The notes beneath the pieces were generated by a model, which saw only the letters and a list, made by a program, of their open reading frames with translations, did no database searches and was not told where the DNA came from. 64,000 bases of DNA, from positions 30,999,016 to 31,063,015 of the forward strand of contig NC_052475.1 in the NCBI RefSeq assembly GCF_009730915.1, given 5' to 3'. This document shows, in pieces, positions 1 through 64,000 of this stretch. Position 1 is the stretch's first letter. Every line of letters begins with the position of its first letter. The position numbers and the translations under genes were made by a program. The stretch comes from Dioscorea cayenensis subsp. rotundata. Taxonomy: Eukaryota; Streptophyta; Magnoliopsida; Dioscoreales; Dioscoreaceae.

Positions 1-3000
1 GCTACATGCTTTTAAGTGCTGAACCTAACCCTGAAAATATGCATTTAAAGTTGTGCTGAGTTGGTAAACATAGAAGGGAAATTTGACAGTTTGGAAGGAT
101 TTGGTCTGTGGTCTTACCAAGGACTAATGTCCTTGGAGACCTGCAAACTAACTGTTGGGGATGACCATTCATTTATGTAAACCATGCATGAGATTTCAGT
201 GATGCTCACTAGGAAGTCATGTCTTACAGTGATATTTTGCTTTACATTATATGTATGTTTGATTCTGAATGGCACTGCTGAATAACAATCTTTTTTCTTT
301 CCTGTAGACATGGTCAAACTTCAAAGGGAATAACTAATGTAGTACAATTTACACCATTTATCTACATTGTGTTATATATATATTTATATTTATATTTATA
401 AATCAAATTTCCAATACATTTATCATAGCAATGTCCAGGTCCCTATCTATGTCCATCAGACAAGAGTGAGTGGCATTAAAAGAAATTCCAGAAATGGATT
501 ACTGTTACAAAAGCATGAAATTCAATGGAGAACTTCTTCAGTTATGATGTAATGGGAGATGGAGAAGGAGTGGAAGAGATAATAAGGTCCCACTCTTAAC
601 TGCCACTCCTCTTGCTATTTCTCTCAAGGCACAGAGAACTGAATCTTTTTGGTCCATATACTAACATAACTTCCAAAGAAGGAAAACTAGAGACAATTGA
701 CAAAGATTGCTCTCATCACACAATCTTCTTCTCAGTATATTCTGAATGGTATATTTCTCAACAGATGTCATTACATCAGTTGCTACAATTATCACATATA
801 TCTCATGATATGCTGCTACTTAAGCAGTAAAGCAGGAAAAGTTTTATATATTGCATAAACTATGGTCATTAATTAAACTTTAATTCAATTTAATTTTTTT
901 GGTTAATCAAACACAGCATCCAAGAAGAAGAAGCACAATCCTGAGGTCTCCTTCCATCCAGATTTGATGGAAGAGGGGATGAGCAGATGATCCATCAGTG
1001 GTGCTACAGTTACAGGAGAGACTGGTCTGTTTCACTACACCATGAAGAGTTCTTGTCAAATGATTTTTGGGATCATAAATATACAAATAATCATCAATAT
1101 GTCATCTTTTCTTTTCTATGGTCAGCAGCGAAAATACTATCTATTAATCAGCATGCACTGACACTTAGCAATCCTATGAGAACCTCATGCTAGCTTTTTG
1201 TTTTTGTCCTCTAAGTTTGTGCCTTGCCTTTGTAAGGGTTAGGGTTGGGATTTAGGGTTAGGGTTAGGGTTTAGAAATGGTTTGAGTCCCATTAATAGTT
1301 GATGACGTAAGGAGGACCTACAAGTCTGGAATCGTTTTCAGCATTTAATAACCAATGTAATTATTGAAAAGTCCTTAGAAAGTTATCAACTTCCCTGTAG
1401 CCCTTTTACTTTTTTATTTACTTTTTTTTTCCCACCACATTTACATAACTAAAACTACACAAAAACTATCAAATGGGGAGTGAACCAGTTCAGTTCAGAG
1501 ATATCATAGAAACTACAAATAAAGTAGATAGTTTTTCAGGGGTTATTCAGTGATTAAGCTTTTTCTCTTCAACCCAACAAACCAAAGTCAGTCTACATAC
1601 AAAGATTACACAGTGAGAGTAACACAAGAATTTTCATCAAAGAAAGATATCATTAAACAAGAGTGATAATTGATAATAAGAATTGGTTTCTAAAGAAAGA
1701 GTATTGCTTGCAATTGCAATTGCAATTACAATTACAGTCTGGAAAGGAACAGCAGAGAAGGGCAAGTATGTTGCAAAAAGGACAGATAACTGGTCCTCAC
1801 CGTTCAAATATTTGTCCAGAAGACTGAAAAGGATGGGTAGAGTCTTAAATAAGAGCAGGAATAGAGTGGCAGAAAAAATATTCCCATGAATGATCAGAAG
1901 GAAATGAATCTCATGGCTTGAGCTTTGCCAACAGAAACCAACAAACAGATACAAACATGAATGCATCAGACATGTCTGGCTTTTGAGACTACTCAGTGGA
2001 CTGCCTGCATGACCATACACCCAAGAATGAACCTGAAGATGATAATAATCATCGATGAAATGGACCCAAAGATCGAGATGTCCCGACAATCCGACAATTC
2101 AAATGGAAGAGCAAGAATGCCAAGAATGATGAGTGCCTCATGCAGAGCAAAGATCCAACCACTGCCTAGTGTCTGAGAAATTCAAAAATGCAGAAATTCT
2201 TCAGCGACTGAAACCTGCAAATGAGACAGCCATGACCAAAATCAATAACAGGCTTACGCATCTATGAATGCAGATGAAAACAGAAACGATAACGATTGCT
2301 GCATTCGAGTGTTCGAGCTGAATAACAGACTTTGGGAAGAAAAAAAAAAGTAACCTGCATTTAGAATGTAACATATTACAGAGTGCTTTTCTGAACATAT
2401 AAAATTATAATTAGCCGATCGAGGTTTAGAAATCACCTAGTAACCTTGCTCTGGAAGTATGAAGATCATAGATGCTGTTTTGAATTTATCTATGGTGGTC
2501 TCGAGGAAAAAGAAGTTCTTAAAGGTTTTGAAGTTTTTGTTTTACCTGGTAAACTATAATAAGGGCATATAGCTTTCCTGAGAAAAAAGAGACTTACCCA
2601 ATCTTTTGAGAATCATCTTTTGTAATCATTAATTTGATGCTCTAAAATATATGGCACGCCAACTTAATGGATGAGGGACTATTATTTACTCTAATACTAT
2701 TAATTATTAAAAGGCACATATGAACATAAAATGGTCTGAATGGAATTTACGAATGATTTATACAGTCTTGCATCCCAGAAAGCTTATTTTCACCCAAGAT
2801 CCTTGGACTTATACATGCGATAACAACGAATACTCATAAAGTTGAGAGTAATAACTACAAATAACTGGAATTTTGAGTAATAAAAATCAAGCTGAAAAAT
2901 GTGACCTGATAAAGTGAAAATGAAAGCCACATGGATTGAAAGAAAACTGGAGAGATGGTTTGCAGAAATGTCGGTATTCAACTTAACATCCACGTCAAAG

Positions 3001-4676
3001 AAATTTCTGGACATTCAGCACCAACATTAGAAAGCATTTCACAATTCCTGTCAGCCTGTTGCTATCATGGCAAGTGGAGTCGTACCCTATTGCTCCCTGA
3101 ATTTTGCCACAAACAACTTTTGTTGGCAATACTGAGAAAAACAAAGGAAGAAAGCTTTGATCACGTCATCAGTGTTGTATGCAAAGCAGCAGAAAGAGGT
3201 TGACGGCATATAAATACAAAAAAACAAAGGCAGGAAAACACAAACAACAAAGTTATGGAGGAGAGATAGATCCAAGAAATAAAGCTCAGACATCATTGTC
3301 TGCTGTCGAAACAAAAAAATGGGTGCCATTGAGTGGTTGAAGAGCATCCTATGTTATTAGATTTGAAGAGAGACCAACCAATATAAAAACCAGTAACATT
3401 GAGTGTAGGAAGGATATTCTCTGCGAAATCATCTGCAGAACACACTGGTTGAGAGAACAGACATAAATCGTGCTCCCTAGCTAAGCAGCACTATAGATGA
3501 TACAGAAATTATCATTTTCAACCTTCAGCATAAAGCATTAACATATATAAAATTTCATAAACAATTCGACATATAACTCATTTTTTATCCCATTTTTTAT
3601 TTTGCAAACAATGTGCTACAGAAAAAGGTTCTGCAGTTCTATATCTCTTACGCAAGTCCCTTCATGCATGTGATTTTAGTTTTGCATAAAATCAACTCAT
3701 GTCACACAACTCACTTCAATAAATTTCATTTTACAATAAATTGTTTTACCAAATTATTCAGCGTTCCTCTTGTAGGTACATGAAGTTTTCATTAAATATA
3801 AATTACAACCATGCCTACTACCATATGCATTTTTCATCCTCGTGTTAATCATTTCCTTAAATACAAATCTTAGCAGGAATTGATCTTTCAGCATGTGAGC
3901 CTTCCATACAAATTTTGTCATCATGCTTAGAGAAAGCTCACTCTTGAACTAAGTTTTCAAATAATAGCCAGACAATTCCAAAATCATTAAAGCCACTATA
4001 TTCTTTCCTTTTTAATAAGCTCAATCAATTACTTAACGGCTTCTGGTTTAAAAAATCTTGCTGAATTTCCAGGCCTCTAGTAAAGGCATATACTTTGTCT
4101 ATGTTTAGTAAACATTAATTTAGCAATATTAATAGAAATATAACAACTCCAAGGTTTCAACTTTTTAAAAAATCATAGTTATACTTGTGCAATATTACAT
4201 TCCTATCTAGTTGGGAAGTTTGCATATGTTTTTTACTCTTAAAAAAAAAACCCGTTTTGAACTCTATATTAAACTACTCTTTATAATATACTAGAGAAAA
4301 TTGCTTGCTTACCCCTATAAAAAGCAATTAATTGCTCATATATCCTAATAAAATTCATATTTGCTTATACTTTTATGGTTGAAAATCAACTTACAAATTT
4401 AATAAAAATATATATCACCTTTTCCTCAAAATGAATAAAGAGAAAAGTATAAAGAATAGTTTTTTGAATCAAATTTTTTAATTAACTTTTGGTTAGAGGG
4501 GTATGTAAACAAACAAGAATGATCTGGCAAATATCTTTTTTATAATGGCATGTAAGAATTTTGCATTTTGCAAGGACATGCTAGCAAAAACCCATATATA
4601 ATATTACATGGATTAGTTTTATGATTAATATGTATGGATGGATATTAAAATGAGGTAATGATATTTTCACAAAAAT
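1..4676. other. Stretch without a supported gene
   Basis: No open frame here is long or family-like enough to call. The first 3.4 kb is less AT-simple than later spacers and could be transcribed or intronic. Candidate fragments are a short frame after an acceptor-like site near 914 (+), ending in a stop at 987, and a hydrophobic frame near 2000-2175 (-). Neither could be linked to other exons. Beyond 3.4 kb the sequence is AT-rich. Confidence 0.5.
1226..1275 (+). repeat. Interstitial telomere-like repeat
   Basis: A short tract of degenerate TTTAGGG/TTAGGG units, including GGGTTAGGGTTTAG. The plant telomere unit is TTTAGGG. The tract is too short and too interrupted to be a chromosome end. 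It may be a repair scar or a telo-box type promoter motif. Confidence 0.6.
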
Positions 4677-5045
4677 AGATTTACTGAATAGGTTTTCCGA
4701 ATGACATGGATGCCAAGTTGGCATCCACGTCGTCATCCATGTAATTCTTTTTCTTTTTTCATTTTTTAAAGAACCTTAATATTCATGTATAATCTAAATG
4801 TTAAATTGTAAACTTATTGTTTAGGGTTTAGGACTTGAGATTTAGGGTTTAGGCTTTGGGTTTTTAGAATTTTAGGTATATGGTTCTCTAGTATTTGGAT
4901 TTAAGATTTTAGGGTTTTAGATAAGGTTTTATAATTTTTAGAATTTTGGATTTATTTATACGGTTTGAATTTGAAGTTTATGAAAAAAATGACGTGAATG
5001 CCAAGTTGGCATCCATGTCATTTGGTTAACTATTGGGTAAACCTA
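4677..5045. mobile_element. MITE-like element with ~58-bp terminal inverted repeats
   Basis: The left arm (about 4677-4737) and the reverse complement of the right arm (about 4985-5045) align over roughly 58 bp, sharing TTTAC, AATAG and ATGACATGGATGCCA. Each arm also contains a near-perfect palindrome, GGATGCCAAGTTGGCATCC or a close variant. The core (about 4820-4930) carries degenerate telomere-like TTTAGGG units and no coding frame. Long arms on a short element suggest a non-autonomous Mutator-like or foldback element. I could not identify the target-site duplication, so the family is unassigned. Confidence 0.6.
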
Positions 5046-5119
5046 GTATATAAATATAGCATCCCTCATTAGATTGACCTAATTCTTATTATGTGGATGA
5101 CTATTGTATGAATTTTATT

Positions 5120-6147
5120 GCATCATTTTTTTTTTTTTTTGGTCAAACCAAAATATATTTATTAAAGCTCAAACTTTACAAAGAACAAAGCTACATACAA
5201 AGTAGCTCCCGCACATTGGTAATTACACACCAATCATCAATTATGAGGAAACGACACCCCAATCATATCACATCTCAATCTCCATTATATTCTCATTGGC
5301 CATTCCAACACACCTCATTCCTGTAACCAAGAACCAGCCAATGAGAAACCGCCATTTCAACATCCACTTTGTTCCCAGGAGCCAACCATGAGTAAAAAGC
5401 ACTCCACAATCAACCAATAAAATGGCAAACAATCCACAACATCCCAACAACCAATCAAACACATTGCTATTGCCCAATCAATATCCAGCAGCGTTTAAAA
5501 CTACCTCCCCAAACTCATGACAGATAAAACACCCCATTCAATTTCGTTTGCTTTTAGCATCCATAGTTTTTCAATTCCATCTAAATGAACCAGCAAACCA
5601 CCTTTTTAACAAAGTATCACCAATAGCCTTGTCCTTTACCACCTGGCCAAGATATTTAAGCACCACTATTTCTTTAATTTGCCCAAATACATCTTCTGAT
5701 CTTCTGCAGTAATGGTATGCTTCTGAAAAATCAGATAATTCCTAGCCCTCCATATTGTATAGATACTTGCAGCCAAAGCAATCCTCCTCATCCTTGCTAA
5801 CAATGTCTTTCCACTAGCCCTCTTGGTAAACCAGTTAACTTCTCTAATTCAAGGGAATGGCCTTCTACCCACATGAATTGCCCATAAAACTCTAGCCTAG
5901 ATACTTCTAGAAAACCCACATTCAAAAGACAAATGTCCAATGTCCTCTCTAGCAAAATTCAAGCAAACATTCATCAGTTCTAAGAATTCCCCAATCATGC
6001 AATTTAGCTCTTGTAAGAAGTCTATTCTGCATAGCCAGTCAGAAAATAAGTGCATGTTTCGGCACATTATTTGAAGACCGAACTGATCTCACCCAATTAA
6101 CCTTCAACTGAGGCTTTAGTAAACACTGCATAGCACTTCCATTCATC
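5120..6147 (-). mobile_element. LINE 3' fragment (zf-RVT region and poly-A tail)
   Basis: On the minus strand the piece ends in a poly-A run (poly-T at about 5128-5141 on +) preceded by a short AT-rich 3' UTR. Near 5990-6070 the minus strand reads VPKHALIFWLAMQNRLLTR followed by a K-LHDWG motif, the signature of the reverse-transcriptase zinc-binding domain (zf-RVT) at the C-terminus of plant LINE proteins. Further pieces such as RRIALAASIYTIWRARNYLI follow in another frame, so the reading frame is disrupted by shifts and stops. No reverse-transcriptase or endonuclease core is present. This is a strongly 5'-truncated, dead L1-type insertion. Confidence 0.75.
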
Positions 6148-9100
6148 GTTTTTTTTATCAAGTGTTTTTTTTTGTCATCCTATTAGCAATCATTAGAAGG
6201 TCGTACATTGACAAGACTTGTCAAATGCTTGTTTTATGTGGTAGACTTGCATGCTACACTTCTCTTAAAGATTGGTATAGATTTTGTTTTAAAACTTAAA
6301 ACTCATTCTAATGTAAATTCTATTTATGTTTCCCTCAATCCTGATTAAATGCATACTTTTGACATATTTTGAATTTAAGCACACATTTCAAGATTGTATG
6401 AGAACATTTAAACAATTTCTTTTCAAGCATGTCCTCTTTTCTAAGTGGTGATAACATAGTCTTTTGTGTTAAACGTATTATTTATATAAAGGATACTTTG
6501 GGAATTTAATTTGTAATATTGTTATATTCCCATCCAAATTTTGTATATACCAAATATGTAAAAGTAAAATGTTTGTCAATCTTTGAACAAAACTATTCAC
6601 AAACCAAACTTGGTGTTCTAACATTCTTAGAAATCATATTCCCAAAAATTAGATTCCCAGGAATCTAATTGTATAAGGACATCCTACAACCCATGAACCA
6701 AACGCCCTTTAAAAACTTGAATGGGTATTAGGAATCATGCTCACATGGCAATTCATTCCAATTTCATTTTTTTTTTATACGAATCCATGTTGAAAAATAC
6801 AAGGGCATACATTATTCCCAATTTTGCTTCTAATAATTTTCTCATGAATAATATTCTTGTTTGGCAACAAGAAGAAAGACTCGACCAACACTGTGTCCAT
6901 TTCTAGCTCATTTACAGTAAATGATTAACAATCTTGGTAGTCGATTAGAAGTCTCAAAGTACAATTTAACTGAAGTGGCTATTAGAAATTAACAATAGCC
7001 CACTGTTCATTTCCAAAAAAAGGAACAAATTAAATTCATAATATGGCTGAATATCTAGATTATGGATAAGACTTTATGATTTTCCTTAAAATATGGCTTT
7101 GATTAGTTTGTGACAACTTAAACTACAACACTCATGCCTTTAAGGTGAACAACAATAAAAGGGCCCTCAAGGCATATGCTCCTACAGCACTTGAGATTAA
7201 TACCTGTTGGGAATGACAACTTTTAATGAGAATATTGTATTAATTGATAGTTATATGAGAGCTTGCTGATCAGGGGATTCATCACTAAAACAAAGCACGC
7301 CCCAAAATTATAATATTTGCAGATATATCTAGCAAAGAAACCACTCTCAATCTCTCCAATAAAAGTCAAGGCAAAGGTTTTTGTCACTTGATGTAAACAG
7401 CAGCAACTTGAGGTGATTCCCAAGCAAGCTTTTGACAAAGACAAATCATGCCCATTCAAATCATACATGAAGAAACCAACTTGAACCACAAGATGACACA
7501 GGATTTCCAGAAACTAACAAAAGCTTCACTTGCTCAATGCCCAGCTATAATCCTTATCTTATTCTAACAAAGAAGCTGTCACAAACTACCACAAGCTCTG
7601 ATTTCATGATTATATCTAATAGTGAAGATAAACATCAAAACCAAACAAAAAGCTCAGATTTTTTCGCATCAGAAGTGAACTATCATACAAATCATCCTAC
7701 AAACAAACATAATTCTCTAATTTTCTCAAACAAAAGAGATGGAAAAACCAAAGAGACTACTCACATCACCAGCTCCCGCTTCCTCATCGAAAAGAGCAAC
7801 AATCTCGCCCTCACCTCCCCATTCTGAGGTCCCAAATGTTCAACCCTTGCTTTTCACTTTTATCAACGCGGTTAAATTACTTGTAAGCCCTGGTAATTTT
7901 TCAAATTTAACTATTAGTCCAATCAGTCCTTTTCGTATATATATATATATATACATAAATTGAATATCCATTAATTAACTTCTTTTATCCAATTAAAGTG
8001 TCCTTTTAAAAAAAAAATAATCAACTAAATTCCTTACCCGTTGATGTCCTTTGTGTTTAGTGTCCACTTTTATAGTAGTTTTTCTGTTCTCCGTTTTGTC
8101 TTTTAATATTATTTTTGTTTTGCTTTTATTCTGTTTTATTTTGTTTAATTTTTTAAAAAATATATATATATTTAGATACTAAAGTTGTTGTATATTTTGA
8201 AAATAAAAACACAAAAGCAAAAAACATATTGTATGGTTGTTTATTATTTTCCATAATTTAACTTTCTATATTTTTTATAATTTTTTTTATATTAGTAAAC
8301 AAAATTAAGCTGTATTAGTAAACAAAGTTTTTCTATATATTTTTATAAATATAAAAATAATGAGATATCAATTTTTATAAGATCTTATTAGTAACAAAAA
8401 TAAACATATGGATTTTTTTTTTTTGGAGAATACATCAACATATAATTTTTTTTAAATACATTATTTCAAACAAGATGCTCATGTATTTGCGATATATAAA
8501 GATATGATGAAAAGACTTAAAAAAATGAAAAATAGACGGAAGATTTTAATAAGAAAAATTTTAAATCCAACAACAAAGTCTCAAGTTTCTAACAATCTTT
8601 ATCTCAAATTCCCTAACTATATTAAAAATATTAAAAACAAATCTCTAACAACCAATTAATTCTCAAATTAAATTTTAAGAAAAAGAGAGAGAAAAAAAAT
8701 AACTAAGATAGGAGAAAAACAGAGAAAAAAATTATGAAGAAAAAAAAAACTCACCTCTTGATAAAATCAGTGGGGATGTGACAATGCAATCTGAACTATC
8801 GATGTGTATGAGAAAGAAATAGTGGTTAAAGTTTTTAATAAGTTAGATTAAACAGTAGAAAACTAATGTTTTGAGAATATTAAAAATAAATATATATATA
8901 ATAAAAAAAGTGTTTCCACCTTTCTTTGAAAACGTGGTTGAAAGCATGGTTGTTGTTTCCAAAATATTTAGAAATAATACTAAGGAAATGGTTCTTTTTA
9001 TTTAAAATTGATAATAAAAATAAAAATTACGTAACCATGTCAAACAACCCTCAACATCCAGTATTTTTTTTAATAAACACATTGTTTATCTCTTTTATTA

Positions 9101-9360
9101 AAAAAAAAAAAAAATCAACAAAATCCTAATAAAAAGCAGGGGGCATAATCTCAACCACTTGTGGCAAGTCAAAAGGTGTAGAAAATCCGTTGACCAATCA
9201 TTGTACATCTTTGGCCTCATTCCAAAATTTAATTGAGTCTGCTTCAAAAGTTAATACATTAATTACCCAATAAATGAAGAAAATGGAGTATATTACTAAC
9301 AAATCCTTTTCTTTGTCTTGTCTTTACTACTTTAATTAATAATCGGTGATCCTAATTTTA
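6148..9360. other. AT-rich spacer, no supported gene
   Basis: Mostly A/T runs and short frames with no family resemblance. A short GC-richer patch at about 7740-7840 reads on the minus strand as a plausible start exon (MRKRELV followed by a GTGAGT donor), but no downstream exon could be joined. A (TA)n run lies at about 7938-7952. Confidence 0.5.
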
Positions 9361-9440
9361 AAAAGGACACGTGCCAGTGAGAAAGGGAAGCACCGCAAAA
9401 GCCAACCCAAGACACTGACACGTCCGCATAAAAAGGCCAT
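9361..9440 (+). promoter_or_regulatory. Likely promoter of the O-fucosyltransferase gene
   Basis: A perfect G-box CACGTG lies at 9368-9373, a second ACGT core (GACACGTCC) near 9418, and a TATA-like CATAAAAAGG near 9427-9436. These sit about 240-310 bp upstream of the start codon. G-box and ACGT cores bind bZIP/bHLH factors. The transcription start itself is not visible. Confidence 0.4.
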
Positions 9441-9678
9441 ACTAGCGTCGGTGTCGGTGATCGGGTACAATTAAATCTCTGATTCCGAACAGCATACAGC
9501 GAATCCACCCAATAGTAGTTAGAAACGTCAGCATGACCAGAATCATCGTCTTCAATAAGTATTCATCTTTTAACGTTTCATTCATAGACCTCTCGTTCTC
9601 GGCTTTCGCGGCATTTTCATTGCTGCTTTTATATAGGTCTAGGGTTAGGGTTTTGGGAGCGCCGCTTGGAGGTTGGGG

Positions 9679-12569
9679 ATGAGGTCTTGGAATCTCTCGC
9701 AGCGTGGCGGGGTTTACGTGGCTCTGCTGGTGTTGGTGCTTCCTGTGCTGTGTCCTTCCCTCTTCTCCCCGCTTGGCCACGCCTCGCCTTCCGTATTTTC
9801 GGTGAGTTGTTTTTGTTGATCTTTTTTCGCTTTGGTTGTGATTGATCGTCGTTTGTGGTTCAATTAATTAGGATATAGTTTTTGGTTTTCTTGTTGAATT
9901 AATAAAAGTTTGGTTTTTTGGTCGAAGAATTTTAAGAGCAACGTGATTTTTTGATTGGGGATTGGATGAATTAGGCGATCACACTGTCAGATGAATTCAC
10001 ATGCCTAATCATACATTGTGCATGAGATATTGACTATGGTTTCAAATATTTGTTGTATTTTTGGCTGTTGATGGACAGTAAACCTTTTGATGATATCAAT
10101 GGAATCAGACAAATTACTGTGACAGCGTTTGCGGAAAATTTGGTCTTTCTTTTTGCATTGAATAGGATAACTTTTCTCGCAGGAATGGAATGCTCCAAAG
10201 CCAAGGCATCTGTCACTTTTGAAGGGCGCTGTACAACGCCAAATTGTGAGTATTTACTGTCAAAAGATAACATTTTGACTGTTAGGAATTGTTCGCAGTT
10301 GTGGTGATGATAACTTTTTGCATAACTTGTATCTCTTGCTAGTCGGATGAACAGAAATCTGAGCTCTGGTCCCCTTTAGCACCAAATGGATTGAAGTCAT
10401 GTGTCAGCCCTGCAAATGGCCCTGGTAAAGACCTAATTCTAATGCCATTCTATACAAGTGATTGATTATCAGAGAATTGTTTCGTCTGATATCATTTGAT
10501 CCCTTTTTTTGGCTAGTAGTTCCCAAAAACACGCAGGGTTACATTCAGGTATTTCTTGATGGGGGGCTCAACCAACAGAGAATGGGGGTATGCATAAAAC
10601 TGTCTTTAGAGTTTACATGTCTTGTAAAAATAAGGCTTTGAACTAGTTAAACAAGCTAACTTTTTCGATGCTATGTATTTTCTTTTAGATTTGTGATGCT
10701 GTTGCAGTTGCTAAAATCTTGAATGCAACACTTGTGATCCCACATCTTGAAGTCAATCCTGTTTGGAAAGATTCAAGGTATATGTAGGACCATGTTGTTT
10801 CTGTTTTTTCTTCTGTTCGATGAATGCATTTTCCATGAATTATATTTGGATCTGCAGCTCATTTGAAGACATCTTTGATGTGGATCACTTTATTGATGTC
10901 TTGAAAGATGAAATTCCAATAGTGAGAGACTTGCCAGAGGAGTATGCTTGGAGCACCAGAGAGTATTATGCAGTAGCAATTCGAGCTACAAGAGTTAAAA
11001 CCGCTCCTGTTCATGCTTCAGCCAACTGGTACCTGGAGAACGTGCTGCCTGTGTTGCAGAGGTTTGTAATTGAGTTGGAAGCTTATTTATATCTTGCGAG
11101 TTATTTGAATGCTAATCTCTGTGGCAATCAACAATTTGGAATTATCTAATCTTGCATATTCTAATTAATATAAGAGTTGTGCTGTTATATCAGTTTAAAC
11201 TTTAAAAGCTTCAAGAAGTTCTATATCTGAATCCATTGTCAGCCATGGCAATGAAAGTAAAAAATTGTTCTTCTCTTCACTTGCTGATGGAGTATTATCA
11301 ATTATGACACCAGTCGATTAATCTGCTTCCAGCATAGACTTTTATCATCTTCTTGCTTTCTTCATTCTTAATTGTACTAATGTGCTTTTTTTCAGTTATG
11401 GGATTGCTGCGATTGCCCCCTTCTCCCACCGTTTGGCTTTTGATAACGTACCAGAGGATATCCAAAGACTCCGTTGCAAAGTAAACTTCCAAGCATTGAT
11501 CTTTGTCCCCCATATCAGGGAGCTTGGCGAGGCCCTTATTAAACGCTTGAGATATCCGGTCCAACCACAGTCAGGTGCAGATGATGAATACATTCAGACG
11601 ACAGTGAACAAAAACATCAACAGAGGTCCAGGAAAGTTTGTAGCATTGCACCTTCGGTTTGATAAGGTATCCAAATTATGTGATGCTTTTCATATGAAGT
11701 TTGATGCCAAAATATCTGTTTGTTCCATAATGATATTGCATGAACTTGCAGGACATGGCTGCCCACTCTGCCTGTGATTTTGGTGGTGGGAAAGCCGAAA
11801 GGCTGGCCTTGGCAAAGTACAGGCAGATTATTTGGCAGGGAAGGGTCTTAAACTCACAATTCACTGATGAGGAGCTGCGTAGCCAGGGTCGGTGCCCTTT
11901 GACTCCAGAAGAAATTGGATTGTTGCTGGCATCTTTAGGGTTTGACAGTCAAACCCGCCTTTACCTTGCCTCTCATAAGGTTCCAAATATAATCCTTGAA
12001 AGAACTTTTCTTTTTCCTTTAAATTATCAAAGTCTGGGCATGACATGGAGGATCCTCTTGAATAGGTTTATGGTGGAGAGGCGAGGATCTCTAGTTTACG
12101 CAAACTTTTCCCTTTGATGGAGGACAAGAAAAGCCTTGCTTCTGAGGAGGAGCTCAGAAAGGTTGAAGGAAAGGCTTCTCTTTTAGCTGCCGTTGATTAC
12201 TACGTTAGCATGCAAAGTGACGTATTCATTTCTGCATCGCCTGGCAATATGCACAATGCTATGGTAATCTTGTAAGAACTATTTCAATATACAGATTGTC
12301 AAGAAAACCCCTTTGGTTGAGTCCAAGTCTTACCTTAACAAGGATCTCATTGGTTTTAGGTTGGTCACCGGACGTATGAGAACTTGAAGACAATCAGGCC
12401 GAATATGGCTCTGCTGGGCCAGCTATTTTTGAATAAGAGCATGGATTGGTATGACTTCCAACAGGCTGTACAGGACGGACACCAGAATAGACAAGGGCAA
12501 ATTCGATTGAGGAAAACTAAACAATCCATCTACACATACCCAGCTCCTGATTGCATGTGTTCACGCTAA
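9679..12569 (+). CDS. O-fucosyltransferase-like protein (GT65, PF10250), 10 exons
   Basis: Exons: 9679-9801, 10183-10245, 10343-10424, 10520-10587, 10689-10777, 10858-11061, 11396-11666, 11752-11979, 12066-12263, 12360-12569; 511 residues. All introns are GT-AG and phases agree. The first ATG gives a short cytosolic tail and a hydrophobic signal anchor (about residues 12-35), so a type II Golgi membrane protein is expected. Family marks include EWNAPKPRHLSLL after the anchor, the GGLNQQR motif of the GDP-fucose pocket, FVALHLRFDKDM, and GHRTYENLKTIRPN near the C-terminus. Plant members of this family are annotated as O-fucosyltransferases. Most have no proven acceptor, and roles in cell-wall glycans or cell adhesion are known for some. 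Length is typical, with no defect seen. It converges on the PTB gene. Confidence 0.93.
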
Positions 12570-13237
12570 TAGCTGCTCTTCTTCCCACTTCAGCACTGCA
12601 ACATTCTCCGGTATTGCTAGTCTCTTGCAATGCTATCGAAGGAAAGAAGGAAAGACCACCGGACCGGGTTCGTTATCAGATCATTATCCCATGTGCATGG
12701 AATGGGACTCAAAAAACAAAATGTGTCCTTATTATGTGTTTGCTGGACTACTCGTGTAAAATATATTCCGAGTATTCATCCATCAAGCAGGTTTGTATTC
12801 TGTGAGAGAGAGCAATATTTGTACCGTGAAAAGCTATTATGCTCGCTGGAGTTGATGACTCGGGAGTCTGGATAATTAAGGTTTAATAAATTGAATCTAT
12901 TTACACTCGAGTACATGTACATCTAGCCATAATGTTTGCCTGAATATAAAAGCATTTTGATTAACCAAAGCCACTCAGTACTCATTAATGATTAAACTAA
13001 TTAAACTAATGACTGACATAGAGGACATAAGATAAGCAGCTTGAAAAAACAACACAAAACCTTCTAAAATTAGCTAACTTTCACAATCTGGGCAACAAAA
13101 TATAGTGCAGTAGTATCAACACAGCTACTGTAAAACCTTGTTTGCAGTATTACTTAAGCCACATGGAGAAAAAAAAGGGCACACAAGATGTAAAAAACAT
13201 ATATAACGCTGGATGCAAAAGGTAGCCGTTAGAGCAA
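12570..13237. other. Convergent 3' intergenic space
   Basis: 669 bp between the stop of the O-fucosyltransferase gene (+) and the stop of the PTB gene (-). It should hold both 3' UTRs. I see no further gene. Confidence 0.7.
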
Positions 13238-16200
13238 CTAACTGTAGTACACAGGTGGCTGACCAGCTGACGGAGATCCTACTCCCGGCCGTGCACCATA
13301 CTGAGGCATCTGCTGAAGAGCTGAAGGTGCAGCCATTGGATCTCTCGTGTATTGCGGACCAGAAGACGGCGGCAAATATGGCTGAGCGCCCATGTTACTA
13401 GGAGCGGCAGCAAAGGTGTGTCCATTAGCCTGCATGGTTGCATCCCAAGCCTGCATTTCACCAGTAGGAGCAACTGCTGCACCACCAGAGTACATAGGTC
13501 CAGAATGTGGGCTGACCTGCCAACCAGTGGCAGAGGTTGGCAAGCCAGAAGCTTGTGGCACCCCAAATGAACCTGCTTCAGGAATTGTATAGTCTCGGCT
13601 TCTATCACTGTATGCCTGAATACAGAATAAATAAACAAGTACATCAGACAAATTGACCATATATGATGTGAGATGCACTGAGAATATGCTCTGAGCTTAT
13701 TAATTAGCAGACTTTTAGTTCTGAGGCGTATAACAGACTTCTTTGAAAGCCACTATAAGTTAATTTACACTTCATAGTTTGCTCTTACTTCTTGGTACCC
13801 CAAAATTTATTTATACCTTTACATTGAGATCAGTATGACGAGAGTATGACAGATGAAGCTTACAATAGCCACCATCATAGATGCAGTGTCCTTCTAAAGA
13901 TTCTTTTGCAACTGCAGCTGTTGTGATATCTGACATGAAAAGGCAAGAGAATGATTAAATTCAATTTTTTTTTAACTGGCTAATGCGGTAAGTAATCCAT
14001 AGGTTATGAAACTATATGAGACAAAAAGGGAAGAGATAAATTTACTTGGAAAAGCTATGACTACCAGAATACATGAATGTATTGAAGTTTGAATAGAATG
14101 AACAAAATGGATATCTCATGGGCAATGCTTCAAAGTTTATGTATAACTTGGCTAGATTTTGTGATGTTTTGTTTGATGACCACTTTGATCAAGCCAGAAG
14201 AAAATGTTTCAAGTTTAAACATAAATTGAATTTACATATGAGCTGCAATTTCAACACAGAGGACTTAAATATATATATATATATAAGTCTACAGTATCTT
14301 CAGACAGAATGGAAATATAAAGGGAAATGTAAAAGAATACAAAAAAATTTGATTCACCATAGTGCATACCAGGATACTGAATCAGAGCCTGTGTTCCACC
14401 ATTCTTTTCAAATATTGCAATCTTCTGGACATAACCGAATGCTGAGAATACCTGGATTAAAATTACAACCATTAGCTGCTGAAACTTAATAATGATGGAT
14501 TGCTAGTCAAGATAAAGAGAGAAATGTCTCACTGTATGAAGGACATCTACTGTCACCGCATATTGCATGTTCTCAATAGAAGCAAGAAGCACATTACTCT
14601 CAGGCTCTTTTTTCTTCCCATCGACACCTACAGTTGGCTGAAAAAGCCAACACACATATCAGGCAATTAATAATTGAATATAAACATATCATGAATGTTT
14701 TGATGTACAAAATGCAACCTGCAAAGTTCCCTCAATTGCAGATGAGTTGACAGGAAGATAAGGATTTGTATAATCCCTGCAACATCAATAAAAAATCATT
14801 AAAAATCTATTACAAATTAATTTACTACCTTCACAATAAATGACTTGTAGAAATATAATGTATTCCAAAGAAACAGAAGCAACATGTCTGAGCATTAGAT
14901 AATGTGACATCAAATCATCAGCTTCTCTGGAGAACAAACATCATATACAACCAACTAACAACAAGACGAACAAAAGAAATTCACAAAGAGACAGTTCAGT
15001 TCTCCACAGTTTTTATTAACAAGATTAAAAGTTTATACAACATGCAAAAGCTAAGCAGCCAGGCCAATTGGGAAATAACAAATAAGGCACACAGAATTGC
15101 ATTTATACAAAAGTTCACCTTCAAGACCCTGAATTAAAAGACCAAACTTTGACAGGGCACCCAAATGTAAGCATAACTCAAAGACTGAAGAAGAGAACTG
15201 CCAATTAGCTTTATAAACAAAATCCATATCCATCAAACAGGGCACTATGTTTGAATGAAGCAGATCAGTTTAAAGTGAGTTTGTGCAACCTACTTCGTCA
15301 TTCAGTTACTCTATGAGACCAACTCATCTGATAGGAAATGACTAAAAATCCAAATTCACATTCACTGCAAGTCTTTTTTTCCTTTAAATCTCCAAAACAT
15401 TCTCATCATCGGGATCACCAAACGCATGACTAAGAATCTCAAACAATTTATCTTAGTATCATAGCTCGCTCAAAACTTCAAGAGTACAAATTTTAAATCT
15501 TACCAATCCAAATCAACTTTGTTTTCATCAAGATAACATTCAGAGGCTTTTAAATTTGTCATTATCTTGATGAAACCAACTCTAAACTTAACAAATAAAA
15601 TGAAATTATACACAACATGTGTAATCACAAAAATATAGTTAATTTTAACCACTAGATGTTTGTCTGCAATCCCAATTAATAAAGCCTTCACAAACAGCAG
15701 TAATTAGCACATCCAGTATCTATCCAGGCCATATATTCCAAAAGCAAAAGCAAAAGCACAGAACACCAACTTACCAAAAAAGGTTCCATCTGGTAACATA
15801 AATTTTATGTTCAATCATATAGAATCGCAAGTGGACCATATTCAAGCTAAACAAAGCCCGCTTAGACTTCATGGGGAAGGAATGAGCCAGAAAAAAAAAA
15901 CTAAAAAAAAAAAAGAGAGAGAAAGGGAGAGGAAAGGTCACCATCCAACCGAAACAAGGCAGAACGGAGTTGAGAATTCATGGGTATACATGCAAAAAGC
16001 ATAACATATGCTCAGAGGACTTGCTTTTCCTTGACATTCTGGTATCAAAATAATTTATAGTGATGCCTATATAATCTGATAAATTAAAATATATGGACAT
16101 ATCAAATGCATGATTATGAGATGAGGGAAATTACAAATTGTAAAGGACATCTGTAATCCTGGCAGCTGAGCTTCTCTAATCCCTATATAAGAAAGGACAA

Positions 16201-17942
16201 TTAATTAGCTTACTACATGATTACTTAATGATGAAGAATTTTAAATGGTCATGCATCTTATGCAAATTATTGCACAATGAAAATCCTCTGATAATTACCC
16301 CACAATTGCAAATATTGAATATTGCCAACATACCTACTACGATGTGACTGGAACTTGATATTCAAATCTTTATGGGCAGAAAATGAGATCCGCAAGTGGC
16401 ATGAGCTGATATGTGCTGGAAGCAAGTAACTGCATTACCAGGAACCATTAGCACCAATTACAGGAACAAGAAAAAAAGTAGATGAAGGCTAATATTTCTA
16501 CAACCAATAAGAGAAAAGGAAACCTTGGAATACTTCTCCCATCCAAAGCATTTCTTGCATTTAGTGCAGTATCCGCATCAGAGTACTGAATTAATGCCTG
16601 TAAGGATTGCATATTCACAAACATAAAAATATAAATCAATCTAAACTCTAAGTTGGGTCATAAAGAAAATTTTCTATAAATATGCATGTCCCTTACCTGA
16701 AACCCGGCAGCTTTTTCAAAGGTAGCAATTTTGTGAACAAAACCAAAAGCAGAGAACACCTGAAACAATTTAAAGAGAAAAAAATACATTTATATCACAC
16801 CAAAAAGCATAGAAAGTACTAACAAGCAGACAAATAAATAAAAGATCATATTAGAAAAAAGTAACCTCCCTGCAGAAAATAAGACCCAAACCAGATTCAA
16901 AGTACAAAATTCAACGGAAAAAAAAAACTCATATTATGCCCATTATGTCCCATGGAAACAGCTCAGCTGCTGAATTAAAGGTAATATATAAGCTTGAAGA
17001 TATTATGATACGATCATGGACAACAAGCAACTGCCCATAGAAAATTTAATTACACTACATGAAGAGATTTAGAAAGGGAGAGAGGCTCACCAGATGAATA
17101 ACATCTATGCTGACATCACCTGCCTCAACACCCTCAATAGTAACAAGCAACACGTTCCCAACAACATCTCCAGAGCTCTTATTGTTGACTATCTCTTGTC
17201 TGTTAGAGTATTGAATATAAACGGTCTTGCCCCGAACTTGTGCAGGCTCAGATGAAGAAGCATAATATGAAACCATCGAAATTGCCTGATTAAGGTCAGC
17301 CTGCACATAAACAACAATATATATATATATATATATAAATTCTTAACCGTCCATAAACTTCACAGCCATTAGAATGCAAAAGGCATAGGATAAGAGACAG
17401 AAGAAAATGTGAAAGCAATATGAATAAACTCCAACAACAGAAATAGATGCCAGCAAAGAGAAAAAGGATAGTTCTCATATCCATAACAACAGGCACCAAA
17501 AAATTGATGAATTTCATTAACAATTATACAAAAACAAATCCAGTGAAATATACAGTGATAAGCACAACTTAAAGAGCCAAATGAACAACTTCTAAACTTC
17601 ATCTGAATAATCCAGCCTCTCGTGATGCTCAAGGACTAATCTAACAAATTATGATGCGATTAAACGATTAATTTCCCTTTCGCAATAATTTTTTTTTTAA
17701 ATAACTTTTTCCCAGCATTTCAATCAGGATTAAACCTAAATTTCAGGAATAAAAAAAAAACTCACAAATTCGACGAAAGCCTGGTTGCGATTGGCACCAA
17801 CGTTGCACATGGTATTAACGATGCGGCCAAAGGGCTTGCAAAGCTCAACAAGCTCCTCCTCAGCGCACTCCCATGGCAGGTTTCGAAGGTGCAGCACCTT
17901 CGACGGAGTCTGGGTGTACCTAAACTGAGGCTGGCTCGACAT
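13238..17942 (-). CDS. PTB: Polypyrimidine tract-binding protein homolog (PTB1/2 type), 10 exons
   Basis: Exons, 5' to 3' on the minus strand: 17942-17766, 17300-17091, 16759-16697, 16597-16524, 16429-16334, 14776-14719, 14637-14533, 14451-14370, 13929-13817, 13615-13238; 451 residues. The start at MSSQPQFRYTQTPSKVLHL is fixed by similarity to plant PTBs. It has three RRM-type domains: RRM1 with VLHLRNLPW (16-24), RRM2 with NVLLVTIEG (about 108-116), and RRM3 with NVLLASIENMQ (about 241-251). A low-complexity Gly/Pro/Gln/Ala tail fills about residues 335-451. Plant PTBs bind CU-rich RNA and regulate alternative splicing and translation in the nucleus and cytoplasm. Intron 5 is long (1.56 kb) and contains a candidate cassette exon (see separate entry). 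Arabidopsis PTB genes are known to autoregulate through alternative splicing. Confidence 0.96.
15775..15900 (-). other. Candidate cassette exon in PTB intron 5
   Basis: On the minus strand, a pyrimidine tract of about 35 nt (complement of 15903-15937) ends in an AG acceptor at 15902-15901. A strong GTAAGT donor starts at 15774. The enclosed 126 nt has no stop in the PTB frame and length divisible by three, so inclusion would add 42 residues between RRM2 and the DYTNPYLPVN segment. A shorter alternative uses the AG just before ATGGAACC and gives 15 nt. This is inferred from signals only; no known PTB protein I recall has this insert. Confidence 0.3.
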
Positions 17943-19945
17943 CTCCAATAGAACAGATCTAGGGTTAGTCTCTTGGGGAAATTTTGGAGATCAAAGATGG
18001 ATTGGAGGGCTAGGGTTGGCAAAAGATGAGATTTTGATCGCGGTTTTGCTCTTGTTCGGGAAGAAGAGATGAGAACCCGACGGATGTACAGCAACTGCAG
18101 CAGCAGCAGCGGCACATCGCCCGTTCTTTCTTATAAAGAAAACACGAGAGATATCCACGGTGTGATCGTTCCTAATCCTGTTAAGATTCGTGCCATTCAC
18201 TAAACAACATCTATACCGTTCATCTTGTAATCCAATGCGTATCCCAATGAAGATTGAGATGGATCATTAATTTTGAAATACATTCTATCATTGGGCTGTA
18301 ATTGATGATTTTTTTTTTTTAAAGAAAACAGAATGACCCACCCAAGGAAAGTAAGGAATATGTATAAATGTGAACTTCAAACTCAACAAACACCTTAATA
18401 AAATTATAATTATAATAATTATTAATATTTAAAATTTTAAATTATATATATTATTAAATAATTATAATTCATATATTTACTATTTTAAAATAAATTAAAT
18501 ACAAATAATATAATTATTATATTAAATAAATTTGATGTTGTGTAATAATAACAAATAAAAACATGGAACTTCAAATATATTTTTTAAAAATTTTATATTT
18601 ACATGTATTTTTATTGAATTTATCAATACATAATAATCAATTTGAAAGTTATGTCGATTGGTGAGTTTTCTCTATTTGCTTGATCTTTTCTGAGTTTATG
18701 TTTCATCTTTCATTATAGCGATTTATTCTTTTTTTTTTCATGTTTGTTTTGTATCTAATTTAATTTATTTAATTTTTTGTGTGATTATTTGTTGTGCAAT
18801 ATTTAATATTTGTTGAATAATTGTTGGATATTTGTTAAATATTTGTTTGATTATTTTTTTTTTTATGGAAATTATTGTTAAAAACTATTAGATATTTGTT
18901 GTGATTAATCATTTTGAAAATTTTGACTAGTTCTTAGATTATTTGTTGAATAATTGTTAAATTTAATAATTGAATTAGATTGTGAATTTGTGTTAAATTA
19001 TTTTTAAATTGTATTATATGTTAATTTAGTGATTAAAAATTAGTTGAGTTAATCATTAATCATGTAGATATGATAGATTTTTGATACCTAAATTATAATT
19101 TTTATATAGATGTATATTTTATATTTTTGAAATGTTGATTTTTATAATATCAAGTTTGGCTTAATATAATTGTTTAATGTTTATATATTTTTTAAATTTT
19201 AAATTCAATAGCCTTTTAATTTTGCTTCTAGTTCCAGCACCTATACCCTTTGAGGTTCAATCTCAAGACCTCTTCCCACTCTCTCTCTCTCTCTCTATAT
19301 ATATTATTCTTTTTCTTCAAAAATGAAAAATAAATGCATCATAAGAAAAAGGGTATATCAACCACTAGTTTTGCCCTATATATATAGGACGTTCATAAAG
19401 GATATTTTGCCATATATATAAAGCATTTTAAATTAATGATTTTTTTTTTACCATAACAAACAATGGCAATTGACCATAACTTCATAAAAGCCATGAGTAA
19501 CTTTAATCTAAAAATAATAATTATTATGTGATTTGATTATTTATTTATATAGCTTTGTACCTTTATTGCAATATGCACACTTAATTTGTAAGATTTTACT
19601 AAATAAAAAACCACTTTTATAATTTATGCATTTTTATTAAATCTACATAAATTACATTTATGATTTCAATCTTTATATATGTTACAGCAAAAATGGGCAA
19701 ATTATACACTATAATAAATTTGAAAAATAAATGGTTTAATTTCAGAGATTGTGTATTTTAATATACCATCCCAAATGTTTTCAATGCTCACTCTCTGTAA
19801 TAAGATTTACAAAGATAAAAAAAAATATTAATATAATCTCACCAGATATATCTCAGTCCAAATATATACACCATCACATCATATACTAATTCAACACAAA
19901 TAATAATCATAAACAACTCAAATTTACATTGAAAAAAAGGGGATG
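17943..19945. other. PTB promoter side and AT-rich spacer
   Basis: The first 200-300 bp above 17943 is less AT-rich and should hold the PTB 5' UTR and promoter (minus strand). From about 18.3 kb onward the sequence is very AT-rich with CT and TA runs near 19280-19310. No gene was seen. Confidence 0.5.
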
Positions 19946-22616
19946 TTATTTGAAGGCTATTCCATAAACATGAGGACTAATGAGGGAAACATTAGACAGG
20001 AATGTCATATTAAGGATCAAGTTAGAGAAGCCAGCTTCAGAAATCTGTTTCCCAGTTTCCCTGGTGAGATGACAACCATCAGAAAGTAACTGCTGCAGAG
20101 GATCAAGAGCAGTCTGTGCCAACCGAAGAAGTGTGCCATCTGAAGATTGGAAACACATAATCAAGAATAGAACAGAGTCTTCATCTCGGTTTCAAACAAA
20201 AAATACGAAAAATGGGCCGAGAATTACCGGGAGCTGCAACATGCTCAATGAATAAGTACAAACCACCTGGCTTTAACACCCTTTTCACTTCTGCATGGAT
20301 AGGATAGACATTGTATTAAGTGTATGAGTGTTATTAAGTTTGTTAGCTTATACATATTGGAATAGATAAAGGGATCATCTAATTGTTTGTAGTGACTTTT
20401 TGCATGTAGTTTGTGATGGAGAACCATTCTGGATCTATGCCACAAACCAGGAAATGTGAATTTAAAATAGATGGTGGCAGGAAGCCACGCATTCAAATGA
20501 ATATAAAAAAACAAGAGCATAAAGCATTTTGGTTTATAATTTAATTCTTCTTTAGTGTGAGATGTTTGAATTAGGCAAGGATAGAGATTGAGGTGTCAAG
20601 AAACTAAAAATTTGGCTGACTTTAATCTTATAAACAAGGAAGTAAGTAGAAAGGAAGGATGAAACTCCTAAGGTTACCTCTGAGTGACTGATATACATCT
20701 TCAACGGAACATAATACGATAGTCCCAATAACGGCATCCATAGAATTGTCTGCTGCTGGTAAAGCCTCTCCAACCTGGAAAGAGATAAAAAAGACTTGAA
20801 CAACCATCCGAAAGAAAACACAAGCAAGTTATTGTGATGAGCTTGGAATGTCAGCATAGCAGAGGGTGAATGAAAACTATATATTGAACTTCTTGATTTT
20901 AGATATAAGTAACTAAACTCTATATGAGTAAAGAGAAAGCAACTTATACCAAAGTGATGTATAATTTACCAGACATATGTTGGCCAGATGCAGTTTCCTT
21001 ACAATAGCACTTGTGTAGCTTTGATTTCCATAACCGATGTAAAATTTTAAGTTAATAATCGCAAGACGGGTAAAAGACAATACTATACTACAGTGTTAAA
21101 TAGCATGATTTAGGAAGCAAACAGTGAGTAACATCAAAGAATATGCAACATATCATCACATTTGTCAAGCAATAATTTAAGACAAAATCACTCTGATATA
21201 TAATCATTTCTGCAAACCAGAATGATTATATTAAGATAAGAATCAGCAATATGTTGCATATTGCTGGTATGCAACATATCATCACATTTGTCAAGCAATT
21301 ATTCAAGACAAAATCACTCTGATATAAAACCATTTCTGCAAACCAGAATGACTATCATTAAAATAAGAATCAGCAGTTGGAATTACAAAGGAATTACATG
21401 AAGTTAAGACTAAAATGAGGTGATGCTAGCCAGTTGGCAAAATTATTTTGCTCTTGCTCAAATCAGATAGTTAACAAGTTTTTTCTTCAATATCAATTTT
21501 GGTTGGTCAGTAATTATTTTAAATCTATGTCTGAGCATGGAACATACCCCTTGGATAAAACTAAAACCGGCAGGTGATAATCCCGCGGCTGCGGCCGCTT
21601 TCCGAGCATATTTCTCCATCTTTTTATTAGGGTCAACGCCGATAACATTAAGATCTTTATCAGCTCTAGCATAGTATTTGAAATTGGGCCCTGTACCAAC
21701 ACCAAGCTCCAGCACATGCTTACTATTTTCAATTAAATGAGGGAAGAGCTTTGCTTTGTAGCCTGAAATCTTCCATAAATAAAGAAATAGCAATCAACGC
21801 ATTGAAAGCAAAAACAAGAAGAAGAGAGTTGCCAAGTTTACTTGACAACACTCCATATAAAAACACACAGGAATCATATGAATCATTTGATAAAACTCAG
21901 ATTCATTGGAAAGGGCTTTGTTTGAAGTTAAACCAGCCAAGGGAAACAAAAATTTCGTCATTTTTCTTTCTTTAAAAGAATGAAAAAAGTAGAACATAGG
22001 AACAAGATGCACTAGTTCACTACTACCTCCAAGCCACAACAAATGGAAATCAAAATCCATGTCTTGAAGAAAGAGTTTAAGGTTATGCATAACACCAGAT
22101 AAGGAGTTCAATAAATTAGGAAACAAGCAGAGCCAAAAGAAGTAAACTTTGCTTCAGATTTTGGCTTAAAGCATTAAAATATGAACCCAAAATGATTTTT
22201 TTTTTTTTTTCTGATAAGAAAATATATAGCAATGCATGAATGAACTAGAGACGAAAACTCAAAACAAGAGAGAATATTTAGGACAGACCTGAGCTTCGTA
22301 AGACCTCATGTCTTGGTCCATAGCCCTGGCAAAGAATTCTTCATACCAATCAGGTCTCCGTGCATGTATCTTCTCAATCACATCCTGAAATAGCTATTCA
22401 ATTAATTAAACACCAATATAAAAATAAAAAAATAAAACCAAAAAAACAAAAACAAAAAAAGAAAGAAGCTCAGACTGTTGGAGTGGACGGGAAAGAGATG
22501 AGCGAGGAGGAAGCAGCCAAGAGATGCCTCCTCCCGCAGGAGCAGCATTTAAGCGGCTCAGAACGTAACAGAGTAGCGGTAATTGGCGAGACATGGTACA
22601 TGACCGAGGCGTGCAT
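19946..22616 (-). CDS. SAM-dependent methyltransferase (METTL7/UbiE-like), 6 exons
   Basis: Exons, 5' to 3' on minus: 22616-22476, 22384-22289, 21769-21548, 20774-20678, 20290-20228, 20139-19946; 270 residues. Motif I of class I methyltransferases is VLELGVGTGPN (about 98-108), followed by the acidic NVIGVDPNKKMEKY. VGEALPAADNSMDAVIGT and KRVLKPGGLYLFIEHVAA form the later core motifs. The C-terminus HVYGIAFK matches plant METTL7-like proteins. The N-terminus (about 1-47), with CCSCGRRHLLAAS, looks like an organelle-targeting segment; Arabidopsis relatives have a similar CNCGRRHFLG stretch. The substrate is unknown. The exon 1 donor (GTCTGA) is weak, so exon 1 is the least certain part. The third exon's acceptor was chosen to keep phase (ISGYKAK). 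An intronic tandem repeat lies at 21143-21376. Confidence 0.9.
21143..21376. repeat. Intronic tandem duplication, period 126 bp
   Basis: Two direct copies, starting at 21143 and 21269, share ATGCAACATATCATCACATT at their starts and CAAACCAGAATGA plus AAGAATCAGCA at their ends. They differ at a small number of positions. They lie in the methyltransferase intron between the exons at 20774 and 21548. The junction also forms a small ATGTTGCAT/ATGCAACAT inverted repeat. Confidence 0.85.
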
Positions 22617-22631
22617 GGGCTGCTAGCGCTG

Positions 22632-22664
22632 TCAGGCCGTCCTCCCCGAGAAATACCAAGTCAT
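22632..22664 (-). promoter_or_regulatory. Possible uORF in the methyltransferase leader
   Basis: An 11-codon frame including the stop (MTWYFSGRTA) ends 15 nt upstream of the main ATG at 22616. It is preceded on the minus strand by a run of CAACAG units (about 22665-22692). It would be a uORF only if transcription starts further upstream, which cannot be seen here. Confidence 0.35.
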
Positions 22665-22692
22665 GTTGCTGTTGCTGTTGCTGTTGCTGTTG

Positions 22693-23336
22693 CCTGCGGT
22701 GCCATTGCCATTGATAAATTGATAAGGGACAAGTCACTGCTCCCTGTCCCTGTTTATCAGCTTTGTTATTTGCACACTAGTCCTTAAATTTCATAGGTTT
22801 ATACATTGCCCCACCTGAAGCTACTTGTAAAATATTTAAAAACCTAACTCGAGTAATCATAGATGTATCAGATGGATAAATATTTTGAGTGGGTTGTATG
22901 TTATGATAGTGTCATTTTTTTTTTTTTAATTTTGAGTATAGAACTTAAATTTGTGTTCACAGGAAGAATATTAATGAGATTATAAGGAGAATTTGATGAT
23001 ATATACTTCGAATTTTCTATGTCAACAATAGTTAACCACATCATTTGAATATGTAAACATGACACCTCATCAAAGAGATGGCTTAAAAGGGTTAACGTGT
23101 CATATGATATGTTAATAAGAGTAACCACGTGGCTCTTTTTAATGATATGTCATGTCCGTGTATGTAGATGTCATGGTAAACTGGTGTAGACTTGGCAAAT
23201 ATAGCATACATGTCATCAGATTCTCTTCGGATTCTTTTGGTATCCTCCCCTAGTGAACACAAATTAAAGTTGAATGACCAAAATGATATAAATTAAAGTT
23301 TTGATATTCAAAATGAAAAATGTCCATAGTACGACA
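22693..23336. other. Upstream spacer of the methyltransferase gene
   Basis: No gene is seen. The part nearest 22.7 kb is probably the methyltransferase promoter; the rest is AT-rich. Confidence 0.4.
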
Positions 23337-25450
23337 TGTCACGACCGACCCGCGGGCTTAGGAGACATGACAATCACCACAACAACCTAAGGAGGGATAC
23401 CTTACCACTCAACCCTCGAGTCACCGAAAGACTGACCAACAAATCTGGAATCAACAATCTTAAACAACAAACATAAAAATAGGGAAATTTAAAGGCATGC
23501 AAGAGAAGCATCAACAACATGACCTGATAGAAGGGTTCAAGAATTATATTGATCACAAGTACAATGAAATTTCCAAGAAATTAAACAAACATACAAACCA
23601 TACAAAAAGATTCTCTACATACTAGTGGATCCAAGACTTAATAACATGTGCATGACCAAAATAAACATATATGAACTGAGATGACAAAAATACAGAAGAT
23701 AGAACAATACTAAATGCCCAGCACATTGACACACAGCCGCACCTACTACTTGTAACAGATTAGGAGGAAGAAAGAGGGTTGAGCAACTAAAGTTATTCAG
23801 TGAGGGGAGGTTAGCACAACTCTACCAGAAATATACCAAAATACAATAAACATAAATCTTTCAAATGATATTTTACTAATAAAATAACTAGCTTAGAGCA
23901 TGAATACTTAATATAGCAAACTTTAATATAGTAATATAAAAAAATAGAATCAAGTAGGCAATCTACCTCAACTAGGGTTTTACCACTTCAAAACCACAAA
24001 ATACTGAATATAGGTTTCCAAATTAGGAAAACAAGCTAATCATGAATCCAATCATTCACCATGAAACATATAAATTAAAATAGTTTCAAATACAAGTGTA
24101 ACAACTTAATAACATGGTTTTCGAATAAGTAATCATAATACTCGTACCAAATCGAATTTATGGGAGACAACTCTTCTAAGAGTGACAGTTGGGTTTCACC
24201 CCCTCACGACAAAATTTAAAATGACAAACAAAGAAAAATACAATAAGATAAATCTCAACTCAAAAGCAAGGAAACAATAATTCAAAAGAATACACAACTC
24301 CCAACACAGACATCCAGCATGAAATGGTCTAAAAACCTCTCCAAACTTTCGCCAAGGCTAGGTTTAGAGCCGTCAAGGTACTCATGTCTTTAACGTTGAC
24401 CCATTATTCACCGTATGGTACCCCCGGCTTCCCGATGACATCCAATCGGGGATCTACACTCCCACCTGAATTGGACCAGTGAAAGATCAGCCGGTCTACT
24501 GTGCCACCTCTACATGGCTGGCCGTAGAGACTGCCTACTGTAGTAGGATCCACCATACAAACTAAATAATACAAGTATACTTCACATGGAGTCCAATACC
24601 CAGCACAAAACTTAATAATCACTAATCATTGTCATTTCCACAAGGAAATGATGAACATACAAGCATGTCCAAAGTTTTTAACACAAATCAATTCACAACT
24701 TACAAATCAAGTATCAATCCGAAAATCAATTCCTTTGAACAATATTACTTTACAAACATGAAGCATCAATAAATAATCTCATTTCAAGACAATAAACATC
24801 TCGATTCAAATATAAAAGCCAACAAGACCTTATTCAAGCAATATAATATATATATATATAGGTAATTCCCTAGTAAAATTATGTATAATTAATCTCACTC
24901 ACAACAACTTTGATGATTTAACTTCGTCAAACACTAATCCTCTGCTAGCTCCTTGCCTCGAGTCAAAGCTTTACCTTCTTGCCAAAGCACAACAAACACC
25001 AACAAGATTTAGCTAAAATAAATCAAACAACAAAATCCTAAGTTTTGCTATCAAACAATCCCAAAACGATCATAGGGTTGGCTCAAAACTAGTTTTTCAT
25101 GTTATCAATGAATTCCTAATGTCTCGGGCTTCAATGTAGACCAAACAAACCAACTAAAATACTCAAATGATAATAAAAGAAAAAAAATGTAAGTGTTATG
25201 AATACCATGGAAATAGTGAATGCCTACTTTAGCAAAAGACAATAGTCAATGCTATTGTAATTAACAAATGACATTAATGTAGCAACTGCTACATTCACTA
25301 TAGCAACCGACATACTATACAAACAGTCCATGTGTTTACTGTAGTAGACGATATCACTATTTAGTATTCCACATACCAATATATTTTAGATCATTGAATC
25401 GAATTTATCCTAACCGTCCATTTATTTCTTTAATTCCTATAAATACCTCC
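23337..25450 (+). mobile_element. Probable LTR-derived repeat (Ty3/Gypsy-like), ends uncertain
   Basis: It opens with TGTCACGACCGACCCGCGGG, the kind of TGTCACGACC start seen in many plant gypsy LTRs. It contains a GC-richer block near 24410-24550 and a TATAAATACC promoter-like motif near 25438. No internal coding region of a retrotransposon is recognisable. A CA followed by CGACA at 24205-24211 matches the five bases before the start and could mark an end, but this may be chance. It looks like an old, broken solo or fragmentary LTR. Confidence 0.35.
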
Positions 25451-26265
25451 CTCATTTCTTATAAATGAGATTTAAAAAAGCGAGAGAGAAAAAGAAGGAA
25501 TAAAAAGAGATGAAGTGTAATCAAGGTGTTTAGTATATTTTCTTTTTTCCTTTATATTTTATTTATACTTGCAATATATAAATGGAAATAAATTCAAGAA
25601 AAATAACTATGTTGAAAATTGAATATATTAGTGCCAATTCAATTTGTCAATGTCTTTTTATCATAATAAAACTTAAAATATGTTTAAATAGACACTATAT
25701 TGATTACAAATTAACAAATTAGATTATCCTATATTCAGTTTAGACCATAGTTTGACTTTTTTGTGCGGTAGAACCCTAGGATTAGTGGTGGGATGCAGGA
25801 TGGGGCTAATGGATATGATCCATTTACTACCATCATAGATTTTAAAAAAAAAACATAATTTGAAAAATCACGAGTTAAACTGCAAATTGTACTATTTTGG
25901 TCATGCATACACACCTATAATTTCTTAATCTACTAGTACAGGATCTCTAGTATAGAGTGTTTGTTTCAAGGAAAAATTTGAGATCAAATATGAAAGACCG
26001 CATAATATGAGAACACATGTGTTTATTGAGTGGACGTCTGTGCACGCCTCTGACATGCACTTATGGCATTTCTTTTAAAAAAAAAAAAAAATCACGAGTG
26101 TGATTCATGCTCTTGTTTTCTTTTCCCTCTATTTACTAACGGCAAATACAACACACAACAAGAAAACGCTCACTCATAACACAATATATTTAGATGGCAG
26201 GAGAAAATTTTTGCATTCTCTTTACACAATATATCCATTTTGTTACTACATGTACAACTCATCTG

Positions 26266-26993
26266 GTTCCTGAAAAGATCGCCAGAGGTCTCTACGACAC
26301 TCACAAAGTCAAACAATCAAGACAACCAACCAATTAAACAATTCAATCAACCCATAATAAATCACAAACAGCACACACCAATTTATACGTGGAAAACCCT
26401 TCGATGTGAAGGATAAAAAACCACGGGACCGTTCAAGGAGTCCACCCTTTACTTCTCTTATTGATAAATTGAGGGCAAAAGAACCCCAAATCAGTCAACA
26501 AAGGATTCACAACCCACCAACAAACTCCAAGAACAATAAGAGACGAATATAGAGCAAAAAAAGTGTAGAAAGCACCCAAAAAACTGCTGGTCTGTTAAAG
26601 CTGCGTTTCTGACCAAACAGGAGCACCTGAGGACGATTCGACCGTTCAAAATGAAGCCCTTCTTGTCAGGAACAAGCTGGCCAAATTTGAGCAAAATCGG
26701 ACCACGGGAGCACCTCCGATCGTAGAGTTGATCAAAACTGCGTACATAAAACCGAGAATAACAAACCCCTCTTAAGCTCTCTCTTTTATTCTTTGATTGA
26801 CGTCCGCCTTTCTGATGTTGTACAGCCAAAACCAAAGAATACCATCCCCCAAAAAAAATTCTCTTGGAAACCCTAATATTAATGCCAAATGGACCCAAAA
26901 AATAAGACATAACAAGTCTAATATAAAGACCCAACATAAACAACAAAAGCAATATAAAATATTACAAATATGGGCTGGACCCATAACAGTTCC
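26266..26993 (-). mobile_element. Solo LTR of a Ty1/Copia-type retrotransposon with target duplication
   Basis: The LTR spans 26271-26988 (718 bp), bounded by TG...CA, with the same five bases, GTTCC, on both sides (26266-26270 and 26989-26993). On the minus strand it begins TGTTATGGGTCC. Near its 3' end it has GGTTTTCCACGTATAAATTG, a stretch resembling the U5 side of plant copia LTRs. No internal region is present, so it is a solo LTR left by LTR-LTR recombination. The intact target duplication suggests a moderately recent insertion; age cannot be measured from one LTR. Confidence 0.8.
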
Positions 26994-28052
26994 CATCGCA
27001 TCTTATAATAATCCTCCATATTATCATAGTGAAACATTGATGCAGAAAAATCATCCTCATAATACTCCTCTGTTTCACTGCCTTACTTTTAACTTTATTC
27101 AGTGCCTGTGCTTCTCCATTAATTTTAAGATTTCTTCTTTTTAATTGTTAAACACAATGAGAAACATTAAATTAAAAGTCAAGAAGATTGAGGAAAGAGA
27201 GGTCTGATGCCTGAAAAGGTTACGGGAAAAGAGGATGAGAATTCAGAGCTCTGTAGCATTACACAGCTCATGTCACACCCACACCAACTCACATTCATCA
27301 CCCACTCATCTCTCTCTCTTTCCAGCACAGACACATGGACACATCTAAAAAACAGTATCTCCAGCTCTGCTTCATAAGCTGTGGGCTATATCTATATATA
27401 CATTTATATCTTTGGTTTCAGAATGCAGTAAATCTTTCTGCAGGCTTTTGTATCTGCTTTTCTGGGATGTTTGTTCCCTCTCAATCCTGTATCTTATTTT
27501 CACCAAAGTTCACACACTAGCAATGCCAAGTTACAATGATTAATTACAGAGTATTGGACAATAATTCAACTGCTTAGGAGGTACAAAAGTACTAGAGTAG
27601 TGTATGGCACAAAGATGACCTACAAACCTAGGTGATGGCTGATGGGAACTCATCCTGAAGCTCTTGGTTTCCCAACTCCTGCAAAGTCACATCCAAGTTC
27701 ACCAAAACCATCATACAGATTCCATAACTCTCTTTTCCCCACTGGTCAACAAGTAAAACCCATCTTTATAAGCTCTCTTATTAACTTCTCCTCTCCAACA
27801 CCACCTTCCCATTAGCCCATTCTCTGTCACAGGAGTCTCCACAGTCCAATAGGGAACTCCTCCATCCTTTCCTTTCCTTGTCTTTCTTTTCTCTTTAGAG
27901 CAATGCAATCATGGACAGATGCACTCATTCCATGCAAAAAAGGTTGTGGGATTCTTCTTCATTCCATGCAATTGGCTGGATGCTCTGCTTCTCATGTGCT
28001 ACAGTATATACACTTGCCATTTTTACTCATCTAAGGTCTTGCATGTGGAAAT
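26994..28052. other. Spacer upstream of MIR169
   Basis: No protein gene is supported. A TATA-rich stretch near 27388-27406 and CT-rich sequence near 27309-27322 could belong to the pri-miRNA promoter or transcript. A short open minus-strand frame ending near 27625 was considered and not accepted. Confidence 0.4.
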
Positions 28053-28227
28053 GAGGTTTATATTGTGCAGCCAAGGATGACTTGCCGGTCATGTTTCTCT
28101 ACTGCTTTAACATCATGCATGCAGTGATTAAATGTTACGTAATACGTAGCTTTGTGAGAGTGCATGCATGGTTTATTATTAGATTCATACCTATCCGGCA
28201 AGTCGTTTTTGGCTATGCAATTACCTC
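28053..28227 (+). ncRNA. MIR169: MIR169 precursor hairpin
   Basis: The 5' arm carries a sequence identical to plant miR169 (CAGCCAAGGATGACTTGCC plus two G) at 28068-28088. The 3' arm at 28195-28217 (CCGGCAAGTCGTTTTTGGCT, then ATG) pairs with it almost fully, with three G-U wobbles and one terminal mismatch. The stem continues outward with GAGGT (28053) against ACCTC (28227), giving a foldback of about 175 nt with a long terminal arm of roughly 106 nt. miR169 guides cleavage of NF-YA transcription-factor mRNAs and affects drought, nitrogen and flowering responses. No NF-YA gene lies in this window. The primary transcript ends are not visible. Confidence 0.93.
28068..28088 (+). ncRNA. miR169: Mature miR169 (5' arm)
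   Basis: 21 nt matching the miR169 variant ending in CCGG. The expected star strand lies near 28198-28218 on the 3' arm, similar to the known miR169 star GGCAAGTTGTCCTTGGCT but with U in place of C at two positions. Confidence 0.93.
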
Positions 28228-29348
28228 CTTTTCTCATGCTAGACCTGTGATGATGATATACATAGCTAAAGAATATATGCATGCAAACATGTTGGATATT
28301 TGAGGTTATGTGTTTTTGGTTTTCATATAATTTTTTTTTCCAAGCTAATTAAATTAATTAAACTCTTCCTCATAGCTAGATTAACATGCATCATCTCTAT
28401 CTTGCTTACCGACGCTAAGCAAGGACTGATTTCTACCACTGTCCTTGTGTGATTGATGTTTCTCTAACGTGCGTAGAGGTTAATGAAGCAAGGGTGCCAA
28501 GTGTTGGGACATCTTGCCACATGTTTTTTCTTCATTGCACTATTTAACGTCCATTATAGCTTCAGTACTGCTCACCATATGCATTAATTCATTCATTGAT
28601 GAGTGAATGTTGAATGAATCTTTATCATTTTTTTTTTCTCTTCTTCTGGTGTTAATGTGAATCTGATAAATTAACCATCAGATCTGTTCAAATGAGAGGC
28701 TTATAAATATTGCAAAATAGTTATTATCTTTTCTTCACCACCACATTGAAGTACATCATGAGTTACTCAACTTAATTACTCCCCAATCTTTTTTATGGAA
28801 TGAGTTTTCACTTCACTACCAAAGCCAAATCCATAAACTCACAGGATGGAATCGAGTGGCTTACATTACATGTGTCACGGAGTATACGTACGGCAAGTGT
28901 TTTCACAACTTATTTATTTATGTTTCAATTTCTCCGGAACTTATGGTCCAAATGTGTGTACGAGGACCTAGTGCAGTGTTGTGTAGCAGTTCTAGCTCAA
29001 AATGTTATAGATTTATTGTCTATAAAAGAAGTCATAAATGAAATATAAAGAAGATGGATTCCCTGCCTTTTTGTGTAAAGTTCTCTGTCCCATTATAAAT
29101 GTTTCATTAACCGTTTTATAAGAAGAATAGTTAAATTAATATTTTCATAAATATTTAGTTTATACATTTATTTTACTAATTTCTCACTCTATTCATTCTA
29201 TTTATGTATTATAATAGTAATAAAATACAATGTATTTAAATAAATTGATAAAATTTAATTTTAAAAATTAATATTTAAATTTTTAGAAATGGACGCTTTA
29301 CATTGAAACGAAGAGAGTATTTTTGAACCACGATTGAACGAATTTTGA

Positions 29349-29380
<32 letters not shown>
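28228..29380. other. Spacer, no supported gene
   Basis: It contains the probable 3' part of the MIR169 primary transcript and AT-rich DNA, ending in a (TA)n tract at 29352-29380. No coding frame is supported. Confidence 0.4.
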
Positions 29381-29383
<3 letters not shown>

Positions 29384-29630
29384 TGAGAACCCATCATCTA
29401 GGGATGTCCCTAGATTTTAAATCTAGGGATGTCCATAGTAGTCATCGGATGAAAATCTGACGGTTCTTATTATTATAAACAGTAGAAATTGCGTTCTACA
29501 GTGTTGAGCAGTGATCATGAACAGTAAAAAAGTGTACAGTGTTTATATAATCAATCAATTATCGGATGATGATCCAACGGTTTAGATTTAAAACGTCCAT
29601 AGATTTCAAATCTAGGGATTTACTTAGATG

Positions 29631-29637
<7 letters not shown>
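29381..29637. mobile_element. MITE inserted between (TA)n tracts
   Basis: The left end (CATCATCTAGGGATGTCCCT then AGATTT) and the reverse complement of the right end (CATCATCTAAGTAAATCCCT then AGATTT) form terminal inverted repeats of about 45 bp around a 257-bp element. It is flanked by (TA)n on both sides, so a TA target duplication is possible but cannot be read. It contains GATCCAACGGTTT, a motif common in such elements. It lies about 310 bp upstream of the DUF962 start. Confidence 0.65.
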
Positions 29638-29668
<31 letters not shown>

Positions 29669-29945
29669 GTGTATATACAAAATATCCAATTTTTTTAATT
29701 AGGATATACATGATTTAATTAAAAAAAATTAAAATTCATAGAATTTTTTAAATCTAATAAATATAGGTATTAATTCTAAAGATGCAGACCAAAAAGTGGA
29801 AATTCCCAAACTCGCCAGTGAATTATTAATTATTACATCTATGCCACCGCCATGGCATAACTCGCCCCCGTCTTTCACCACGGACATACGACGGCCTCCC
29901 AAATTTCTCCAGAAAATGCAATTCAAGATGATTTCAATGGCTTCA

Positions 29946-32078
29946 ATGGGGAATGGAGGAAGAGGGTTGTTCGATCTGGAGAAGCATTTCGCCTTCTATG
30001 CCGCATATCACACCAATCCCATCAATGTTCTCATCCACATGCTCTTCGTCTGGCCAATCTTCTTCACTTTCGTTGTGCTTTTGCACTTCACTCCTCCTCT
30101 TATTCGTCTTCCCGTCCCCTTCTCCGATGATCTTTCTATCAGCTCGGCCTTCGGCGTTGCTTTCGTCTACGCCTTGTTTTATGTCCTTTTTGATAGGAAA
30201 GCTGGCTCCTTGGCCGCCCTTCTCTGCATGCTCTGCTGGCTCGCCACTCGCGCCCTTGCCCGCCGCCTCGGCTTCTCCCTTGCCTGGAAGGTTGTTTCTT
30301 TTCCCTAATCCATCCCCCATTCCCCCCTCTCTTTGATTTTTTTTTTTAATTTTAAATTCGCTTGTGATTTTGATTTCCCTATTTGTTCAAAGCTGAGTTT
30401 TTTTTTTTTCATCTTTTTAGTATGTTAATTATTTATTTTGATCTTGTGTTGTTTGATTGTACCTGCTGCTACAAAGCCTAAGAGAGATATATATAAAATG
30501 CTTGTGGCATTGTTGTGTTTCTTCAAACTATATGACTTCTGATTATTTACATAGAATTTTGTATCATTTATGAGGCACAAATTTTATGATGGTTGGTGGG
30601 TAGTTTGTTAGTTAGCAATATCTCTATTTTTTAATCAATTACTTCTTCTGTCTTTCTGGTATGCGAATGGCTGGTAAGTGGGAACTACCATTGATTCTCT
30701 GCTTGACTATTTTAGAATGATCTGGTCTTCTTTATTTATTTATTTTGTTTTTTTGTGTGAAATAATTAATTATATCAACAAGTTGCCATCTATATGTTCA
30801 TTTAGCCTTTTGACAATGCTGGATGGGTGGTCCTAACATATTCTGTGATCTATGAGCCCTTAATAAAGTTACATAACTTCTGAATTTTAGATTATTAGTA
30901 TTCATCGTGTGTATTTGTTTTATACTCATATCAGTATTGCAATGCTGTTGTGATGTGTCTCTTGGCTTGTTTACTAATTTTTTTCTTCCCTTACCTTCTT
31001 CATTTCACTCACTTGCTGCCATGTTCTTTCTCTTATCCTTTGTCTTTTGTAAAAGATTGTTCGATAGAAGAAGTTTAAGGTTCTGTATAGTGGATGATGA
31101 TGCTTAATTATGTAGGATATTATCTGATGTTTTGACTCTCATTTCCTTTTTCTTTTTCTTTGTTGAGGAATTTCAGCTGGAGCTGTATAAATTAACCTAT
31201 GAATGAGAAGTGATGCCTTATTTTTTATTTTGGAGAATGTTATTCTGTTTGTTGATCTTTAATTATCCAAATTATATAGCACTGAATTAGCTGTCATGCT
31301 TATAATTTTGCCAGCCAAAACTCATCCTTTTAGGAGATGGTCATATAATGTACTCAGTTAATTTAAATAAGCAACTCGTTGTAGTGTATCCTGGATAGAG
31401 TAAGATAAGAATTCATCACTGAAGTAGAGCATTCTGACCATGCACATAATGTGATCATGAATAATAGCTGGTTATAGTTGATTGTATAGGGTGGTTATTG
31501 ACTATACACAGCCATTATAGCAGAACTCAGTTTATTGCAAAGTGATATGACTTATCCTCAATATGATTTTTAATGATAGTCACTTATGGCCGTTTGTCTA
31601 AAGAAGTTATGAACTAGTAAACTGTGGTAGAAGAATATCTTTATTGCAAATATTTGTCATACAGGTGGTTCTCGCTGTCCAGTTGTTCTGCTGGACTGGA
31701 CAATTTATAGGCCATGGCATATTCGAGGTAACAACTCATTCCAATCTTCTCCATTGGATGCCGATAAAACATGCTATCATTATTCATCAGATCCCACTCA
31801 TGATTCGTTGATATTTTCAGAAACGGTCACCCGCTCTTCTGGATAACCTGTCTCAAGCTTTTCTGATGGCTCCATTTTTTGTTCTGCTCGAGGTAATCAT
31901 CTATTTGCGCAAATTGAAAGCATCTCAACACGACCTAAATTACTCAATTTTTCATCTTCAGGCATTGCGAGATTTCTTCGGCTATGAACCGTATCCAGAT
32001 TTCTATGCCAATGTCCAAGCTAAGATAAAGGCGAACCGGAAAGCACAGCAGCGCAACAAACACAAATTCTGTGCTTGA
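29946..32078 (+). CDS. DUF962 / Mpo1-like membrane protein, 4 exons
   Basis: Exons: 29946-30290, 31665-31727, 31821-31892, 31962-32078; 198 residues. The start MGNGGRGLFDLEKHF was chosen because relatives begin just before GLFDLEKHFAFY; in-frame ATGs at 29937, 29928 and 29916 are alternatives. Conserved signatures are FAFYAAYHTNPINVLIHMLF and FIGHGIFEKRSPALL, with spaced histidines. The ending FFGYEPYPDFYANVQAKI is also typical. Three to four hydrophobic segments indicate an ER membrane protein. Yeast Mpo1 is an iron-dependent dioxygenase in 2-hydroxy fatty-acid alpha-oxidation (phytosphingosine breakdown). The same role is likely here but inferred. Intron 1 is 1.37 kb. The stop is 87 bp from the stop of the opposing PPR gene. 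Confidence 0.93.
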
Positions 32079-32165
32079 AGAACTTGGAAGCTTCCATTAC
32101 TTGCAAATCATCTAAAAACTAGCAAATGTTCAGCTCGGGTTGTGCACAAGTTTGTAATATATTAT

Positions 32166-33608
32166 CTAGAACATGTGTTCCCTGATCAAACTGTTGCCAG
32201 GTCCTGGCTTCTTAACTCCTCTCCCATGCATCATCCCTCTGAGCCTAAACACTTGGTTCCACTGTCCAGCACCAGCGTAGACATGGGAGAGCAACACATA
32301 ATCACTGCTGTGCTCTTCCAACTCCTGGAGATTTCTCTGGACAAGCTCACCTAGCTCCACCTCCCCATGAACTCTACAAGCTGCCAGCAGTGCTCGCCAG
32401 ACCACAGCATTGCCCTTCACTTGCATGCCATTAATCAAGTCATACCCCTCCCTGAGAAACCCCATTCTCCCAAATAGATCAACTAAGCAACCATAATGCT
32501 GAACCATAGGCTTGATCCCATAATCCTTTGTCATGCTTTCAAAGTAGTATTTCCCTTCCTCCACGAGCCCTCCGTGCGCGCACGCGCACAACACGCCCAA
32601 AAACGTAATGCCATCGGGGGACGCTTGACCGCGCATTCTGTCAAACAGCACCAGCGCTTGACCCGCACGCCCGTGCATGGCCAGTCCCAGTATCATCGAG
32701 TTCCATGAAATCACACTCCTTTCCTTCATTCCCTCGAACACATCTACCGCTCGATCGATTTCCCCGCACTTGGCGTACATATCAATGAGCGCGTTGGAAA
32801 CCGAGACGAAATCGCGTAGCATGGAGCGGCTGAGCCGCGCGTGAATCCGTTTCCCGTAATCCAACTCGCCTAACTCGGAGCAGGCGGAGAGGGTGACAAC
32901 GATGGTGGCGTCGTCTGGCGTGAACCCGCTCCTCTGCATCCTCTCGAACACTCGTAGCGCTTCTCGGTAGTGGCCGCAGTGGACGTGGCCGTCGATGAGA
33001 CTGTTCCACAACACTATGTCAGCATCCGCGCCGGGTATTTCTTCAAACACTTGATAGGCATTAGACATGTCGCCGAACAAACCGTACATATGGACGAGAG
33101 TGTTCCTCACAAAGGAGTGGGTTTGAAAACCATGTGTCAGCACAGAGCCATGGAGCTGCGCGCCCATCGCAGCGGTGGGTAGGTCCCCGCACAGCTTGAG
33201 CAAGAAGGCGAAGGTGAAGTTATCCGGAGAATTGCCGCTGCGGCGCATAGTGCGGAAGAGGAGGAAAGCGTCTTGGGTCCTGCGGGCTTTTGCCAGTGCT
33301 CGAATAACGGTGTTCCAAATGAAGGTGTCTGGGTGTTGGATGTGGTTGAAGAGGGAGAGGGCGTGGTCAGTGGCGATGTGGTGGTCGGAGTCGGCGCAGA
33401 AAGTGAGGAGCTTGGCGAGGACGAAGATGTGCTGGTCGAAGCCAGTGCGAATGATGCGGGCGTGGAGTTGTTCCAAATGGCGCATTGTGATGCATGATTG
33501 GATGAGCCAAATGAGATGATGCTCTTTGGAGTAGGAGTAGGAGTAGTTGTAAGCCTCTGATGGTGGAGATATCTTGCTGCTCAACCAGCACCATCTCCTC
33601 ATCATCAT
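32166..33608 (-). CDS. Pentatricopeptide repeat protein, PLS class, E type
   Basis: Intronless, 480 residues. A short N-terminal region precedes the first recognisable unit LIQSCITMRHLEQLHARIIR (about 35-54). P-, L- and S-type repeats follow, for example FIWNTVIRALAKARRTQDAF, IVLWNSLIDGHVHCGHYREA and VISWNSMILGLAMHGRAGQA. A C-terminal E domain contains VVWRALLAACRVHGEVELGE and ends at GVKKPGPGNSLI. No DYW domain is present. Such proteins act in mitochondria or plastids, usually in C-to-U RNA editing, where an E-type protein would need a DYW partner. Targeting is not clear from the N-terminus. Base composition is more GC-rich than the surroundings. Its 3' end meets the DUF962 gene. Confidence 0.93.
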   Translation of the reverse strand: MMMRRWCWLSSKISPPSEAYNYSYSYSKEHHLIWLIQSCITMRHLEQLHARIIRTGFDQHIFVLAKLLTFCADSDHHIATDHALSLFNHIQHPDTFIWNTVIRALAKARRTQDAFLLFRTMRRSGNSPDNFTFAFLLKLCGDLPTAAMGAQLHGSVLTHGFQTHSFVRNTLVHMYGLFGDMSNAYQVFEEIPGADADIVLWNSLIDGHVHCGHYREALRVFERMQRSGFTPDDATIVVTLSACSELGELDYGKRIHARLSRSMLRDFVSVSNALIDMYAKCGEIDRAVDVFEGMKERSVISWNSMILGLAMHGRAGQALVLFDRMRGQASPDGITFLGVLCACAHGGLVEEGKYYFESMTKDYGIKPMVQHYGCLVDLFGRMGFLREGYDLINGMQVKGNAVVWRALLAACRVHGEVELGELVQRNLQELEEHSSDYVLLSHVYAGAGQWNQVFRLRGMMHGRGVKKPGPGNSLIREHMF

Positions 33609-34332
33609 TCATTGTTAGTGTTCCGCTATAATAATTAGTCACAACACCAACCATACCAACTAAATTTGTGGTACACAGATAAACATCTAATTCATTATTT
33701 ATTTATTTTTTTTATTATCAGAAAATTTAGTTATTTTATAAAATTTTATAATTTTTTTTTTTAAATTAGCTCTAATTTATATATTCACGTTTCTTACTGA
33801 TATCTAATTCTAATATGAGAGTTGAATAAAATGTTAAAAGTAATTTTAAAAAAATAATAATAAATATTTCGTGATATTTAAAAATAATAGAAAAAAATAT
33901 AGATTTATTACGGATATAGATTGAGTATATATTTATCTACCCCTTGATTTCTCTATATAGAACATGTTTATCATCTTTATAAAAAAAAATTAAAAATTAA
34001 AAATTAAAAATTGATGTATTAATATACCTTATTAGTACTTGGTTTTTTGTGCATCAGTGAAAAGATTAAGATACATGATATGTTTACAAAATTTGTGCAT
34101 GAAGCTGATAGATGTCTTGTTGTATTAATAATGTATGGTAGAAAAAGATGACCAATGAAACACAATAGAATAATGAAAAGATGGTTTCATATCTATATGC
34201 AGCATTGCAAATATGGAACAAAAGATGGATCACAGACCCCATTTCATTAATAATCCAGCTACTATAAGTTTAGGGTGCTCATGTGTCACAAAGGTTTATT
34301 ATAAAGAAGATCAAACTCATTCACAGAGGTTT

Positions 34333-34627
34333 GGTTAATAAAAATGAGAGTAAAGATCTTGTACTATCATCTCATATGAAAAAAGATGGCAGAACTAATC
34401 CTAATTAATTACACTTGCTATCCTTTATCTCCATCAATCAATCAACCAAGGGATTGAAGGTGGTTAATTTTAGGAAAAATGGTTAATAAAAATGAGGGTA
34501 AAGATCTTGTACTATCATCTCATATGAAAAAGACGGCAGAACTGATCCCAATTAATTACACTTGCTATCCTTGATCTCCATCAATCAATCAACCAAGGGA
34601 TTGGAGGTGGTTAATTTTAGGATAAAT
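34333..34627. repeat. Tandem duplication, period 148 bp
   Basis: Two direct copies start at 34333 and 34481 with GGTTAATAAAAATGAG. Both contain GATCTTGTACTATCATCTCA and CCATCAATCAATCAACCAAG and end with GGTGGTTAATTTTAGGA. Only a few substitutions and one short indel separate them, so the duplication is recent. Confidence 0.9.
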
Positions 34628-35404
34628 AAATTATAACTCCATGAAAAGTTTCAAATTTTTTAAGACAGATCTTAGGTATTTAAACTTTCTAAATAATTTT
34701 TTTTTCAGTTTATTTTTTTCGGTAACCATAGCTCACTTCATTAGTTTATTTTATTTTACAACATATTTTTTGTTTAATAAGTATATTTTTTGTTTAACAT
34801 TGTGTGTTTATATGTAACTACATAAGTTTTTACTTAATATATTACATTTTTATTTAATATTTATTTCTAATATTGATATATAACATTTTCGTTTACTATT
34901 ATTTGTTTCCGCTTAAAAAGCTGAAAAAAATTGTTTTGACCAAATTTTTAGTTGAGTTTAAGTAAAACTCTTTAACTATAAAGTGGAGCAGGGCGTATAC
35001 GAAAATCTTAATACTTGACCTAAAATCAATCCAAAATTTAAAATTATAAAAATACTTTTATACCAATATGTCATATATATATATATATATAATATATATA
35101 TATACCAATGTGTAAATATTGTATTAAGAAGTGGAGCTATTCATAGATTAGAAGATTGATGATGAAAGTTGGCCACTTAAACCAAAAATATATATATATA
35201 TATATATTATTTTGGATTGAAAGTTTTTATTCCTATTATAGCATTGTTTTGCATGTGTAATTAAAAAATATATATAAATTCCATTACTTTGGATTGATAT
35301 TTTCAATTTTTAAATTTTACATTATGGGTGTTTTATCAAAAAAATTATACTTGTTATGGTTTTATAATTTTATAATTATATATATATAATTAAATATTTT
35401 TAGG

Positions 35405-35585
35405 TAGAGGCGGTGATGGGTCGAAGATCCTCAAGGATACTTGACTTCCCATTAGGTTCGAGTGTGCGGTGAGTTTTTGAAACCTAGACAGGTATCAGAG
35501 ACGGGGCAGATGCAGAGGTTGGAGGAGTAGGGGCTGGAGTAAGATAGTTAAAATCTGTCCCTAACCTAACCTGTTGTCATCTCTA
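35405..35585. repeat. Possible degenerate hAT-type MITE
   Basis: The left end TAGAGGCGGTGATGGGTC and the reverse complement of the right end, TAGAGATGACAACAGGTTAG, resemble the TAG(A/G)G-start inverted repeats of the hAT-type element at 61759. No matching 8-bp flanks were found, so the call is weak. Confidence 0.3.
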
Positions 35586-35759
35586 CGTGTTCATTATATA
35601 AGTAATACATCATGAAATTTATTTACCCAACTTATGTTTGAATAACTCCATCATATGACAATATCATAAATAGCTTATTAGCATTGAATACCTTATGTAC
35701 AAGCTAAAATTAGAGTTAACCCCGTATAAAATTTGATTACGTGGTATATTTAGAAAGTC

Positions 35760-35784
35760 TGCACACGCACACGCACACGCACAC
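35760..35784. repeat. CACACG simple repeat
   Basis: About four tandem ACACGC/CACACG hexamers. It is an ordinary microsatellite. Confidence 0.8.
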
Positions 35785-38700
35785 GGGTTTGAATTGTTTG
35801 TATTTATAAAAATAAATAAATAAATAAAACATCACATCAAATGGTTTTAATTTGACAGTCTGTGCTCCAACGAGGATAAACATATCATGGAAATTATGAT
35901 GGGAACCCTATTGTGACACTAATAGTAACATCTCCGAATCTAAGGTGGTTGAGATCTCTGCTGTTAAATTATATAATTCAATTCATAAATGGACGTGCTA
36001 ATGTAAGAGCAAACCTAGTAGCCATTAGGATCCATCCAATTGCTAATAATAATATAAAAATATATGACAAGTAAATTAATTAATAATAATAATCATAATC
36101 AAACTAACAAGCTAATATGTCAACTTACTAGTTGGATTAGCTGCAACTTTGAATGCTATTACTGACATTATGCATGGATTTCAAACCTCCACGTTCATCT
36201 CGTAACTGTACTTCAACTACTAACTTTAAGACTTGTACCTAATGCTAAAGAAAATCATATATTATAATGTGTACATATATTATGTCATATTGACATGCAT
36301 GATGAATTATTTATTTATCTTCAAAGTCACAATCAAATATTTGTTGATATATCTTGAGCAACAAATGGTACTTCTCAAAGCTCAAGTGACATCTCCTGAT
36401 CTGCTACTAGTCCAAACAAAATATACACCAAATTTATTTTATACATATTTATTTATTTTTATGGATGTTTGAGTAGAAGAGATCAAATCCATTCAGCAAC
36501 TTTACATAGAATACTCCTAATTAATTGCCTACCAATATCTAATTTAGCCAACCATTAATTACGTGTTTGAACCGTGTGTTACTTCTAATGCAACCAAATC
36601 ACTGAAGTAATCCTTTTCTCAAGCTTAATACTCAATCAAAATCAAATTCAAACTCAAATTCAAAGTAAAAGAGTCTAGTTTTCAGCTGCAAACCCATGAG
36701 TAATTCTTTATCTCAAGAGTTTTCAATTAGTACTTAATCTCTCACTCACGTAATCCCAACCAATCACATATTGCCACATGTGTTTCTGTCGCAATTTAAC
36801 CCATCTGTCGGTATTTAGGAAGCACACATTGTTGTATTTGCTTGGACGACTAAATCACTCTCATTTTGATTTTCAAGTTGAATTCTACCCTATTAAGTGC
36901 ATGTATTCTCACATTCTCTTATTTATTTCTTATATTTCTTTATTTAATTAATTTATTTTTTCAATGCATCATCATCATCAAATAGAGCCAAATTAGTAGT
37001 TTGGTCTCTATCTTTACAATGGATAAGAATTGAGGGGGTTTTAATCATATACGAATCGTATATCAAGTTTAGTAGTTTTCAATTATTGGTTGTTTAAGTA
37101 CATAAGATATATAGGATTATCAATTTTTTAAGCACATCATCCACCTAATCTTTGTTTTTTAATATGATTAATTAAGGAGAAAGCTTGGATTAATTAAGCA
37201 TCTAATTGTGAATAGATTATTGGTTACTGATGAGTGATTAGTGATGGATTGAAATGAGATGGGTGGCGTTGGGTCATGGGTTCATTTTGTGGCCCGGATT
37301 ATGGATGCTGACTTGTGACCAATGAGAGCCGTTGGATCACGCATGCGTAGGTTGGTAAGTTCCCCGCTTGATTGGAACTCCATCAGCAAAGTGAGCCACC
37401 TTGTCACGCATCCCTTGCCATCCATCATTGCTTCCATTTTTATTTGTATTTTTTATTTTATTTTTATTAATGTTTGTTATAATCAACTTGATTCTAAACA
37501 CATATTTACACATGATTTGTTAAAAATATATAAATAATTGATAATAGTAAAGATTTATGTGATGCCTTAGTTGTAATTGATTTAAAATATATATTCCCTC
37601 AATTTAATTTTTTTTTATGATTGTATTTTCAAAATAATATATATTTTTATATGTAAATGAAGACAAAATCATGAATGGAGTTCTCTACTTTTTTTACTTT
37701 TTTTATTGTAGTAATGAGAAAATAATATTTTATGATATTATGTTTAATGATAAATATCTCCAAATTATGTGGATTATCATAAGATTGACTAATTGTTCAT
37801 TTTTTGGCTTTTTGAATTTTTTTTATTTGAAAAAAAACCTATGTATGAAGAGTCGGTCATAGGTATAAAGCAACTTTGACTTTTTTATTTACAACTTATT
37901 GACTTTGGAAGAACATTGTGTGTGATTGTCACCTACAAATGATCTCTTATGTCAATTATTTCTTAAATACAACCATCATGGTGATCGGACAATGAATATT
38001 CTAATATTTAAAAAAAAACTCATCAAAGATTACACAAGCTTTTTAAATATCCCTCGCTCCCTCATTTTGCGCATATGAGGATTTGATCACTAATCAGTAC
38101 CCATGAGCCATGGGATCCTTAATGTCAATAAGCTATGAAACCGTTGGCTTTTTTCTTCTATCTTCTTGTCTTTTGTGATGAATTTATCGCATTAAAGCAA
38201 TGCAAGTGATCCAGGAGAATCTACACCCAACTCTGATATCAGCTATTGGGATAGCTTCAATGGATGAGTTTTGTTCCTGACTTTTAAGGTGTAGTGTTTT
38301 TTTTTTCTCACCTTACACATTATCTAGTGGATATTTTCTTTATATCTATTTTCTTTTACTGGTTTTCCTTTTCTATTTTCTGGATTTTTGTGTAATTTTT
38401 GTCTTTTTTTTGTTTTATTTTATTAATATATGTGTATATATATATCCAACTTTTCAAGATTTAGTGTTTTGGTCAAGAATATGCGCATATATATAAACTT
38501 AAAAACACAGAGAAGGCACCTATTCAAATATCTAAATGAGCAAGTTGCACCAACTTTAAGTTTTCCAGCTAATTTTGGAAGTGAGACATGGCACCCCACC
38601 CCCATGTCATATGACTCATAAGACTCATGGCATGAAACACCAAACACATCATCATCTCTCTTAAATTTCCATTTCAGTTACTGCAAAAGAAAAAGGCAGA

Positions 38701-39472
38701 TATCTAAACATCTCACAAACCCAATTCCTTTATGCACTAAAGAAAAACAACACGTTTTTTATCATTGTGTGCCGACTCATACCGTTGGTGTGGTGACAAA
38801 TATTGTGGTTTCTTGGCCCTGTCTTTTGGTGCCAAATAAATATATATATATATATATATGTTCATAAAAATTAAATATTCATTTAAGTCATTAATCACAA
38901 TGATAAGAGAGATTATATAAAACAAAAACAGTAGAGAATAGCATCCCAAAAAGATAAGAAGAATTATTATAATGATTTTAATTTTTAAGTAAAGAAAGGC
39001 CATGAATATATAGCATGGAATGAAAACAGACGTAACTCTAGTGCACCCAAACTAGTTTACTTTTCTTAGTCGGAATGTTTCTAACATTCAGTTGGGTCAA
39101 ATGAGTTGTTCTGAATCCCTTTCACATTTCCCCCCCACATATTACTACTTTAAACTTTATATCAATAATAATAATAATTATTATTAATATTATTATATTT
39201 GTTTCTTTATGACTCTTATCTATATCTCTTTCTAATTTTTTACCACCAGCTTCATAGCCTGCAAGTTTTGGTTGCCTCTCTTGCCACGTTTCTCTCTATA
39301 TCTCTTTCTCTTCTAACAGAAAGGCGTGGTATTTAACAAAGCTTTCTTTCTCTCTCTTTCTTTACAAACATTTATTCAGTTTCTCTATGTCTTGTTCTTG
39401 TTCTTGTTCTTCTTGTTATCCTTCCCGCCATATCATGTCCTCTGTTTTCACATGATCATAGGTTTGTAGAAG

Positions 39473-39504
<32 letters not shown>

Positions 39505-39584
39505 AGATTTGTGGTTAGTTTGAATGATGGTTCATTGAGAGATTTGTGCAGGTTGTGTTTGTGTAGAAGAGAGACAGAGGAGTA

Positions 39585-40894
39585 ATGGAGCATGAAGTTG
39601 TTAACAAAGGAGATGAGGAGCCATTGGCTTTGCCACCAGGATTCAGGTTCCATCCAACTGATGAAGAACTTATCACTCACTACCTCTCAAGAAAAGTTAT
39701 TGATGCTAGATTTGATGCCAGAGCCATAGGTGAGGCTGATTTGAACAAGTGTGAGCCATGGGATTTGCCATGTAAGTCTAGTTTTGCTTACTTTGCATAG
39801 CTATGTTTTCATGTGTGTTTTTCTTTAAAAGTTGAGAAATTTCTTCTTTTTAATTTTGTTTGAATGAAGGGAGAGCAAAGATGGGGGAGAAAGAGTGGTA
39901 CTTTTTCTGTGTGAAAGATAGGAAGTACCCAACTGGTTTAAGGACAAACAGGGCAACAGAGTCAGGGTACTGGAAGGCAACAGGAAAGGATAAGGAGATT
40001 TACAGGGGAAAGACCCTTGTTGGGATGAAGAAGACCCTTGTTTTCTACAGAGGAAGAGCTCCAAAGGGTGAGAAGACTAACTGGGTTATGCATGAGTACA
40101 GACTTGAGGGAAAGTTCTCTTCTTTCCCAAAGACAGTCAAGGTGCAACCAATATTACTATTTCTTTATTTTTCACATATAACTATATTCAATCTTGAATT
40201 CAATAGTACATAACTCTCTTTTTTTTTCTTTTTTTTTGTGCAGAATGAATGGGTGATATCAAGAGTGTTTCAGAAGAGTAGTAGTAGTAATTCAGGAGGA
40301 GTAGGAGGAGGAAGGAAAGGCATTGGGGTTATGGGAAGAGGTGGAGAAGATGAAACAATAGTTGTAGGTTCAGGTTCCCCACTACTTCCTCCATTGTTAG
40401 ACATGACTTACAGCAACAACAGCAGCAAGGCCCACGTGACCTGCTTCTCCAATGGCTTGGAGGGCCAGAAAGGCCATGAGGACTTCTTAACAGAGGACCT
40501 CAACCCTCTTCTCCTCTCTTCTACTGCCAACCCTTCATCAGTTACCAATCCTTATTCATCCAAGTTACCTCTCCAGCTGATCCATTACAACACCACCACC
40601 ACCACCAACAACAACAACAGTAACAGTAACAGTAACATTAATGGTTTGCAGTTTTATCAAACTGGTGGTGGTGGTGGTGGTAGTAGTAGTAGTTTGGTGC
40701 AATTGCTTGAAAGTAATGGATATTATGGTATGAAAGGAAGCTGCAAAACAGAGAGGGATCAAATGCTTAGCATCTCTCAAGAGACTGGTCTCACTTCTGA
40801 CATAAACCCTGAGATCTCTTCTGTTGCTCAAGAGGTCCCTTCTTCTTCAGCTGCTCATCTTCCTCTCCATGACTACATCTGGTCCTATGAATAG
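39585..40894 (+). CDS. NAC transcription factor (NAC100/NAC080 type), 3 exons
   Basis: Exons: 39585-39771, 39870-40141, 40244-40894; 369 residues. The NAC DNA-binding domain runs from [19 protein letters not shown] (about 16-34) through [33 protein letters not shown] and [14 protein letters not shown] to [11 protein letters not shown] (about 154-164). Intron positions are those usual for NAC genes. The variable C-terminal half carries homopolymer runs, AHVTCFSN (216-223) encoded by a miR164 target site, [17 protein letters not shown], and an aromatic end HDYIWSYE like the activation W motif of NAC100 relatives. Members act as nuclear activators in organ boundary formation, development or senescence. 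It is expected to be repressed by miR164. Confidence 0.95.
40431..40451 (+). promoter_or_regulatory. miR164 target site in the NAC coding sequence
   Basis: CACGTGACCTGCTTCTCC within these 21 nt is complementary to miR164 with about three mismatches: the two 5'-most positions and one near the centre-5' side. It encodes HVTCFS in the same place as the known miR164 sites of NAC100, CUC1/2 and related genes. Cleavage by miR164 is established for these relatives; here it is inferred. Confidence 0.85.
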
Positions 40895-41822
40895 ACTAGA
40901 CTAGACTAGTTTCTTTTCACTACTTCTTTTTCTCTTAAAAATTACTGGTTTGTATATTATTATTATTATTATTATTCTTACTATTATCATTATCTGTTTG
41001 TATGTGAGTTTTGTGAACCTCCAATAAGATTTGTGAAAGTTATTAAATAGAAATCATGCAAGTTCTACAGAGAATAAACACATAAGCACACGCACACAAC
41101 ACAATCAGCAGTGTCTTTTTGTTGAGAGGGTGTGGGACTAAGATCATCATGTGATGGTCCCTTCCACTCAGATGTCATTAACAAACCCACCATTGAGTTT
41201 TTTAGGTGTGACAAACTTCAGTTAGGCCACCAACTCTGAAATTTTAATTCTACATTTGTTTTACTGGAATCCAAATAAAAGAAAAAAATAAAAATAAAAA
41301 ATAAAAAAAGGGATGAAGGGTAGGGTCCTATAACTGGAGCAAATGGGAAGGACAACTCAATATCTTTCAGGTCATCAAAAAAGGAACTATTTGAGACTTG
41401 CACGTAAGGTTCATCCTAATTAGGAAGATAGTTATGCTTATGGTCCCCCACCATCCCTAAATGACCTATTTAATCACTTTGATTTGTGATGGCTAGGCTA
41501 ACTCCATTATTATTATTATTATTGGCCTTCATCACAACACCATTATTATTAGCCAGTAGCTATCCCATTCCTAGGCCTTCTTAGCTTATCTAATAATATG
41601 CAACTTATTTATGTCTAATATCTTCTCTTATTACTCTTCCTTCTATATATATATATATATATTTAATTACACCTATAAACTTTTGAGAAAATTGCCTCTC
41701 AAACAGTGTGATTCCCATGTACACTTTTAAAATAAGTAATATTAATTATAAAATGTTTAGCACTGACGAATAGCATCATTAATCTTCCTTTTTTTTCTCC
41801 GCCGAACATTTATTGACCGGCA

Positions 41823-41858
<36 letters not shown>

Positions 41859-42246
41859 GAAAAATCATTTATGTAGAAACTAGAAAGACCAAAAGTGAAA
41901 AATAAAAAAAGAGTGAGACAAACACTAAAAAATAATGAAAGAATAGTGAACAATGTTTGAAATAGCACCTTTTATTTATACTTGTATTGGTGGGTTGCAA
42001 ATAAGATTGGGCGATAAGAATTGAGTTAGATCTATTGTGGATTTTGATCTAACGGTTAATTAATATATGTCTATAGATTTATTATCTATGAACATCTATA
42101 AAAGAATGACCTATTATTATATATAATATAAAATTATTAAAATATATGAGAAAAAAATACATATAGTGAGCAAGCACATAACAAAGGCAGAACAAAGAGA
42201 TGAATATAAATCACAAATTTGAGTCAAATAACCTATTATATTTTTT

Positions 42247-42289
<43 letters not shown>

Positions 42290-42649
42290 AAAATATTGAG
42301 AGTTTGAATTTTACTAAGTCTTGTCCATATTTTTGAAGAAAAAAAAATTATAAAAATTATATTTTTATCTTGTCTATATATTTAGATTGGATAAGACAAT
42401 TATTTACTAAAATAATTGATGGATGGGTACATCAACCTATAAAATTGAAAAGCCTGTGCTAGGATTCCGGAAAATATTTTATTTATTTTATTTTTATTTT
42501 GAATTTGTTTATAAATCGTTCTCTGATTGTTGGAAATCTATTGTCTTATGTGTGTCAGCAACCAGGACAAGTGTCTTTCCATATCTTTATATTTTACATT
42601 ATTTTTTATTCTTTTAATATATATATAAACAGAAATTGTGACTAACCCA
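40895..42649. other. AT-rich region downstream of the NAC gene
   Basis: No gene. It holds NAC 3' UTR sequence, (TA)n tracts at 41827-41855 and 42250-42285, and a possible old MITE between about 41856 and 42112. That MITE shares GATCTAACGGTT and CTATAGATTT-type motifs with the element at 29381. Confidence 0.45.
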
Positions 42650-42965
42650 TTTTTTTTAAATAAAGTAAATAAACCATAAATTTATTAAAAAAAGAGAGAA
42701 ACATGGGATACAAAGTACAAAAAGTAGAGGCAACAAGCAAAACTAACAAAGTAGAAAACTGTAATTCTCACCAAATATGAGAATAACAGTGAACAGAGAA
42801 AGCAAAAAAACGTAGAAAAAAAAAGATAGAGAAAAACTAGAGCCGACGAAGTCAACCATCTGGAGACAGGCCTGCTCAGTGACAAAAGAGGCGGATTACT
42901 CCTGAGTCGAGTTGGGTGTCATATCGCCGATGAAATCAATGGATTTGGAACTCAAAAAAAATTAA
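42650..42965 (-). mobile_element. Possible LINE 3' end
   Basis: On the minus strand this reads as GC-richer sequence running into AATAAATTTATGGTTTATTT and then a poly-A run (poly-T on + at about 42650-42657). That layout matches the 3' end of plant LINEs, as at 5120. No conserved protein motif could be read, so the call is tentative. Confidence 0.3.
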
Positions 42966-44477
42966 GGTACGCTTGATCTTCTGAGTAACCTCTGTAGTGA
43001 TATGAGTTACTTGATAACTATTCGGAATTGATTACAATTTTATTTTTTATCGACTTTATCAAAATATAGAAAAAAAAAGGTTCTGGCATGCCAATAATAT
43101 GAGCGAATGTCACGGGGAGAGTTAACATCCCTTTCGTGGGAGCATGGTAAGACAAATAAGAGGATATGGAAATGTATTGGATTAATAAAACACTCCCTAA
43201 TTAATCATGTTCAGGTGACTTAATTTCATATTTATGCAACTTGCCATGAGATGACAAAATTTTGGGATAATGAATAAAGTGTTTCCATCTTCCACATTTT
43301 CACAAGATTGTGTTTCAAGTATTTATGAGAGACTTGGAATGTAGTGAATGTTGGTCTGGCTCAAATTCAATGATTATATGCCACAGGAATTTCATGAAGA
43401 AGATCCATAATAAATAATATAAATAGTATGATTTATCTATTTTATATGAAAAAATTTGCAATGTAAAAAAACTTGATATTTGGAATAATAGATATATGTT
43501 ATGACTTTTTTTTTATATATATATTGTTATATTATTTTAGAATTTTATTTTGAAAAATCTATAAGCAAGCTTGCTTATTAGATGAGATTAATTTCTAGTA
43601 AAAAAATCAGTTCAATTTTTTAATTAAAATGGATAAATTACAACTATATTAGACTAAAAAATAGCATAATAGATTAATAGGGAGAGAAAACTAAAATATG
43701 GCATAAAAATTAATAAAGGAAAAAAAAAAAGAAGCTTGAAATACATCAATGATAAATGTGGGCTTTACAAAAGAAGGAAGGACAAATACAGGGGACCATT
43801 AGATAGTTGCTCATTAAAGATAATTGACATAGGAGAATACCTATTTTAGGGACATGTTATACAACGAATAAGAGTTGAAATTTATTAGTTGAATTTGATG
43901 TTAGGCACTGTCTTACCAGAATCAATGGTGAGAGAGTTAAGAAAAACAATAATTTGTTTGATAGTTTAGGTAAAGCCTTTTACTTATTTATTTGTTTATT
44001 TATTTTTTATTTTGCATCAACAAAGTGACCAAAGAAAAAAAAATGTCATCAACTTTGATAAAAATACAAATAAGCCAGAGGAAACAACAACTATGAGGTT
44101 ATTTTCTTCGTGTTATATTTTTCTTTTATAAAATTATCCTAACTAGTAAATCCTGGATTTCCCAAAAGTGAGGATCAAGAGTAAAAATCTTGAAGAGCAT
44201 CATATCTCCTGTTAGTCTAGATTTTTTCTCAAAAATTATTTATCATTTTGAACACAAGATTTTTAATAAGCATAATATTTTCAGACTGATTATTTATTTA
44301 TTTATTGTGTGTGTTTTTTCAATTGTCTTGCAACCATCTCTTTTGGAACTTTTGCATCTTATTTTTTTTTTCATATATTTTCAATGATTACATGATTTAT
44401 ATATTTTAACATATATATTTATACACTCAATTCATTCATTAACATCACTGCTATCACAGTCAAATTAAACTAAACTC

Positions 44478-44519
<42 letters not shown>

Positions 44520-44814
44520 GAGAAACATTTGGTCCTTTGAACTAACTCAATAAATTTTTTTTTTGAAAATTATTTTTTTACCAAAAGATCTATAATCTAG
44601 TATTATTGGTATACTATAAAAATATTACTATAAAATATTTAAAAAATTTTGAGTTTAAATCCCAAACAGTGGTAGTACTATTTCCTATCCAAACACATAC
44701 TACCACATGCCTCATTTATTAAAAAAAAATCTAAATTTTTTTTTAAAAAATAAATAAAAATGGAAAGAAAAAAAAAAGGAAAGTGAGAATAAACTGAAAA
44801 GGGCATGAAAATGG
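42966..44814. other. AT-rich spacer, no supported gene
   Basis: Only short frames and simple repeats are present. Confidence 0.5.
44478..44518. repeat. (AAT)n microsatellite
   Basis: About 13 perfect AAT units. Confidence 0.95.
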
Positions 44815-45020
44815 GGGCGTGACCGGCCGAATCTCCAACGAAAGTTAGGCTGTTGTTCCACCGGACATGGGTCCCACATCACATGAGATGCCACGCGCTA
44901 TCCGTTCCGCTGACGTCATATCTCATATAACACCCCCAACCAAACCAAACTAAAGTTACTAAACCAAATGGGCCCACCCCTTCACAGTCACTAATCACTA
45001 TATAATATATATATATATGC
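44815..45020 (+). promoter_or_regulatory. Promoter-like GC-richer island without an assigned gene
   Basis: In an AT desert this stretch carries a palindromic TGACGTCA (44911-44918, bZIP/TGA-type site), the TCP/site II palindrome TGGGCCCA (44969-44976), an AACCAAACCAAAC MYB-like run, and a TATATAATATA box near 45000. The nearest downstream coding start is the TMN gene at 46702, 1.7 kb away. It could drive that gene through a 5' UTR intron, drive a non-coding RNA, or be a relic. Confidence 0.35.
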
Positions 45021-46701
45021 TTCATCTCGCAGGTTCGGATAATGTTTCTTTTGTTAGTTTCATACTTTCATTCCTCAATTATACAAATATATATTTATAT
45101 ATATTTTCATTTTAATCAATAAATTAAATTGTACCCCCAAAAAAAGTACAATTATATTATTGATGTGAGTTGGCAGATGAAATGATGAAATAATTTAAGA
45201 GATGCATATCTTCATAAATTGGCAGATAAAGACAAGTACTGACATATATATATATATATATATCATAAATTAGGAGATAATATATGTTTTGACAATTTTT
45301 TTTAAGAGAAATATATTTTTATAACCTCTTTCTCTCTCTCTGTCTTTTGTTTTTTTTTTATATATATATATATATATGTGTGTGTGGATGGTCAATGTAG
45401 TTTTATAATTTGTGTGGGATTTGGAGTTCAATTTCAGTTTTTTTTTATAAAAAAAATACCTTGTACAAAAGATCCTATATCAATAGATTAAAAAAATTAA
45501 ATATAAAATATGATTAAATTGGTAATATATATATTTAAATACTTTGAATTAGATGCATAAGATGTTATCTTATATAGCTATATCTTGGTCTTTCAATGTA
45601 AATAAAAAAACTTAGCATTGATTTGTTCTTATACCGAAAAGTTACGAGGTTGATGTATGCCATTATTTTTATTGTTGAACCTTTTTTAATGAATAAATAA
45701 ATCATTATTTATATGAGGACTTTTATTCTCTTTTATTTGATAATTTAGAATTAAATTAAAATTTCACAATAAATAACAATAGATAAGATATTTCCTTTTG
45801 TGTAGAAGGTCAAGTTTTTGAAAGCCCACCGAACAACGGTGAGTGAGGGGTTAACTATGTACGAGTGGTGAGAAATTTCTTTATGCACAGGGTGGTATAG
45901 AGTCCCTAGTCTGAGAGTGAGCTTATAACTTAAACCCTATGCCACCGATGAGTGAGGAACATGACAGGATATTTAATTTGAGGTTGTGCATAAGTCCATG
46001 GCTATTGTAGCAATTATATAAAAGAAAATTACAGTAAATTCTCCAAATTGAATTATAATTAGAGTGGATACAAAGAGAGAAATCTAATGATCTAATTAGT
46101 GTGGAACTTCTCTGTACCAACCAGGAGTGCAATCAACAATGATTCAATTCCTAGTACATTGGTTGGAAAAGTTGGCATTCTAAGTTGGACAATTTTGTAC
46201 TAAAAATATAAAAAAAAATAGTTTTCAAACATTGTATTAGATATAAAAAATTAAAAATTAGATTAACCTCCCAAGATATAGAAGGTCAGATATGACATAA
46301 TATAAAAATTATTCTAATATCATATAAATGTATAAAATAATATTATAATGAATTTATCCTTTCAAAATTGCTTCTTCTTTGAAGTTCCTAGTCAAAGTCC
46401 TTGATCCAACCACTCCATAAAATAATAATAATTACAAAAATTCTTTGATCCAACCTATTTTTCACCACAAGCATTGGCTGATTGATTGAAACCTAGAGAG
46501 TCAACCATGGACTCCAAAGTCAACCAATGAACCACAATGAGAGGCGAGCATCTCATCATCACATACTTTAACCAATCTATTTTCATATGAAGCACTTCCT
46601 CTTTCTCTCATGGGTTCCTGATCAGATAGAGCCTCTAAAGTCAAGCTAAATAGGTATGCCTTTTTCTCTATACATATTACCTTTAATTGATCTTCTCTAT
46701 A
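45021..46701. other. AT-rich spacer upstream of the TMN gene
   Basis: No coding frame is supported. A GC-richer patch at about 45800-45960 contains two ACCG...GTGAGTGAGG-like units and may be a transposon remnant of unknown type. The last 100 bp is pyrimidine-rich leader-like sequence. Confidence 0.4.
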
Positions 46702-48624
46702 ATGGACATTCCACCATTTCCCATATTAGCAATACTCTATACAGTGATAGCATCATTGGTGTTCAATTTACATCTATGCAATGGTATCTATTTTCCATTG
46801 GTACACCAGAAGCACAAATACTACTCTAAACATGATGAAATCTATGCAAAAGTTAATACCTTAACTTCCATAGCAAGCACACTTTCCTTTGATTACTACA
46901 GCCTTCCTTGCTGCAAACCAAAAGAAGAAATCATTCAAAGTCGAGAAGAGAATTTGGGAATGCTTCTTATGGGAAAAAGAATCCGTAATTCTCCTTACCG
47001 GTTCCGAATGAATACTAGTGAATCACTTTACTTGTGTACTTGGCATCCATTGAGCAAAGAAGAAGCAAACATGTTGGTGCAGATGAGCCATGATTTATAT
47101 CAAACCAATATGATTCTTGATGGCCTCCCTGTTCTAAGGATTATTGGTGTTGGAGATGTCCAAATTAAGTTTATGGGATTCCCATTGGGCTACTACTCTA
47201 CTCTGGATTTCAATTACTACATTGTAAATCATCTCAAGTTTAGAATCTTAATCCATTCTATTGATGTTGATGGAGCCTTGAAAATGGAAGTAGTTGGATT
47301 TGAAGTGGTTCCTTGCAGCATCAAGCATGATCACCGAGCCATTTCTCAACTGCAAATGCATGATAGAATCAACCATAGTATCTGTGAATCACCAGAGCAT
47401 GAGCCCCAGGTGATCCTTGAGAATGAGACAGTGTCTTTCACTTACCAAGTTGAATTTGTGGAGAAGAATGAGTTGAGATGGAGCTCAAGATGGGATGCAT
47501 ATTTGCAGGATGAACCAGAGCAACTCAGGTGGTTTTCGATCCTGAATTCTTTGCTGACAATCAGTCTTTTAGCTGGATTCCTTCTCTTCAAATTTTCCAG
47601 GACATTGTGGAAAGAGCTGTCAAGAGGTCTGCCACTAATGTCTCAGGGTGTCACAAGGTGGTGGCATAAAGAGCCAAGTTGTTATTCCATTCTCTTTTGT
47701 GTCATGGTTGCAAATGGAATTCAGCTTTCTTGTACTGCTGCCGCAACAATAATGTTCACCCTTATCGGTTTGGTATCACCGATATCACAAGGAGATTTCT
47801 TGATCACTGCCTCTATTGTTTTTTACTTCTTTTCTGGGATTCCTGCAGGGTATGTCAGTGTTTGGTTATGGAGAAGATTCAAGGGAAGAGAAAATTGTGA
47901 AGGATGGAGATCAGTGACATGGTCTACATCTTATCTGTTCAATGCTATAATTTTCACCATTTTTGTCACCATGAACATGATCCATGTAGCAAATGGAAGC
48001 ACAAGAGCAGTACCTGCATCTGTATATTGGACTCTTCTTTCACTCTGGCTCTTCATTTCACTTCCATGTACCTTCATCGGAGGATTCATTGCAGCCTCAA
48101 TACCATCATCATCATCATCATCATCAGTATCTAGTGATCTTTACAGTAATATCATTCAGAACAACAACCATGCCAGATCAATCAAGACATGGCTCACTGT
48201 TCTAATGGCTGGACTTATTCCTTTTAGCACAATATTCATAGAATTGTTCTTCTTTCTGTCAAGTATTTGGCTGGAAAGACGTTTCAATGATTACGGTTTG
48301 TTATTACTGATGGCACTGCTAATGCTCGCAATTGCCTGCAGTGCAGTATCTGCAGGCATTGCTTACAGATGTGTTTGCACTGAGGATTGGGGATGGTGCT
48401 GGACATCCTTTTTCGCATCAGGTTCGACAGGACTCTATGTATTTATCTATTCAGTGTATTATCTTGCCATTGATCTGAGGTGGTTGAATGGACCAGCATC
48501 AACAAGTATCTATATTGGTTATTCACTCATACTGGCTCTCTGTGTCATGCTATCTACTGGTGCTATTGGTTCCCTTGCTGCCTTCTCCTTTCTTCAGTAT
48601 CTCTCCACCTATGCTAAGTTCTAG
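46702..48624 (+). CDS. Transmembrane nine (TMN/TM9SF) family protein, divergent
   Basis: Intronless, 640 residues. The first in-frame ATG is at 46702 (MDIPPFPILAILYTVIASL); nothing upstream supports an earlier start. A signal peptide is followed by a lumenal domain (KVNTLTSIASTLSFDYYSLP, YLCTWHPLS, VNHLKFRILIH, GFEVVPCS). RWSSRWDAYL then precedes nine hydrophobic segments including WFSILNSLLTISLLAGFLLF, GWRSVTW, FIELFFFLSSIWL and TGLYVFIYSVYYLAIDLRWL. Family members reside in Golgi and endosomes. Most TM9 proteins end in a K-x-D/E motif that binds COPI; this one ends YAKF and lacks it. The first cytosolic loop is also shorter than in Arabidopsis TMN11/12. A TCA microsatellite codes a serine run (about 471-480). 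The frame is fully open, so it is probably functional. Confidence 0.9.
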   Translation: MDIPPFPILAILYTVIASLVFNLHLCNGIYFPLVHQKHKYYSKHDEIYAKVNTLTSIASTLSFDYYSLPCCKPKEEIIQSREENLGMLLMGKRIRNSPYRFRMNTSESLYLCTWHPLSKEEANMLVQMSHDLYQTNMILDGLPVLRIIGVGDVQIKFMGFPLGYYSTLDFNYYIVNHLKFRILIHSIDVDGALKMEVVGFEVVPCSIKHDHRAISQLQMHDRINHSICESPEHEPQVILENETVSFTYQVEFVEKNELRWSSRWDAYLQDEPEQLRWFSILNSLLTISLLAGFLLFKFSRTLWKELSRGLPLMSQGVTRWWHKEPSCYSILFCVMVANGIQLSCTAAATIMFTLIGLVSPISQGDFLITASIVFYFFSGIPAGYVSVWLWRRFKGRENCEGWRSVTWSTSYLFNAIIFTIFVTMNMIHVANGSTRAVPASVYWTLLSLWLFISLPCTFIGGFIAASIPSSSSSSSVSSDLYSNIIQNNNHARSIKTWLTVLMAGLIPFSTIFIELFFFLSSIWLERRFNDYGLLLLMALLMLAIACSAVSAGIAYRCVCTEDWGWCWTSFFASGSTGLYVFIYSVYYLAIDLRWLNGPASTSIYIGYSLILALCVMLSTGAIGSLAAFSFLQYLSTYAKF

Positions 48625-50767
48625 TCTTCTTTGTGGCATTCAATAATATAACTATTCATTTGTAATCTGTTTCTCAAATAATCTTTATAAATTGACTCTA
48701 TTATGAACTGGATGAATATCATTGATGTGAGAAAGGGACAGCAAAGCAGTAATAAAGAGGACACATGGAATAGAAGAAAGAAGAAGACAAATAGTGTTTC
48801 AAAAGCTGTGAATGGGCGTTACCACAAATGTGCAGTTGGATTTCATCTCCTCCTCAACGCCCAAAAGTTGCATTTATTTTGAAAGCTCTGGCAAGAGACA
48901 GGAGCAAGTGTCCATGCTTCCTCTTAGTACTAAAAAAAAAACTTAGCACTAAACAACAAACTTAAATACCCATTAATAATCCATTAATAAAATTCTTGCA
49001 TGATGGTGATCATATCTAAACATCTAATTACTTCATTTGTGGTGATGAAAGTTCAGTGCTTGATGTTATGCCTCAATAATCATCAACACACATGCACATA
49101 AACAACATATATATAATATAAATAAATATATTTGTATATAGTGCAAGAATATCATGTTAATTACAGCGTCAAACTTGCTAAGCATGCAGAGTAGAGCTGG
49201 TCCACTCATTCAATTTCTCCATATCCCAATCTATATAAAGATCTGATCTGCTTTGCTTGACCAGAAAATTATAGACACATTTGATACATTAACAAAAGCA
49301 TGCTCTTAATTAATTTGAGAACCACAAGCTCTACTTTATCAAGCATTACAAGAATTTAGATGTAGGCAAATAATCAGAGTGTGTTCCCCATCTCATGCGT
49401 AATATAATGGCAAGTGAATAAACCAGAGATATCAAGCAATTAGTTGTCATTTCAAGGGAGCAAGAAAGGGACCATGATAGACAAGCATTTAAATCAGCAC
49501 GTTCCCAACTTAATTATGGAAAACTCATGCATTTTGGTTGGGCATGCAAAGGAGGACTGAAAGATAGGGAATAAATGATGTTTCTTGGTCATTTGAGCCA
49601 AGTTTTCACTCTTGTAATGAATTCATCTTCCTTGATGTTTTTTGCTGTGGAGTTGCAGAGACCTTCCAAATAACTTTGGAAAGTACATAAACAACAGTAG
49701 CATTGTGCTCATTTATATCTCTTATTTATGAATTAAGACTTTCAATGATATGTGTATGAATCACACAACCACAAGTTGATAAAAGACAGTTGCCGACGAA
49801 ACAATGTCCTAGTGCGTGCAAGACAAGAAAAAGAATAAGGCACCGACGATGACATTTTATCTGCACTCCAGTTACTCCAGAGTCCAGTGTGTTAAATCTG
49901 ATTAAATCTCAAGGAATAGTGAAACAAATATATTCAAATCAATCAAGAAGGCAACAAGAACAAAGATATCACAATAACACACAATAGACATGCATATCTT
50001 TATTCGAAGTAATACAATAGACATTATTACTCTACCATCAGTCACTTTTTTATTTACAATTACAGTTAGCATTTGCACTTTCAATTTATCATTTTGGATT
50101 TGCTAAACATGTTTGTTCTTATGTTATCACACTCTGACACACTAAATAATACAAAGATGAGGAGGAAACAGAGTATCAAGACAAAGATTATACAAAAATA
50201 ACGCACAAATTTATAATTAATGATATTTAGAAACATGTACTGTTTTGACAAATATTGTGAATAATGAACTTTTAATTAAAAGGGAAATACTTGAAGGCAA
50301 AGGCACATCTTTAGACCCATTTATTATGCCTATCTCTCTCAGTCCCCCATGGAACACCTCATCTTTCACCATCCTTTGTGGAGGGATAGTCCCCACTGCT
50401 TCCTATTTAATGTCCTATCTCAATCTCACGGATGGCAGTTCCCAATTAAACTCTTTAGTTCAAGAAACAAAATTTTTAATTAATTTTTGGCATGTTTCTA
50501 AAATGTACTTAATGCTAATACTAATTAATTATTTGATCTCTTTTAATCAAATATTAATGCAACTCTTTTTCTAAGAGAAATTTGTAATTTAATTGGCCAT
50601 TAAAACTAGTGTTATTATTGTCCACTGGCCCATTTCTTCTTAATGCTTCTAAAAAGTTCTCTTACTACCAAGACTACTACTATAAGGGGTGGTTTGGTCA
50701 ATTCAGTAGATAGCACCTCCACTCAAAATTAATGCTAAAATATCCCATATTTAATTTTGTGGTTTTC

Positions 50768-50806
<39 letters not shown>

Positions 50807-50924
50807 TAACTATATTTTGATTTTCACATGACTCCTAGAAAAATTTTTGCCCATATATTCATTCCTTCGGTTGAGCAAACGATGGTACAGTTGTAAATAT
50901 TATCCAATTATTTTTTGTTATTTT
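48625..50924. other. Intergenic region
   Basis: No gene is supported. A TATA-like CTATATAAAGATC lies near 49230, and a (TA)n tract at 50771-50804. Confidence 0.45.
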
Positions 50925-51390
50925 CTTGTATATCTCTAAAAATTCACTTTGCATCACCTCTTAATAGAACTAACTGCCATTTATGTCCCTAAAATTTAAT
51001 TTGTTTGAATGTATACCCCTCTACCCCATGCACAACATTTAAATGTATTATTACATATTTAATGATAAAAACTCCTGTGCATATATAATCATAAAAATTT
51101 CTAATAATGATTAAGCCAATATTTTTTGCATGAAAAATTTATATTAATTTTATTAATTACATCCAAATAAAAATTAATATTACTAAAGTAGTTTAAGAAT
51201 TTAAATAAAAGTGTAATTTATTATTATAAAAAATCAATATTTACATAATTTATAATATATTTTAATAATGTATATAGAATAGAAGGGTATATAAACAAAT
51301 AAATTGAATTATCAAGGTATACATGTCATTGAGTTTGACTAAAAACCATACACTCAATTAGGCAAATTTTCAGGGTAAACAAGGCAAAAA
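50925..51390. mobile_element. MITE-like element with long imperfect inverted ends
   Basis: The left arm (AACTAACTGCCATTTATGTC and on through GTATACCCCTCTAC) and the reverse complement of the right arm (AACTCAATGACATGTATACC and on through ATATACCCTTCTAT) align imperfectly over about 60-100 bp. The core is AT-rich and non-coding. It is probably an old foldback or Mutator-like MITE. Target duplication was not found. Confidence 0.45.
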
Positions 51391-51732
51391 AAAAAACCTT
51401 AATTTTTCTAACAATAAGAAATTTTAAATCAAATATGGATCAAGCATCTTTCAGAAGCTACCCCATTAGATTTCAGGTACTAACTAATAGCATCCAGGTT
51501 TCTATAACACCAGGGAAGATTTTCAAGAAGTTATATCTGCAATCAAGAAGCAAAAAATAAATAAATTAATTAAATGAAAAAATGTAAAATTTCAGGGTCC
51601 TATATGCAAAAAAACCTTTGCCTATAGAAGCAGAGAGAGCACAAGGCTGAGTGCCTACTCTCCCTCTCTCTCTCTCTCCAACTGTGTCACTCTATTTATC
51701 CACCACAATCCTCCTTCCTTTCTCCATCTTGC

Positions 51733-51786
51733 ATGCCATGTTGCTCTCACAGAAGCAGCAGGAGTGGTCATAGAAAACAAAAGTAG
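51733..51786 (+). promoter_or_regulatory. Possible uORFs in the MYB leader
   Basis: Two overlapping short frames lie just before the MYB start. ATG at 51733 gives MPCCSHRSSRSGHRKQK and stops at 51786, 6 nt before the main ATG. ATG at 51738 stops at 51773. They would reduce MYB translation if the mRNA starts upstream, as the CT-rich leader at about 51659-51680 suggests. Confidence 0.4.
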
Positions 51787-51792
51787 TGAGAA

Positions 51793-52939
51793 ATGGGAAG
51801 ATCTCCATGCTGTGAGAAAGTGGGTCTCAAGAAAGGACCCTGGACGCCGGAGGAAGACCAGAAGCTGCTTGCCTACATTGAGAAGCACGGCCATGGAAGC
51901 TGGCGTGCATTGCCTATCAAAGCCGGTGAGTTCATGCTATCATATATTGATATATATATATATATATATAATTGTTCATACTTCTGCTTGCTAATGTGCA
52001 GGACTTCAAAGGTGTGGCAAGAGCTGCAGACTCAGATGGACCAACTATCTCAGACCAGATATCAAGAGAGGCAAATTTAACTTACAAGAAGAGCACACTA
52101 TCATCCAACTCCATGCTCTTCTTGGCAATAGGTAGTTACTAGTCAGTCATTCTTGTATTCTTTTTGCTGTTCTAATTATATTGCATTTACTCTAGTATTA
52201 ATGATCATAAAATCATTTTTTTCCCAGGTGGTCTGCTATTGCAACACACCTTCCTAAGAGAACCGACAATGAGATCAAGAACTACTGGAACACACATCTG
52301 AAGAAGAGGCTGGCCAAGATGGGAATTGATCCAGTGACTCACAAGCCTAAGAGTGATACACTTGGGAGTCAGTCCAAGAGCGCCGCAAGTCTCAGTCACA
52401 TGGCTCAGTGGGAGAGTGCTCGTCTCGAAGCTGAGGCAAGACTCGCCCGGGAATCCAAGTTTCGGTCTGTTTCCACCTCCTTGCACCATCACAACTCGCT
52501 GTCTCTGGGCTCAACCTCCTCGTCTTCGTCATCCTGCTCCTCCTCAGCCACTCCTCTAGATCATGATGTTCTCCAAGCCTGGACGTTCTCCGGGGTGGGA
52601 CTTATAGACGATAACCATTCCACAATTTGCCACAACATGGAAAGTGAGGAGGTCGAATGGAAATGCTTATTTGGAAAGCCCCGGCAGATGGACAACTTCA
52701 CCAGTTTAGTCATTTCTGTGGATTCATCCAATGTCGGAACTGTGTCTTCTGATGCAGGGGATGAACTCGACATAGTCGGGTTCACTGGCATGTTGCTGGA
52801 TAACTCGTCAGACAATGCTGAGGAACGCAGCAGCTGTGCTGAGGAAGACGAAGAGAGCAAGAGATATTGGGACAGCATTCTCAACTTGGTAAACTCAGAT
52901 TCTCCTTCCGACACACCACAGCTGCCTCCACTGTTCTAG
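51793..52939 (+). CDS. R2R3-MYB transcription factor, subgroup 9 (MYB16/MYB106, MIXTA-like), 3 exons
   Basis: Exons: 51793-51925, 52002-52131, 52228-52939; 324 residues. The R2 repeat has tryptophans at 17, 37 and 57, and R3 has F70, W89 and W108 in the usual spacing. The intron positions are the standard two of plant R2R3-MYBs. [18 protein letters not shown] (147-164) is the subgroup 9 signature of MYB16, MYB106 and snapdragon MIXTA. The C-terminal part has serine runs, acidic stretches ([13 protein letters not shown]) and ends in [20 protein letters not shown]. Relatives control epidermal cell shape, trichomes and cuticle formation in the nucleus. Intron 1 contains a (TA)n tract. No defect is seen. 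Confidence 0.96.
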
Positions 52940-55000
52940 ATCAATTAATTTGTTTTATTATTATTTTACTGCAGAGGTTGGATTTGGATTTTACTGCTGA
53001 GATACTTTCAGTTATATTTGAATTGTCTTCCACTCAATGAATCCTCAGTAAAATTGTCATCCTGTGTTTTCTAGGAACTAACCCATCAGAGAAAGATGGA
53101 AAGTTGTTTCTCTTTTGCTTCAAGTAAGTCAAAATGCCGGTAAACTTATTAGAAGGCAGGATGGGTCAACACCAATGTAATTCAGGATGACTGCAGTGTT
53201 TGTTTTCACACAGACATGGTAGGTGCAAGTGTAGTCATCTCCCACATCAACCATTAATGACGCCTGGGCCAGTATCAATTAGAGCACCCACTCTAGAATA
53301 TATATATCACTGATTTAATAAATTAAGGAGTAAAATTAAATCGATTCTTCTTCCTCCACTTGCACTGTAATAATCACACTGTCCCCAAAGGATAATTAAC
53401 AAGTAGCAAGCAGGTCCACTGGGAAAAAAAGGAACCACAAGTTTGGCAGTATGCTAAAGGCCATGGCCCCATAAGACTGTTGCCAGTCACCATCGCCTTA
53501 ATAACTAATGACGCAGTTCTTCCATCTGTGCCTCTAACCAATCTATTCATTGAAGGCAACGGCTGGCCATTTAATTTTCCCTTGACAGAAGCCAAGCCCA
53601 TTCATGATCAGAGACTAGTCCTTATTAACTGATGCGTCGAACCATAACATACTAAAGTAAATGTAAAACCTATATGGTTGTTATTTACCATATGGAACAA
53701 GCATACTAGTTTAATAACAGTCAAAACAGTAGCTGAAAGCATTGTTTTCAGTAAAGAAAATCCAATGCTCTCAGCTTAAATAATAGGTATGGTTTTCTGT
53801 TAACAAATGAGAAAGGTAGGTTGATGATCCTATGGATTTGACCAATAAAGTAAATTAAGATCGCATGTAAATGTCAACCATAACAATGTCATTGACATAG
53901 GCACAAGGAAAATAAGATGCCATCCCCTGACAAAGGAGTGCCAAAAGTAGCTGAATGTAAAATCTATAGGACAGAAACGGCTCACAGATAAGATCTCACA
54001 TTTTAGTGAGGTTACTTTTTGAATGAATCAAACTCTTTAATTTTTCACAATCAGACAGTTGCTAGGCTTCAAATTAGGCAGAAAATACAATATTATCATG
54101 AATGGCAAAGTTCAGAATTTTTAAAGAGAAAATATGGCTGAAATTCATAATAGAAAGTGCAAACATGTATCTTTTTTTTTCCAACTATTTTTGGTACTCA
54201 TCACTTGGATAACCAGATAACAATGATTTTTCAAATGTTGATCAGCATGGTTTTACGGTGATGATTTAGTGTCCAGTTTGTGTTTTAGGCATTAGGCAGT
54301 GAACCCTCAGTTCCCAAACATCAGGGGAAAAAAAAATTCACTACTTGCTAGTAGTAACACTCCTTTGTATGTCACATGCAATCCCAGTTAGTTGCAAACC
54401 ACACAAAAATTTTGGTTTTCCACTTGGTGTCAAAGCTTTTATTTCCATGACCCATCACATGCTTAAGATTTCAACACCACCTAAAGCTTCTCATTGGCCT
54501 CCAGAGGTTTATTAGCCTGGCAGAAGAAGTTGTAATAATATTGAAAGGCACTGAAGTTTGGATCTGGCAAGCTACTGTGGAGTAGAGATTTCTGAAAGTA
54601 TTTAAATTTTCTATGTGATAAGACTTTAATCTCTGGATAATGTATGCCCCTAAAAGCTATGCAAACAGGACTGGAAAGACAAGATCATCCAAAATTTAAA
54701 ACCACTCGCCAAAAAAGGACTGTCAGTTAACCACAGGAGTAAAGTGAAAGTGACAAAATCTTCTTAATCCATCAACAGTTCACTCAGTGTTTAGACTGTC
54801 AGAGATGCTATTGAGGAATGCTTTTAATAAGACTACATTCTCAGAAAAATAGGCCAGCTCATCACTATTCTGATGCAATTTATTGAATTATGCAATGCTT
54901 GCAAGCAATAGAAAGATGCATATTATGATGTATTTGTTATAAAAGCTAACAAAGTCATTTCATACAAAAGTTAGGATAAAAAAAAAGTTCATGGAAAGAA
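52940..55000. other. Intergenic region between MYB and COX16
   Basis: About 2 kb with the MYB 3' UTR at the left. No coding exon or RNA gene is recognised. Confidence 0.5.
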
Positions 55001-55556
55001 TTACTTAGTGTTTGCATTCCCTTCATTTGGTTTAGGAATCTTCTTGTACTCGTAGTTGTATATGTCAACCCTCTCTTGTAAAACCTGCAGAACAAAAGCC
55101 ACTAAGCCCATACACAAAAAACTCTATTTTCTTTAGTCCGTTGCATATTCATAAAAAGAGAATACCTTGAGCTCTTCCTCCAAAGAGAACTTTTTCGGTT
55201 TGTACCCTTCCATAGGTCCTGTTCTTGACAATGCTTTTGTTGATTCAAGCAACTCCCACTCAAGATCATCTTTCTCCTTACTCACTTCTTTACTGAAGTT
55301 AAAAGAGCCATTCCATCCCATAAGAACCAGTGCAACTAATAATAGCAAAACAAGAAAAGAAAAATACTCACCCGCCTTGAATGAGATGGGCAAGCCCAAC
55401 TGATCCTAAAACTGTGAGGGAAATAAGCGGAAGACCATACCGAAGAAACGGGTATTTCCTACCCCATCTTTTAAACTGCGCAGCTGAGCTCAAAATCTTA
55501 GCAGGAGAATCCCCATTATCAACCTTCTGAGCCAAATTCACCTTTCTATCTGTCAT
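55001..55556 (-). CDS. COX16: Cytochrome c oxidase assembly protein COX16 homolog, 3 coding exons
   Basis: Exons, 5' to 3' on minus: 55556-55372, 55292-55166, 55084-55001; 131 residues. [20 protein letters not shown] leads into a single transmembrane helix (about 45-60). Then come [36 protein letters not shown] and [16 protein letters not shown], all matching the COX16 family. COX16 is an inner mitochondrial membrane factor that helps assemble complex IV through the COX2 copper-centre module. Length agrees with plant homologs. An acceptor-like TTGACAG just before the ATG and a donor-like GTACGA near 55996 suggest a 5' UTR intron of about 420 bp, with the 5' exon near 55997-56070. Confidence 0.93.
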
Positions 55557-57991
55557 CACTACTCCTAATTCTGTCAAACAAAGAAGAAACAAACAGTGAA
55601 GAAGATAACAACAACAAGAAACAAAAAGATAATTTTGCTTTCTTGCTCTAATTCTGGAAAAAGTAAATGAAAGTTTCCTAAAAGGCATTTCGTCAAACAC
55701 ATTGTGTGCAAGATGAACTGGCTATTTTTTCAACCAAAAAAAAAAAAAAAAAGATTAACTTGTTAACTATTCTTATCATGGATATACAATTAAAACCAAA
55801 TTAAAAAAAATTCAAATTCAATCAAGCCAGGGAGTTCTGAAAATTCCCAAAAAAAAAATGAAAAATGAAGACACTAAAAAGAGATTTAATGATAATAAAG
55901 CACCAATTTTTCTCATAGTAGAGAATCATCAATCATGTCAATCATGCAGTGAGATTAAGGAAGATGAAGAGGAGAGGAGGCTTAGTCGTTCGTACCCTTG
56001 ACCGCGAGACGTGTGAATCCGAGACAACACCGGTGACGGACGTGGTCTTCCCTCACAGCGTGATGGTTTAGTGCATTCAAATACCACTATTTTTACAAAT
56101 TTAATTTTTTTTTAATTATCTTTTAATAGTTATTTTTCTTGAGAAAAATATAAAGTTGGGACTTGGGAGAGGTTTTTACTTTTTAGAGATAAATTGGAGG
56201 AGTTTTTTGAAAAAAGAAATTTATTTTATATGATGCATGTTACTCCCTCTATTCTTTTTTTATTTGTTATATTTATTCAATTCATACGGATTACAAAAAA
56301 ATGATTAAAGTTAGTTGATTACTTATATTTTATTAAAAAATTCATTATTTTTTAAAATTACTATATTTAAAACTTCATTAAAGGGAGTAAATGTTTTAAT
56401 ATTTAGTTGATTATGATTTAATAAAAATTATATAAGTACATTAAATTAAAGAATAATTTAAAAAAATTATTTAATATTACAGAAAATTTTCAATATGACT
56501 AGTAAAAACATAACAAAAAAAATTCAAAATGTGAAAAGTAAAAAAAAAAAAAGGAAAGAGTGATTTTATGTATTTTATTTTAGAAACTTTTACGTATTTT
56601 CATTAAAAAAAATTTAATTGTTCTTGCATTTAACCTCACATGCTTTTATTACTTAACATATGCTATATATATTATGTAAAATTAAGATTTTTTTAGACAA
56701 ATATAATAAGTCATGTATCAAGGTATGCACGGGTTTTGGTCTCTTACTCTCGTAGGCACAGGGTCATAGGGGACCTGTGTCAATAGGCTAAAGCATTATT
56801 TGCATAAATATGATTTCCATTCATAAAATGATTGTTTATGCTTTTATTTTTTTAACTATAACAGTGAAATAATATTTTTAAAGTTTTATATATAGATAAA
56901 AAATATATATTTTATAGTGTTAAATTTATTTGTTTATCAAGATTTAATCTCAACACCCTTCGACTTTAGTGAAGTTAATTCAAACTGTGACATTTTTTTA
57001 TTGATAAAACAGACAAATCACATGTTAGAAGTTTGTTCTTAAGTAACATCTTTTCACATTTGTATTTAGACATACTTTATTTATGATTTTGTCTAAAATT
57101 AATTTATTTACATACCATTTTCCCCACCAATTATATGCTTTTAATTTAATAATTTACTGGATTTTTTTTAAGTTCAATAATTTTTTTCTTTGTAAATATT
57201 AACTGTTTAAAAAGTTTTTTTTTCTCTAGACAAAATAGTATTAAACTTTTATGGCTATATATATATATATATATTATATTTTTTTGATAAAATGTGAACA
57301 GGCTTTTTATTGTATCCCTACATAAAATTAGTATGTTGTAATTTTTTATTTTCTTCTATAATCTTTTTGGAGGCCTCAATCTCTATGAGGTTTCATCAAA
57401 CTGGAGGACTTAATGACACTGGCCTACTTAAAAATCTTGTTACACTCAAATGATATGTTTTTATTATATTCAAATTTATAAACTCTTGATTTATTAATAT
57501 AAGTGATAATTTAATATTTTCAAAGAGTTTTCACGTTCACCATCTCCTCAACACAACTGGAGTGTTGATATTTTATTTTATTTTTTAAAATTAAAACTCT
57601 TTTTTTTTTTTTACAATGAAGGTCTTAAACAGAAAGTTAATAATATTTTAAAAAAATAAACAGTAAATAATTTCAGTATTTTTTTTATTTTAATTTTTTA
57701 GATGAATGACAGGTAATAAAAGGCACGGGTAAATTTTTTAGTAGATCGTTAAACTTTTGCTCATTTTCACTTTGATTACCGAAATTCAATTTATATCAAT
57801 TTAATCATTCAACTTTAATTTAATTTCAACCGGTAATAAATATCTCCGTCCCAACTATAATTAAATTAAAAGCGGAGGGGTTTTCTGCAAACCACTCAAC
57901 TCGCTCAAATATCCATAAGAACCCCATTCGAGCTCGACCTTTCCCATTGTCCTCCTCTTCTTCCCACCTTATCTTCTTCTTCTTCTTCTTC
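55557..57991. other. Head-to-head intergenic region (COX16 and cp29)
   Basis: It holds the likely COX16 5' UTR intron and promoter at the left and the cp29 promoter at the right. The middle (about 56.1-57.8 kb) is very AT-rich with no gene. Confidence 0.5.
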
Positions 57992-60291
57992 ATGGCGGCG
58001 GCTTCCTCATCTCTCCATCTCCCTTCCATCTTTCCCAAAGCCCTCACCATCTCCTCCAGGGTCTCTGCTCTTCCTCTCTTCTCTCTGGTTTCCTCCAGAC
58101 CCGTCAAGGTTCTGCCTCTTGTTCTCCAATGTCCCAAGACCCGGCACATCGCTATCCCTAGGGTTGCGCTCTCGTCCGACTTCGAGGAGAAACTGGATGA
58201 GGACGCCGATGAGCAGGGCGGAGAGGTTGCCAGTTTCTCGCCGGAGCTTAAGCTATTTGTGGGTAACCTCCCCTTCACTGTTGACAGCTCAGAGCTTGCC
58301 GGCCTCTTTGAAAGCGTGGGCTCTGTCGAGATGGTCGAGGTGTCCTACTCTTTCATTCTCTCTTTCTCTCTTCATTTTTTGTCTTTTTTAGTAGCCGTTT
58401 AGGAATTGTGTCTCTCTAGCAGCATTCATTCACTGAGATTGCAAAGTTGGCTGCTTTTCCAGGTTATCTATGATAAGCTAACAGGGAAAAGCCGAGGGTT
58501 TGGATTTGTGACCATGTCCAGTGTTGGTGAAGTCGAAGCTGCGGAAAAGCAGTTTAATGGTTATGTGAGTATCTCTACTCAAAATTATTTCTGCTATGTT
58601 TGAGCGCTGTGGTTCAGATTTATTTTGCCTTCACATTTTATATAAAAAGGATTTAATTTGGTCTGGACTTGTTTATATTGTGATTTATTCAGCTTGAAGA
58701 GCTTAATTGTTTGTCAAATAAAGGTTTAGTTATCTTCCATTTGATATACATAACCAAATTGTTTGAGTACAACCTTGGAATTATCATGTTAATGCATGGT
58801 AATGTGTTATGTATTTGATGTTGCTTACTCATTTTTCTCTTCTTGGTATTTGATGTTTGTGTACAACGAATAGTATATGACCTGTTATTGGATGGCGAGC
58901 AGCTGTAAGCACATTATCAGTGATAGCTGATCTCTTTGTTGCCCTTGGCTTGGATAATTCAATTTTAACTGTTTGACTGCATCATCACGTGTAATTTTTG
59001 TTTGCTGTGCAACACATGTGCCTGCGGATTTGCATTTCTATTTTGTTTTTGTGTTGTGTTCTGTTGATAACAGAGTGTTGGCATATTATTGAAAATAGAT
59101 TGACATGGATAATCTGATTGCCCTTGGCCTCTTCAATTTCTGGTATAACATGATTTCCAATGTGATTCTTTCGAAGAAATCTTATCAGTTTCCTGCTTTT
59201 TTTAAAAAAAAATGAAATTTATTTTAAAATTAATATGGGGCATGTATTAGTTCTCTATAAAATAGGTAAATTTATCTCAATTAGATTGTTGAGCATGTAA
59301 TTTTCATATGCGACAGGAACTCGGGGGGAGACCATTGAGGGTGAGTGCAGGGCCACCTCCCCGTAAAGATGATTTCCCATCAAGAGGATCCCGGTCAATT
59401 TCTAGTTTCAATTCTCCTAACAAGGTTTATGTGGGTAACCTTTCATGGGGTGTTGACAAGTCAACTCTCGAGTCCCTGTTCAGTGAACAAGGAAAGGTGA
59501 TGGATGCAAGAGTGGTGTATTGTAGGGAGAGTGGTAGATCGAGAGGCTTTGGTTTTGTTACTTACAGCACTGCTGAGGAGGTCGACAATGCTATTTCGGC
59601 ACTTAATGGTTTTGTAAGTTACCTTCACTATCGTGTTTCATCAAACAGTCACCTATCCTTGCATCTTTACAAATATTGACACTTTGCCTTGTTTGCATTT
59701 TGAGTTTTCATCGGCAGAATAGTGAGCTATTTGACATATCTGATATCAGGCCAGATTAAGTGATATTGTCAAGTACCTTTTGACATTGTTGTATATGTCA
59801 ATTTATTCTGTGGCAGACATGTTGTGAATTCTTTTTTATGTTTCTTCATCAATATTTCCATCAATGTAAAGAAGCCTTAGATTCAGTTAATTACATCCAT
59901 GAGAGATACGGTAAGAAGCTCTACATTACAATATTTGCACTGATATGATGTTAGTGTAGGTTAAGCTAACACTCCAAAGAAATGGAACTGAGCCTCGTGT
60001 TATGCACTGATACTGTTCCCTTAGCATTCTCCAATGCCTTGGGGCTTCATGTCTACTTGTCTGCAGTCATATAATCATCCTTCAGATTGTCTGCTGTTAC
60101 TGTTTTCTAAGTTCTGTTCTATCCACTGTTGGGTGCTTTGTTCATTCAAATGTGATGAGCATACAAGTGATAACCCCCATGATGATAAATTGTTTTTCTT
60201 ATACTGGATTGCGGTCATTCTTTTGCAGGATCTTGATGGCAGAAATATTCGTGTAATGGTGGCAGAGGACAAGCCGAAACAGCAGTTTTGA
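57992..60291 (+). CDS. CP29: Chloroplast ribonucleoprotein, cp29 type (two RRMs), 4 exons
   Basis: Exons: 57992-58339, 58463-58564, 59317-59613, 60229-60291; 269 residues. The start [12 protein letters not shown] opens a Ser-rich chloroplast transit peptide of about 55-60 residues, then a short acidic segment ([10 protein letters not shown]). RRM1 has RNP2 LFVGNLPF (88-95) and RNP1 RGFGFVTM (127-134). RRM2 has VYVGNLSW (187-194) and RGFGFVTY (226-233). The linker is short and lacks the long Gly-rich stretch of classical cp29. Plant cpRNPs stabilise, process and help edit plastid mRNAs in the stroma. Introns fall within both RRMs. The C-terminus [20 protein letters not shown] completes RRM2. 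Confidence 0.95.
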
Positions 60292-61758
60292 TTGCTTGAT
60301 TTTCCCGTTTCCAGTTTTTATGGCCACAACGCAGTTTTGTCAGGTTTCATGGCAAGTGATGAATTTTTCTGCTGAATTATGGTCCTAGGAAGCCTTTCTT
60401 AGGAAGCTACTTCTGGATATAACTTTGGAACCGGATATGTTGCTGTGAGGTAAAAGTAAATGCTTTACTTGGTTTAGCTTAAACAGACTCCTTTTGCTGA
60501 TTGATTTTTCTGTTGCCCTTAGATTTCTGCTGTCAAATATTTTAAAGCATTTGACGTTACATTTTTCGTGTTTAATTTCTCAGTATGGCTGAATAATTTA
60601 GATTGAATTATTTTCATCACTTCAAAACATATTCAACTAATTAAAGATAATAAATCACATTCTATAAAATCAAACATAAATCATGCAGATTTTATGTCTG
60701 GGTGCATGTGAAATTATGCCTGTGTGCCTTTTTCAGCAGATTGACTAGCTATTAATTAAATTATTAGTCATTTTTTATCTGTTTAATCAACATTGTAAAC
60801 TATTATTTCTGCCATCAAGGTCCTGACAAAATTATTGTCACTATATAATGCATGTGAAAGTTGGGTTTGGGACCTTCATGGTAACTAATATTTCGCTTGT
60901 GAAATACAGTTCCAAACAAGCGGAAGCCATCACCAAATTATTGTCACTATATAACATGATTGATGGCATTAGGAACTACAATACAACATGCCATGCTTGT
61001 TGGTTTCTATCTTTATTGTTGGGTTTGGTGTGCCACTAAAATGATTATTGTCTGTCTACTCATGCATTAATAACAATAATAATAATAATAATAGCAGTAA
61101 CATACCTAATGATGTGAATATGAAATAACAGGAGAGATAATTGGTGATTTAGTAGTAATTCACAACAAAGTGCGTAGAGGGGTAAATGTTTGAAATTTTG
61201 CTCATGTAATATTGTTTATCATTATTAGAGGGTGTTAAGCCATCATAATTGGTGCAATCTTTTTTTTTTTATAATATTTATTTTTTTTTGTTAAAAAAAA
61301 AAGATATTGCGGTTTTCATCAAATGGTTTTGAAATCCCTACACGCTCGTGGTGGGTGGTGGGTGGTTTCATGGTTTTCTTTTTCTTTATGTTTTTCCCCC
61401 TTTGAAAGGGTTTTAAATGATCATTACATAACTATTGATGTGGAAGAAAATGATTTTATCACTCTTTGTTTTTTTGGTTTTTTTTTTTACTATGATTTAA
61501 ATTTTAAAGAAGTACATTAGTAATAAATAAAGTTTCTTTTGAAATATAAAGTGTATTTTATATCATAACCAATTATTTAGATTAGAGCTAATTATTCATT
61601 CTTCTTAGAACCTTTGTGTTCATACTTCGTGACCCGTTCATAATCATTACTTATTTGTTCAGTGGTTGGTTAGAGCCACTAGATGTTCATACTCATTCCT
61701 TAAGTGGTTCATTAGAGTCCCTAGTTGCCAGGTAGGCATATTTTAGGGACCACTTTAT
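60292..61758. other. Downstream spacer of cp29
   Basis: cp29 3' UTR, then AT-rich DNA. A short pair of repeated phrases (ATTATTGTCACTATATAA) occurs near 60831 and 60939. No gene. Confidence 0.45.
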
Positions 61759-62369
61759 TAGGGATGTTAATTGGTCCCGGTCCCGATGGGGTCGGGGAAT
61801 TTTTTTGGGGTCGGGGCCGGGGTCTAAAAAAAATTCCCCGCCCCGGCCCCAAAATACTAAATATTTAATTTAAATAATATATATATATTATGTTATAAAT
61901 ATCTAAATAAAAATTGAAAAAAACCTATATATATATTTATTTAATTAACAAATTATTAATAATTAAATGAACATTAGTATAAAAATTAAATAAAATTCTA
62001 AACTTATATTAACTATATTGTATTTTTAATTTTTTTTTAAAATTTGTAAATAATTTATTAGTGATTGTGTATTTTGATATTTTGTATTAGATCGTATTTA
62101 TAAATGGGTTTCTCAATTATTAAAATTTGTATGGTTTTTTTAACAAATATTTTATAAATTTTATTTTAATTAAAAATAATTTTTTAAATTTATTAATCGG
62201 GGCCAGGGAATCCCCGAACCTGAAAAACCCCCACGGGGACGGGGACGGGGACGGGAAAAAAAATTCTCCTTATTCGGGTTTGGGGCCGGATTCGGGGATG
62301 GGAGTTTCATTTCGGGATCAGGGCCGGGGAATGTATTCCCAGGTGAATCCCCGCCCGTTGACATCTCTA
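61759..62369. mobile_element. hAT-type MITE with 8-bp target duplication
   Basis: Terminal inverted repeats begin TAGGGATGTTAATTGG (left) and, reversed, TAGAGATGTCAACGGG (right). The same 8 bases, CACTTTAT, flank both ends (61751-61758 and 62370-62377). An 8-bp duplication with TAG(A/G)G ends is the hallmark of the hAT superfamily. Inside, GC-rich GGTCGGGG/GGGGACGGGGAC runs flank an AT-rich core of about 340 bp with no transposase. It is a 611-bp non-autonomous element. The intact duplication indicates a relatively recent insertion. Confidence 0.88.
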
Positions 62370-62377
62370 CACTTTAT

Positions 62378-64000
62378 ATTTATTTTTGGTTATGTTAACT
62401 ACCAAGATAGTAGATGCAATTTATTTAAAATTAAATTTTTATCTATTGGGACAATTTTATTTCTTAAGAAAATTTGTTCATACCATCCAAGGACCAAGAG
62501 ATTATGAAATTATTATTATTATTGGCGACTTTATCCATCACCAAGAGACTAACGTCATGAAAAGATACCAATATATATAAAATTACAAAGACTATTCAGT
62601 GAGAATAAACTTGACCATGGATCAATAAATAATTAGCAAGTGGTGTGGTGGGGAACAAACCTGCACTTGTTCTACCAAATCCACAACTGACCAAGTGGAC
62701 CACTAGTGTACCACCCAAAATGCAATGAATACTTTGCACATAGGACAAAGGTCCAAAACCTCGGCTTTTATTGATGCATTCGAATTATTATTATTTTTTT
62801 TAAGGACGATTTGATTCACGGTAATTTTTTTATATTATTATTTATTATATGATAATTTGAAAAATTAATATATTTAAATTAGTGGCAATGGAAATGTTTA
62901 TAGTAATTTATAATTATCAATCTTGAAACATTATCAAAAAATTTGATAATCTCATCACCATCAAAACATGTGTTATGTTGGATTACCAAGAGAGTCGTAG
63001 TTTGAAATTTTTTCTAAACAACTCTTTTTATGAAAAAAAAAATTTAACATTAAAAAATCAATTTGAATAATGTTATTTTGAGAATATTTTTAATTAAAAA
63101 AAAAAAAAAAAATTTATTATAATCAATTAATTTTTATTTATAATTTGTATCTTATTTTAACTGTAAAATTTACACAAAATTATAGTTATAAGGGTATTTT
63201 GAAAATTTTGTAATATTACTGTGGCCAATTAAACATGGTTATTACAATGATCACGATATTTTTGAGTTATCTACTTCATTATTATGTTAATCTTATTATT
63301 GTGTAATATATTATAAAAAAAATATGTTATCAATTTTCCATTTTGTTATACAAAGAATTTTCTCTTTTAAGGGAAAATAATTCTTATTTTATTTTTTATG
63401 TAATATTTTTTAATATATGGATTTATATATATTGATAATATGTTTAAATCACTGAATAATACATGAATTAAGAGGAAGTCTAACACTCGATTTGGTTCGA
63501 ACACTCGGCCTAATGAGAGCGGTGTATCTAATTATTATTATTTTTTTAATAAATAAATAAATCGTAATCCCCCCTATAAAAAAAAGTACCACAGTGGGTT
63601 CCTCCACAAATGTCTACATCAATCTTAATGGCAATGACATATAAAGCTTAACACCAGCGTTCATATATATATATCATGTCCTCATAGTTCTTTACAAGAA
63701 AACCCTTCATCATTGTCTTCTGATTGTGAACATCCTCAAATCACTTTCAGCAAACAAACAGTGTATCATCAGCAATAATATAATTTAAAAAATGTAACAA
63801 CGATTATTAACTTGTTGTCCGTGTGTTTACTCGGTCTTTCTTTCCTTGACAACAGAACCGAAATCCTTCTCTTACGCTTTCATTGATAAGATCTGTCAGG
63901 TAATTTTTTAAAAATAAATAAATCATTTAAAATATTTAAAATTTAGATATATATATAGATAATTAAAATTATAAAATCACACATCCAATAACTCATAGGC
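62378..64000. other. AT-rich window end
   Basis: No supported gene. Near 63841-63899 a segment between an acceptor-like CTTGACAACAG and a donor GTAATT has one open frame (PKSFSYAFIDKICQ). It could be an exon of a gene continuing beyond the window, but nothing else confirms it. Confidence 0.4.

Follow-up and report, generated by a model that had tools for sequence, protein, structure and literature searches.

A probably functional MIR169 gene of Dioscorea rotundata, its lower stem and its predicted NF-YA targets

The 64,000-nucleotide stretch of the Dioscorea rotundata genome that was analysed here (the window) carries at positions 28027-28253 of its forward strand what is very probably (roughly 0.93) a canonical MIR169 gene maintained by selection. 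The locus is most likely ordinary and functional, as judged from its sequence; its present-day expression and the way in which its precursor is cut are less sure than its identity. It is an intact member of a known microRNA family, and the less expected point is a CAUG box in the lower stem. MIR169 is an old and large plant family and at least 17 such places occur in this genome, so that the copy in the window is of modest interest by itself. The first-pass annotation had proposed a MIR169 precursor at this position, and the proposal is supported by the Rfam score, the fold, the geometry of the duplex, conservation confined to the stem in comparison with a collinear paralogue, and NF-YA target sites.

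Hairpin, guide and star

A search of the full 64-kb window with Rfam release 15 gives a single match above cut-off, to MIR169_2 (RF00645), with a score of 65.8 bits at 28054-28228 on the plus strand (cut-off 50); the guide on the 5' arm, at 28068-28088, is aligned to the family consensus. Folding of 28040-28240, the check suggested with the first-pass annotation, pairs the two arms of the plus strand, with an energy of -85.5 kcal/mol where shuffles average -48.0 (z -8.44); none of 200 shuffles does as well. That annotation had described a 175-nt foldback whose base extends on both sides; foldback and extension are both real, and the extent was given too short, the hairpin being 227 nt long (28027-28253). 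Its outermost pair, 28027/28253, recurs with a probability of 0.90-0.96 in each of four folds whose lengths run from 281 to 1301 nt; pairs beyond it, to 28004/28280, are present in the 281-nt fold and mostly lost or weak in the longer ones. For the lower stem, a control with flanks drawn at random from the window is mixed, because 18 of 300 draws reach at least the pair number of the real flanks, and none of the 300 an energy as low. A chance foldback was also considered as a source of the hairpin and is ruled out by the Rfam score, the shuffles and the conservation. The parts of the hairpin are the following:

28027-28253, plus strand: MIR169 foldback, full stem including the lower stem (folds of 281-1301 nt; blocks conserved with the C18 paralogue)
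28027-28067, plus strand: lower stem, 5' arm (fold; 32 of 41 bases the same in the C18 paralogue)
28042-28045, plus strand: CAUG box, 5' half, where DCL1 is predicted to cut first (majority share 0.96 over 14 loci)
28068-28088, plus strand: miR169 guide, CAGCCAAGGATGACTTGCCGG, on the 5' arm (sequence; identical in the C18 paralogue)
28089-28196, plus strand: loop and upper stem, not conserved (32 of 108 bases the same in the C18 paralogue, a share like that of the flanks)
28197-28217, plus strand: predicted miR169*, GGCAAGTCGTTTTTGGCTATG, on the 3' arm with 2-nt overhangs (pairing table, duplex)
28218-28253, plus strand: lower stem, 3' arm (fold; 26 of 36 bases the same in the C18 paralogue)
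28234-28238, plus strand: UCAUG box, 3' side, with the predicted first cut after 28238, at star end + 21 (majority share 0.99 over 14 loci)

Plant microRNA loci are recognised by a hairpin, few mismatches and no large bulge in the duplex, 2-nt overhangs, and precise 21-nt reads of guide and star; the hairpin and duplex features are all present at 28068-28088/28197-28217. The exact miR169 announced earlier for the 5' arm is indeed the 21-mer CAGCCAAGGATGACTTGCCGG, which we take to be of the miR169b/c type, and a scan of the window for its first 19 bases, allowing three mismatches, finds this one occurrence where 0.02 are expected by chance. Positions 28069-28088 are paired to 28214-28195 exclusively by Watson-Crick or G-U pairs and the sole mismatch is 28068/28215, in agreement with the earlier description of a star region pairing over about 20 positions with wobbles and one end mismatch. 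Only four of 3000 random 21-mers of the window reach 20 or 21 of 21 pairs at 60-300 nt downstream, and the guide reaches 20. The 21-nt duplex thus has one mismatch, no bulge and room for 2-nt overhangs; the overhang rule for 3' ends places the star at 28197-28217, one base away from the location previously suggested (about 28198-28218). An internal loop (28058-28061/28222) lies close beneath this duplex.

With the MIR169 family (RF00645) the window locus shares the guide on the 5' arm, a star of the form GGCAAGT(T/C)GT..., the architecture of the hairpin and target sites in NF-YA genes. Its predicted star differs from those of the other 15 loci examined, and ends in TATG where six of those 15 have TACA; among the eight loci in which 18 or more of the 21 star positions are paired, its loop (106 nt) is the longest, that of the other seven measuring 26-98 nt. 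Two CATGCATG words, presumably the RY element of B3 transcription factors, are present in the arms of the upper stem (28114-28121 and 28163-28170), a region that is not conserved in the C18 copy. Outside plants, the exact guide 21-mer has no occurrence in public viral contigs, and its 18-mer core has 21 prokaryotic places and one viral contig in public non-plant collections, which we take as chance matches due to the size of the collections.

The MIR169 family, a duplicated block and the neighbouring elements

Genome searches were run on an assembly of 584,211,761 bases in 2,249 contigs, in which the window is C5:30999016-31063015. The reverse primer of the yam sex marker sp1, given in PMC5604175, has a single exact match in this assembly, on C11, and its backwards control has none; since that paper assigns the sex-linked region of D. 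rotundata to pseudo-chromosome 11, the assembly is very probably that of white Guinea yam or a near relative, although one primer is thin evidence. RF00645 matches at least 17 places, of which 13 give a match on the opposite strand as well (30 rows); the count is a lower bound since only the best candidates were scored. All but one of the 17 listed places (C3:18682244-18682344) fit a strict guide pattern, which gives the 16 loci referred to here. Some are clustered: four MIR169-like places lie within about 6.1 kb (C3:18682244-18688364) and two within about 3.1 kb (C1543:258297-261376).

When a 361-bp stretch around the hairpin is used as a query, one other genomic match is found, C18:20248841-20248905, which is 82% identical and covers window positions 28027-28088, the whole 5' arm between the base of the stem and the last base of the guide. 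This paralogue (C18:20248885) belongs to a larger duplicated block: peptides encoded at 13-21.5 kb of the window match C18:20228.5-20239.0 kb with order and strand kept, and a MIR169 locus comes next in both copies. Downstream of MIR169, two C18 stretches resemble a PPR gene (32166-33608) at just 39%, perhaps no more than a likeness within the gene family, and a match of 33716-33899 is 73% identical, inverted and out of order. No Mpo1-like gene is listed next to the C18 paralogue, unlike the situation in the window; on C18 such a match is found at 23.15 Mb. PMC9010478 reports that the yam lineage underwent a whole-genome duplication, with an estimated age of 64 million years; the block on C5 and C18 may derive from it, although the passages on this event name no 5/18 pair. 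One part of the block stands out, in that 792 aligned bases (20780-21567 against C18:20238214-20239003) are 92% identical while the other main matches are at 67-87%; this stretch probably includes introns, and gene conversion or a newer duplication is possible.

The comparison of the two MIR169 copies separates the stem from its surroundings. The guide is identical (21/21), the lower stem is kept at 78% and 72% on its two arms and the star at 81% (17/21), whereas the loop falls to 30% and the flanks to 26-47%, so that both lie at background identity. A local search of the surroundings on C5 and C18 returns 28027-28088 and 28197-28254, i.e. both predicted arms of the stem, and three further local matches whose register does not fit the hairpins. 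This confinement of conservation to the stem is the strongest evidence for MIR169 function that sequence alone provides.

The first-pass annotation had also placed the locus between a solo LTR and a DUF962 gene, and both neighbours proved real:

26271-26988, no strand assigned: solo LTR of 718 bp with TG...CA ends and a 5-bp target duplication, GTTCC (genome matches, ends)
29952-30306, plus strand: first exon of an Mpo1-like (DUF962) gene (PF06127, 32.5 bits, cut-off 24, profile positions 3-44 of 95)

The LTR has at least 40 genomic matches including itself (40 were scored of 80 candidates). Several of them form pairs with a spacing of about 4.8-4.9 kb, as expected for complete elements, and none of the matches listed lies beside the copy in the window. 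A blind scan for LTR ends did not have the true LTR among its best 12 of 67 candidates; the ends (26271-26988) were read directly from the genome search, and GTTCC flanks them on both sides. As for the Mpo1-like gene, peptides from four other Mpo1-like loci found no further DUF962 exon in 29500-32200 at E 0.01, with a query set that is weak and misses the known exon too; the gene may be diverged or broken. Between MIR169 and this gene, the stretch 29343-29665 carries TA tracts and 41-nt inverted arms (29392-29432 and 29593-29633, 83% complementary), and is like a small foldback transposon.

An alternative to a working gene is a copy of MIR169 that is intact in sequence and no longer expressed, that is, a silenced duplicate. 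With at least 17 family places in the genome any single copy is dispensable, and the solo LTR, which ends 1038 bp upstream of the base of the stem, could in principle affect MIR169 transcription. The unchanged guide, the stem arms, which are far more conserved than loop and flanks in comparison with the C18 paralogue, and the wobbles in the duplex, which keep the pairing, all speak for a gene still under selection and make silencing unlikely. Neither a silenced state nor a different cutting mode would contradict the identity of the locus as a selected MIR169 gene.

Lower stem, CAUG box and predicted processing

Fourteen of the 16 loci could be aligned along the stem; C1543:258308 and C3:18688353 were omitted, as their star is out of register in the fold. 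When this alignment is scored against the lower stem that is predicted for the locus in the window, 68.5% of the cells are paired (shuffle mean 60.8) and the covariation score is 0.305 (shuffle mean 0.200), in both cases with none of 500 shuffles as high, the rows being paralogues whose relatedness inflates such tests. All six slid versions of the stem score lower. Two of the five covariation measures are weak, 39 of 500 shuffles being as high for changes on both sides of a pair and 37 of 500 for further pair types. RNAalifold independently pairs columns 16-20 and 23-27 to their partners and gives double changes in 11 of 26 pairs.

Within the lower stem one element is nearly invariant. The bases 28042-28045 pair with 28235-28238, the latter preceded by U28234, and in the 14 aligned paralogues this box is as conserved as the microRNA itself: the mean majority shares are 0.96 for CATG and 0.99 for TCATG, compared with 0.93 for the guide (a value that its first and last two positions pull down), 0.75 for the star and 0.55-0.61 for the other four stretches below the duplex. 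Within these four stretches the positions 28039 and 28241, which are paired to each other, are also invariant across the 14 rows. The box is outside the Rfam match (28054-28228). On the 3' side, 15 of the 16 loci have [CGT]TCATG beginning 15-19 nt below the star, among them C1543:258308 and C3:18688353 (+16 and +15); the remaining locus has TTCACG, with CGTG on the opposite arm. On the 5' side, CATG is exact in 12 of the 14 aligned loci and in 12 of all 16, the two unaligned loci having CTTG and CACG.

According to our reading of the sequence, the CAUG:CAUG box would mark the first DCL1 cut. A stronger version is that this box, about 21 nt below the duplex, acts as a sequence element and not merely as paired stem, and is recognised by DCL1 or one of its partners, setting the register for the cuts that follow. 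This remains a tentative and rather doubtful suggestion: the idea of a strict sequence element is weakened because the 5' CATG is exact in only 12 of 16 loci, and we rate it slightly lower because the two unaligned loci keep the 3' half of the box and not the 5' half. Chorostecki et al. (2017), as cited in a passage of PMC8688358, found that stems of 15-17 bp tend to be conserved as paired, and the CAUG box may already be shown there; in the literature searched, at the level of titles and the beginnings of abstracts, no conserved CAUG box in MIR169 precursors was found.

By analogy with Arabidopsis, DCL1 probably makes three successive pairs of cuts in the precursor, starting near the base of the stem and moving towards the loop. 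In a passage of PMC8688358, Arabidopsis PARE data are reported with a cut 21 nt downstream of miR169b-3p and sequential base-to-loop processing; the long lower stem of Arabidopsis MIR169b likewise allows a first cut 21 nt below the star, with the difference that the Arabidopsis cuts were mapped by PARE and those of yam are predicted. In the window, 21 nt past the star is 28238|28239, right after the last base of the box and 15 nt above the base of the stem on the 3' arm, and the length, conservation and covariation of the stem are compatible with the sequential mode. The proposed steps are: (i) the transcript of the locus would fold into the 227-nt hairpin; (ii) a first cut would fall at 28043|28044 and 28238|28239; (iii) a second at 28067|28068 and 28217|28218; (iv) a third at 28088|28089 and 28196|28197 would free the guide/star duplex; (v) the guide would be loaded into an Argonaute and direct it to cleave NF-YA mRNAs downstream of the stop codon. 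Transcription, the positions of the cuts, Argonaute loading and NF-YA repression are what we infer from the data presented here.

Processing could instead be short, with the first cut directly at the base of the duplex; the part of the lower stem that lies beyond 28053-28067 would then play no role. Both the Rfam match and the hairpin as first annotated end at about 28054-28228, the internal loop at 28058-28061/28222 is just below the duplex, and the crop comparison of PMC8688358, according to its figure legend, lumps short and sequential base-to-loop precursors. But conservation and covariation extend as far as 28027/28253, with their maximum some 21 nt below the duplex, and ath-miR169b is sequential in the same paper's account, which renders short processing quite improbable. 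Highly improbable is a MIR169 precursor on the minus strand, acting also or instead with TAGCCAAAAACGACTTGCCGG as its product: that strand folds (z -6.34) and scores 40.6 bits, but this is below the cut-off of 50, and the G-U pairs formed in the sense duplex turn into A-C mismatches. At 15 of 16 loci, that of the window among them, the sense strand has the lower folding energy (the exception is C15:1734838), and matches on the other strand, seen at 13 of the 17 listed places, are expected of hairpins.

Predicted NF-YA targets

A genome search with PF02045 gave 11 exon matches which, grouped by position, correspond to six NF-YA genes. Five of them have a sense-strand miR169 site, the target conserved for this family, with scores of 3.5-5.0 (custom script) and locations 65, 133, 144, 154 and 164 nt past the stop codon; each of the five sites pairs with the guide at positions 10-11. 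In the sixth gene (C19:27112852-27113821) no site was found in the 3001 bases searched, the best score being 11. The miR169 of the window would most likely silence NF-YA. PMC3954700 connects the miR169/NF-YA module with development and with responses to stress.

In the genome the core of the site has 264 matches on both strands at up to three mismatches, against 54 for a backwards control. At up to two mismatches 38 places are listed: 17 in MIR169 hairpins, the five NF-YA sites and 16 others, six of which were inspected. One site, at C9:2394244-2394264, has a score of 2.5, better than the NF-YA sites, in a stretch without a long reading frame, and could be a target or a target mimic. Two identical copies of the core with two mismatches are found on C15 (C15:1494953-1494970 and C15:1716555-1716572), the second 2.5 kb from a MIR169 locus; they are perhaps decayed MIR169 copies. 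The core of the sequence complementary to the guide has 14 exact matches in the genome, hence guide reads alone are not assignable to the window locus.

No survey of yam MIR169 was found among the titles and first parts of abstracts in the literature searched, and the main text of the D. rotundata genome paper (PMC5604175) has no occurrence of microRNA or miRNA. The locus is a clean example of a non-coding gene that was found and validated from sequence alone, and it links a MIR169 of yam to its likely NF-YA targets. Moreover, the conserved box below the duplex is a hint that the processing of MIR169 may depend on sequence as well as on shape at the first cut.
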